Assembly (NCBI GenBank): GCA_003221805.1
Contig: QHUA01000137.1
Coordinates: 15,090 to 54,887 of the forward strand
Direction: 5' to 3'
DNA: 39,798 nucleotides
Source of the DNA: Gemmatimonadota bacterium
GTDB taxonomy: Bacteria > Gemmatimonadota > Gemmatimonadetes > Gemmatimonadales > Gemmatimonadaceae
Part shown: positions 1-39,798 of the stretch, in pieces
How the letters are laid out: the number at the start of each line of letters is the position of its first letter
How positions within the stretch are numbered: the stretch's first letter is position 1
Notes under the pieces: model-generated
Databases searched by the model: none
Told to the model about the DNA's origin: nothing
The model's input: only the letters and a program-made list of their open reading frames with translations
Position numbers and translations under genes: made by a program

Positions 1-434
1 TCGATGTCGGGGCCCGTGCCGCCACTACCACATTCGTTGAACGTGGTATCGGCGACGTACTTATCACCTGGGAGAACGAAGCCCTGCTCGCGGTGAAGGA
101 GCTGGGACAAGCCAGGGTAGAGATCGTTTCCCCGTCGGTAAGCATCGTCGCCGAGCCGCCGGTTGCCGTCGTCGACAAGGTGGCGAAGAAGCATGGAACA
201 GAGTCCGTAGCGCGAGCTTATCTAGAATTTCTTTACACTGATCGCAGCCAGGAGATCGCTGCCCGCAACTTTTATCGACCCCGTTCGCGGCAGGTTGAAA
301 AAAAGTACACGAGACAATTTCCGACCATCCCGCTATTCACGGTCGGTAACGTTTTTGGCGGATGGTCGAAGGCGCAAGCCAGGCATTTCGCCGACGGCGG
401 GATCTTCGACCAAATCTTCCAGCCAGGCCGCTGA
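1..434 (+). CDS. sbp: Sulfate/thiosulfate ABC transporter substrate-binding protein, C-terminal part (truncated by window edge)
   Basis: Periplasmic binding protein that captures sulfate or thiosulfate for the CysTWA importer. Only the last 143 residues are present; the reading frame is open from base 3 and ends with TGA at 432-434. The fragment has family-typical blocks: TTTFVERGIGDVLITWENEA, then a stretch around VSPSVSIVAEPPVAVVD, and the C-terminal lobe with AYLEFLYTDRSQEIAARNFYRP, as in Sbp/CysP. It is followed after 2 nt by cysT, so it is the first visible gene of a sulfate-uptake operon. Sulfate and thiosulfate binders cannot be told apart from this half. The start lies outside the window. 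Confidence 0.93.
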   Translation, partial: DVGARAATTTFVERGIGDVLITWENEALLAVKELGQARVEIVSPSVSIVAEPPVAVVDKVAKKHGTESVARAYLEFLYTDRSQEIAARNFYRPRSRQVEKKYTRQFPTIPLFTVGNVFGGWSKAQARHFADGGIFDQIFQPGR

Positions 435-436
435 CT

Positions 437-1312
437 ATGGCGATTGCGCTGCCTATGAATGTGGCGGTGGGAGCTAATAGGACGCGAGCGAGGTACATGC
501 CGCATCGCGTGTTACCAGGGTTCAGGCTCACACTGGGCTTCACAGTTTTGTATCTCGGATTGTTCGTCCTAATTCCGCTGTCGACGATCTTCGTCAAAGC
601 AGGCGGGCTTGGCTGGGACGGGTTCTGGACCACAGTGACAGCGCCGCGCGTGATGGCGGCGTATCGGCTCAGTTTTCTTAGTGCATTCTACGCCGCGCTT
701 GCGAACACAATGTTTGGGTTCCTCGTTGCCTGGGTCCTGGTGAGGTATAGCTTCCCCGCTCGACGGGTGGCGGATGCAATCGTAGACCTGCCCTTCGCCC
801 TCCCGACAGCAGTAGCGGGGATCGCGTTTACCACATTGTATGCTCAGAACGGGTGGCTTGGTTCACAGTTGATTCCGTTTGGTGTAAGGGTCGCCTACAC
901 CAAGTTGGGCATTGTGGCGGTGCTCACATTCATCGGTCTGCCATTCGTCGTGCGAACGGTTCAACCAGTCCTCGAAAATCTCGAGTCCGAGATGGAAGAA
1001 GTTGCCTGCAGCCTCGGTGCCGGTCGCTGGGCGGCGTTCACTCGAGTGCTGCTGCCCCCAACCTGGCCAGCGCTGCTCACTGGCTTCACTCTCGCATTCG
1101 CTCGCGCGATCGGTGAGTACGGGTCTGTGCTGTTTATAGCGGGCAACATGCCGATGCGCACCGAGATCGCCCCGTTATTGGTGATGGCGAAGCTCGATCA
1201 GTTCGACTATCAGGGAGCGGCGGCGATTTCAGCTGGCATGCTCATCGTGTCATTCGCCTTACTGCTGGCGATCAACGCCCTGCAGGGCATTGGCCGAAGA
1301 CACGCACGATGA
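437..1312 (+). CDS. cysT: Sulfate ABC transporter permease CysT
   Basis: Inner-membrane permease subunit of the sulfate/thiosulfate importer. With the ATG at 437 it is 291 aa, close to the usual 275-290. The segment VLPGFRLTLGFTVLYLGLF is the first membrane helix. DLPFALPTAVAGIAFTTLYA and IGLPFVVRTVQPVLENLE are near-diagnostic CysT blocks. The EAA loop that contacts the ATPase is near GAGRWAAFTRVLLP, followed by RAIGEYGSVLFIAGNMP. An in-frame ATG at 497 (MPHRVLPGF) would give a length closer to the E. coli protein and is a real alternative; neither start has a strong Shine-Dalgarno. The stop overlaps the cysW ATG (ATGA), indicating translational coupling. Confidence 0.95.
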   Translation: MAIALPMNVAVGANRTRARYMPHRVLPGFRLTLGFTVLYLGLFVLIPLSTIFVKAGGLGWDGFWTTVTAPRVMAAYRLSFLSAFYAALANTMFGFLVAWVLVRYSFPARRVADAIVDLPFALPTAVAGIAFTTLYAQNGWLGSQLIPFGVRVAYTKLGIVAVLTFIGLPFVVRTVQPVLENLESEMEEVACSLGAGRWAAFTRVLLPPTWPALLTGFTLAFARAIGEYGSVLFIAGNMPMRTEIAPLLVMAKLDQFDYQGAAAISAGMLIVSFALLLAINALQGIGRRHAR

Positions 1313-2203
1313 GTGGCGTAATCAGCGCAGTCGGGACCAGGGCCCGATCAGAAGAAACGGTTCCCGTCGAGCCCTCCATCCCACTTAGACGCACGACATC
1401 TGGTGCAGCCTCGGCTGCGATTACTGAACCAAGAGCAATCCGTGCAGGCCTTATCGGAATCGCTGTCTTATTTCTCGGTTTGTTCGTCGTACTTCCACTA
1501 GTGGTGGTGTTCGTTGGAGCATTGCGCACGGGATTCCGCATTTACTTGTCGTCGCTTCGGGACCCGGATGCGCTCTCCGCACTCCGCCTCTCTATGGGTG
1601 TCGCGCTGATCGTCGTCCCGTTGAATCTCGTATTAGGCGTCGCCGCCGCGTGTTGCGGTCTCTCCGGTGATCGCGGGGATGGCCTTCATGCTTCTCTTCG
1701 GCGCCCAAGGCTGGTTTGGCTCATGGCTCGCTGCACATGATATCAGAATTGCGTTCGCGGCCCCGGGGATCGTACTAGCCACAATCTTCGTGACTCTTCC
1801 GTTCATCGCGCGGGAGCTCATTCCTCTGATGCAGGAACAAGGGAATGAACAAGAGGAGACAGCGCTGGTGCTCGGTGCAAGCGGATGGCAGACCTTTGTT
1901 CGCGTCACGTTGCCGAACATTAAATGGGGCCTGCTTTACGGCGTGATTCTCTGCAACGCGCGCGCGATAGGCGAGTTTGGCGCTGTGTCAGTGATCTCAG
2001 GGCATGTCCGTGGCGTAACCAATACGCTCCCGCTGCACGTTGAGGCTCTATACAACGAGTATAACTCCGCGGCCGCGTTTGCCGTGGCTTCGCTGCTCTC
2101 GTTGCTCGCGGTGTTGACACTCGTGTTGCAGAAGATCGTCGAGCTACATCAGTCTGGCGAGCGAAGGTCGCGGAAAGAAGCCGTTGACGGCGGTCAGTCA
2201 TGA
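1309..2203 (+). pseudogene. cysW: Sulfate ABC transporter permease CysW, frameshifted by an internal deletion of about 62 nt
   Basis: Second permease of the sulfate importer, in two reading frames. The 5' part, from ATG 1309 (overlapping cysT), reads in frame through LRDPDALSALRLS and [13 protein letters not shown] to about 1650. The homology then continues in another frame from 1655 ([20 protein letters not shown]) through the EAA region [19 protein letters not shown] and [16 protein letters not shown] to TGA at 2201-2203. Compared with E. coli CysW, the family segment between these points (about 22 residues: the cytoplasmic loop with the F-P-G-R motif and start of the next helix) is replaced by four bases, TGTT at 1651-1654. 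That fits a 62-nt deletion that also shifts the frame. The rest is well conserved, so the lesion is either recent or a sequencing/assembly artefact. The cysA ATG overlaps the stop. Confidence 0.88.
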
Positions 2204-3261
2204 GCATCGAAGTACGGAACGTGAGAAAAACATTCGGCGACCAAGTCGCGCTTCAAGACTTAAGCATTGCCGCGCCGACGGGAAAGCTAGTCGCGCTGCT
2301 CGGTCCATCTGGGTCGGGCAAAACGACGTTGTTACGCATCATTGCTGGCCTGGATTTTCCCGATTCGGGTACGGTCCACTTGCACGGAGACGATGCTACC
2401 GGTCGTAGGGCGCGTGATCGTGGGGTCGGGTTCGTCTTCCAGCATTACGCGCTCTTTCGGCATATGACTGTTTTCGAGAACGTAGCGTTCGGACTACGCG
2501 TGCGTCCACGACGCGAGCGCCCGAGCAGCGGTCAGATTCGTGCGACAGTCGAAGAGCTACTCGATCTCGTGCAGCTCGGATGGCTGCGTGATCGCTACCC
2601 TTCGCAGCTCTCTGGCGGTCAGCGCCAGCGTATCGCTCTGGCTCGCGCACTTGCGGTGAAACCCCGGGTTCTTCTTCTCGACGAGCCGTTCGGTGCGCTG
2701 GATGCGATGGTGCGAAAGGATCTGCGGCGGTGGCTCCGGGAGTTACAAGACCAGCTTCAGGTGACAACGGTTCTCGTGACGCACGATCGGGAGGAGGCGC
2801 TGGAGGTTGCGGACGCAATCGTAGTTATGAACAACGGTCGGGTCGAGCAGGAGGGAAGTCCGGACCACCTGTATGCGAATCCTGGAACGCCTTTTGTGTA
2901 CAGGTTCCTCGGCGGCGTCAATCTGTTTCACGGACGTCTTCGGAATGGCGAGGTCGACATCGGTGGCGCCACAATCAAAGCGCCAGAGCTGGCGGAGGCT
3001 GAAGATCAATGGGCGCTTGCTATAGTTCGGAGCTATGACTTCGACGTTACGCGTGTGGCGAACCGCGGGCTGGAGATGCCGGCAATAGTCCGCCATGTCC
3101 GCACAGTCGGGCACGTGGTGCGAGTGGAGCTCTCCGAACTGAGTGGGAAGGTGATAGAGGCGGAGCTGCCCGCGGCGAGGTTTGGAGAGCTCGCACTCGG
3201 GAAAGGAGATTCGGTGTTTGTGGTTCCGCGGCTCGCGCGAGTTTTTCCTCAGGGTGCGTGA
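2200..3261 (+). CDS. cysA: Sulfate/thiosulfate ABC transporter ATP-binding protein CysA
   Basis: ATPase that powers sulfate/thiosulfate import; 353 aa, normal for the family. Walker A GPSGSGKT at residues 35-42, Q-loop Gln81 in FQHYALF, ABC signature LSGGQ at 137-141, Walker B VLLLDE at 157-162, D-loop GALD, and H-loop His195 in VTHDREEA are all intact. The C-terminal third (about 240-350) is the regulatory TOBE-like region found in CysA. It overlaps the cysW stop by 4 nt (ATGA) and is the last gene of the operon; the next gene is convergent and only 12 nt away, with no hairpin between them. The family contains other importers (molybdate, iron), but the CysT/CysW/Sbp neighbours fix sulfate as the substrate class. 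Confidence 0.96.
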
Positions 3262-3273
3262 GGGAACGAGTGG

Positions 3274-4047
3274 CTAGCCCTTCTTCGCGAACGCGCTCAA
3301 CAACTCGATCGGTAACGGCAGAAACGTGGTCGTGTTGTGTTCGCTCGCAATCTCGCTCATGGTCTGCAGATAGCGCAATTGCAGCGCGATCGGCTCTTTC
3401 GCGATCATCGCTGCCGCTTGAACCATCTTTTCAGCGGCCTCAAATTCGCCTTCAGCGTTGACGACCTTCGCGCGACGTTCGCGCTCCGCTTCGGCTTGCT
3501 TGGCCATCGCGCGTTTCATGCTGTCGGGCAGCGAAACATCCTTGACCTCGACGGCTGTGACCTTGATGCCCCACGGCTCGGTCTGCCGATCAATGATCTC
3601 CTGCAACTTCTTGTTGATCACGTCGCGTTGTGACAGCAGATCGTCGAGCGACGCTTGGCCCAGCACGCTGCGCAGCGTCGTTTGCGCGATGAGCGACGTC
3701 GCCTTCAAGAAATCCTCCACTTTCACCACGGCGTCCGTCGGACTGATGATGCGAAAATAGACGACCGCATCCACGGTGGCCGGCACGTTGTCTCGGGTCA
3801 TGATTTCCTGCTGCGCCACACCGATGGTGACAATGCGCAGGTCCATTCTCACCATCCTATCCACGAGGGGGATGAGAAAGATGACGCCTGGCCCTTTCGC
3901 GTCGAGAAGCTTCCCGAGGCGGAAGATCACGCCGCGCTCGTATTCACGCAGAATTCGGACGGCCAGCGGCAACACAAAGACGGCCAATACCAGCAGAATC
4001 ACCGCGGCCGGACCAAGGCTTATCGCCGCATCGACAAGGGCTCTCAT
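3274..4047 (-). CDS. Slipin, SPFH/stomatin-family membrane protein, partner of NfeD
   Basis: Stomatin-like scaffold protein thought to form oligomers in membrane microdomains; 257 aa. One N-terminal hydrophobic segment (about residues 9-32), then the SPFH domain starting at REYERGVIFRLGKL with the slipin pattern GPGVIFLIPLVDRMVRMDLR, then a charged helical segment rich in Ala and Glu (KQAEAERERRAKVVNAEGEFE), typical of the flotillin/stomatin coiled coil. It lies 12 nt downstream of the NfeD protease gene on the same strand; this pair is a widely conserved operon, and the partner protease in Pyrococcus cleaves the slipin's hydrophobic C-terminus. This protein ends soon after the coiled coil (PIELLSAFAKKG), so such a site is only a possibility here. 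Confidence 0.9.
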   Translation of the reverse strand: MRALVDAAISLGPAAVILLVLAVFVLPLAVRILREYERGVIFRLGKLLDAKGPGVIFLIPLVDRMVRMDLRIVTIGVAQQEIMTRDNVPATVDAVVYFRIISPTDAVVKVEDFLKATSLIAQTTLRSVLGQASLDDLLSQRDVINKKLQEIIDRQTEPWGIKVTAVEVKDVSLPDSMKRAMAKQAEAERERRAKVVNAEGEFEAAEKMVQAAAMIAKEPIALQLRYLQTMSEIASEHNTTTFLPLPIELLSAFAKKG

Positions 4048-4059
4048 GATCTCACCGTT

Positions 4060-5340
4060 CTAGGTTGTGGGTTTGACGTTCAGCGTTAGCCCGTTGATGC
4101 CGGTCACTTCCACCCGTTCGCCGGATTCGATGGGTCTCTCACTCACGGCATTCCAGCGTTCGCCTTCCATCAACACCTCGCCGCCTCGAGAATCGGTCGG
4201 CGAGAGCACGATCACCCGCTTGCCGATCATCGTTTCCGTCCCGGCGCGAACCGGTTTGAATTGTGCGCGAATCCCGCTGGCCACCATAAAGATGAAGAAC
4301 GCCGCCGTGATAACTGTCGCCGGGATGATCCAGGCTAGAGACAACGCGAAGCCCGGCGCGGCGTTGTTGAACAGCATCAGCGCGCCGAGGAAAAACGACG
4401 CGACGCCCCCCACGGTCAACACCCCGTGCGTTGGCGCGAACACATCGATGACGAAAAGCGCGATAGCGAGGCCGATCAGCGCCAGCCCGGCGACGTTCAC
4501 CGGCAGCGTCGCCGACATGAACAGCAACAGGATCACCGCGATGGCGCCGATCACGCCTGGCAAGATCGCACCGGGGCTGCTCAATTCGCCGATGATGCCG
4601 TACATGGCGATGAGCAGGAGCAGGAACATCACCTCGGGCCGCCAGATCAGTTGAAACACGCGCTCGCCCGCGGTCATCGGGATCTCCACGATTTTCGCGT
4701 TGGCAGTCTGGAGTGTCCTGCCGCCGGCGGTGCGCCCGTCGAGTTGCTTCAGCAAGTCCGGGACGTCGTCCGCGATGAGATCGATGACATTCGCCTTGAG
4801 GGCCTTTTGGGCCGTGGTCGCGACGCTTTGTAGCACAGCGGATTTCGCCCACTCGACATTGCGATGACGCTTATCCGCGATGGATTCGATGAAGCTGGAG
4901 GTGTAGTTCTCCATCTTCTTTCTCATCACATCGTTGGTGCTATCCGCCCCGCCACCAATACCAAATGCAACCGGATGCGCCGCGCCGATGACCGTATTCG
5001 GCGCCATTGCAGCTATATCCGCCGCCAAGGTGATGAAAACGCCGGCGCTGCCCGCGCTCGCTCCTGACGGCGACACATAGACGACCACGGCCACTTTCGA
5101 GGCGTAGAACGTCTGGACGATATCCTTCGTGGATTCGAGTAGCCCACCGGGCGTATCGAGTTCGATGATGAGGCACTGATCGTGCTGCTCCGCCGCCGCA
5201 TCGATCGCGCGGGCCACGTAATTTGCCGTGGCCGGGCCAATTGCGCCGTTGATCCTGATCAGCCCGACTTGTGCGGGTTCAGGCGCCGTCGTGCCGACGA
5301 CCGTTCCGGCGATCACGAAAGGAATCCACGGCTTCAGCAT
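4060..5340 (-). CDS. nfeD: NfeD-family membrane-bound serine protease (long form, ClpP-like domain)
   Basis: Membrane protease of the long NfeD class; 426 aa. Domain order: signal peptide (1 to about 20), ClpP/crotonase-like protease domain (about 25-215), four or five membrane segments (about 230-355), and a C-terminal OB-fold NfeD domain (about 365-426, from TMIGKRVIVLSP). The nucleophile is most likely Ser98 in PSGASAGSAG, by comparison with the archaeal 1510-N protease; the catalytic Lys is probably 141 or 142 in MRKKMENY. DTPGG at residues 62-66 is also family-typical. GGAG precedes the ATG by about 7 nt. It forms a two-gene operon with the slipin downstream. The role, membrane quality control or slipin processing, is known only from a few homologues. 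Confidence 0.92.
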   Translation of the reverse strand: MLKPWIPFVIAGTVVGTTAPEPAQVGLIRINGAIGPATANYVARAIDAAAEQHDQCLIIELDTPGGLLESTKDIVQTFYASKVAVVVYVSPSGASAGSAGVFITLAADIAAMAPNTVIGAAHPVAFGIGGGADSTNDVMRKKMENYTSSFIESIADKRHRNVEWAKSAVLQSVATTAQKALKANVIDLIADDVPDLLKQLDGRTAGGRTLQTANAKIVEIPMTAGERVFQLIWRPEVMFLLLLIAMYGIIGELSSPGAILPGVIGAIAVILLLFMSATLPVNVAGLALIGLAIALFVIDVFAPTHGVLTVGGVASFFLGALMLFNNAAPGFALSLAWIIPATVITAAFFIFMVASGIRAQFKPVRAGTETMIGKRVIVLSPTDSRGGEVLMEGERWNAVSERPIESGERVEVTGINGLTLNVKPTT

Positions 5341-5470
5341 CCCCGGCTCCAGTTCAGGGCACTCGATGGCGCGGCCGGTGCTGACGACCGGCGCTCACCG
5401 GCGCGGGGGTGAATTAACAATGCAGCATGCCAGCACCGCCATCAATAGCGCGCCAGCGGGTGATCAAGGG

Positions 5471-5499
5471 GCTGGGGTTCGAGTCCCTTCTCGGGAGTT
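5471..5499 (+). other. tRNA 3'-end-like sequence (T-loop and acceptor-like strand), possible integration-site remnant
   Basis: Contains a canonical-looking T-loop, GGGGTTCGAGTCCC, followed by a seven-base acceptor-like strand CTCGGGA. The T-stem has only three G-C pairs and one G-T. No matching 5' acceptor strand, D-arm or anticodon arm is visible upstream in 5341-5470, so this is not an intact tRNA gene. A rho-independent hairpin with its T-run on the same strand follows about 35 nt later, as expected for a tRNA 3' end. It could be an attachment-site remnant, a damaged tRNA or chance. Confidence 0.3.
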
Positions 5500-5534
5500 G
5501 TAACAAGGCTCGCCGGGACATTTCGCCTAAGCGA

Positions 5535-5570
5535 CAGGCGCTTCGGGAACGAAGCGCCTGTTTTGTTTGT
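5535..5570 (+). terminator. Rho-independent terminator (plus strand)
   Basis: A perfect 10-bp stem, CAGGCGCTTC paired with GAAGCGCCTG, with a six-base loop GGGAAC, followed by TTTTGTTTGT on the plus strand. The T-run orientation fits a plus-strand transcript, yet the only plus-strand candidate upstream is the tRNA-like sequence at 5471-5499. The flanking protein genes are both on the minus strand. Its mirror side lacks a T-run, so it is a poor terminator for the lipoprotein gene ending at 5628. Confidence 0.8.
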
Positions 5571-5627
5571 CAGCTTGAGCGTTGGTGGAGAGCCGAGGCG
5601 ACCATGCGGCTCTCCATTTCCGGCACG

Positions 5628-6215
5628 TCACGAGATTCTTCGGAACAGCGTCGAGCCGCTGACGGGTTCGTTGAAGTTCGCCACCCCCGGCACCACGAGA
5701 TTAACGCCCTCGACAGTGCCACCGGGAAAGGCGGAGCCCGGCAGACGGCATTCGATGTCCATTATTCCTTCGAGCACGATCGTCGTGCCAGTCGGCGTAA
5801 GCTGCACGCGGAGTTCTGCCTTCCCCCCGACACCATTGAACGTCGTTGGGAAGAGTGGCGACGGGCCGTATGATTGGAAGCTGAGTAACTCAGTGACAGT
5901 CCAGGCGCCGGACCCAATGACGGTTCCCTGGGCGTTCGTGTGCGTGAATGTGCCACCGCCGCTCGCGGATTTCGGATGAAGGCCGAGCGGCCCTGTCCCT
6001 GTGAGGCGAACGCGGTCGCCATTGGACGCCTCCGTAACAGTGTTGTTGACGTGCCAGGTATAAGTCGAGGATTGATTCTCGTCGACCGCGCCGAACGCCG
6101 GGACTCCAGGCGAAAGCGTCCGATCCGAAGGAGACGCGATTCGATCTGCGCTGCAGCCTACAGTGGCGGATACGAGCACGGCGAGCGCTGCGGCGGAAAT
6201 GCTGGAGACTTTCAT
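5628..6215 (-). CDS. Predicted secreted lipoprotein of unknown function
   Basis: 195 aa from the ATG at 6215, chosen because AGGAGGT sits 6 nt upstream; a longer frame to 6302 has no such signal. The N-terminus is a signal peptide ending around VSATVGC, with Cys21 as a weak lipobox (the -3 residue is Thr rather than Leu). The mature part has short alternating hydrophobic and polar stretches that suggest an all-beta fold, for example STYTWHVNNTVTEASNGDRV and ELRVQLTPTGTTIVLEG. No catalytic motif and no family are recognised. A 15-bp palindrome lies just upstream of the ribosome-binding site. It stands alone between the NfeD/slipin pair and the YceI gene. Confidence 0.72.
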   Translation of the reverse strand: MKVSSISAAALAVLVSATVGCSADRIASPSDRTLSPGVPAFGAVDENQSSTYTWHVNNTVTEASNGDRVRLTGTGPLGLHPKSASGGGTFTHTNAQGTVIGSGAWTVTELLSFQSYGPSPLFPTTFNGVGGKAELRVQLTPTGTTIVLEGIMDIECRLPGSAFPGGTVEGVNLVVPGVANFNEPVSGSTLFRRIS

Positions 6216-6229
6216 GGACGGACCTCCTG

Positions 6230-6244
6230 CTCGAGATTCTCGAG
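6230..6244. promoter_or_regulatory. Perfect palindrome in the leader of the lipoprotein gene
   Basis: CTCGAGATTCTCGAG has 7-bp complementary arms around one central base. It lies immediately upstream of the AGGAGG of the lipoprotein gene (minus-strand start 6215). Further upstream on the minus strand a TTGTCA (6292-6297) and GATAGC (6268-6273) with 18-nt spacing could be a weak promoter. The palindrome may be an operator or a small leader hairpin; no regulator can be assigned. Confidence 0.3.
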
Positions 6245-6388
6245 TCACATCGGGAAAACTGCTGCGTGCTATCCTCAGTGGGATTGCGCAGTGACAACGC
6301 ATCCATACAGTCGCCGAGTCTATTGGCGCACTGGCGCCAGCCCCCTAGTTCGCCAATACCTGCTGAGCTGTCAATAGCGAGATGTGAC

Positions 6389-6425
6389 AACGGCCACTCC
6401 GTTTGCCAGGAGTGGCCGTTTTCGT
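6389..6425. terminator. Intergenic hairpin, probable terminator
   Basis: A 12-bp perfect stem, AACGGCCACTCC with GGAGTGGCCGTT, and an eight-base loop, followed on the plus strand by a short run TTTCGTTCG. It lies 26 nt beyond the stop of the minus-strand YceI gene. The better T-run is on the plus strand, so it is a hairpin likely to stop read-through; the preferred direction is unclear. Confidence 0.65.
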
Positions 6426-6450
6426 TCGTGGTGTCTGCCTAGGCGGTCCT

Positions 6451-7176
6451 CTATGGCTCCCGAACGAAATTGAAATTGATCTCGAGGCGGTTGAAATTGA
6501 TCTCGAGGCGAATGGTATCGGCGACGCTCAGCAGGACCGGCACACGTGGCTGCTCCATCTGGATGTCGTCAAAAGTAAAAGCGGTGGATGCAGAGCCCTT
6601 GACCTGACCGTCCTTGAACTGAGCAGATCCCTTCCAGGTGGTCGGCCGCGTCACGCCGCGGACGGTGAGGTCAGCCGTCATTTCGATCGTGCGGGATCCG
6701 GTCGTCGGGAGCGGAAGCGAAACCCCGCGCGCTTCTGTCGGAACGAGCGTGATCACCGGATAGTCGTCGGCCTCGAGCAAGCGTCCACGTACAAACCCGT
6801 CGCGACGATTCTGGTCGCTCACGAATGTCGACGCGTCCACGGTAAACTTCGACGCTTCGCGAATCACCTTCCCATTGGAGTCGAAAGAGATTGCGCCGGT
6901 CAGACTCTTTGTCTCACCGACTGCATCATTCGGGAAGTGATGTCCCACGAGCCTCTCGCGGACCCTGTAGCGGGCGGCGTTCCCCGTCGATGCCAGTACC
7001 AGCCGAAGGGCTGTGCCCTTTGCTGTCGGCAGCGCCGCGTTTTTTTGGCCGACGACTTTTGTGTTGATGCGTGAGCTCGCGTAAGCGGTTTCCGGCTCGC
7101 CGCGTGACCGCGCAAATATTGGTACCGCGACGAGAGCGACCAGGCTGGCGCAGCTCAAGAGTTCTTTACCTCTCAT
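6451..7176 (-). CDS. YceI-like periplasmic protein
   Basis: 241 aa. An N-terminal signal peptide (about 1-22, ending near VAVPIFARS) precedes a YceI-type lipocalin-like beta barrel. Family blocks are visible: a segment like TGAISFDSNGKVI, then FTVDASTFVSDQNRRDGFV, RLLEADDYPVITLVPT, DLTVRGVTRPTTW and a C-terminal strand. YceI proteins bind amphiphilic ligands such as isoprenoids in the periplasm; the ligand here cannot be read from sequence. The C-terminus carries a duplicated heptapeptide, RLEINFN twice, encoded by a 21-bp tandem repeat at 6470-6511. A GAGG lies about 9 nt before the ATG. It is apparently monocistronic. Confidence 0.85.
   Translation of the reverse strand: MRGKELLSCASLVALVAVPIFARSRGEPETAYASSRINTKVVGQKNAALPTAKGTALRLVLASTGNAARYRVRERLVGHHFPNDAVGETKSLTGAISFDSNGKVIREASKFTVDASTFVSDQNRRDGFVRGRLLEADDYPVITLVPTEARGVSLPLPTTGSRTIEMTADLTVRGVTRPTTWKGSAQFKDGQVKGSASTAFTFDDIQMEQPRVPVLLSVADTIRLEINFNRLEINFNFVREP
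6470..6511. repeat. 21-bp tandem duplication inside the YceI gene
   Basis: Two adjacent 21-nt units beginning TTGAAATTGATCTCGAGGCG, identical except for the last base. Being a multiple of three, the repeat adds seven residues (RLEINFN) to the last beta strand without breaking the frame. It looks like a recent slippage or duplication event. Confidence 0.95.
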
Positions 7177-7333
7177 TGATGGGCCTCGTTTTCAAGGAGT
7201 TCGGGCGATCGCGTTGTCGGACCGCGATCAGTTCGCGCGTGCAACCATACTCCGTAGGATACCGGCAAGTGTCGCAGTTACCGCCGCGTTGTTCCCAATT
7301 GCACTTTTGGAGTTACGAACCGCGGTGGCGCAG

Positions 7334-8230
7334 TTACGAGCGCGTCGCGGCGAGGCCGGCGAGTACGCCACGCATGTAGGCGAGGGACTGTCTCATGCCG
7401 GGCAGTGGATTATCCGGCTCGATCTCGTATTCCAGGTTGACGTAGCCCGCATAACGAATAGCGCGCAGCTGCCGGAAGACCTCCGGGATCGGGATCTTCC
7501 CCTCCCCGACCACGCACTGGCTCTCCACAGCGTGGAAGTCGCGCAGATCCTTCGCATGCATGTCGAGGAGGCGCGGCCCGGCATCCGCAACGGCGCGAAC
7601 CGGGTCGGTGCCGGCCCGAACGGTGTGGCCGAGATCGATACAAAGACCCATGCGCGGATCCATCGATTTGACCGCCTTCAACGCATCGTACGGCGATGGA
7701 AAGTTCGGATCCTCGGGCCCGTGGTTATGGATGGCGATCTTGATGTCGTACTGTTTAACGAACTTCTCGATTCGCGGTAGCACGTCCGCTTTACAGGTGC
7801 AAACAATCACCGGCATGCCGGCTGCTTTGGCGTAGTCGAAATACTTTCGCACGCCGTCATCGGTATCCGTCTCGAACGTGATCATGCCGCCGCCGACCAG
7901 CTCGAGTCCGGCCGCGGCGAGCTCGGCACGAGCCTTCGCGAATTCGGCGGGCGCTGCGTCGTAGGCGAGATGAACCGACTTGAAGTTGATGTAGCGGACG
8001 CCCAGCGACTTCGTCATGTCGATGGCTTGCTCGCGCGAGAAGTTCCGCAGCGAATAGCTCGCGACGCCTAGTTTGAGGCCCACATCATCGGCCGAGGCGA
8101 CCCGCGAAGAAGGTTTGGCTACGCTCGTTTTGGGCACCATCGTCGTCGCCGTTCCAAGCGCGGCAGTTACGACGAAACGCCTTCTCGAGATTGTCGTTTC
8201 TGGCTCGAAGCTCCGTGCCGCTCCGCCCAT
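7334..8230 (-). CDS. Tat-exported sugar-phosphate isomerase/epimerase-like TIM-barrel protein
   Basis: 298 aa, xylose-isomerase-like TIM barrel (AP endonuclease family 2 fold). The N-terminus has a twin-arginine signal, ISRRRFVVTAALGTATTM, so the protein is exported folded. Metal-site blocks typical of the fold are present in order: GGGMITFETD, IAIHNHGPEDPNF, GLCIDLGHTV and VNLEYEIEPDNPLPG. Family members act as epimerases or isomerases on free or keto sugars; several sit beside Gfo/Idh/MocA oxidoreductases and DUF1080 proteins in glycoside oxidation clusters, as here. It is the last gene of the uronate operon. AGGAG precedes the ATG by only 2 nt. The annotated uxaC frame overlaps its first 146 nt, probably because uxaC carries an indel. 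The substrate is unknown. Confidence 0.88.
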   Translation of the reverse strand: MGGAARSFEPETTISRRRFVVTAALGTATTMVPKTSVAKPSSRVASADDVGLKLGVASYSLRNFSREQAIDMTKSLGVRYINFKSVHLAYDAAPAEFAKARAELAAAGLELVGGGMITFETDTDDGVRKYFDYAKAAGMPVIVCTCKADVLPRIEKFVKQYDIKIAIHNHGPEDPNFPSPYDALKAVKSMDPRMGLCIDLGHTVRAGTDPVRAVADAGPRLLDMHAKDLRDFHAVESQCVVGEGKIPIPEVFRQLRAIRYAGYVNLEYEIEPDNPLPGMRQSLAYMRGVLAGLAATRS

Positions 8231-9665
8231 CGCTCCTAGCCGGTCGTCGGTCCGTCAGACGATATGCTCGCTTCGCGAGATCGTAAGCCATTGCTTTTGC
8301 CATTTCTCGCGCGTCCGGCATGTCGATGACATGCCGCGCGACGAGGCCACCCAGATAATTTGCATCAACGCGCCGTGCCAGGTCGTGCCGGGCCGGGATC
8401 GAGCAGAACGCGCGAGTGTCGTCGGTGAAGCCAGCCGTATTCTCGATTCCGGCGGTCTCTGTGGTCGCGCGACGAAAGCGCATCATGCCCTCGATCGAGT
8501 CGTGGAACCACCACGGCGCCCCGAGCAGCATCGCCGGGTAATGTCCGGCGAGCGGTGCCAGCTCCCTGCTGTACGCAGACTCGTCGAGCGTGAACACAAT
8601 CAGACGAAACCGTGAATCGTTGCCGTACGCATTGAGCAGCGGCCGCAAATTCCGTGTGAACTCGGTCGCTACAGGGATATCACCGCCTCGATCAGGACCG
8701 AAGCGGCGATGTACCATCTCGTTGTGATTGCGCAGCGCACCGGCGTGAACCTGCATCACCAGGCCGTCCTCGACGGATTGCGCCGCCATCTCCATCAGCA
8801 GGTGTGCTTCAAACCTTGACTGGTCCTCTTCTGTCGCGGTCCCTCTTATAGCGCTGAAGAACAGCCTGTCGATTTCTCCGTCTTTCAGTCGTTCGGTCCG
8901 TGCACTGACGACGGCGTGGTCCGTCGCTGTCGCACCCGCTGCCTTGAACTCGGCGCGTCTTTGCTCGATCGCGCCAAGTAGATCTCGGTATTTCTTGATC
9001 TCTCGGCCGATGACTTTCCCCAACCGTTGGACCTCGGGACGCCAGCTCGGCGACCCGATCCTGAACAGCGCATCCGGGCGGAAGGTCGGAATTATCCGGG
9101 CCGGCAGCTTTGCTTCGCGCAATGTTCGGTGGTGCTCGAGTGAATCACTGGCACCGTCGGTCGTCGCCAGCACTTCGATGTTGAATCGTTTGAGCAGCGC
9201 CCGCGGTCGAAACTCCGCCAAGTCGAGGCGCTCGGCGATCGAGTCGTAGATCTTTGTCGCCGACTCCGAGTCCAGTCGGAATTTGATGCCGAACACGTCG
9301 CGCAGCTCGTACTCGATCCACGCCTGAGTCGGCGTCGCACGAAAGAGATGCCAGTGATCCACGAATGTCTGCCAGATTTTGCGCGGATCTTTCTCCGCTG
9401 ACGGTGGGGCGCCATCGATCGGCGCTACCCCGAGCGATTCAAGCGGCACTCCCCGTGAGTACAGCAGGCGCAGTATGTAGTGGTCTGATGTAACGATCAG
9501 CGACGCTGGATCGGAAAAGGCTTGGTTCGATGCGAGCAGAGCCGCATCGACGTGCCCGTGCGGCGACACGATCGGCAGCGCTCGCGTCTCGTCATACAGC
9601 TCGCGCGCGTGTTTCCGAATTGTTGGATCAGGATCGAAGTAACGATCCTCGTGAAACTCGGTCAC
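8085..9665 (-). CDS. uxaC: Glucuronate (uronate) isomerase
   Basis: Cytoplasmic enzyme interconverting D-glucuronate and D-fructuronate (and D-galacturonate with D-tagaturonate), the first step of hexuronate breakdown. It has the metal-site motif PHGHVD (His36, His38) and the family blocks DHWHLFRATPTQAWIEYELR, VLATTDGASDSLEHH and GAPWWFHDSIEGMMR. Starts with GTG at 9665, overlapping the upstream oxidoreductase stop by 4 nt. Homologues usually end just after a YDLAKRAYRL-like segment, near 8258 here, for about 469 aa. This frame runs on for 57 unrelated residues to 8085, into the next gene. A TGA one base out of frame lies at 8255-8257, so a one-nucleotide indel near the 3' end is likely. The catalytic part looks complete. 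Confidence 0.93.
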   Translation of the reverse strand: MTEFHEDRYFDPDPTIRKHARELYDETRALPIVSPHGHVDAALLASNQAFSDPASLIVTSDHYILRLLYSRGVPLESLGVAPIDGAPPSAEKDPRKIWQTFVDHWHLFRATPTQAWIEYELRDVFGIKFRLDSESATKIYDSIAERLDLAEFRPRALLKRFNIEVLATTDGASDSLEHHRTLREAKLPARIIPTFRPDALFRIGSPSWRPEVQRLGKVIGREIKKYRDLLGAIEQRRAEFKAAGATATDHAVVSARTERLKDGEIDRLFFSAIRGTATEEDQSRFEAHLLMEMAAQSVEDGLVMQVHAGALRNHNEMVHRRFGPDRGGDIPVATEFTRNLRPLLNAYGNDSRFRLIVFTLDESAYSRELAPLAGHYPAMLLGAPWWFHDSIEGMMRFRRATTETAGIENTAGFTDDTRAFCSIPARHDLARRVDANYLGGLVARHVIDMPDAREMAKAMAYDLAKRAYRLTDRRPARSDGRSGTELRARNDNLEKAFRRNCRAWNGDDDGAQNERSQTFFAGRLGR

Positions 9666-11008
9666 ACCACTGGCTTCCAGCGCGAATCGTACTCACGCGA
9701 CCATAGCCGATTGGCGTCCGCGTCCTGGAGGATGTGTCCTGTCTTGGGATCGATGCTGAGCTTGCGACCGAGTTGCTGTGAGATCGTGCCGAGGTGACAC
9801 AGCGTTCCCGTTTTCGCACCGTCCTCGATCGGCGCCGAGAGCCTGGTGCCTGTCCGCACCGCGTTGACGAAGTTGTCAATGTGAAGTTGGCTCAGCCAAT
9901 CGTCACCGACGGTATTCAAGCTGTCGCCTTTCGGTGCCGCATCCACCTTCTTCAGAAGTTTGTTTTTCAGGTCGTACACTACGTAACCGTCGCGATCGAC
10001 TACGACGCTGCCGTTGGTACCCAGCACGGCCGTGCCGCGAGAGCGCTCGTACAGATCCAGTCCGTTACAGCTCTGGCCCTGCCAGATGATGCTCTTGGCG
10101 CCATCGAACACGAACGCCGCTTCCTGCGTGTCGGGAAACTGCCAATCGTCGGCGTAGTGGAATCGGCCCCCAGTTGAGATGACGCTCGTCGGATAATCGA
10201 CGCCGAGAAACCAGCGCCCGACATCGATCTCGTGGGTGCCGTTGTTGCAGATCTCGCCGGTGCCCCAGTTGGTGAACCAATGCCAGTTGTAGTGGATGAC
10301 GTTGTCGCGATACGGAGTTCGCGGCGCCGGTCCCTGCCACAGCTCGTAGTCGAGATTGGGCGGCACAGGGACGACTTTGCCCTTTCCAATTCCGGTGCGT
10401 GTGTTCGCGTACCAGGCGCGCGCCAGATAGGGATTGCCGATCTGACCAGCCCGCACGATCTGCAGCGCCTCCACGAAATGCGGACCCGAGCGGGCCTGCG
10501 TGCCCAACTGAACCTTGAGTTTTGAATGCTTCCGCGCCGCGTCGACGATCAGCTCGTCTTCGCGCGCGTCGTGCCCACTCGGCTTCTCGACGTAGACGTG
10601 CTTCCCCGCATCGAGCGCGAGTGTCGTCGCCACCACATGCCAGTGATCGGGCGCGGCGATGGCCAGCACGTCGACGCTCTTGTCCTCGAGCACTCGCCGA
10701 AAGTCGGTGACGGCTTTGGGAGGAGTCTTTTGCCACTGGGACGCGGCCGACTGCGCTTTCGCGAGGACGTTCGAGTCCACATCGCAGAGGTAGGAGACGA
10801 TGGTATTGGGGTTGGTCGCGAACCCCTTCACGTGCACCATTCCGCGTCCGTTCAATCCCATCACGGCAACGCTCAGCTTTTCTGCAGGCGACCCGTGGAA
10901 GGCGAAGAGCGGACCGATACCTCGCGAGACAGCTAACGCGCCAACTCCGGCCATTGATGCCCGCTTCAGAAAATCGCGCCGGCCCAAAGGATCATTTGCA
11001 GTCATCAA
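9662..11008 (-). CDS. Tat-exported Gfo/Idh/MocA-family oxidoreductase
   Basis: 448 aa NAD(P)-dependent sugar oxidoreductase with a twin-arginine signal (GRRDFLKRASMAGVGALAV, Arg10-Arg11). The Rossmann domain shows GLNGRG at 51-56 as the dinucleotide turn, APDHWHV at 119-125 and the catalytic EKP at 141-143. The C-terminal domain has the WHWFTNWGTGEICNNGTHEI block common in secreted members from Planctomycetes, Acidobacteria and Gemmatimonadota. Export by Tat suits a protein that folds around its cofactor in the cytoplasm. Gfo/Idh/MocA members of this kind oxidise C3 of glycosides or interconvert 3-keto sugars. It sits between the DUF1080 gene (9 nt gap) and uxaC (4 nt overlap). The substrate is inferred only from context. 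Confidence 0.9.
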   Translation of the reverse strand: MMTANDPLGRRDFLKRASMAGVGALAVSRGIGPLFAFHGSPAEKLSVAVMGLNGRGMVHVKGFATNPNTIVSYLCDVDSNVLAKAQSAASQWQKTPPKAVTDFRRVLEDKSVDVLAIAAPDHWHVVATTLALDAGKHVYVEKPSGHDAREDELIVDAARKHSKLKVQLGTQARSGPHFVEALQIVRAGQIGNPYLARAWYANTRTGIGKGKVVPVPPNLDYELWQGPAPRTPYRDNVIHYNWHWFTNWGTGEICNNGTHEIDVGRWFLGVDYPTSVISTGGRFHYADDWQFPDTQEAAFVFDGAKSIIWQGQSCNGLDLYERSRGTAVLGTNGSVVVDRDGYVVYDLKNKLLKKVDAAPKGDSLNTVGDDWLSQLHIDNFVNAVRTGTRLSAPIEDGAKTGTLCHLGTISQQLGRKLSIDPKTGHILQDADANRLWSREYDSRWKPVV

Positions 11009-11017
11009 ACGCTCCAG

Positions 11018-11839
11018 TTACAAAACGCGGATTTTGATATTTCTGAAGAACACTTCGTCGACGTGATCCTGCAGCACGATGTGGCCGGCGCGACGTGTCG
11101 CGAAGTTGGGAATGCTCCGATACTTGCTGGCCGCGAGCAGCGAGTCCATCCGGGGAGTTCCAAGATCGAACTCCACGATTTTGGTGCCGTTCAGCCAATG
11201 CTCGCCATGATTCCCACGGAAGATGATCGTCGAGCTGTTCCATTCTCCCACTGGCTTGAGTCGCTTGCTCGCGTTTGGCGCAATCAAGTCGTAAAGCGCG
11301 CCAGCCCGGTGTGAAGGAACCTTGTTGTCTTCATGGAGATTGTCGTCGAGCATCTGGTACTCGAAGCCGAGCGCAGCGTGGTTGGGAGCGTTGGCCATCG
11401 AGATTTCTTCGGAGACGTTGTACTTGACGCCGCTATTTCCAGCCGGAGAAATCTTCCACTCCCACGTGAGCTCGAAATCCCGAAAGGTGTCCTTCGTCAT
11501 CAGATCGCCACCGGCGGCCGGCTGGCCATCCGGCAGTCGCGGCACCTGGCCATCAGCGAGTTTTCTGATCGTGCCGTTTTCGATCTTCCAGTGCGCCGTC
11601 GGCACCGAGTCGTAGCCGAGGCCTCGCCAGCCATTGAACGTTTTCCCATCGAACAATAGACGCCAGCCTGCCGCTCGTTCGGAGGCCGCAAGCGTTTTCT
11701 GGGAAACAGGACTGTCGACGAGCACGCCACTGGTTACGGCGGAACCCGGTTCTCGGGCGACCGCAGTCGTACGGCCGCGGAATGCGAACACGATGGCGAT
11801 GATCGCGCAAGCGAGAGCGATCATACGGATAATGATCAT
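11018..11839 (-). CDS. DUF1080 (3-keto-disaccharide hydrolase domain) exported protein
   Basis: 273 aa from the ATG at 11839, which overlaps the exuT stop as ATGA; a longer frame to 11899 has no support. It begins with a hydrophobic export or anchor segment (MIIIRMIALACAIIAIVFAF). The DUF1080 jelly-roll domain begins at about residue 55 with LLFDGKTFNGWRG, then WKIENGTI, FELTWEWKISPAGNSG, GFEYQMLDDNLHED, a region with WNSSTIIFRGNHGEHWLNG, and the terminal strand VDEVFFRNIKIRVL. All these are standard family positions. DUF1080 proteins include hydrolases of 3-keto-glycosides in gut and environmental bacteria. Its placement next to a Gfo/Idh/MocA oxidoreductase strongly suggests that role; whether it hydrolyses or only binds its ligand cannot be seen. 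Confidence 0.88.
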   Translation of the reverse strand: MIIIRMIALACAIIAIVFAFRGRTTAVAREPGSAVTSGVLVDSPVSQKTLAASERAAGWRLLFDGKTFNGWRGLGYDSVPTAHWKIENGTIRKLADGQVPRLPDGQPAAGGDLMTKDTFRDFELTWEWKISPAGNSGVKYNVSEEISMANAPNHAALGFEYQMLDDNLHEDNKVPSHRAGALYDLIAPNASKRLKPVGEWNSSTIIFRGNHGEHWLNGTKIVEFDLGTPRMDSLLAASKYRSIPNFATRRAGHIVLQDHVDEVFFRNIKIRVL

Positions 11840-13122
11840 AGCTTGGCCTCGAGGCGGGCTGGCTGCAGACGGGGCGCTAGTAGATGTATAATCGCCCACG
11901 CTATCACATATGCAAGCCCGCAGACCACGAAGATCGGCGTGTAATCACTACCGTTCGCCTGAAGAACCCGTCCAGTTACACGCTGGAACAGGACGCCGCC
12001 CATCGCTCCCGCGAATGCCCCAATTCCCACGACGGAGCCGACGGCGAATTTTGGAAACATGTCACTGGCGAGTGTGTACACGTTGGCCGACCACGCCTGA
12101 TGCGCCGCTGCGGCTACAGCGACGATGAGCACTGCCGTCCACATCGTCGGCGCGTGTGAGGCAAGTGTGGTCGGCACGATCAGAAGTGCCATCGCCAGCA
12201 TCGTCGTTTTTCTCGCCCAGTTGACAGACCACCCACGCTTGATCAGGGCGCTGGAGATCCAGCCGCCACCGATTGAGCCGGCATCGGCGATCAGGTAAAC
12301 GACGATGATCGGCGCGGCCACCTGCGCCAGCTTCACACCGTACTTAGCGTCGAGGAATTTCGGCAGCCAGTAGAGATAGAACCACCACACCGGATCCGCG
12401 AGCAATTTGCCGGCGATGAAGGCCCAGGTTTGTCGATAGCCGAAGAGTGCCGTCCAGCGGACGGACGGCCCGGCAGCCGACCCGCCCGCGAGCGGCGCAA
12501 AGTCGCGGTAGAATGGCACCCAGAGCAGGAGCCAAAGGAGGCCGAGGGCGCCGGTTGCCACGAACGCCCACTGCCATCCCCAGCGTAGCGCGATCCATGG
12601 CACCAGCAGCGGCGTGAGTATCGCGCCTGTATTGGTGCCGGCGTTGAAGATCCCAGTCGCTAGCGCCCGCTCTTTTTGTGGGAACCATTCCGCGACGGCT
12701 TTGATCGACCCTGGGAAAATCGCCGACTCGCTCGCGCCGAGCAGCGCGCGAGCGAATGAAAAGCCCGCCACCGTTCGTGCGAACGCGTGACCTATCGCGG
12801 CCGCGCTCCAGGCGACGACGGCACCCGCGAGCCCGCGTCTCACTCCGATCCAGTCGATCACCCGTCCCGCGACCAGAAAGCCGAAGGCGTAGGCAAAGCT
12901 GAACCACGACACGATGTCGCCGTAGTCGGCCTCGCTCCAATTGAGCGCGCGCTGCAACGTGGGCGCGAGAATGCCAAGCACCTGCCGGTCGACATAGTTG
13001 ATCGTCGTCGCGACGAAGAGCAACGCGCAGATCGTCCAGCGATACGACGATGGCCGCTCTGGCTCCGATGCGCTTGGGTAGTCGACCGAATTGGGGTCGG
13101 CGATTCGCTGGACGCTACTCAC
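11836..13122 (-). CDS. exuT: MFS hexuronate transporter (ExuT-like, anion:cation symporter family)
   Basis: 428 aa with twelve predicted membrane helices, of the ACS family that imports hexuronates and other sugar acids. Key blocks: FVATTINYVDRQVLGILAP in helix 1, the loop-2 motif GRVIDWIGVRRGLAGAVVAW, RALLGASESAIFPGSIKA in helix 4, and WFPQKERALATGIFNAGTN, which is highly typical of ExuT and GudP. The long N-terminal tail (about 27 residues) is polar. It overlaps uxuA by 8 nt at its start and the DUF1080 gene by 4 nt at its end, so uptake and breakdown are translated together. Substrate (glucuronate, galacturonate or both) is inferred from UxaC/UxuA context. Confidence 0.92.
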   Translation of the reverse strand: MSSVQRIADPNSVDYPSASEPERPSSYRWTICALLFVATTINYVDRQVLGILAPTLQRALNWSEADYGDIVSWFSFAYAFGFLVAGRVIDWIGVRRGLAGAVVAWSAAAIGHAFARTVAGFSFARALLGASESAIFPGSIKAVAEWFPQKERALATGIFNAGTNTGAILTPLLVPWIALRWGWQWAFVATGALGLLWLLLWVPFYRDFAPLAGGSAAGPSVRWTALFGYRQTWAFIAGKLLADPVWWFYLYWLPKFLDAKYGVKLAQVAAPIIVVYLIADAGSIGGGWISSALIKRGWSVNWARKTTMLAMALLIVPTTLASHAPTMWTAVLIVAVAAAAHQAWSANVYTLASDMFPKFAVGSVVGIGAFAGAMGGVLFQRVTGRVLQANGSDYTPIFVVCGLAYVIAWAIIHLLAPRLQPARLEAKL

Positions 13123-14152
13123 CAGTTATTCCTTCCCACAGACCTTGGAGATACATCGCGCCAAGGGCGCGGTCGTAGAGTCCATAGCCGGGTTGACCGC
13201 TCTCGCCCCAGATCATGCGACCGTGGTCGGAGCGGATCGGGCCGTCGAAGCCGGCTTCATGGAGTGCGGTCAGCACTGCGCGCATGTCGATGTCGCCATG
13301 ATCAGAGGGATGCGCCGTTTCCTCGAACGATCGCACGCCGGTGCGCCTGATGTTGCGGCAGTGAGCGAAGTGAATTCGTTCTCGCCCGCCGATGCACTGA
13401 ATGATGTCGACCAGATCGTTCCCTGCGTCAGCAGCGAGCGATCCAGCACAGAAGGTGATGCCGTTGGCTGGATCGTCCACGATACCGATGACGCGCTCCA
13501 GTGCGGCGCCACTGGTGATGATCCGCGGAAGTCCAAAGATCGACCACGGTGGGTCGTCAGGATGCAGCGCCAGCCGAACGCGAGAGCTCGCCGCAACGGG
13601 AACAACACGCTCCAGAAAGTAGCCGAGGTTTTCCCACAGCTTTTTTCCATCGACCGACGAATACGAATCTAGAAGCCCATCCAGCTCTGATGCCGAATAC
13701 GCCGTCGCCCAGCCCGGCAGATCGGCGGTCCCGCGGGAGAGGTCGACCTTAGTGAGCGCAGCGTCATCGTAGGCGAGAGCGGTAGATCCGTCCACCAGCG
13801 GATGCGCCAGCTCCGTACGCATCCAGTCGAACACCGGCATGAAGTTGTAGCAAAGTACACGCACACCAGCGCGCCCCATGTTGCGAATGCTCTCGCAATA
13901 ATTGTCGATGAGTCGGTCGCGCGTCGGCCGGCCAAGCTTGATGTCCTCGTGCACGGGAACACTTTCGATCACCTCGAGCGTCATCCCATGGTCTTCGACC
14001 TCGGCGCGCAGGCGCGCGAGTCGATCGAGCGTCCACGCCTCCCCCACCGGAATCTCGAATAACGCACTGACTATTCCGCGCACTGCAGGTATTTGACGGA
14101 TGTAAGCGAGCGGAATCGAATCGCGCAGTCCAAACCAGCGAAACGTGATCAA
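13115..14152 (-). CDS. uxuA: Mannonate dehydratase
   Basis: Dehydrates D-mannonate to 2-keto-3-deoxy-D-gluconate in the cytoplasm, using Mn2+ or Fe2+. 345 aa, the short form (E. coli UxuA is 394). Conserved blocks: FRWFGLRDSIPLAYIRQIP at the N-terminus, VIESVPVHEDIKLG, VLCYNFMPVFDWMRTEL, RLALHPDDPP, ITFCAGSLAADAGNDL, then FAHCRNIRRTG, HPSDHGDIDM and IRSDHGRMIWGE, which carry the metal-binding His and Cys residues. It sits 24 nt downstream of kdgK and overlaps exuT by 8 nt. Its presence beside UxaC shows that the operon uses the glucuronate-mannonate route. Confidence 0.95.
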   Translation of the reverse strand: MITFRWFGLRDSIPLAYIRQIPAVRGIVSALFEIPVGEAWTLDRLARLRAEVEDHGMTLEVIESVPVHEDIKLGRPTRDRLIDNYCESIRNMGRAGVRVLCYNFMPVFDWMRTELAHPLVDGSTALAYDDAALTKVDLSRGTADLPGWATAYSASELDGLLDSYSSVDGKKLWENLGYFLERVVPVAASSRVRLALHPDDPPWSIFGLPRIITSGAALERVIGIVDDPANGITFCAGSLAADAGNDLVDIIQCIGGRERIHFAHCRNIRRTGVRSFEETAHPSDHGDIDMRAVLTALHEAGFDGPIRSDHGRMIWGESGQPGYGLYDRALGAMYLQGLWEGITGE

Positions 14153-14176
14153 TGCGTCAGGGCTCGCGCCGGTGCA

Positions 14177-15187
14177 TCATCGCGACACCCGCAGGCTAGC
14201 TCCACGCAGCAGCTGGTCCACCTCGCCGCGGTTGACGAGACAGAAGTCGCCAGGGATGCTGTGCTTGAGGGCCGATGCGGCGGTCGCGAAGCGGACAGCC
14301 TCTTCCCAACCACGGTTCTCTAGCCGAGCCACGATCAGCCCGCCACTGAACGCGTCGCCGGTCCCAATGCGATCTACTACCTCGACCTCGTACCGCGGCG
14401 CTCGGTGAAGTTTGCCGTCGGCAACCAGAATTGCGCTCCAGCTATTGAGCAGCACCAGCGGGTTCTCGCGCAAAGTGACCGCGACGGCCTCAAACTCGAA
14501 TCGCTTCTGCAGAGCGCGCGCGACTTCATCGTAGGGCTCGGTGCTCAGATGCTCGTAGCTGTCACGTGCCTCGCCGATGCCGAATACGACTCGCGTGTCT
14601 TCCTCGGTCGTAATAAGCACATCGACGTGCTCCATAAGCGGCTCCTGGACCGCTCTGGCTTTTTCAGCGCTCCACAGCTTGCTGCGGTAATTCAGGTCGT
14701 AGCTGACGGTGAGTCCCGCTTTCTTGGCCGCCACCAACGACTCGGCGGTGACTTTCGCCGCGGATTCGCTCAGCGCCGGCGTGATGCCGCTGACATGAAA
14801 CCATCGGGCACCATTAAACACCGACTGCCAGTCGATTGCGCCAGTGGCGACTTTGCTGATTGCCGATCCGGCCCGGTCGTACACGACGTTACTCGCCCGC
14901 GGCGCCGCACCGAGCTCGGCGAAGTACAGACCGGCACGATCGGTTTTGGTCCAGTCGATGTGCAAATCGACGCCTTGCCCACGGGCGCGGTTGGCGATCA
15001 TGTGGCCAAGCGCGTTGTCGGCAAGTCGCGAGACCCAGCGCGCGGAGATGCCGAGGCGCGCGGCGGCGACGGCGACATTCAGCTCGCCACCGCCGACGAA
15101 TAGGTCGAAGCTCGTCGCCTGCTCCAACCGTTGAAAGTTGGGCGGCGTCATGCGAACCATCGCTTCGCCGAAAGTGACGAGGTCCAT
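14177..15187 (-). CDS. kdgK: 2-keto-3-deoxygluconate kinase (PfkB family)
   Basis: Phosphorylates KDG to KDPG. 336 aa from the ATG at 15187 (MDLVTFGEAMVRMTPPNF), the family-typical start; the frame is open upstream to 15331 but that part overlaps the divergent gene and has no homology signal. The substrate-binding GGGELNVAVAAARLG segment and the C-terminal PfkB signature DRIGTGDAFSGGLIVA, containing the catalytic Asp, are intact. It is the first gene of the uronate operon. A TAAAAT only 5 nt before the ATG could be a -10 element giving an almost leaderless message, but no good -35 is seen. KDPG aldolase, the next enzyme, is not in the window. Confidence 0.93.
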   Translation of the reverse strand: MDLVTFGEAMVRMTPPNFQRLEQATSFDLFVGGGELNVAVAAARLGISARWVSRLADNALGHMIANRARGQGVDLHIDWTKTDRAGLYFAELGAAPRASNVVYDRAGSAISKVATGAIDWQSVFNGARWFHVSGITPALSESAAKVTAESLVAAKKAGLTVSYDLNYRSKLWSAEKARAVQEPLMEHVDVLITTEEDTRVVFGIGEARDSYEHLSTEPYDEVARALQKRFEFEAVAVTLRENPLVLLNSWSAILVADGKLHRAPRYEVEVVDRIGTGDAFSGGLIVARLENRGWEEAVRFATAASALKHSIPGDFCLVNRGEVDQLLRGASLRVSR

Positions 15188-15264
15188 ACGCAATTTTACG
15201 CCCCGCCGAACGTCGCCACCAGCTTTAGCCATTTCCAGAGCTCGAACTAACGAATCGCGTCGCC

Positions 15265-16002
15265 GTGGTAGTCGGCGCAACCTCGGGCATCGGCAAGGCG
15301 ATCGCGCTTGGGCTGGCTGACGCGGGAGCATCAGTCGTCCCCACCGGACGTCGCGGCAACCTGGTACACGAGGCCGTGCGCGAAGTAGAAGTGCGCGGGC
15401 GTGGATCGCTCGCCATCACCAGCGATGTTGCCGACACTCACTCCATTACCGAGCTGGCCAAAGCCGTGATCGACAGGTTCGGAAAGGTCGACATCCTGGT
15501 GAACGCGGCGGGCATCACGGTGCGTCATCCCACTCTCGAGGTAAGCGACTCCGAGTGGAACGCTATCATGAACACGAATCTCACCGGGATGCTGAGAACC
15601 TGCCGCGCCTTCGGTCCGCACATGATCGAGAAGCGCTATGGCCGGATCATCAACATTGGATCGCTCACATCTCTCGTTGCGCTCCACGAAGTCGCGGCGT
15701 ATGGAGCGAGCAAAGCCGGCGTCGCCGCACTCACCAAGTCGCTGGCTGTGGAGTGGGCCCCGTACGGCATATGCGTGAATGCGATCCTGCCGGGCGTATT
15801 TCGCACCGCCCTGAATGAAGGACTTCTCGAGGGCACTGATCGCGGCCGGGAGCTGTTGATGCGGACGCCGATGCGCCGTTTCGGCCAGCCGGAAGAGCTC
15901 GCCGGGGCGGCGGTTTTTCTAGCATCGGAGGCCGCCAGTTTCGTCACCGGGCATCTCCTGGCGGTCGATGGCGGCTTCCTCGCCAGCGGAGTGAACCAAT
16001 AA
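15265..16002 (+). CDS. SDR-family dehydrogenase (KduD/gluconate dehydrogenase-like), start codon uncertain
   Basis: Short-chain dehydrogenase, 245 aa from GTG 15265. Cofactor motif GATSGIG (residues 4-10), NAAG (80-83), catalytic Ser near 133, Tyr146 and Lys150 in YGASK, and the C-terminal AVDGGFLASG are present. It resembles KduD and 2-deoxy-gluconate 3-dehydrogenases. By position beside kdgK it may reduce fructuronate to mannonate (the missing UxuB step) or act on 5-keto-4-deoxyuronate. The GTG start cuts into the first beta strand. Similarity-like coding continues upstream (ELTNRVAVVVG), but between the TAG at 15226-15228 and 15265 no ATG, GTG, TTG or CTG lies in frame and no Shine-Dalgarno is visible. 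A lost start codon or a local deletion is likely. Divergent from kdgK with 77 nt between starts. Confidence 0.85.
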   Translation: MVVGATSGIGKAIALGLADAGASVVPTGRRGNLVHEAVREVEVRGRGSLAITSDVADTHSITELAKAVIDRFGKVDILVNAAGITVRHPTLEVSDSEWNAIMNTNLTGMLRTCRAFGPHMIEKRYGRIINIGSLTSLVALHEVAAYGASKAGVAALTKSLAVEWAPYGICVNAILPGVFRTALNEGLLEGTDRGRELLMRTPMRRFGQPEELAGAAVFLASEAASFVTGHLLAVDGGFLASGVNQ

Positions 16003-16119
16003 GAAACAAATCACGGCTCAGCTCAGCTTTGTGAGCGTGAACGGCCCTGTGTTTGCTAAAAAAATATGGTTGCCCGCTGCACGACGAGGGGCATCCACCC
16101 GCACCGCAGGAGAGTCACG

Positions 16120-16554
16120 ATGATGAAAACCAAAACACTCAAGGGAATCGCGCTCGCGTGCGCGCTCGCCGCGGGGTCAGCGTGTGCCGGCGTCAAGAAA
16201 ACGACGACCGACATCAATCCGGCGATGAGCCGCGCGCCGACATGCGCCAATGCGATAGCAGTCTTCAACGCACGCGCGGATGTGCCGTACGACTATTACG
16301 AGCTGGCGTGGATCGAGGCGTCGGGGAACTCCGTCTGGACAACGGATAACCAGCTGCAGACCCAGATCCGTAACGGCGCAGCCAAGGTTGGAGCCAACGC
16401 CGTAATCGTCAATCCGGTCCAGCAGTCGAAGTCGACGGTCAAGGTGCTGGGCGAGGCAATCGGCACCAATTCGGCCACAGCGAAAGCCAGCGCGCTCGCC
16501 ATCTACATGCCCAGTGACGCAGGGCGTGTGAGAACTGCCTGCGGCACGAGCTGA
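16120..16554 (+). CDS. Small secreted lipoprotein-like protein (DUF4156-like)
   Basis: 144 aa from the ATG at 16120; GGAG lies 7 nt upstream, and a second ATG follows immediately at 16123. The signal peptide is followed by Cys within AAGSACAGV, a loose lipobox. The mature part contains APTCANAIAVFNARADVPY, a block like YYELAWIEASGN, and a GANAVIVNPVQQSKST motif. This arrangement of a short alpha/beta domain with a GANAVI-like core is seen in small outer-membrane lipoproteins of the DUF4156/YbjQ sort; the assignment is from pattern only. Two Cys residues (in PTCANA and RTACGTS) could form a disulfide. It ends before a strong bidirectional terminator. Confidence 0.75.
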   Translation: MMKTKTLKGIALACALAAGSACAGVKKTTTDINPAMSRAPTCANAIAVFNARADVPYDYYELAWIEASGNSVWTTDNQLQTQIRNGAAKVGANAVIVNPVQQSKSTVKVLGEAIGTNSATAKASALAIYMPSDAGRVRTACGTS

Positions 16555-16605
16555 ACGCTCTGAGGCCGAATCGCGTCGGCTGGCTACTCGCGAACAAGCA
16601 GGGCC

Positions 16606-16639
16606 AAAAGGGTCGGTGATTATCACCGACCCTTTTTTT
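16606..16639. terminator. Bidirectional rho-independent terminator
   Basis: A 14-bp stem, AAAAGGGTCGGTGA with TCACCGACCCTTTT, closes a three-base loop, and the A-run and T-run on opposite sides give a T-tract in both directions. It lies between the convergent lipoprotein gene (ends 16554) and the NmrA-like gene (ends 16641) and serves both. Confidence 0.93.
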
Positions 16640-16640
16640 G

Positions 16641-17558
16641 TCACCGCAGCTCATGTACGCTGGCTCCGGAATAACCGGCGGCCCGAGCCTGCTTCTTTAC
16701 GAAGTCGCGTGGACACGTCATCTGCATTGGAAACTTGTCGAATGGCGGCTGCATTCCACTGTCGAAGCCGCGCGCGACTCCCAGCATCAATCCGGCAAAA
16801 GTCTTGTCGAAGGGATTCTGGGCGGAGCTCCATTGCGCCTCCAGTGCCGCTTCGGGAACTTCGATGACGCTGAACTTCTTACCATACGCTTCCTCAAAAA
16901 GGCGAACGGCGTCACGCTGGCTTATCTCGTCCGGGCCACCGATTGGAATCGTCGCGTTGTGAGCAATCGGATTCGTCAGCGATTGCACGGCGAACTCCGC
17001 AACATCGGCCACCGCAACGTACCTGAGCTTTTCCGTTCCCTTCCCGTACACTTTAGCCGTGCAAGCCACGGGGTCGGCGAAGAGCATCGACCCCAACCAA
17101 CTCTCACAGAAAAGCGTCGAATGCAAAATGGTGTAGTCGAGGCCGCTCTGTTTGAGGTGCTCCTCTACTTCCCTCTTCGCCTTCGTCAGCGGATTGTCGC
17201 CCGCCTTCGTGGTGTCGAACGACACGAAGACGAATTTCGATGCACCCGCCTTCTTCGCGGCGTCGATGAGCGACTTGGTTCCTTCCCCATCGGTAGCCTC
17301 GAACGAATCGCCGGGCTGCGATGTCAGGATCGTCGTAATCGTGGAGATCACGGCATCCGTGCCGGCGCACGCCGCCTGCAAAGTTGCGGGCTCTTTTACG
17401 TCGGCTCGCACGATCTCAGCTCCCAGTGCCTTCAGGCGATCGACTTTTTCGGGGGCTGAAGTGACGCGGACCATTGCGCGCACTTTCTCGCCGCGGGCAG
17501 TGAGGCGGCGCACTATTTCCGAGCCCAGTACCCCAGTGGCGCCTGCAACCAGAATCAT
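16641..17558 (-). CDS. NmrA-like NAD(P)-binding atypical SDR protein
   Basis: 305 aa from the ATG at 17558, selected because GGAGG lies 6 nt upstream and because the Rossmann fold begins right there: MILVAGATGVLGSEIVRRL with the atypical-SDR turn GATGVLG. Further family features are GAEIVRADVKEPATL, DAVISTITTI, FVFVSFDTTKAGDNPLTKAK and YTILHSTLFCESWLG. Proteins of this class are NAD(P)H-binding oxidoreductases or redox-sensing regulators (NmrA, QOR2, HSCARG types). The catalytic Tyr-x-x-x-Lys of classical SDRs is not present as such, so a sensor or isoflavone-reductase-like role is possible. It appears monocistronic, convergent with the lipoprotein gene. Confidence 0.85.
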   Translation of the reverse strand: MILVAGATGVLGSEIVRRLTARGEKVRAMVRVTSAPEKVDRLKALGAEIVRADVKEPATLQAACAGTDAVISTITTILTSQPGDSFEATDGEGTKSLIDAAKKAGASKFVFVSFDTTKAGDNPLTKAKREVEEHLKQSGLDYTILHSTLFCESWLGSMLFADPVACTAKVYGKGTEKLRYVAVADVAEFAVQSLTNPIAHNATIPIGGPDEISQRDAVRLFEEAYGKKFSVIEVPEAALEAQWSSAQNPFDKTFAGLMLGVARGFDSGMQPPFDKFPMQMTCPRDFVKKQARAAGYSGASVHELR

Positions 17559-17917
17559 GATTTCCTCCGAGAGGAAAATGCTGGCTACGAAGATGGAACG
17601 TGACTCGAAATTCGGCAAATCGGGTGCGGGATTTGCCGCTGTCGGGAACGGCTTGAAACCGCGAGGGCTCGATGAGAAAAGCGCTGTTCTTTGTCTGTTT
17701 CGTGAATCCGACACCCGCTCCTGGGCGGTCGCCACACGGGAGCCACCGCCCGACCGGACTCGCGCTCGCTGCCGATTTCTCTCTCTTCCTCACTGACGAT
17801 ACTGGTGGCACGATCTGGCGGATCTCCTACCGCCGAAATCCACGCTGAGTGGCTAATGGCGAGGTCGAGGCACCGTGAGCGCAAGAATCATTGCGTCCGC
17901 GATGGAGGGGTGAGAGA
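17559..17917. other. 359-nt intergenic region between divergent genes, with one hairpin
   Basis: No convincing gene: short open frames here lack start signals and homology-like motifs. A 9-bp inverted repeat, CGGCAAATC at 17613-17621 and GATTTGCCG at 17630-17638 with an 8-nt loop, lies 55 nt upstream of the NmrA-like start and could be an operator or a leader hairpin. The region must contain the promoters of both the NmrA-like gene and the GGDEF gene, but no clear -35/-10 pair is seen. Confidence 0.5.
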
Positions 17918-19285
17918 ATGAGAGGCAAGTTGACGTCTCCTTCCGCAGTGTTGCGGCCCTTCAAGCCACTCGGCAGCCTCCTGAATCGCTTTTTCGGGAG
18001 GCCGAGATCCCGCTCCCCAGTCGCGCCGCTCCAGACCCGTCAGGTTGGAACGGATTCCGAACGGCGGCTCAGCTTCATGCTGGAGTCAGTGCCCGTCAAC
18101 CTCTGGTCGACTGATGCACAGCTCAACATCACGTTCTCTCAGGGTGCCGGCCTGCACCTGATCGGCACCAGCGCCGGGCAGGTGGGCATGACTCTCTATG
18201 AGGTCCTCAAGACCAGAGACCCAGGCTTCACACCGCTGGCCGCCCACCTGCGCGCGCTCCAGGGCGAGCTCGTTCGTTACGAGACTAACTGGCGCGGGCG
18301 CTCTTTCGAGACGCGCGTCGAGCCGCTTCGCGCAGCCGACGGACGTATCTCCGGTACCGTTGGAATCGCGATCGATGTCACCGACCGCAAGAGTCTGTAC
18401 GAAGCTTTACAGACGCAGAACGTATACTTCGCGACGCTGTTCGAGAACGCCCCGGAAGCGATTGCGATCCTCGATGAGCACGATCACATCATCAGGATCA
18501 ACGGCCAGTTCACGACCATGTTCGGCTACACCGAGGACGAATCCGTTGGCCAGAACATCAACGACCTCATCGTTCCTCGGGAACTGGTCGAGGACGGCGA
18601 GCATCTCACTGCGCGCGTCGCCGCCGGCGAGAACCTGAGAGTTGAAGCGTTGCGACGCCACAAGGATGGCCATACGCTTTGGGTCGCCATCTCAGCGACG
18701 CCTTTTGGCGTCGCCAACCAGCCCGGTCGCGTGTACGCCATGTACCACGACATCTCCGCGCAGAAACGAGCCGAGGATGATCTCAAGGCGCTGCTGCTCG
18801 TCGACGAGCTGACGGGGCTGCCCAATCGTCGCGCGTTCATCACGCTCTCGGAGCAGGCGCTCAAGCTGGCGATGCGCATGGAGCGCGACGTCCTGATGAT
18901 CTTCATCGATGTCGACCATCTGAAGTACATCAACGACACTTACGGACACCTCGCCGGCGATCGCGCCCTCATCGACACCGCGCGCGTGCTGCGCGAAAGT
19001 TGTCGCGAGGCGGACATCATCGCGCGCCTTGGCGGCGACGAGTTCGTGGCATTGATGACCGTCGATTCGGATCAGACCGCGGAGCTCGTGTGCGACCGCA
19101 TCAGGGCCCGGGTTGCCGCCCACAATCGCGAGAGCGAGCGCGGTTACGACCTGTCGCTCAGCGTCGGCGCGACCCGGTCAAAAGCAGAAGGAACCATGCT
19201 AGCCGACCTGCTGGCGCAGGCGGATACCGCTCTCTACGAGCAGAAAAGAGGACGCGGGCGACCCGCTCACGCACTCTCGCGATAA
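17918..19285 (+). CDS. PAS-PAS-GGDEF diguanylate cyclase
   Basis: Makes cyclic di-GMP. 455 aa from the ATG at 17918, preceded by GGAGGGG; a TTG at 17891 is an unlikely alternative. There are no membrane helices, so it is cytoplasmic. Two PAS domains (about 50-145, beginning LSFMLESVPVNLWSTDAQL, and about 160-275, with the motif FENAPEAIAILDEHDHIIRI) precede the cyclase domain (about 285-450). The active site GGDEF (about residue 372) is intact, and an RxxD inhibitory site (READ) lies five residues before it, so product feedback is expected. The signal sensed by the PAS domains is unknown; no haem or flavin ligands are obvious. Its 3' end overlaps the convergent 101-aa gene by 19 nt. Confidence 0.93.
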   Translation: MRGKLTSPSAVLRPFKPLGSLLNRFFGRPRSRSPVAPLQTRQVGTDSERRLSFMLESVPVNLWSTDAQLNITFSQGAGLHLIGTSAGQVGMTLYEVLKTRDPGFTPLAAHLRALQGELVRYETNWRGRSFETRVEPLRAADGRISGTVGIAIDVTDRKSLYEALQTQNVYFATLFENAPEAIAILDEHDHIIRINGQFTTMFGYTEDESVGQNINDLIVPRELVEDGEHLTARVAAGENLRVEALRRHKDGHTLWVAISATPFGVANQPGRVYAMYHDISAQKRAEDDLKALLLVDELTGLPNRRAFITLSEQALKLAMRMERDVLMIFIDVDHLKYINDTYGHLAGDRALIDTARVLRESCREADIIARLGGDEFVALMTVDSDQTAELVCDRIRARVAAHNRESERGYDLSLSVGATRSKAEGTMLADLLAQADTALYEQKRGRGRPAHALSR

Positions 19286-19572
19286 TACTCCGCGAGACAC
19301 CAGGTAACCATGTCGGCCAGCAGTATCTGCGTCCGCTCGGACGACGGAAATCGGACGCCGACTTCTCTGACGAGCCCCTGAGCCGCTTGCACCACCTCTT
19401 CTCCCGTCTCGCCGCCCTGCTTCATCTCCGCGACGTAGGTACACACCGCGGCCTGCAGTTCTTCCTTGGTGTAGACGCCGGCGGCGAACACCGCGGCGAG
19501 CGCCTTCGCCAGATTGATGTGCGCCTTGCCGACCGCGTTTCGCGCGGCCGTCTGCTTGCCCCGCTTGGTCAC
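19267..19572 (-). CDS. Conserved-looking hypothetical protein, 101 aa
   Basis: Unrecognised. 101 aa, starting with GTG at 19572 that overlaps the sodC stop (GTGA), which supports real translation. The sequence is soluble and largely alpha-helical (HINLAKALAAVFAAGVYTKE, then EEVVQAAQGLVREVGV), with two Cys residues (in AVCTYV and TWCLAEY) and no signal peptide, so unlike SodC it should be cytoplasmic. Its last 19 nt overlap the convergent GGDEF gene. It is the last gene of the run that starts with sdhC. Confidence 0.6.
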   Translation of the reverse strand: MTKRGKQTAARNAVGKAHINLAKALAAVFAAGVYTKEELQAAVCTYVAEMKQGGETGEEVVQAAQGLVREVGVRFPSSERTQILLADMVTWCLAEYYRESA

Positions 19573-20123
19573 GGCAGCGCCCGCACCACGCCGCAGGCGA
19601 TGCGTGCGCCGCTGTTGCCTGCCGGATTTGTTATCTGATCGTCAGCATTGGCGTGGATCACCAGCGAGCTGCCATCCGCATCGAGCAGAGTCGTCGGACC
19701 TGGAGTCAGAGTAACGCGATTGGTCGTGAACGAAATGGTCCCGACTCCACTGGCGGGAACGTCGATGTTCGGATTGTCACCGGCGTGCGGACCCTTCGGA
19801 TTGTTCAGTCCGTGCTCCATTCCCATCGGATTGTAGTGCCCGCCAGCTGTCGAGAAGGCTGTCGTGCCGCCCTCGCACTTGCCGACCTGATGAAAATGGA
19901 TGCCGTGAGTTCCGGCCGGCAGCGCGATGGTGGCCACGTCGACGTGGACCAGGCCGTTCTTGTCCTGCCAGATATCGCCGGTGCCGATGGGAGATCCTCC
20001 GACGTTGTACATCACCACCTGTGCCCGGGAGACCGCGTTTCCGATTCGCTGAAGCGAAGAGCACGCGCCGATTGTGAGCGCCGCTGCCGTGCTGAGCGGC
20101 AGAACTGCCATGCGTAGCGTCAT
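19569..20123 (-). CDS. sodC: Periplasmic Cu/Zn superoxide dismutase, lipoprotein form
   Basis: Dismutates superoxide in the periplasm. 184 aa. An N-terminal signal with a lipobox (LTIGAC, Cys21) predicts a membrane-anchored lipoprotein. Metal ligands are all visible: Cu His in GIHFHQVGKCEG, the bridging and Zn His in GGHYNP and GPHAGDNPNI with the Zn Asp in GDNPN, and the last Cu His in SLVIHANADD. The disulfide Cys pair is in GKCEGG and RIACGVV. GGAG sits 5 nt before the ATG. It lies 51 nt downstream of the plug-domain gene and is translationally coupled to the 101-aa gene behind it. Confidence 0.95.
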   Translation of the reverse strand: MTLRMAVLPLSTAAALTIGACSSLQRIGNAVSRAQVVMYNVGGSPIGTGDIWQDKNGLVHVDVATIALPAGTHGIHFHQVGKCEGGTTAFSTAGGHYNPMGMEHGLNNPKGPHAGDNPNIDVPASGVGTISFTTNRVTLTPGPTTLLDADGSSLVIHANADDQITNPAGNSGARIACGVVRALP

Positions 20124-20174
20124 ATGGACTCCGACTTCGGGTTACCGCAAGCGAAGCTTGGTGCGGATGCTCCG

Positions 20175-21608
20175 TTATTTGTCGCGAATCTTGAACTTCG
20201 TCCAGAGAACGACCGTCGTGCAATCCTGCATACCACGCGTGTATTGTGCCGGAACGCCGGGTCCTGCGTAAACCTCGACTGCCACCACCTCATTGCCGTT
20301 GACGAACTGGTTGATGTCCCCCGGTGTCGCCGACATCCACGGCATGTCGTCGAGATAGTATTGCACACACGGATCGCTGCCGAAGCTGCTGACACCCCGA
20401 GAGCTGGTAACAACATCGCCAGTTGGAGTCGAAACGATTTTCAGGCTCGGGACCCGGCGCAAAATGTCGGTGAGATAATTGGCGTGTATCGACTGAAGCT
20501 GGTCCGGCCCCAGGTAATAGCCCTGTCCCGACCTTTGCCTTTGGGTGAACCCGACTTTGTCGAGGCTCGCCTGTCGCCGCGCCGTGACGACGACGGGGTC
20601 CAGCATCGCCACGTACTTCGGCAGTTTGATCGCCACCTGCTTCGGCTCTCGCGACGACAAATCGACCGGAACCGTCTCGGCGCCGAAACCAAGGTGCCTG
20701 GCAAGAAGAACGTGGCTGCCCGAGGGCAGATTGCGCATAGTGAACTCGCCCTTTTCGTTGGTCATCGCAATGGCATCGGTGCCCATGAGCTGGACGCGGG
20801 TGCCTGAGTTTGAGGGCGCTCCTTCCAGTACAACCTTTCCGGAGACGCTGGCGTTGCCGGTCTTGGCGCCGGAGTCTGCTTTGGATAGCAGCAGCGTACG
20901 GGCAAAGAGCTCGGTCTCCTGTTGACCGAGGGTGATTGGAACTTCGGCCGTCACCGAGCGGCCTTTTCGCGCCTGCAGCGTCGCCTGCATGTCGCTCGGC
21001 AAGCTACAGATCTTGAACGCCCCTTGCGCGTCGGTGCTGTCGCGCAACACGCGCGGCGTTTTGCGAAATCCAATCTCCTTCGAGACCTCGATCTGTGTCC
21101 AGGCGATCGAGACATCGGCACCCGCCACCGGGGCCAGCGATTCCGGATCGGTCACGTGACCAATCACCGCCGACGTGCCTTGCGCCCGGGGTCCCGGAGG
21201 CGGGCAAGCCTGCTTTATGATCGTCGTCGCCGAGGGAATTGCCAGCACGATGTAACTGGCACTGTCGGCACCGAGATGGAAGGGTTGGGTAGCAAGCGAG
21301 AGCCCGAGTGTATCGAGCAGCGGATGGAAAACTCCAACCTGATAAGTTCCGGGAGACAAGCTGTCGACGCGGAACTTGCCGAGCGAGTCGGTAATGCGGG
21401 ACACGTTCGCACCCTGCACGACTACTTCAGCGCCAACGAGGTAGCGCGAGTTGAGGCTGTCAATGATTACCCCCGAAATTCCGGCCTTTCCTGTTTTCGC
21501 CGGAGTCGTCGGAGGCATTTGAGTTTTCTGCTGCGCGAGCATAGGGCCCGCCAGAACCAACGAAGCCAAGACTATCAGCGAAAAATGTCGTCCCGGATGT
21601 AACTGCAT
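20175..21608 (-). CDS. Carboxypeptidase-regulatory-like repeats plus TonB plug domain, no beta-barrel
   Basis: 477 aa with a signal peptide (about 1-25, ending GPMLAQQ). Three carboxypeptidase-regulatory-like beta-sandwich domains follow: about 43-125 (GISGVIIDSLNSRYLVGAEV), about 145-235 (AVIGHVTDPESLAPVAGADV) and about 250-330 (VSGKVVLEGAPSNSGTRVQL). Then comes a TonB-receptor plug-like segment (about 335-470) with VVVTARRQASLDKVGF and YLTDILRRVPSLKIV. It stops after the plug; the 22-strand barrel of a TonB receptor is missing, with no frameshifted remnant downstream. Such proteins occur repeatedly in Gemmatimonadota. The role is unknown: perhaps a periplasmic binding or scaffolding protein. 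Starts directly after the stop of the TPR-like gene, with GGAAG upstream. Confidence 0.87.
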   Translation of the reverse strand: MQLHPGRHFSLIVLASLVLAGPMLAQQKTQMPPTTPAKTGKAGISGVIIDSLNSRYLVGAEVVVQGANVSRITDSLGKFRVDSLSPGTYQVGVFHPLLDTLGLSLATQPFHLGADSASYIVLAIPSATTIIKQACPPPGPRAQGTSAVIGHVTDPESLAPVAGADVSIAWTQIEVSKEIGFRKTPRVLRDSTDAQGAFKICSLPSDMQATLQARKGRSVTAEVPITLGQQETELFARTLLLSKADSGAKTGNASVSGKVVLEGAPSNSGTRVQLMGTDAIAMTNEKGEFTMRNLPSGSHVLLARHLGFGAETVPVDLSSREPKQVAIKLPKYVAMLDPVVVTARRQASLDKVGFTQRQRSGQGYYLGPDQLQSIHANYLTDILRRVPSLKIVSTPTGDVVTSSRGVSSFGSDPCVQYYLDDMPWMSATPGDINQFVNGNEVVAVEVYAGPGVPAQYTRGMQDCTTVVLWTKFKIRDK

Positions 21609-22121
21609 TCAATCTTCCAGCGCGGGTTCGTAAGCGGACTCGACGTGCGGAGTCAGCTGACTGTTGGAGCTTATGAGTCGTGCACATGTATTCCAGCGAA
21701 GAATTGCATCGTCGTTTCCCGCTGGTCGAATTGCTTCTGCTTTCTCGTACCAGGCCATGGCGTCCTTCAACGCGTCGTACGCCATGCCGCCGCTTCCCAT
21801 ACCTCCCCTCAACAGATGCGCCTGGCCTCGGCGCTCTGAGGCGATACCTGTATAGTATGCGCGCTGGTACGAGTCGGTGATACGCGGCAGAGTGTCGTGA
21901 ACCGCCTTCATCATCGTCGCGTGGCCGCTGGCGACTTGATCAGTGAGCGCAAGCACGAGGATCACGAGCACCTGCTGGTTCACGGGATCGATGTCGAGGA
22001 TGTCGCGGCAGATACTCTCCGCCGCCCACGCTTCGTTGATCAGACGATATCTCTCTGCCTTCTCAATCGCGCGGGGAATCGCTTCCTTCGAGATCGGCTT
22101 GAGCTTGAACTGCTCCTTCAC
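21609..22121 (-). CDS. TPR-like helical protein downstream of sdhB
   Basis: 170 aa with no signal peptide. Helix-turn-helix repeats resembling TPR units are visible around AIPRAIEKAERYRLINEAWA, ESICRDILDIDPVNQQVLVI, and later DALKDAMAWYEKAEAIRPAG. TPR proteins mediate protein contacts; the partner is unknown. The ATG overlaps the sdhB stop by 4 nt, and its own stop directly abuts the next ATG, so it is co-translated with the succinate dehydrogenase genes. A role in complex assembly is a reasonable guess only. Confidence 0.75.
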   Translation of the reverse strand: MKEQFKLKPISKEAIPRAIEKAERYRLINEAWAAESICRDILDIDPVNQQVLVILVLALTDQVASGHATMMKAVHDTLPRITDSYQRAYYTGIASERRGQAHLLRGGMGSGGMAYDALKDAMAWYEKAEAIRPAGNDDAILRWNTCARLISSNSQLTPHVESAYEPALED

Positions 22122-23017
22122 CGGACTTCCCCCTGATGCCTGTCCGCTGAGTTCCTACCCCGCACCAGTCGCACGAGTTTCCCCAGCGGGTCGTAATGTT
22201 TGTCGACCACGCGCTCCTTAAGTGGAATGATCGCGTTATCGGTGATGGTGATGTTTTCGGGGCAAACCTTGGTACAGCATTTCGTGATATTGCAGTAACC
22301 GATGCCGTGGCTTTCCTTGAGGTCATCGGTACGATCGAGAATGTCCAGCGGGTGCATTTCGAGCTGGGCGGCGTGGACCAGCAGGCGCGGTCCTATGAAC
22401 TGCTCATGAAGATGATGATCGCGCAGGACATGACACACGTCCTGACAGAGGAAGCACTCGATGCATTTCCGGAATTCCTGCACGCGATCAGCGTCAGCTT
22501 GAGCCATCCGCCAGGTGCCGTCCGGTGCGTCCGGAGGACGCGGAGTGAAACGGCGGATCCGTTTCTTGGCGCGGAAGTTAGAAGAGACGTCGGTGACGAG
22601 ATCCTTTACCGGCGGGAAGGCGCGCATGGGTTCCACCGTAACCGGCTTCTGCAGATCCAGCTCGCTCAATCTCGTCATGCACATCAGCCGCGGCATGCCG
22701 TTTATCTCCGCCGAACACGATCCACACTTTCCAGCCTTGCAGTTCCAGCGCACGGCGAGGTCGCCGGCCGTCTCGGCCTGGATCTGGTGGATGGCATCGA
22801 GGACGACCATGCCTTCTGAGACGCTGGTCGAATAATCGCGCAGCTCCCCGGTCGGTCCCGCACCACGCCAGACACGGAAGGTTGCGCTGCGCTTCTCGGT
22901 CCCGGCGCTGGTGTCGCTCCGCGCCGCAGCCCGCTGCCCACTTTCGACGACGTTCCGCGCCAGCGCTTCCGTGACGGAGCTTACCTTCTTCTCGCGAACG
23001 CTTGGACCAGCGTCCAT
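22118..23017 (-). CDS. sdhB: Succinate dehydrogenase iron-sulfur subunit
   Basis: Electron-transfer subunit of respiratory complex II; 299 aa. The [2Fe-2S] ligands lie in CKAGKCGSC and the following LMCMTRL; the [4Fe-4S] and [3Fe-4S] ligands are in CIECFLCQDVC and CNITKCCTKVCPE. The N-terminal 45 residues form an unusual polar extension before the ferredoxin domain begins at ATFRVWRG. It starts directly after the sdhA stop and overlaps the TPR-like gene by 4 nt. The sequence style and the partner anchor point to the mycobacterial Sdh1-like group rather than the E. coli type. Confidence 0.95.
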   Translation of the reverse strand: MDAGPSVREKKVSSVTEALARNVVESGQRAAARSDTSAGTEKRSATFRVWRGAGPTGELRDYSTSVSEGMVVLDAIHQIQAETAGDLAVRWNCKAGKCGSCSAEINGMPRLMCMTRLSELDLQKPVTVEPMRAFPPVKDLVTDVSSNFRAKKRIRRFTPRPPDAPDGTWRMAQADADRVQEFRKCIECFLCQDVCHVLRDHHLHEQFIGPRLLVHAAQLEMHPLDILDRTDDLKESHGIGYCNITKCCTKVCPENITITDNAIIPLKERVVDKHYDPLGKLVRLVRGRNSADRHQGEVR

Positions 23018-24838
23018 TTATTTGTTCTCCTCGATGATTCGCTTGAGATCGTCACGCATCTCGGGAATTTGCTCGCGCGTCACCTGCATCTCACCGGCCG
23101 GACCGCGCCTGATAACGATGTTGAACTTTCCATAACTCGGATCCTTCTCCGGAAAGTCGTCACGGAAATGTCCGCCGCGGCTTTCCTTTCGCTCGAGAGC
23201 GGCACGCGCGACGATCTCGGAAACCGTCAGAAGGTTCTGGAGATCGAGCGCGGTGTGCCATCCCGGATTGTACTCCCTGTTTCCTGCCACCGAAACCTTG
23301 CGCGCCCTTTCTCGCAACGCCTTCAGCGAGTCCAGCGCCCGCCGCATCTCGTCTTCGCGTCGCACGATCCCGACCAACTCCTGCATCATCGCCTGCAGAT
23401 CGTGTTCGACCTGATAGGGTCCCTCACCATTCTGACCGCCCTGCCGATTGAACGGCTCGAGAGCGACGCGGACGATGTCATCCGCCTGCTGCGTATCGGC
23501 CCGCGGCGCAGTCTGTCTGCCCGCGTATTCGGCAGCAAACTTCCCGGCGCGCATACCGAATACGAGCAGATCTGACAGCGAATTGCCGCCAAGTCTGTTG
23601 GCGCCGTGCAATCCGGCGCCCACTTCTCCAGCGGCGAACAGCCCGGGAACCGTCGACATCTGCGTGTCGCCGTCGACCCGCACTCCTCCCATCACGTAGT
23701 GCGTCGTCGGGCCTACTTCCATCGGCTCCTTGGTGATGTCGATGTCCGCCAGCTGCTTGAACTGGTGGTACATGCTGGGAAGCTTTTTCTTGATGTGCTC
23801 TTCCGAATTGGGGAGCTTCGAGCGAATCCAGGAGATGTCCAGGAAGACGCCGCCGTGCGGACTGCCCCTCCCTTCGCGCACTTCCTTCATAATCGCACGG
23901 GCGACGTGATCGCGAGTGAGTAGCTCGGGAGGACGGCGCGCATTCTTGTCGCCCTGGGTGTAGCGCCACCCTTCCTCTTCACTGTCGGCAGTCTGATTTC
24001 GATAGTTCTCGGGGATGTCGTCGAACATGAAACGACGGCCTTCCTTGTTGACGAGAATCCCGCCCTCTCCACGAACGCCTTCCGTCACCAGAATTCCGCG
24101 GACGCTTGGTGGCCACACCATTCCCGTCGGATGGAACTGCACGAACTCCATGTCCTGGACCGCAGCGCCCGCGTTGTAGGCGAGGGCGTGTCCGTCCCCC
24201 GTGTACTCCCAGCTATTGCTGGTAACACTGTAGGCTCGACCGATCCCGCCAGTCGCCAACACGACCGCCTTGGCCGAGAAAAGCTTGAACCTGCCCCGCT
24301 CGCGGTCGTAGCCGATGGCACCGGCGATGCGGTTGCCGTCTTTGAGCAACGATACGATCGTGCACTCCATGTGCACGTCGATCGGCTGATAGATCGCGTA
24401 GTCCTGAAGTGTCCTGATCATCTCCAGGCCAGTGCGGTCCCCGACGTGAGCCAGGCGCGGATATTTGTGGCCACCAAAATTGCGCTGCAGGATGCGGCCG
24501 TCGGGAGTTCGATCGAAGACGGTCCCCCAAGCCTCGAGCTCGCGAACGCGATCGGGCGCCTCCTTCGCGTGCAGCTCGGCCATGCGCCAGTTATTCAGGT
24601 ACTGACCACCTCGCATCGTGTCTGCGAAATGAACTTTCCAGTTGTCGCGATCGTCGACGTTGGCGAGTGCAGCCGCGACGCCACCTTCCGCCATGACAGT
24701 ATGTGCTTTGCCGAGCAGCGATTTGCAGACGAGCCCAACGGAAGCGCCGACGTGTGCCGCTTCGATTGCCGCGCGCAGGCCGGCGCCACCGGCGCCGATG
24801 ACGAGCACGTCGTGCTCGTGCCTCTGGTATTCAGGCAC
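23018..24838 (-). CDS. sdhA: Succinate dehydrogenase flavoprotein subunit
   Basis: Oxidises succinate to fumarate with covalently bound FAD; 606 aa, the normal length. N-terminal dinucleotide motif VIGAGGAGLRAAIEAA, the FAD-attachment region around KAHTVMAEGGVAAAL, the substrate segment QFHPTGMVWP, the active-site Arg-containing ARPP...HVARAI region, and the conserved GGVRVD and GLFAAGEVGAGLHGANRLGG blocks are present. It lies between sdhC and sdhB with no gaps, giving the gene order C-A-B. The same subunit could work as a fumarate reductase; the anchor type favours succinate oxidation. Confidence 0.97.
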   Translation of the reverse strand: MPEYQRHEHDVLVIGAGGAGLRAAIEAAHVGASVGLVCKSLLGKAHTVMAEGGVAAALANVDDRDNWKVHFADTMRGGQYLNNWRMAELHAKEAPDRVRELEAWGTVFDRTPDGRILQRNFGGHKYPRLAHVGDRTGLEMIRTLQDYAIYQPIDVHMECTIVSLLKDGNRIAGAIGYDRERGRFKLFSAKAVVLATGGIGRAYSVTSNSWEYTGDGHALAYNAGAAVQDMEFVQFHPTGMVWPPSVRGILVTEGVRGEGGILVNKEGRRFMFDDIPENYRNQTADSEEEGWRYTQGDKNARRPPELLTRDHVARAIMKEVREGRGSPHGGVFLDISWIRSKLPNSEEHIKKKLPSMYHQFKQLADIDITKEPMEVGPTTHYVMGGVRVDGDTQMSTVPGLFAAGEVGAGLHGANRLGGNSLSDLLVFGMRAGKFAAEYAGRQTAPRADTQQADDIVRVALEPFNRQGGQNGEGPYQVEHDLQAMMQELVGIVRREDEMRRALDSLKALRERARKVSVAGNREYNPGWHTALDLQNLLTVSEIVARAALERKESRGGHFRDDFPEKDPSYGKFNIVIRRGPAGEMQVTREQIPEMRDDLKRIIEENK

Positions 24839-25645
24839 CTAGAGCAGCCTCACGTCGTGCCAGATGCCCATCGCGCAAAGTCTGATGAACACGTCGGAGA
24901 ACGCGACCCAGACGAGACTGAGCCATGCCCAGCGCATGTGACCGCGGTTGAGGCAGCTGACACAATCGTAGGTTGTCTTGCGAACCGGCGCCCGGGAGAG
25001 GCGATCGAGATATCCGCCGACGAGATGCCGAAGGGAGTGACAACCGAGGGTATAGCCTCCCAGCAGAACAACGTTCACAAACAGCACGACAGTGCCGAGG
25101 GCGATACCAAAATTCTGGCGACCGGTGTTGCGGTCGAAGAAGAAAAACGCCTTGTAGGCGTCGTGAGAGAGAATGACCAGGAAAACGAGGGCCGCGTACA
25201 GGAAGTAGCGGTGGATGTTCTGAATAACGAGTGGGAAGAAACGCTCGCCGCGGTAGCTGTGACGGGGCTCTCCGACGGTACAGTTCGGCGGATCCGCCCA
25301 GAAGCTCTTGTAATACGCCCCCCTGTAGTAGTAACAGGTGAGTCGAAAGCCTGCGGGAAATGGCAGAATCAGCAGCGCGGGAGAGAACGGCAGAAATCCC
25401 GGAACCCACCATGGCCGCGTCCCCTGAATCCAGGCATGGGGTGAATTCGCGTACAACAGAGGTGAGTAAAACGGCGAGAGGTAGTTGCCGAACGAATAGT
25501 ATTTGTTCTGAAACGCTGCCCACGTGGCGTAGACGACAAATGCGGTGAGAATGATGAAGGCGACGAGCGGTTGAACCCACCACGCGTCGCGGCGCGACGT
25601 CTGGCCAAAACCGCGGCGCGTGAGCTGTACGACTTCAGTTCCCAT
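24839..25645 (-). CDS. sdhC: Succinate dehydrogenase membrane anchor, mycobacterial Sdh1-like, with Cys/His cluster motifs
   Basis: 268 aa from the ATG at 25645 (MGTEVVQLTRRGFG), with GAGG about 10 nt upstream; the frame is open to 25765 but that part lacks support. Five or so membrane segments; conserved blocks DAWWVQPLVAFIILTAFVVY, YLSPFYSPLL, RLTCYYYRGAYYKSFW and NIHRYFLYAALVFLVILSHD. Near the C-terminus are GCHSLRHLVGG, YDCVSCLNRGH and IRLCAMGIWHD. This matches the single-subunit anchor of mycobacterial Sdh1, for which a membrane-embedded Rieske-type [2Fe-2S] centre has been reported; the Cys/His pairs here are the candidate ligands. First gene of the sdh operon, just after a strong terminator. 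Confidence 0.9.
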   Translation of the reverse strand: MGTEVVQLTRRGFGQTSRRDAWWVQPLVAFIILTAFVVYATWAAFQNKYYSFGNYLSPFYSPLLYANSPHAWIQGTRPWWVPGFLPFSPALLILPFPAGFRLTCYYYRGAYYKSFWADPPNCTVGEPRHSYRGERFFPLVIQNIHRYFLYAALVFLVILSHDAYKAFFFFDRNTGRQNFGIALGTVVLFVNVVLLGGYTLGCHSLRHLVGGYLDRLSRAPVRKTTYDCVSCLNRGHMRWAWLSLVWVAFSDVFIRLCAMGIWHDVRLL

Positions 25646-25746
25646 TGATGAGATACCTCGCGTATAGCGCGTAAGCAGACTGAACTGGCTCGGTATCGCA
25701 AAGTTAGTTTTTGCCGCCGCGTGCTGGTAGTCTTGCCGATTGACGC

Positions 25747-25785
25747 AAAAAGCCTCCGACACCATTGAGTGCCGGAGGCTTTTCG
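25747..25785. terminator. Rho-independent terminator between the Spy-like gene and sdhC
   Basis: Stem AAAAGCCTCCG with CGGAGGCTTTT and a 14-nt loop; the flanking A- and T-runs give a T-tract on both strands. It ends the minus-strand Spy-like gene (stop at 25804) and isolates the sdh operon from it. Confidence 0.9.
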
Positions 25786-25803
25786 CGTTCTCTGACTTCT
25801 AAC

Positions 25804-26307
25804 TTACGACGACTTGGCGGGAGCGCCTAAACCCTTCTTGCCCCAACCCTTGTGATCGCCTTTCGCGCGACGATCAGCCATCTCCTTCTGCCGCGCGTCG
25901 AACTTTACTTGCTGCGCGGGAGTCAGGACGTTGCGAATTTCCGCCGTTTCCTGAGTGCGAATGGACTGGCCGCCCTGCATCACCTGGCGAGCCTTTTCGA
26001 AGTTGCTGCGAGCTGCAGCGGTGTCACCTTTCTGGCGGGCAGCACGGGCCGCGTCGATGTACGGCTTGGCCTGGGTGCGGAGCGCCTCATTCTGCGGTTG
26101 ATACTTCTGGCGGATTGCCTTGATCTGCGCCTTCTGGGCGTCAGTCAGATTGAGATCGGACATGAAGTCGCGACCGGGTCCGCGGCGACCGCGGAATTCG
26201 TCGCCGGCGCGTGGCTTGGCTTGGGGAGCGGCAGTCGATTGAGCAACCGAGATTCCCGCTACGCCGACGAGCATCATGGCGCCGAGCGCCAATGAACGAG
26301 CAAACAT
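25804..26307 (-). CDS. Spy/CpxP-like periplasmic LTxxQ protein
   Basis: 167 aa with a signal peptide (cleavage near ISVAQS). Two LTxxQ motifs, LNLTDAQKAQIKAIRQKY and VLTPAQQVKFDARQKEM, mark the Spy/CpxP helical family of periplasmic chaperones or stress sensors. Between them lies a basic, Ala-rich helix (DAARAARQKGDTAAARSNFE). The tail is short and basic (HKGWGKKGLGAP). Family members bind unfolded proteins or metals at the envelope; no two-component or metal-sensing partner is adjacent here. Monocistronic, followed by a strong terminator. Confidence 0.85.
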   Translation of the reverse strand: MFARSLALGAMMLVGVAGISVAQSTAAPQAKPRAGDEFRGRRGPGRDFMSDLNLTDAQKAQIKAIRQKYQPQNEALRTQAKPYIDAARAARQKGDTAAARSNFEKARQVMQGGQSIRTQETAEIRNVLTPAQQVKFDARQKEMADRRAKGDHKGWGKKGLGAPAKSS

Positions 26308-26400
26308 TAACTACCTCCACAACGTTGAGAGCCGGCGCACCGTGCGCCGGTTATCCAGGTTAGACGTGGGGGTATGCTGGGTGTTAAGGATGGGCTTTGG

Positions 26401-26689
26401 TCAACGCGGGCCGTTGATTTGGGCCCGATCTGGCCACCACAAAACCAAAGCAGGGAGCTGCCAGCTTAGTCAGCGCGGAGCTATACAGCTATTCCGGCGG
26501 TGTATGGTGTCGGACGGTTGTGGTTGTCCCAGCTTCGGATAGATCTCGCCGCAGAGTCGCGATCCAGGATCAGCGCGCATCTGTAGTGCCAGTATGCTAG
26601 GTCCGAGCTGAGAAGCTGACTACGCTTACAGCTCCCTGCTTCGGTATTGAACCAAGCCAGATCGTGACGAGATCAACGGCCCGCCTTGA
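26401..26689. repeat. 289-bp non-coding element with long imperfect terminal inverted repeats (MITE- or BIME-like)
   Basis: Four blocks of the left arm recur in inverted order in the right arm with nearly equal spacing. 26401-26418 pairs with 26672-26689 (17 of 18), 26426-26433 with 26657-26664 (8 of 8), 26448-26460 with 26629-26641 (13 of 13) and 26467-26474 with 26615-26622 (8 of 8). The spacers are 7/7, 14/15 and 6/6 nt. The arms are thus about 75 nt long around a 140-nt centre. No open frame of note and no target duplication are seen. The element fills most of the 387-nt gap between the Spy-like gene and uppS. Confidence 0.75.
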
Positions 26690-26694
26690 TCACT

Positions 26695-27462
26695 CTATCC
26701 CGCGGCGGCCTCTGGTACGCTACCGAACCGACGCTCGCGGGAATGGAATTCCTTGACCGCGCTTTCTAGATCGGCGGGCGTAAAGTCCGGCCAGCGACGA
26801 TCGGTGAAGTAAAGCTCGGCGTAGGCGCACTCCCAAAGCAGGAAGTCGCTCAATCTCTGCTCTCCGCCGGTTCTGATCAGCAAATCGACGTCGCGGCACT
26901 CGCCGTCCCAATGATCGACCTGGCACATCGCTCGCGACAGCTCGTCGCGGCTCAGATTCTCCTGTCCCTGTAGACGCTCGGCCGCTCTGACGAGAGCATC
27001 GCGCGATGAGTAGTCGACGGCGATGCGGAGGTCGAGCCGCGTGCAGTGTCGTGTCGCTTCCTCGGCGACCTTGATGGCGCGCAGCAGCTCCGACGGGATT
27101 CGGTCCCGACGCCCAATGATTCGCATGCGGACGTCATTGGTGATGCAACGATCGGTTTCAGCAACGAGATAGCGTCGGAATAAGCGCATCAGCAGCGCAA
27201 CTTCGCGCGACGGCCGCGCCCAGTTGTCCGCGGAGAACGCGTATAGCGTCAGCATGCCGATTCCGCAATCGGGCGCTGCTTCGACGATCTTGCGCACGAC
27301 ACGCGCTCCAGCGATGTGTCCCGCGGTACGCGGCCGGCCGCGAGCGTTCGCCCATCGGCCATTGCCATCCATGATCATTGCGACGTGAATTCCACTTTGC
27401 GCCGGCGTCGGCTGCGGCGCTCGGACGTGCGTATGCTTCACTGTATGGTGTGTGTGAGACAT
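26695..27462 (-). CDS. uppS: Isoprenyl transferase (undecaprenyl diphosphate synthase family)
   Basis: Cis-prenyltransferase that extends farnesyl diphosphate with isopentenyl units to make the polyprenyl carrier for cell-wall and O-antigen synthesis. 255 aa. Signature motifs: [10 protein letters not shown] (catalytic Asp), [30 protein letters not shown], and [18 protein letters not shown] with [12 protein letters not shown]. The N-terminus is unusually His-rich ([13 protein letters not shown]). The gene is 4 nt downstream of a winged-helix regulator gene rather than with cdsA, dxr or frr, so it may be a second, regulated cis-prenyltransferase. Product chain length cannot be read from sequence. 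Confidence 0.93.
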
Positions 27463-27466
27463 CTGG

Positions 27467-27859
27467 TCAGCGCTCCCGCGTGGCGCGAATGAGCGCTTCC
27501 ATGTGATCGAGATACCGCTCGAGCGCGCGACGCCCCGCCGCGGTCAGTCTGTACTCGGTCTTTGGCATCCGGCCCTCGAAGGACTTCGTACAGGTGATGT
27601 ACTCCGCCTCTTCGAGCTTGCGCGCGTGGACGCTGAGATTGCCGTCCGTCGTCTTCATCAGCTTCTTGAGATCGCTGAAGCTGAGGGAATCGTTGACCGC
27701 AAGCGCGCTGACGATTCCGAGCCGGAGCCGCTCGTGAATCAGGCGATCGAGGGCGTCCGCGCGGCCCGACGAGGCAGGAGCCCCATCAGATTTCCCACGC
27801 ATTGTTCTCAAGTCGCCCACTGGCCGACGATCGTCCCGCGCTGTCCCGTGCTTAGCCAC
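27467..27859 (-). CDS. Winged-helix transcriptional regulator (HTH_34-type)
   Basis: 130 aa from a GTG at 27859, chosen because GAGGAGG lies 4 nt upstream; an ATG at 27907 would extend it 16 residues into the preceding gene without a ribosome site. The winged helix covers about residues 40-120: [20 protein letters not shown], then [20 protein letters not shown] as the recognition region, and [20 protein letters not shown]. This is the MarR/ArsR-like HTH_34 type that usually regulates its own operon. Its start overlaps the membrane-protein stop by 8 nt. The palindromic promoter at 28476-28505 is its likely target. No metal-binding Cys set is seen. Confidence 0.87.
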
Positions 27860-28469
27860 CGTGCCTCCTCGCGATCGGGATCCCGAACGCGATGTGAAGC
27901 CCGCCAAAGGCGGCGGCCATGATCCAGTCGTTCCAGGTCGACGGCGTGAAAAGCGCGAGCGTTCCGGCGAGCATGAAGCAAATTCCCATCACAGGAACGA
28001 TGCGCACCGAGAACGCGCCGCCGGCGACGACAGCCGTCCCGTAGAGGAGCAACCAGGTTCCAGGAATTGCGGCCACCAGACCGGCACGATAGAGCACGAT
28101 GGTGAGAAGCGCGCCAACGAGCATCGGCGGTGAGAAGCTGAGAAGGAACTTTCTGCCGGGCCCGGAGAGAAGCGGCACATGCGCGCGCCTCGCCTTGCGC
28201 ACGATTGCCCAGAGCATCACGCAGGGGGCAAGGACAGCCGCTGCAATCCAGACGTAGATCGAGCGTAGCACGGAGTGCTGGGCCGATGCTATGGTGGCGG
28301 CGATTGTGGCGATGATGCCGACGGCGACCATTCCCCAGCCAGAGACTGCCGTGAACGACCCGGCCGCCTCCATGGTGTCGCGGATGAAAGCAAGATTGTC
28401 CATCGCGCGGGCGTGAAGCGCTGGTGGCTCTGGAGCTGGTGCGCGATGTAGTGGTGTAACAGAGGCCAT
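27852..28469 (-). CDS. Integral membrane protein co-transcribed with the winged-helix regulator
   Basis: 205 aa with about six hydrophobic segments: SGWGMVAVGIIATIAATIAS, IYVWIAAAVLAPCVMLWAIV, a pair around MLVGALLTIVL and GTWLLLYGTAVVAGGAF, then VMGICFMLAGTLALF and a last one near MAAAFGGLHIAFG. Function unknown. Proteins of this shape are commonly paired with HTH_34 regulators. The ATG at 28469 is placed only 6 nt downstream of a candidate -10 element, so the message would be leaderless or nearly so, and no Shine-Dalgarno is seen. First gene of a three-gene unit with the regulator and uppS. Confidence 0.78.
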   Translation of the reverse strand: MASVTPLHRAPAPEPPALHARAMDNLAFIRDTMEAAGSFTAVSGWGMVAVGIIATIAATIASAQHSVLRSIYVWIAAAVLAPCVMLWAIVRKARRAHVPLLSGPGRKFLLSFSPPMLVGALLTIVLYRAGLVAAIPGTWLLLYGTAVVAGGAFSVRIVPVMGICFMLAGTLALFTPSTWNDWIMAAAFGGLHIAFGIPIARRHGG

Positions 28470-28475
28470 AGGACG

Positions 28476-28505
28476 AAATTAGCTGTACAGTTTGACGACT
28501 GTCAA
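28476..28505 (-). promoter_or_regulatory. Candidate promoter with overlapping operator for the membrane protein-regulator-uppS unit
   Basis: On the minus strand a perfect -35 TTGACA (28500-28505) is 18 nt from TAATTT (28476-28481). The -35 is embedded in a palindrome, TTGAC-N4-GTCAA at 28492-28505. Initiation would fall at or next to the ATG at 28469. A repressor bound to the palindrome would block the polymerase; the winged-helix protein of the operon is the obvious candidate. Confidence 0.55.
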
Positions 28506-28585
28506 GTACTTTGCGTCACAAAGGAGAGTCCTTGGTGGAAGATCCGCGGACCGGGATTCTCCGCCGATTTACTGGCGGGGTCCTA

Positions 28586-29209
28586 CTACCCCAGAGCGAT
28601 CGGTCCGGGCAGCGGGTCGCTCGCGGGGAAGCTCTGCTCGACCATCTTGTCCAGCCGGCGCTCGTCGATGGCCGTCGACAGCAGCTCCACGAGCTGGGCG
28701 CAGAACGCCGGCAGGTCGTCCGGTTTCCGGCTCGTCAGCAGCTTCTGATCGAGCTGAACCTGCTTGTCGACCCACGCGCCGCCCGCATTCCTCACATCGG
28801 TCTCCAGACTTGGCCAGGACGTGATCGTCCGCCCCCGTACTGCGTCGGCTTCGACCAGTAGCCAGGGTCCATGACAGATGGCGGCGACCGGTTTGTCAAG
28901 CTCCATGAAGCTGCGCACGAAACCAACAGCATCCTTGTTGGTTCGAAGTTTGTCGGGGTTGGCGACGCCACCCGGAAGAACCAGCGCGTCGAAGTCACGC
29001 GCACTCGCCTTCGACACTTCCAGATCGACGTGGAACTTCTCGCCTTTTTCGTCATGGTTAACCGCCTGGATCTCTCCTGACCTGTCGGATAGCAGAACCA
29101 GATCGGCACCCGCCGCTTTCAGGGCGTTCCACGGCGCAGTGAGCTCTACCTGCTCCACACCGTCCGTAGCGAGAAACGCGACCTTTCGTCCCTTAAGCTG
29201 GCTTGCCAT
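28586..29209 (-). CDS. DJ-1/PfpI-family protein (class I glutamine amidotransferase-like)
   Basis: 207 aa from the ATG at 29209, preceded by AGGAG at 6 nt. The PfpI fold is evident: RKVAFLATDGVEQVELTAPW, FDALVLPGGVANPDKLR, and the nucleophile elbow AAICHGPWLLVEAD with the reactive Cys in CHGPW. The Glu of the active site is in DGVEQVEL. Family members are described as deglycases/glyoxalases or general stress proteins; the annotation as protease is doubtful. The C-terminal tail has VEQSFPASDPLPG, a motif seen as a short conserved tail in other proteins of soil bacteria. Divergent from holB across 115 nt. Confidence 0.9.
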   Translation of the reverse strand: MASQLKGRKVAFLATDGVEQVELTAPWNALKAAGADLVLLSDRSGEIQAVNHDEKGEKFHVDLEVSKASARDFDALVLPGGVANPDKLRTNKDAVGFVRSFMELDKPVAAICHGPWLLVEADAVRGRTITSWPSLETDVRNAGGAWVDKQVQLDQKLLTSRKPDDLPAFCAQLVELLSTAIDERRLDKMVEQSFPASDPLPGPIALG

Positions 29210-29324
29210 AACGATCTCCTGATACGATGCGTTGACCGAGCCTATTCGGTGAGTCAGAAAATGTGCCAGGGATTCCGGACCGCATGCCACCTGTCCCGCC
29301 CCGTCAAGGTGACCATATTTCGAT

Positions 29325-30395
29325 GTGACAATCGTCGAACTTTTTGGCCACGAACACCTTCGTGAGCGGCTCTCCGCCAGCATTCGCGCTGGAAAGCTGC
29401 CCTCCAGCCTGCTGCTTCAGGGGCCGCGTGGAGTAGGTAAACAACGACTAGCCATCTGGATCGCGCAACAGCTCCTTTGCAGCGAGAAAGATGTTCCCTG
29501 CGGCGATTGCGCGGGCTGCAGATACGCAGCGGGACTGACGCATCCGGATCTCCATTGGGTTTTTCCGCGCCCGCGTCTCAGGGACTCGGATCCCGATCTG
29601 GACCAGGTTCGAGATGACTACGCTGACGCCATCGCCGAACGTGCCGCCGAGCACGGGCTGTACCCGGCGCCATCAGGTGCCGAGGGGATCTACGTGGCAA
29701 CTGTGCGCTCTCTTGTTCAGCAGGCTGCCATCGCTCCGGCGATCGGACGCCGTAAGGTCTTCATTATCGGCGACGCGGAGCGAATGGTCCCACAGGAAGG
29801 AGCCGACATGGCGGCGAACGCCTTCCTCAAGCTCCTCGAGGAGCCTCCCGCCGATACCACGATCATTCTCACCTCCAGCGAGCCGGGCGCGCTTCTGCCG
29901 ACGATTCGCTCGCGTGTTGTGACGGTGCGCGTTCCGCTGGTGCCGGACAATGCGGTTCGTGCGTTCGTCGAGAATCCAATGGTGAAGAAAGTATTGGACA
30001 AGAACGGCAAGGCCACCACGGCCGAGCGCGTCCGCACTGCGGCGGGTGCGCCGGGAACGCTCTTCACTGGCGATGCAGCGGCGCGCGCCACCATCAACGC
30101 CCGCCGAATCGTCGATGCGGCTACTGCCGGTCGTTCATCGGTGATGCATTCTGCCGCGCTCTCGCAGGGAGCGTTTGGCGCCCGCGGCAGCTTCGCTGAC
30201 ACACTGGAGGCTTTGATCGAATTGCTGGGAGAACGAGCGCGCGACGCGCTGCACAAAAAGGATGCATCGGGGGCGGCAGCGGCAAGCAAAGCAGTCGATT
30301 CCGTCCTGCAGGCGCAGACGTGGACCGAGACGAACGTCAGTCCGCAGCTGATCACGTCGAAGCTGATTCGCAACCTCTCAACGACGCTGAAATGA
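29325..30395 (+). CDS. holB: DNA polymerase III delta' subunit
   Basis: Clamp-loader subunit of the replicative polymerase; 356 aa, starting with GTG at 29325. The AAA+ N-domain carries [14 protein letters not shown] (P-loop-like, with Gln instead of Thr/Ser after the Lys, consistent with a delta' that does not hydrolyse ATP), a zinc module (Cys residues in [16 protein letters not shown]), [10 protein letters not shown] and [20 protein letters not shown], and the sensor segment LLPTIRSRV. The insertion between the zinc module and the Walker B region (about 65-125) is somewhat longer than in E. coli. Its stop overlaps the moaC ATG by 4 nt. Confidence 0.93.
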
Positions 30396-30868
30396 GCGAT
30401 CTCACGCATATCGACTCCGAAGGCCGCGCCAGAATGGTCGACGTTGGCGGCAAGGCAGAGACGGCGCGCACTGCTCGCGCCGAGGGCTGCATATCAATGA
30501 ATGCCGAAGCGCTGGACGCCATCGAACGCAATGCGCTGGTCAAAGGCGATGCGATATCCACGGCCCGCATCGCCGGAGTCATGGCGGCAAAGCGCACATC
30601 GGAGCTGATTCCACTCTGCCATCCGATCGCGTTGACTGACGCGGAGGTGGACATCGAAGTGGATCACGCGCTACCGGGACTGCGAGTCAGCGCGTGGGCG
30701 TCTACTCGCGGTCGGACCGGAGTCGAAATGGAAGCGCTGACCGCGGTCAGCGTTGCGCTCCTTACGATCTACGACATGGCCAAGGCGATCGATCGCGGGA
30801 TGGAAATCTCGGAAGTGCGCGTCACCGAAAAACGCGGCGGAAAAAGCGGCGACTGGAAGCGCGATTAG
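30392..30868 (+). CDS. moaC: Cyclic pyranopterin monophosphate synthase
   Basis: Second enzyme of molybdenum-cofactor synthesis, acting on the MoaA product. 158 aa from ATG 30392 (overlapping the holB stop as ATGA); the frame is open further upstream but inside holB. Family motifs are complete: [46 protein letters not shown] (catalytic His region), [20 protein letters not shown] and [13 protein letters not shown] with the catalytic Lys near it. No other moa, moe or mob genes are in the window, so the pathway is dispersed. Its 3' end overlaps the convergent CDF gene by 4 nt. Confidence 0.96.
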
Positions 30869-31743
30869 CTGGCACGATACGGCTCCATGTGCACGAGCAC
30901 GCTCACCACGCTTGGTATCGCTTCCCGAATTGCGTACTTGACCTTCGCGGCAATCTCGTGCGCTTCCTCCAGCGACATCGCTGGGTCCGCCTGGGCGTGG
31001 AGATCGACGTAAAAGCCAAGCCCCGATCCGCGCACGTTGAGATTCTCGATCTGCTGCACGCCGCTCACGCGCAGCGCCGCCTGCATCGCCTTCTCCTTGA
31101 CGGCGCGATCGGGCACCTCGTCCATCAGCGCTGAAATAGCCGGCCGCAGCGTTCGCACCCCGTTGATCGCAACGAGCATGGCGGCCACGAGTGCCGCCCA
31201 GTCGTCCGCTGCTTCCCAACCGCGTCCGCCCCACAGTGCGATGCTGATTCCAATGAATGCTGCCAGCGAGCTCGTCGCGTCCGCGCGGTGATGCCAGGCG
31301 TCGGCGGCGATGGCGGTGCTACCGACTTCCTTGCCCACGCGCGACACCCGTCGATACAAGGTTTCCTTGATGATGATGACGCCGGCAGCGACGAACAGCG
31401 TGAAGGGCGCGGGTAGATGGTGCGGCGTTACGATCTCGCGTATCGCCATGATCGAGATGCCGATCGCGGCACCGAGCAGCATTAACGAGACAACGGCGGC
31501 CGCGAGTGGCTCTGCTTTGCCGTGTCCGTAGGGATGATCTTCGTCGGCTGGACGAGAGGCGATGCTCAGCCCCATCCAGACTATGAGCGAGGAAAAAATG
31601 TCGGCGGACGACTCGACGGCGTCCGCGACGAGCGCATTGGCGTGGCCGATGATTCCCGCAATGAGCTTGACCAGCACCAGGACGGCGTTGACGAGCAGCC
31701 CTGCCTGCGCCCAGCGTATGCTCCGAGTGGCAGCGCTACTCAC
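30865..31743 (-). CDS. Cation diffusion facilitator metal exporter
   Basis: 292 aa CDF antiporter that exports divalent metals (Zn, Fe, Mn, Co or Cd) in exchange for protons. Six membrane helices (about 10-215) and a C-terminal cytoplasmic metal-binding domain (about 220-290). Site A residues are in [13 protein letters not shown] (helix 2) and [11 protein letters not shown] (helix 5); the [10 protein letters not shown] block is the usual loop. In HHRADA the His-x-x-x-Asp pattern favours Zn or Cd; Fe and Mn transporters more often have Asp-x-x-x-Asp. That reading is tentative. No metal-responsive regulator is adjacent. Confidence 0.93.
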
Positions 31744-31758
31744 GGCGCCGCCTGACTG

Positions 31759-32103
31759 CTAGAAGTCGGCTCTTTCCAGTCGCTGAGCAGCTGCATTGAT
31801 GCGCGAAGCGTAGGCTTCCGCATCTTCCCCGGTGAGGCGGCGAGGGATGACAAATTCGGGTCTCTCCGGCTGGTCCGAGAAAGGAGTGTTCACGAAAAGA
31901 TCACCGCCACGTGCGACGACTGCAGCCTCGAAGCGATCGATCGCGGTCATCAGGTCATCGAGCTGGCCGCTCGTCTCGCGCCCTGTGAGGAGCACCCCTT
32001 TTTGTCTGATACGACCCGCGAGCTCGAGCACCGCGGCGTCGCGCTCCTCACGCCGATGTGGATCGAGCGCTTCCTGCTGCTCCTCAAAGGATTCCTCTCT
32101 CAT
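31759..32103 (-). CDS. Hypothetical protein, 114 aa
   Basis: Unrecognised. 114 aa from the ATG at 32103, chosen because GGAGG lies 4 nt upstream; an ATG at 32145 has no such site. Cytoplasmic, charged and largely helical: EERDAAVLELAGRIRQKGVL, then LDDLMTAIDRFEAAVVARGG, a central FVNTPFSDQPERPEFVIPRR, and a C-terminal helix AEAYASRINAAAQRLERADF. It contains no Cys. It lies 15 nt upstream of the CDF start and may share its transcript. Confidence 0.7.
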   Translation of the reverse strand: MREESFEEQQEALDPHRREERDAAVLELAGRIRQKGVLLTGRETSGQLDDLMTAIDRFEAAVVARGGDLFVNTPFSDQPERPEFVIPRRLTGEDAEAYASRINAAAQRLERADF

Positions 32104-32303
32104 CCAACCTCCACTCTTTTTCGGGTTGCTGCAGATAATCTGCAAGTCCCGTGATAACGGCGTGAAAGCTGCGACATTTCACAGTATCCGTCGAGGGCCG
32201 AGTGCGGCTACTTGCCGACGCATCGTCGACTCTGCTACATACAAGCTCGATCAACGTTCCGCGGTTCCCCACTCCCCGTTCCCACCGATCGGAGAAACGA
32301 TTC

Positions 32304-35300
32304 TTGAGACTTAGCGCGCTCTGCGCATTGGTCGGTGCCTCGACCCTGTCAATTTCGCTTTCACCGGGCGTGGCGAAATCGCAGCGTGTTCCGGTGCCCG
32401 GCCGGACGGCAACCGGATCGATCACCTACGACACCACCGCCTTCGCTGCGCTCCGCTGGCGCGAGATTGGTCCGTTTCGCGGCGGACGCTCCGTCGCCGT
32501 CGCCGGCTCGGGCAAACGACCCAACGAGTACTACTTCGGCACCACCGGCGGCGGGGTATTCAAAACGACGGACGGCGGAATTACCTGGACACCCGTCACC
32601 GACAAGTATTTCGGCGGCACGATCGGCGCCATCGGGATCAGCGAGTCGAACCCCGACATAGTCTACGTCGGCGCGGGCGAGTATCCGATTCGGGGGAACG
32701 TCTCCCACGGCGACGGCGTCTGGCGCACCAGCGACGGTGGGAAGACCTGGGTCTCACTCGGACTGACCGATTCGCGACAGATATCGAGAGTGCGTGTCAA
32801 TCCGACAAACCCGGACATCGTATATGTAGGCGCGCAGGGTCACGTGTTCGGACCGAGCACCGAGCGCGGCGTCTACAAGAGCACTGATGGCGGAAAAAAC
32901 TGGCGACGCGTTTTGTATCGCAACGACTCTACGGGAATTACCGACCTCGTTCTGGATCCGAATAATCCCGAAATCATTTACGCCGCGTTTTGGCAGGCGT
33001 GGCGTACTCCATGGCAGCTCGTCTCCGGCGGGGCGGGCAGCGGTATCTTCAAATCGATCGACGGTGGTGAGCACTGGACCGAGCTGACCAGAAATCCCGG
33101 TCTGCCCCAGGGCATCATCGGTAACATCGGTCTGGCGGTCTCGCCCGCGAACTCGAACAAAGTCTGGGCAATCATCGAGGCGGACTCGGGCGGAGTTTTT
33201 CTCTCGAACGATGCCGGTGCGACGTGGAAACGCACCAACGGCGATCGCAGGCTTCGCCAGCGCGCGTGGTATTACACGCGCATCTTCGCCGATACCAAGG
33301 ACTCGAGCTCGGTCTACGTGCTGAACACCGGCATGTACCGTTCGACCGACAATGGAAAGACGTTCCGCAACATCCAGGTCCCCCACGGCGACAACCACGA
33401 CCTGTGGATCGCTCCCAACGACCCGCAGCGGATGATCGAAGCCAACGACGGCGGCGCCAACGTCTCCTTCAACGGCGGTCGTTCGTGGTCAAAGCAGGAT
33501 CAGGCGACGGCGCAGTTCTATCACGTCGTCACCACCAATCATTTCCCGTATCGCGTTTGCGGTGCGCAGCAGGACAACTCGACGCTGTGTGGGCCGAGCC
33601 GGAAGGCCGGTGGCATCGATATCAGTGATTGGTACGATGTCGGCGGCGGTGAGAGTGGATACATCGCCGTCCTGCCCGACACTCCCGATGTCGTATTCGC
33701 GGGTTCGTACGGCGGCTTGCTGACGAGAAAGAACATCAAGAATGGCTTCGAGCGCGATGTAAATCCGTGGCCCAACAATCCGATGGGTCACGACGCCGCC
33801 GACGCGAGGTATCGTTTCCAGTGGACGTTCCCGATCGTGATTTCGCCTGACAACCCGCGCCGGATGTACGTCGGCAGCAGCGTCATCTTCCAGACCGACG
33901 ACGAGGGACAGACGTTCAAGCCGATAAGTCCCGACCTGACTCGACACGATCCGCGCACCCTTGGCGCGTCTGGCGGCCCGATCACGAAAGACCAAACGTC
34001 GGTCGAGTACTACGCGACCGTTTTCACCATCGCCGAATCGCCGCACACGCCGGGAGTGATCTGGGCCGGTTCAGACGATGGGCTCGTGAACGTCACTCGC
34101 GACGGCGGCAAAACCTGGAAGAACGTGACACCGGCAGGACTCCCGGAGTGGACCCGCATCTCGATCATCGAGGCGTCGAATTTCTCACCCGGCACCGCGT
34201 ACATTGCCGCCAACAGGTACCAGCTCGACGACATGAAACCGTACCTGTACAAGACCACCGACTACGGGGCGACCTGGACTCTCATCACCAATGGGATTCC
34301 AGCGACCGAATTCACGCGCGTGCTCCGCGAAGACCCGGAGCGAGCGGGGCTTCTCTACGCCGGAACGGAACGAGGCGTTTGGGTTTCGTTCGACAACGGA
34401 GCCAACTGGCAATCGCTCCGCCGCAATCTGCCGATCGTTCCCATCCACGATCTGGCGGTGAAGGAAGGCGACCTCATCGCCGCAACCCACGGACGGTCGT
34501 TCTGGATTCTCGACGACCTATCGGCGCTGCGTCAACTCAATCCCGAGATCACGCGCACCCCGGCGCACCTGTTCAAACCGCGCAAAGTCTACCGCGCCTC
34601 ATTCGGCGGAGGAGGGGGCAACGGAGCTGCGGGTGGACGTCCGACCGGAGCGAATCCGCCATCCGGCGCCGTCATCTATTACTGGCTCGCGCAACCGCGC
34701 CAGGTGGTGACGCTCGATTTCCTCGATACGCAGGGAAAAGTGATACGGAGCTTCACCAGCCAGCAGGATCCGACCGTCGCCGCCGACTCGATTCGCGCCG
34801 ACAGCATCCGCGCTGCCCGCAATGACAGCTTACGACGCGCCGGCGCCACCCCTGACACCACGACGCGGACCGAGGCGCGCGGCGAAGAGGCATCGCCGGG
34901 CGAGGAAGGACCGATCCGCAGGCCGCCACCACCCCGCGTCGCGAACAAGGCCGGACTGAACATGTTCGCGTGGAATCTCCGATATCCCGATGCATCGGTG
35001 TTCGATAACATGATTCTCTGGGCTGGGAGCGTCGTCGGCCCGGTGACGCTACCTGGGAATTACTCTGTCCGCCTGAATGTGAACGGTCAGAGCTACACGC
35101 AGCCCTTCACGATCGCGAAAGACCCGCGCACGACGGTGACCGATGCCGAACTTAAGGAGCAGTTTGATTTTCTCATGCGCATTCGCGACAAAACCAGCCT
35201 GGGCAACGATGCGGTCAAAACGATTCGCAACGTGAAGGCCCAGCTGGCCGACCGATCAAAAAAGATTACCGGGAATCAAAGTGACGCTTTCAGGCGCGTC

Positions 35301-35666
35301 GCTGACGATCTCACCAACAAACTGTCGGCGGTCGAAGGCGAGATTTATCAGGTCAAGAACCAATCGAGTCAGGATCCATTGAATTACCCGATCAAGTTGA
35401 ACAACAAGATCGCCGCACTCGCGGGGAGTGTGGGTGGGAGCGACGCCAAGCCGACGAGTCAGTCGTACACCGTCTTCAATGATTTGTCGGGGCAGCTCGA
35501 TCGTCAGCTGCAAGCGATGCGTGGCGCGTTGCTGGTCCTGCCTTCGATCAATGCGACCCTCAAGCTCGCCGGCCTGCCTGCAATCGTCCCCAGCACCACC
35601 GAGATCAAGACAGCTCCCGTTCGCGTGCCATCGACTGTGAACGACGAAGACGGAAGCGAGAGATAA
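32304..35666 (+). CDS. Large secreted Asp-box/BNR repeat protein (sortilin VPS10-like propeller)
   Basis: 1120 aa from a TTG at 32304, chosen because GGAGA lies 8 nt upstream and a signal peptide starts right there (LRLSALCALVGASTLSISLS); a GTG at 32202 is possible. From about residue 87 to 700 there are at least eleven Asp-box-like motifs, among them TTDGGITW, TSDGGKTW, STDGGKNW, SIDGGEHW, SNDAGATW, STDNGKTF, TDDEGQTF, TRDGGKTW, TTDYGATW and SFDNGANW, forming one or two beta-propellers as in sortilin VPS10 and BNR glycosidases. A Gly-rich and a Pro/Glu-rich linker (about 765-880) lead to a beta-sandwich-like and a helical C-terminal region (about 900-1100). No sialidase or protease active site is recognised. 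Probably periplasmic or outer-surface. Confidence 0.88.
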   Translation: MRLSALCALVGASTLSISLSPGVAKSQRVPVPGRTATGSITYDTTAFAALRWREIGPFRGGRSVAVAGSGKRPNEYYFGTTGGGVFKTTDGGITWTPVTDKYFGGTIGAIGISESNPDIVYVGAGEYPIRGNVSHGDGVWRTSDGGKTWVSLGLTDSRQISRVRVNPTNPDIVYVGAQGHVFGPSTERGVYKSTDGGKNWRRVLYRNDSTGITDLVLDPNNPEIIYAAFWQAWRTPWQLVSGGAGSGIFKSIDGGEHWTELTRNPGLPQGIIGNIGLAVSPANSNKVWAIIEADSGGVFLSNDAGATWKRTNGDRRLRQRAWYYTRIFADTKDSSSVYVLNTGMYRSTDNGKTFRNIQVPHGDNHDLWIAPNDPQRMIEANDGGANVSFNGGRSWSKQDQATAQFYHVVTTNHFPYRVCGAQQDNSTLCGPSRKAGGIDISDWYDVGGGESGYIAVLPDTPDVVFAGSYGGLLTRKNIKNGFERDVNPWPNNPMGHDAADARYRFQWTFPIVISPDNPRRMYVGSSVIFQTDDEGQTFKPISPDLTRHDPRTLGASGGPITKDQTSVEYYATVFTIAESPHTPGVIWAGSDDGLVNVTRDGGKTWKNVTPAGLPEWTRISIIEASNFSPGTAYIAANRYQLDDMKPYLYKTTDYGATWTLITNGIPATEFTRVLREDPERAGLLYAGTERGVWVSFDNGANWQSLRRNLPIVPIHDLAVKEGDLIAATHGRSFWILDDLSALRQLNPEITRTPAHLFKPRKVYRASFGGGGGNGAAGGRPTGANPPSGAVIYYWLAQPRQVVTLDFLDTQGKVIRSFTSQQDPTVAADSIRADSIRAARNDSLRRAGATPDTTTRTEARGEEASPGEEGPIRRPPPPRVANKAGLNMFAWNLRYPDASVFDNMILWAGSVVGPVTLPGNYSVRLNVNGQSYTQPFTIAKDPRTTVTDAELKEQFDFLMRIRDKTSLGNDAVKTIRNVKAQLADRSKKITGNQSDAFRRVADDLTNKLSAVEGEIYQVKNQSSQDPLNYPIKLNNKIAALAGSVGGSDAKPTSQSYTVFNDLSGQLDRQLQAMRGALLVLPSINATLKLAGLPAIVPSTTEIKTAPVRVPSTVNDEDGSER

Positions 35667-35671
35667 TCCCG

Positions 35672-36346
35672 ATGCAGACGCGAGTGGTCGTCATCGTAAC
35701 CGGCGCCGTCGCTGCAGTCGCCAGCGGCGCGTGCCAGAACGGAGAAGATCGCGCCGCCACTCACATTCAGGTCATCGACTCATCATACACGGAGTCGTGG
35801 GAGCCGATGGAAGACACCGGTACCGTCTACCGTATCGCCATCTATTCGCGCCTCGGCGCCGACACTGTGCGCAACGTGATTCCGCCGGCACCGATCGTGG
35901 TCGGCGACACGCTCGTCATCGGACTGGTGCAGGTCTCCGAGGATTCATCGACGCCGCAGCGCCAGATATTCCGGCTGCGACTCGGTCAACACCGCGTCGA
36001 GACCAGTCCCCTGCCCGATGACGTTTGGCCGTCCTACCAGGATTTGCTCATTTCACCGGACGGTCGCTATCTCGCTTACGTCGGTGAGGACACGACGCCG
36101 GCGAACCCAGGTACGTACGGAATCATCCGCGATCTTCGCACCGGCGCAATCGTGGTCAGAGGTCCCGGTGGCGGTGGCTGCGATTGCGACGAAGACTACA
36201 ACCACGCGCGGTGGTTTCCTCCCGACAGCTTCGAGATTGCCGTCGCCCACAACAATAGTGGCGGCGGGTGGCAGCGATTCTCCGGCAAGGCGTCAGCTAG
36301 TAGAGTTCACGTCGATACCCTGACCGACGAACCCGATTGGCATTGA
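35672..36346 (+). CDS. Predicted lipoprotein with a Cys/Asp-rich loop
   Basis: 224 aa, ATG 5 nt after the Asp-box gene stop. Signal peptide with Cys21 in VASGACQNG as a possible lipobox. The body looks like a partial beta-propeller: LLISPDGRYLAYVGEDTTPA and YGIIRDLRTGAIVVRG resemble WD40-like TolB repeats. An unusual loop GPGGGGCDCDEDYNHARW follows, with two Cys, three acidic residues and a His that could bind a metal. No known family assigned. The co-directional close spacing suggests it works with the Asp-box protein. Confidence 0.72.
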   Translation: MQTRVVVIVTGAVAAVASGACQNGEDRAATHIQVIDSSYTESWEPMEDTGTVYRIAIYSRLGADTVRNVIPPAPIVVGDTLVIGLVQVSEDSSTPQRQIFRLRLGQHRVETSPLPDDVWPSYQDLLISPDGRYLAYVGEDTTPANPGTYGIIRDLRTGAIVVRGPGGGGCDCDEDYNHARWFPPDSFEIAVAHNNSGGGWQRFSGKASASRVHVDTLTDEPDWH

Positions 36347-36840
36347 CAGATCCGAAGCGTGCGTTTCTCCGCCACACCCTGGCGACGATTGCGTACCGCG
36401 CGGCGAAAGTCGAGCGTGGCGCTCCCCCCGGCTTCGGGACTTTCCAGCTCGGCAAGCATGCGCGCACGCCGGTGGAGATCGTCTCGCATCTGGGAGACCT
36501 CTTCGACTGGGCGCTGGGCATGGCGCAAGGAAATTCGGATTGGTCGCCGTCGAAACCCGGAGCGTGGCGCAAGGAGGTCGATCGATTTCATGCCTCCCTG
36601 CTGGCGCTCGACCGTTATCTGGCCTCCGACGCACCGCTCTCTGTCACGCCAGAGGAACTCTTCCAAGGACCTATTTCCGACGCGCTGACGCACATCGGTC
36701 AGATCGCCATCCTGAGACGACAGGACAATTCGCCGGTGCGCTCTGAGGTATACGTGAAGGCGGACATCGCGACGGGCAGGGTCGGCACGGAACAACCAAG
36801 AAGCCCCTTCGAGTTTGACAGTCCGCCAGCCGTGAAGTAG
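36343..36840 (+). CDS. DinB-like four-helix bundle protein
   Basis: 165 aa. The preferred start is the TTG at 36343 (TTGA overlap with the preceding stop); a TTG at 36337 adds two residues. The helical pattern LRHTLATIAYRAAKV, VEIVSHLGDLFDWALGMAQG, then DALTHIGQIAILRRQ is typical of DinB/YfiT metal-binding bundles. The first ligand would be the His in SHLGDL and the last the His in LTHIGQ. DinB-like proteins are thiol transferases or of unknown function. It is cytoplasmic, unlike its exported neighbours. Confidence 0.8.
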   Translation: MTDPKRAFLRHTLATIAYRAAKVERGAPPGFGTFQLGKHARTPVEIVSHLGDLFDWALGMAQGNSDWSPSKPGAWRKEVDRFHASLLALDRYLASDAPLSVTPEELFQGPISDALTHIGQIAILRRQDNSPVRSEVYVKADIATGRVGTEQPRSPFEFDSPPAVK

Positions 36841-36849
36841 AGATTCATC

Positions 36850-37530
36850 ATGCAACAGCCACCGACGCCACAGGCAGCCGCTCCCTCGGGTCCAGCTCCT
36901 TCCGTTCTGATTCAGGGAACGCCGGGCACTCAGCCGACCTCCCTGCCGATTCCGCGCACCGCGCGCGATCTCGACGCGCTCAACACACGCCGGAACGAAC
37001 TTTCTAATCAATTACAGTCTGTCGATAGCAGGCGGTCGAAGCTGCTGAGTCAGCTCAAGCAGACGGGCGATCCGACCGCCATAAAGGGTTTGGAGGCGAG
37101 GCTGTCGCTGCTCGACGCGCGGCAGCTCCAACTCGAGTCAGATATCGCTCAGACCGGCCAGCAGCTGTCCGGTGCCTCCGCGGGAATGATCGCCACGACA
37201 TCCGAGCCGGTCTTCTACGGCGGATTCAGCTCCAAGCAGGTAATGGCGCTTTCCATTCTATCCATCATCTTCGTGCTCTTCCCGCTGGCGGTTGGGGTCG
37301 GGCGCGCAATCTGGCGCCGGTCGGCGAAACCCGCCGTGCCACCGGCGGCTCTTACCGAGACTGCGCAACGACTCGAGCGACTCGAGTCTTCAATCGATGC
37401 AATTGCCGTTGAAGTGGAGCGCATCTCTGAAGGCCAACGCTTCGTCACCAAACTCCTTTCGGAAGGTCAAAGCGCGCCGATGATTGGATCGGGTCAGCGC
37501 GCTCCGGAAACCGTTCGGGCTGCAAAGTAG
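36850..37530 (+). CDS. Coiled-coil single-pass membrane protein, unknown function
   Basis: 226 aa. A Pro/Ala-rich N-terminal region (about 1-35), then a coiled coil (about 37-105: RDLDALNTRRNELSNQLQSV and GLEARLSLLDARQLQLESDI), one hydrophobic helix (about 128-150: VMALSILSIIFVLFPLAVGV), and a second helical stretch (about 165-205: ALTETAQRLERLESSIDAIA). No signal peptide; probably anchored once in the inner membrane with both coils available for oligomerisation. Not recognised as a known family. Followed by a strong terminator and 9 nt downstream of the DinB-like gene, so last in the operon. Confidence 0.75.
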   Translation: MQQPPTPQAAAPSGPAPSVLIQGTPGTQPTSLPIPRTARDLDALNTRRNELSNQLQSVDSRRSKLLSQLKQTGDPTAIKGLEARLSLLDARQLQLESDIAQTGQQLSGASAGMIATTSEPVFYGGFSSKQVMALSILSIIFVLFPLAVGVGRAIWRRSAKPAVPPAALTETAQRLERLESSIDAIAVEVERISEGQRFVTKLLSEGQSAPMIGSGQRAPETVRAAK

Positions 37531-37542
37531 ATCCACCCCCAA

Positions 37543-37575
37543 AAAAAAAGCGCGCCCCCGGGGCGCGCTTTTTCT
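37543..37575. terminator. Bidirectional rho-independent terminator
   Basis: A GC-rich 8-bp core, GCGCGCCC with GGGCGCGC, is extended by an A-run paired with a T-run; the loop is CCG. T-tracts occur on both strands. It separates the plus-strand coiled-coil gene (ends 37530) from the convergent slipin (ends 37583). Confidence 0.93.
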
Positions 37576-37582
37576 GTCCCAC

Positions 37583-38530
37583 CTAGACCGCGGGCGGTCC
37601 GGCCTTGCCTTCCCCTTCGCTCAGCGTCTGCTGCCTGAGCGCGGCCGCGCCCATTAGTCCGCCAAGACCCATCGATTCGACCGCCGTGCTCGGCACCAGC
37701 ATCAGCGCGCCCTTCTCCTTCAATCCCTCGTAGAGAATGTTCATCGCGCGGAGGTGAAGCGCGGTAGGATTATTCTGGTACGATTTCGCCGCCTCAAAGA
37801 AAAGTTGTGCGATCTCGACTTCCGCCTGGCCGAGAATGATGCGGGCTGATTTCTCCCGCGAGGCCTGCGCTTCGCGAGACATTGCGTCCTGCAACGATGG
37901 TGGGATGATGACGTCGCGCATCTCCACGGACTGCACCGTCACGCCCCACGGATTCGATCGCTGATCGATCAGGGCCTGCAGCTCCGATTCGATTCGCTCG
38001 CGGCCCCGCAGGAGCTCGGTCAGCGACGTTCGGCCGATGATATCTCGCAGGCCTGTTTGGGCGGCCCAACTTACGGCTTGGGTGTAGTCCTGAACTTCGA
38101 GCGCTGCTTTCTCTGAGTCATGAACCATCCAGAACAAAACGGCGTCGACATTTACGGGGACGGTATCGGAGGTGAGAGTCTCCTCAGCTGCGAAGCTCGT
38201 CGTAATGACGCGCTGGTCGATGTAGATCGGGATCGTTTCCACGAATGGCGTGATCCAGAAGAGCCCGGGCCCGCGAAGACCCGTGTACTTGCCGAGGCGC
38301 AAAACGACGGCGCGCTCCCATTGCTTCGCAATTTTTGGCGATTGCGAAAAGAAGATTCCCACGACTATCCAGATGACGAGCCAACCCGGATTCTGGGTCC
38401 CGGCCGCCATGAAGAAGCCGGCGAGAAGCGAAACGAGCAGAATGAAAACCGCAACGACATTGACACGCCCTTGCGACCGCGAAGCCCGCGCGGCGCGGCG
38501 TGCTGCGAGAACTTCGTCCATGGCTGGCAT
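37583..38530 (-). CDS. Second SPFH/slipin-family membrane protein, co-transcribed with a GntR regulator
   Basis: 315 aa. A basic N-terminal tail (AARRAARASRSQGR), two adjacent hydrophobic segments (about 25-43 and 50-65) forming a possible hairpin, then an SPFH domain: KQWERAVVLRLGKYTGLRGP, the pattern GLFWITPFVETIPIYIDQRV, TSDTVPVNVDAVLFWMVHD, WGVTVQSVEMRDVIIPPSLQ, and a charged coiled coil (AMSREAQASREKSARIIL). The ATG directly follows the stop of the GntR gene. It has no NfeD partner beside it, unlike the slipin at 3274. Residues 270-300 are Gly/Ala/Met-rich, typical of the C-terminal hydrophobic region of stomatins. Confidence 0.9.
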   Translation of the reverse strand: MPAMDEVLAARRAARASRSQGRVNVVAVFILLVSLLAGFFMAAGTQNPGWLVIWIVVGIFFSQSPKIAKQWERAVVLRLGKYTGLRGPGLFWITPFVETIPIYIDQRVITTSFAAEETLTSDTVPVNVDAVLFWMVHDSEKAALEVQDYTQAVSWAAQTGLRDIIGRTSLTELLRGRERIESELQALIDQRSNPWGVTVQSVEMRDVIIPPSLQDAMSREAQASREKSARIILGQAEVEIAQLFFEAAKSYQNNPTALHLRAMNILYEGLKEKGALMLVPSTAVESMGLGGLMGAAALRQQTLSEGEGKAGPPAV

Positions 38531-38908
38531 TTATTTCTTCTCCTCGTGTCTGAGCTGTTCGATTAGCTCCGGTAGGGTGAATCCCAACAGCGCTGCGTCG
38601 CCAACGAAGCGACGGATCAAGTCTCGCAGCTCCCGCTCACGATGGGCCCGCGCCGCCTGTGGCGTCGGCGCCTCGCGAACGAAAGTGCCCACTCCGCGGC
38701 GGGTTTCCAGGATTCCGTCCCGTTCCAGCTGGGCGTACACACGCGCGACCGTATTCGCGTTGACCGACAGTTCGACGGCCAGCTGGCGCACGGTCGGCAG
38801 CTGCATCCCCGGCTTGAGCGTTCCCGTTGCGATCGCCGCTCTTATTGCCCGGTCGAGCTGGGCGTAGATCGGCGTCGGGCTCCTGGAATCCACCTCGAAA
38901 GTAGGCAT
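38531..38908 (-). CDS. GntR-family regulator, YtrA subfamily
   Basis: 125 aa DNA-binding repressor. The winged helix spans about residues 10-75: TPIYAQLDRAIRAAIATGTL, then LPTVRQLAVELSVNANTVAR as the helix-turn-helix, and YAQLERDGILETRRGVGTFV as the wing. The short C-terminal helix (RERELRDLIRRFVGD) is the YtrA-type dimerisation tail rather than a ligand-binding FadR or HutC domain. YtrA regulators usually control ABC transporters; here the partner is a slipin whose ATG abuts this stop. A matching operator-like palindrome lies 8-29 nt upstream of its ATG. Confidence 0.92.
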   Translation of the reverse strand: MPTFEVDSRSPTPIYAQLDRAIRAAIATGTLKPGMQLPTVRQLAVELSVNANTVARVYAQLERDGILETRRGVGTFVREAPTPQAARAHRERELRDLIRRFVGDAALLGFTLPELIEQLRHEEKK

Positions 38909-38915
38909 TGTCTGC

Positions 38916-38937
38916 TTGTACTATCACATTAGGACAA
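38916..38937. promoter_or_regulatory. Probable GntR/YtrA autoregulatory operator
   Basis: An inverted repeat, TTGTACTA-N6-TAGGACAA, with 7 of 8 arm positions complementary, begins 7 nt upstream of the regulator's ATG (minus-strand start 38908). Its position across the transcription start region, and the TGT...ACA symmetry seen in YtrA-type operators, support self-repression. The binding itself is inferred. Confidence 0.6.
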
Positions 38938-39063
38938 TACGAGCGCAAGAGGAACTGGTTTCAGGCGGGAAGGGGAAGGCGAACGTCCCCTTTGGGGGGC
39001 ATTAGGGCACAAGAGACTGTCTTCGTTTCCTCCCCGCTCGCCCCTCGCCCCTCCCCGCTTCCC

Positions 39064-39456
39064 TTATCTGCTGTGAGTGTACATGAGGTCGACCAGCTCA
39101 TCGTACATCCGATCCGCCTCGTCTCCTCCCGAGCGAATTGCGCCGGTCGCACAGTGCTTCAGATGATTGCGCATCAGCTCCTTCCCGACCCCTCGCAGCG
39201 CTTCCTGGACGGACGAGATCTGAGTGAGGATGTCGGCGCAATAGCGATCCTCATCGACCATTTTCTGGAGCCCGCGTACCTGACCTTCGATGCGACGCAG
39301 GCGCTTGATGTTTCGGGATTTGATTTCCGGATCGACACCGAGTGCCTTGCGCGAGCCCAACCCATCGCGCACGGCGCAACCGCACTCAGCTGCCACTGGG
39401 GTGACACGCTCGAGATTGCCCTTCACTTTCGTCGCCATCTTCGCGTCCTCACTCAT
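39064..39456 (-). CDS. csoR: CsoR-type copper-sensing repressor
   Basis: 130 aa helical repressor of the CsoR/RcnR/FrmR family. The conserved core is NIKRLRRIEGQVRGLQKMVD, then DRYCADILTQISSVQEAL and ELMRNHLKHC: Cys (in DRYC), His (in RNH) and Cys (in KHC) give the Cys-His-Cys ligand set of Cu(I)-sensing CsoR rather than the His-rich sets of Ni sensors or the formaldehyde sensor pattern. The N-terminus adds a 25-residue extension with CGCAV. The ATG at 39456 overlaps the ATPase stop by one base (TAATG); an ATG at 39438 with GAGG upstream is an alternative. Context with a CopA-like ATPase confirms the copper role. Confidence 0.9.
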   Translation of the reverse strand: MSEDAKMATKVKGNLERVTPVAAECGCAVRDGLGSRKALGVDPEIKSRNIKRLRRIEGQVRGLQKMVDEDRYCADILTQISSVQEALRGVGKELMRNHLKHCATGAIRSGGDEADRMYDELVDLMYTHSR

Positions 39457-39798
39457 TACGCCAGCTTCGCGTGTCGAAGTCTCAGGCTGTTGGTCACTAC
39501 ACTGACCGAGCTGAGCGCCATCGCCGCGCTGGCGATGATCGGGCTCAACATCAATCCAGTCACCGGATAGAGCACACCGGCAGCGATCGGAATCCCCACC
39601 ACGTTGTACACGAACGCCCAGAACAGATTTTGCCGCATCGTCGCCATCGTCTGACGCGAGAGCGAGATGGCTGTGGGCACGCTGCGCAAGTCGCTGCGCA
39701 TTAGCGCGACATCGCTCGCCTCGATGGCGATGTCGGTTCCCTTCGGCATCGAGATGCCGACGTCAGCCTGGGCCAGCGCCGGCGCATCGTTTATTCCA
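39456..39798 (-). CDS. copA: Copper-translocating P1B-type ATPase, C-terminal part (truncated by window edge)
   Basis: Only the last 114 residues or so are present. The hinge motif [16 protein letters not shown] is at the cut edge (39797 onward), followed by the two last membrane helices. Helix 7 has [13 protein letters not shown] with the Tyr-Asn pair and helix 8 has [11 protein letters not shown] with the Met-x-x-Ser-Ser, which together are the Cu(I)-ATPase (P1B-1) ligand signature. Exports Cu(I) from the cytoplasm. Continues beyond the window; upstream metal-binding domains cannot be seen. It shares an operon with the CsoR-type repressor, which most likely regulates it. Confidence 0.93.

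Follow-up and report, generated by a model that had tools for sequence, protein, structure and literature searches.

The window, a 39,798-nucleotide stretch of a Gemmatimonadota genome, carries a 289-bp palindromic element between uppS, which encodes undecaprenyl diphosphate synthase, and a gene for an LTXXQ-motif protein (Table 1). The element is intergenic and does not lie inside a 23S rRNA gene. The uppS stop codon is 5 nt from its right end, and on its left side lies the upstream region of the LTXXQ gene. A first-pass annotation had described inverted arms of about 75 nt and an absence of coding capacity. Both descriptions held: the inverted blocks were recovered in place, with positions 26398-26434 pairing with 26656-26692 (37 nt, 84%) and 26440-26474 with 26615-26649 (35 nt, 86%), and stops interrupted all six frames. 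Folding, which the annotation had recommended, gave -150.6 kcal/mol for the 289-nt RNA, whereas shuffled sequences averaged -103 (z -9.67; 0 of 200 shuffles folded as well), and the opposite strand folded at z -9.2. An Rfam search with the 289-nt element returned no match.

Table 1. Coordinates of the element, its parts and the adjacent genes in the window, with the contigs of its near-full-length copies
Feature	Position	Strand	Evidence or remark
LTXXQ-motif protein gene	25804..26307	-	Pfam PF07813; neighbour kept in most congeners
Whole IVP-less palindromic element, 289 bp	26401..26689	.	Same-ended copies in G000; site of another copy element-free in relatives
Left inverted arm	26401..26475	+	Inverted repeats; alignment of 10 copies
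Left terminal motif, consensus TCAAGGCGGGCCGTTGATC	26401..26419	+	Motif count in genome
Non-coding middle	26502..26587	.	68-69% to two congeners; conserved among IVP-less copies
Right inverted arm	26614..26689	+	Inverted repeats; half-elements begin sharply at its inner border
Right terminal motif, exact consensus match	26671..26689	-	G000:C10:41760-41778, 0 mismatches
uppS, undecaprenyl diphosphate synthase	26695..27462	-	Pfam PF01255, E 5e-74
Near-full-length copies in G000	C246, C183, C42, C2, C113 (twice), C107, C108, C92		

Copies in the genome and its congeners

The window's own genome (G000; other G numbers denote congeners, C contigs and L numbered loci) is a draft Gemmatimonadota MAG of 3.14 Mb in 247 contigs, 92% complete. 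Together with 18 others it forms a genus set of 19 genomes, and every genome compared is a draft. BLAST of the element against G000 gave 59 matches at about 23 places, so that the finding which would have refuted the first-pass annotation, a single copy with no relatives, does not apply. Nine of the other copies are near full length (245-289 bp, 74-83% identity) and about 13 are partial, half or mini copies; the ends of the window element, TCAAGGCGGGCC...GGCCCGCCTTGA, are those of other copies. The 19-bp terminal motif, allowing up to three mismatches, occurs at 30 sites in G000, compared with one for a reversed control pattern. The family has been amplified to many copies in this lineage. Congeners held only diverged relatives, found in 6 of the 18 others (at best 69% over 220 nt), in which the inner arms are conserved and the outer terminal motif mostly is not. 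A gene-less core of about 190 nt between AAGCAGGGAGC anchors measures 189-194 nt in G001, G003 and G005, and because it recurs at nearly equal length in these three genomes, this form is an old sub-family.

Isolated half-elements with a sharp border also exist. These, together with the inverted pairs, are what recommends the view that the element is a pair of REP-like units (a BIME), suggested in the first-pass annotation and here taken to be mobilised by a RAYT-type transposase. Like REP/BIME palindromes with RAYT, the elements are intergenic inverted units that occur singly and in pairs. However, of the REP features only the sharply bordered half-elements were borne out: the units are about 100 nt rather than 20-40 nt, no single-unit hairpin with a GTAG-type tag was seen, the arms are species-specific heptamer arms, and the gene bounded by the units is the IVP gene described below and not a RAYT. 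We regard a REP origin as highly improbable. Integron attC sites were also considered and rejected by eye, for want of cassettes and of a fitting R' motif.

At four places in G000 (C246:2706-2749, C107:505-548, C2:33959-34002 and C92:19333-19376) the right terminal motif occurs twice, at a spacing of 25 nt, and the spacer sequences are similar (CAGTnAGA). One of these doubled motifs is part of a mini element that measures about 80 bp and has no inner arms.

Coding relatives with the IVP gene

Arms of the window type lie beside an ORF for a four-helix-bundle protein on C59 and C167 of G000, and in G003:C5 (L099) and G001:C140 (L084) such arms flank complete genes of the 23S_rRNA_IVP (IVP, or S23p) family, the only gene family seen repeatedly between such arms in relatives; the arms at all these loci are of the AAGCAGGGAGCTGcAAGCTT.. 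type. The PF05635 profile identified 8 IVP genes in G000 and matches in 17 of the 19 genus genomes. The IVP proteins match TIGR02436 (E 2e-31 and 2e-24), and their profile matches Xanthomonas XCC0516 (PDB 2gsc); the solved S23p of Xanthomonas campestris is a homopentamer (PMC4990558).

Judged by their sequences, the gene-less and the IVP-carrying copies have both arms and inner borders in common. The inner borders are TTCCGGCGG on the 5' side of the gene and CGCCAGTATGAAAGCT on its 3' side, and L084, L099 and the C59/C167 loci share arms and inner borders with the window element. Its left arm corresponds to the arm found before the IVP gene in coding relatives, with the inner border AGCTATTCCGGCGG at about 26488-26501, and its right arm to the one found after the gene, with the inner border GCCAGTATG at about 26588-26596. 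The non-coding middle stands where coding relatives have the IVP gene, and neither an ORF nor an IVP remnant was found within the 289 bp. Because its arms and inner borders match those of the IVP copies and no ORF lies inside, the window element is, on this sequence comparison, an IVP-less, MITE-like member of the IVP family. The shared inner borders suggest that the gene-less form arose by deletion from an IVP element, the middle itself not being recognisable as IVP coding sequence. The reading that we favour, with a probability of roughly 0.7, is that of a non-autonomous, IVP-less member of a dispersed palindrome family whose full members consist of an inverted arm, a 23S_rRNA_IVP/four-helix-bundle gene and a second inverted arm.

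The C59 and C167 loci (G000:C59:4779-4907, L025; G000:C167:1-129, L024) share exactly 129 nt, comprising the 3' end of the IVP gene and the inner arm, and beyond this they run into different outer arms and flanks. The two contigs may hold separate IVP copies, or they may show a single element in which recombination between the arms inverts the middle. A motif resembling AAACGATGCTGCC seems to be common to five IVP loci (L074, L085, L094, L099 and L104), where it lies upstream of the ORF and is perhaps a leader or binding site. At G000:C169:10570-10988 (L023), window-type end motifs enclose, in place of IVP, a small ORF that encodes a putative membrane protein (MLNPDPTNQPTYKRP...); the left arm of this element contains an assembly gap.

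Insertion sites and mobility

Both forms are dispersed as units and vary in presence at orthologous sites. The IVP element of G003 is absent from G002, where the flanks are 91-93% identical, and from G009. This insertion of about 750 bp is the only IVP insertion with an 11-bp direct repeat, GTTCCCGCGAA, which lies near its limits, 20-100 nt outside the arms. In G004 and the other relatives with which G000 was compared, the corresponding intergenic region lacks the IVP element that G000 has at L080; by inspection, the preceding gene takes its stop codon from the end of this element. Among gene-less elements, the site of the 289-bp copy at C92:9911-10196 is a short element-free spacer in G009, G017, G018, G003 and G016, and holds a different palindrome in G004. 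The elements are located right behind stop codons: in 30 of 71 cases an element end is no more than 25 nt away from the stop codon of a long ORF, compared with 6.9% of random positions, a proximity due in part to selection against insertions in genes. Insertion behind intrinsic terminators looked striking at L080, L093 and C143, but concerned only 4 of 76 ends against 2% of random positions, and we do not claim it.

The first-pass annotation had called for target duplications and a transposase with matching ends, and neither was found. By inspection, the ends of the full-length 289-bp copies showed no target-site duplication, and at the 30 motif sites in the 92% complete G000 draft no inverted motif pair encloses a transposase or a stretch of transposase size. 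No transposase, reverse transcriptase or other enzyme could be tied to the family. These results bear on the annotation's proposal of a MITE, which in its classical form would have arisen by deletion from an IS, itself undiscovered, with a transposase that acts on the 19-bp motif; the likeness of the inner arms to IVP elements would then stem from insertion around or next to an IVP palindrome. Part of that proposal stands, in that the window element, like MITEs, is short, non-coding, palindromic, dispersed in many copies and absent from orthologous sites. A well-defined terminal inverted motif, amplification within one lineage, and the poor conservation of the outer motif relative to the inner arms in other genus members would all fit it. 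However, in contrast to MITEs, the window element has very long arms, no target duplication and no parent transposase that we could find, and its coding partner is IVP. The full-length 190-nt core occurs in congeners without the outer motif, and the same arms occur in the IVP copies, which tie the element to 23S rRNA intervening sequences, a link that the annotation did not see. Descent from an IS is on this evidence unlikely.

The first-pass annotation had also proposed a structured RNA, which we consider unlikely. The element would then be a long hairpin, or a bidirectional terminator or processing site, transcribed behind genes and cut by RNase III, shaping 3' ends or uncoupling neighbours, and its copies would be kept for that function. 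The very strong fold on both strands and the position directly behind stop codons speak for such a role, as does the uppS-LTXXQ spacer itself: in most of the congeners compared (L110-L125) this spacer contains a palindrome or heptamer array of one kind or another, with differing arm type and orientation. The two arms of an element are also more alike than arms taken from different elements (0.73 and 0.64, never reached in 1000 shuffles, although confounded by species), which fits upkeep of pairing or gene conversion. On the other side, the uppS site of L120 and L121 has no palindrome at all and the C92 site is element-free in several relatives; there is no T-tract, one copy lies between divergent gene starts, and element ends show no clear enrichment of intrinsic terminators. 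Compensating changes, which the annotation had looked to as evidence, could not show among the G000 copies, whose arms are too strongly conserved; both sides had changed in 7 of 85 pairs, and the covariation term was slightly unfavourable. Since the congener palindromes behind uppS differ in arms and orientation, it could not be decided whether they descend from one old insertion or from repeated insertions; the spacer is either a recurrent insertion site or the seat of one element under fast turnover.

IVP genes between inverted arms in other bacteria

Long inverted arms flanked 79 of 109 IVP genes, compared with 3 of 215 shifted control placements. By set, the counts were 23 of 25 for genus IVP genes with complete flanks (0 of 50 shifted placements), 40 of 59 for loci drawn from the GTDB species genomes as a whole (0 of 115 control placements) and 16 of 25 for loci from the class (controls 3 of 50), some loci falling in more than one set so that the three counts are not fully independent. 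The named IVP loci closest to the genus came from Gemmatimonadota/Gemmatimonadaceae MAGs. Arm sequences differ entirely from locus to locus but have a 7-nt period in common: lag-7 identity was 0.44 in the IVP arms of the genus against 0.25 in the flanks, and 0.63 in 15 IVP loci of other phyla (Bacteroidota, Ignavibacteria, Chloroflexota, Actinomycetota, Armatimonadota, Omnitrophota, Parcubacteria and others). Species-specific 7-nt tandem repeats form the IVP arms in about ten phyla. This period is seen in IVP arms as a set, and none was detected in the window element's own arm.

This organisation resembles that of the 23S rRNA intervening sequences (IVS) of Leptospira, Coxiella and Brucella, in which a PF05635 IVP/S23p ORF lies between inverted repeats that form a long stem. 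In Coxiella the IVS has tandem heptamers next to the S23p/IVP ORF, and IVS in general have been put forward as mobile elements or as remnants left by transposition (PMC4990558). In contrast to IVS, which lie inside 23S rRNA genes and are excised by RNase III, the elements described here are intergenic, occur several to a genome, and have gene-less satellites that far outnumber the IVP copies. None of the IVP loci studied matched the 23S rRNA genes of the congeners, and the two complete 23S rRNA genes in the genus are of near-normal length, with no large insertion. Intergenic 7-nt tandem repeats similar to the IVP arms have been reported in cyanobacteria and Beggiatoaceae (PMC4679880, PMC4692102). 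However, these are direct repeats, and text searches of PMC4679880 turned up no mention of an IVP gene and almost none of an inverted arrangement.

The window element and its coding relatives point to a widespread family of bacterial mobile palindromes. We suggest that the palindrome, as a cruciform, a single-strand hairpin or an RNA hairpin, would be the form recognised by the mobilising machinery, and that IVP, if pentameric like its solved relative, may bind the repeat-built arms and aid mobilisation. Such binding could allow the gene-less copies to be moved in trans, and either a DNA or an RNA intermediate would fit. More broadly, we put forward as a realistic, still tentative possibility that bacterial IVP (four-helix-bundle) genes define a class of mobile palindromes that are made up of 7-nt tandem repeats specific to each species, have gene-less satellites and insert behind stop codons without a recognisable transposase, with 23S rRNA IVS as the rRNA-located branch. 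For about 30 years it has been an open question what IVP/S23p does and where 23S rRNA IVS come from. That IVP genes are routinely found within dispersed palindromes which are insertion-polymorphic and have gene-less satellites opens the proposed role of IVP in mobility to tests outside rRNA. Some of the heptamer repeats and intergenic palindromes seen in draft genomes would also be explained, as would assembly breaks at these places. In the open-access journal literature searched we found no prior description of intergenic IVP palindromes, and an earlier report elsewhere is possible.

In a second arm family, of the TGCGGAC type, a single copy carries IVP (L080, in G000), and gene-less palindromes are numerous in both G000 and G004. 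Its arms are unrelated to those of the window element. In G004, gene-less palindromes of about 200 bp built of TGCGGAC heptamers, with arms about 4-40 nt apart, were observed on C5, C13, C41, C44, C46, C51, C63, C103 and C188.
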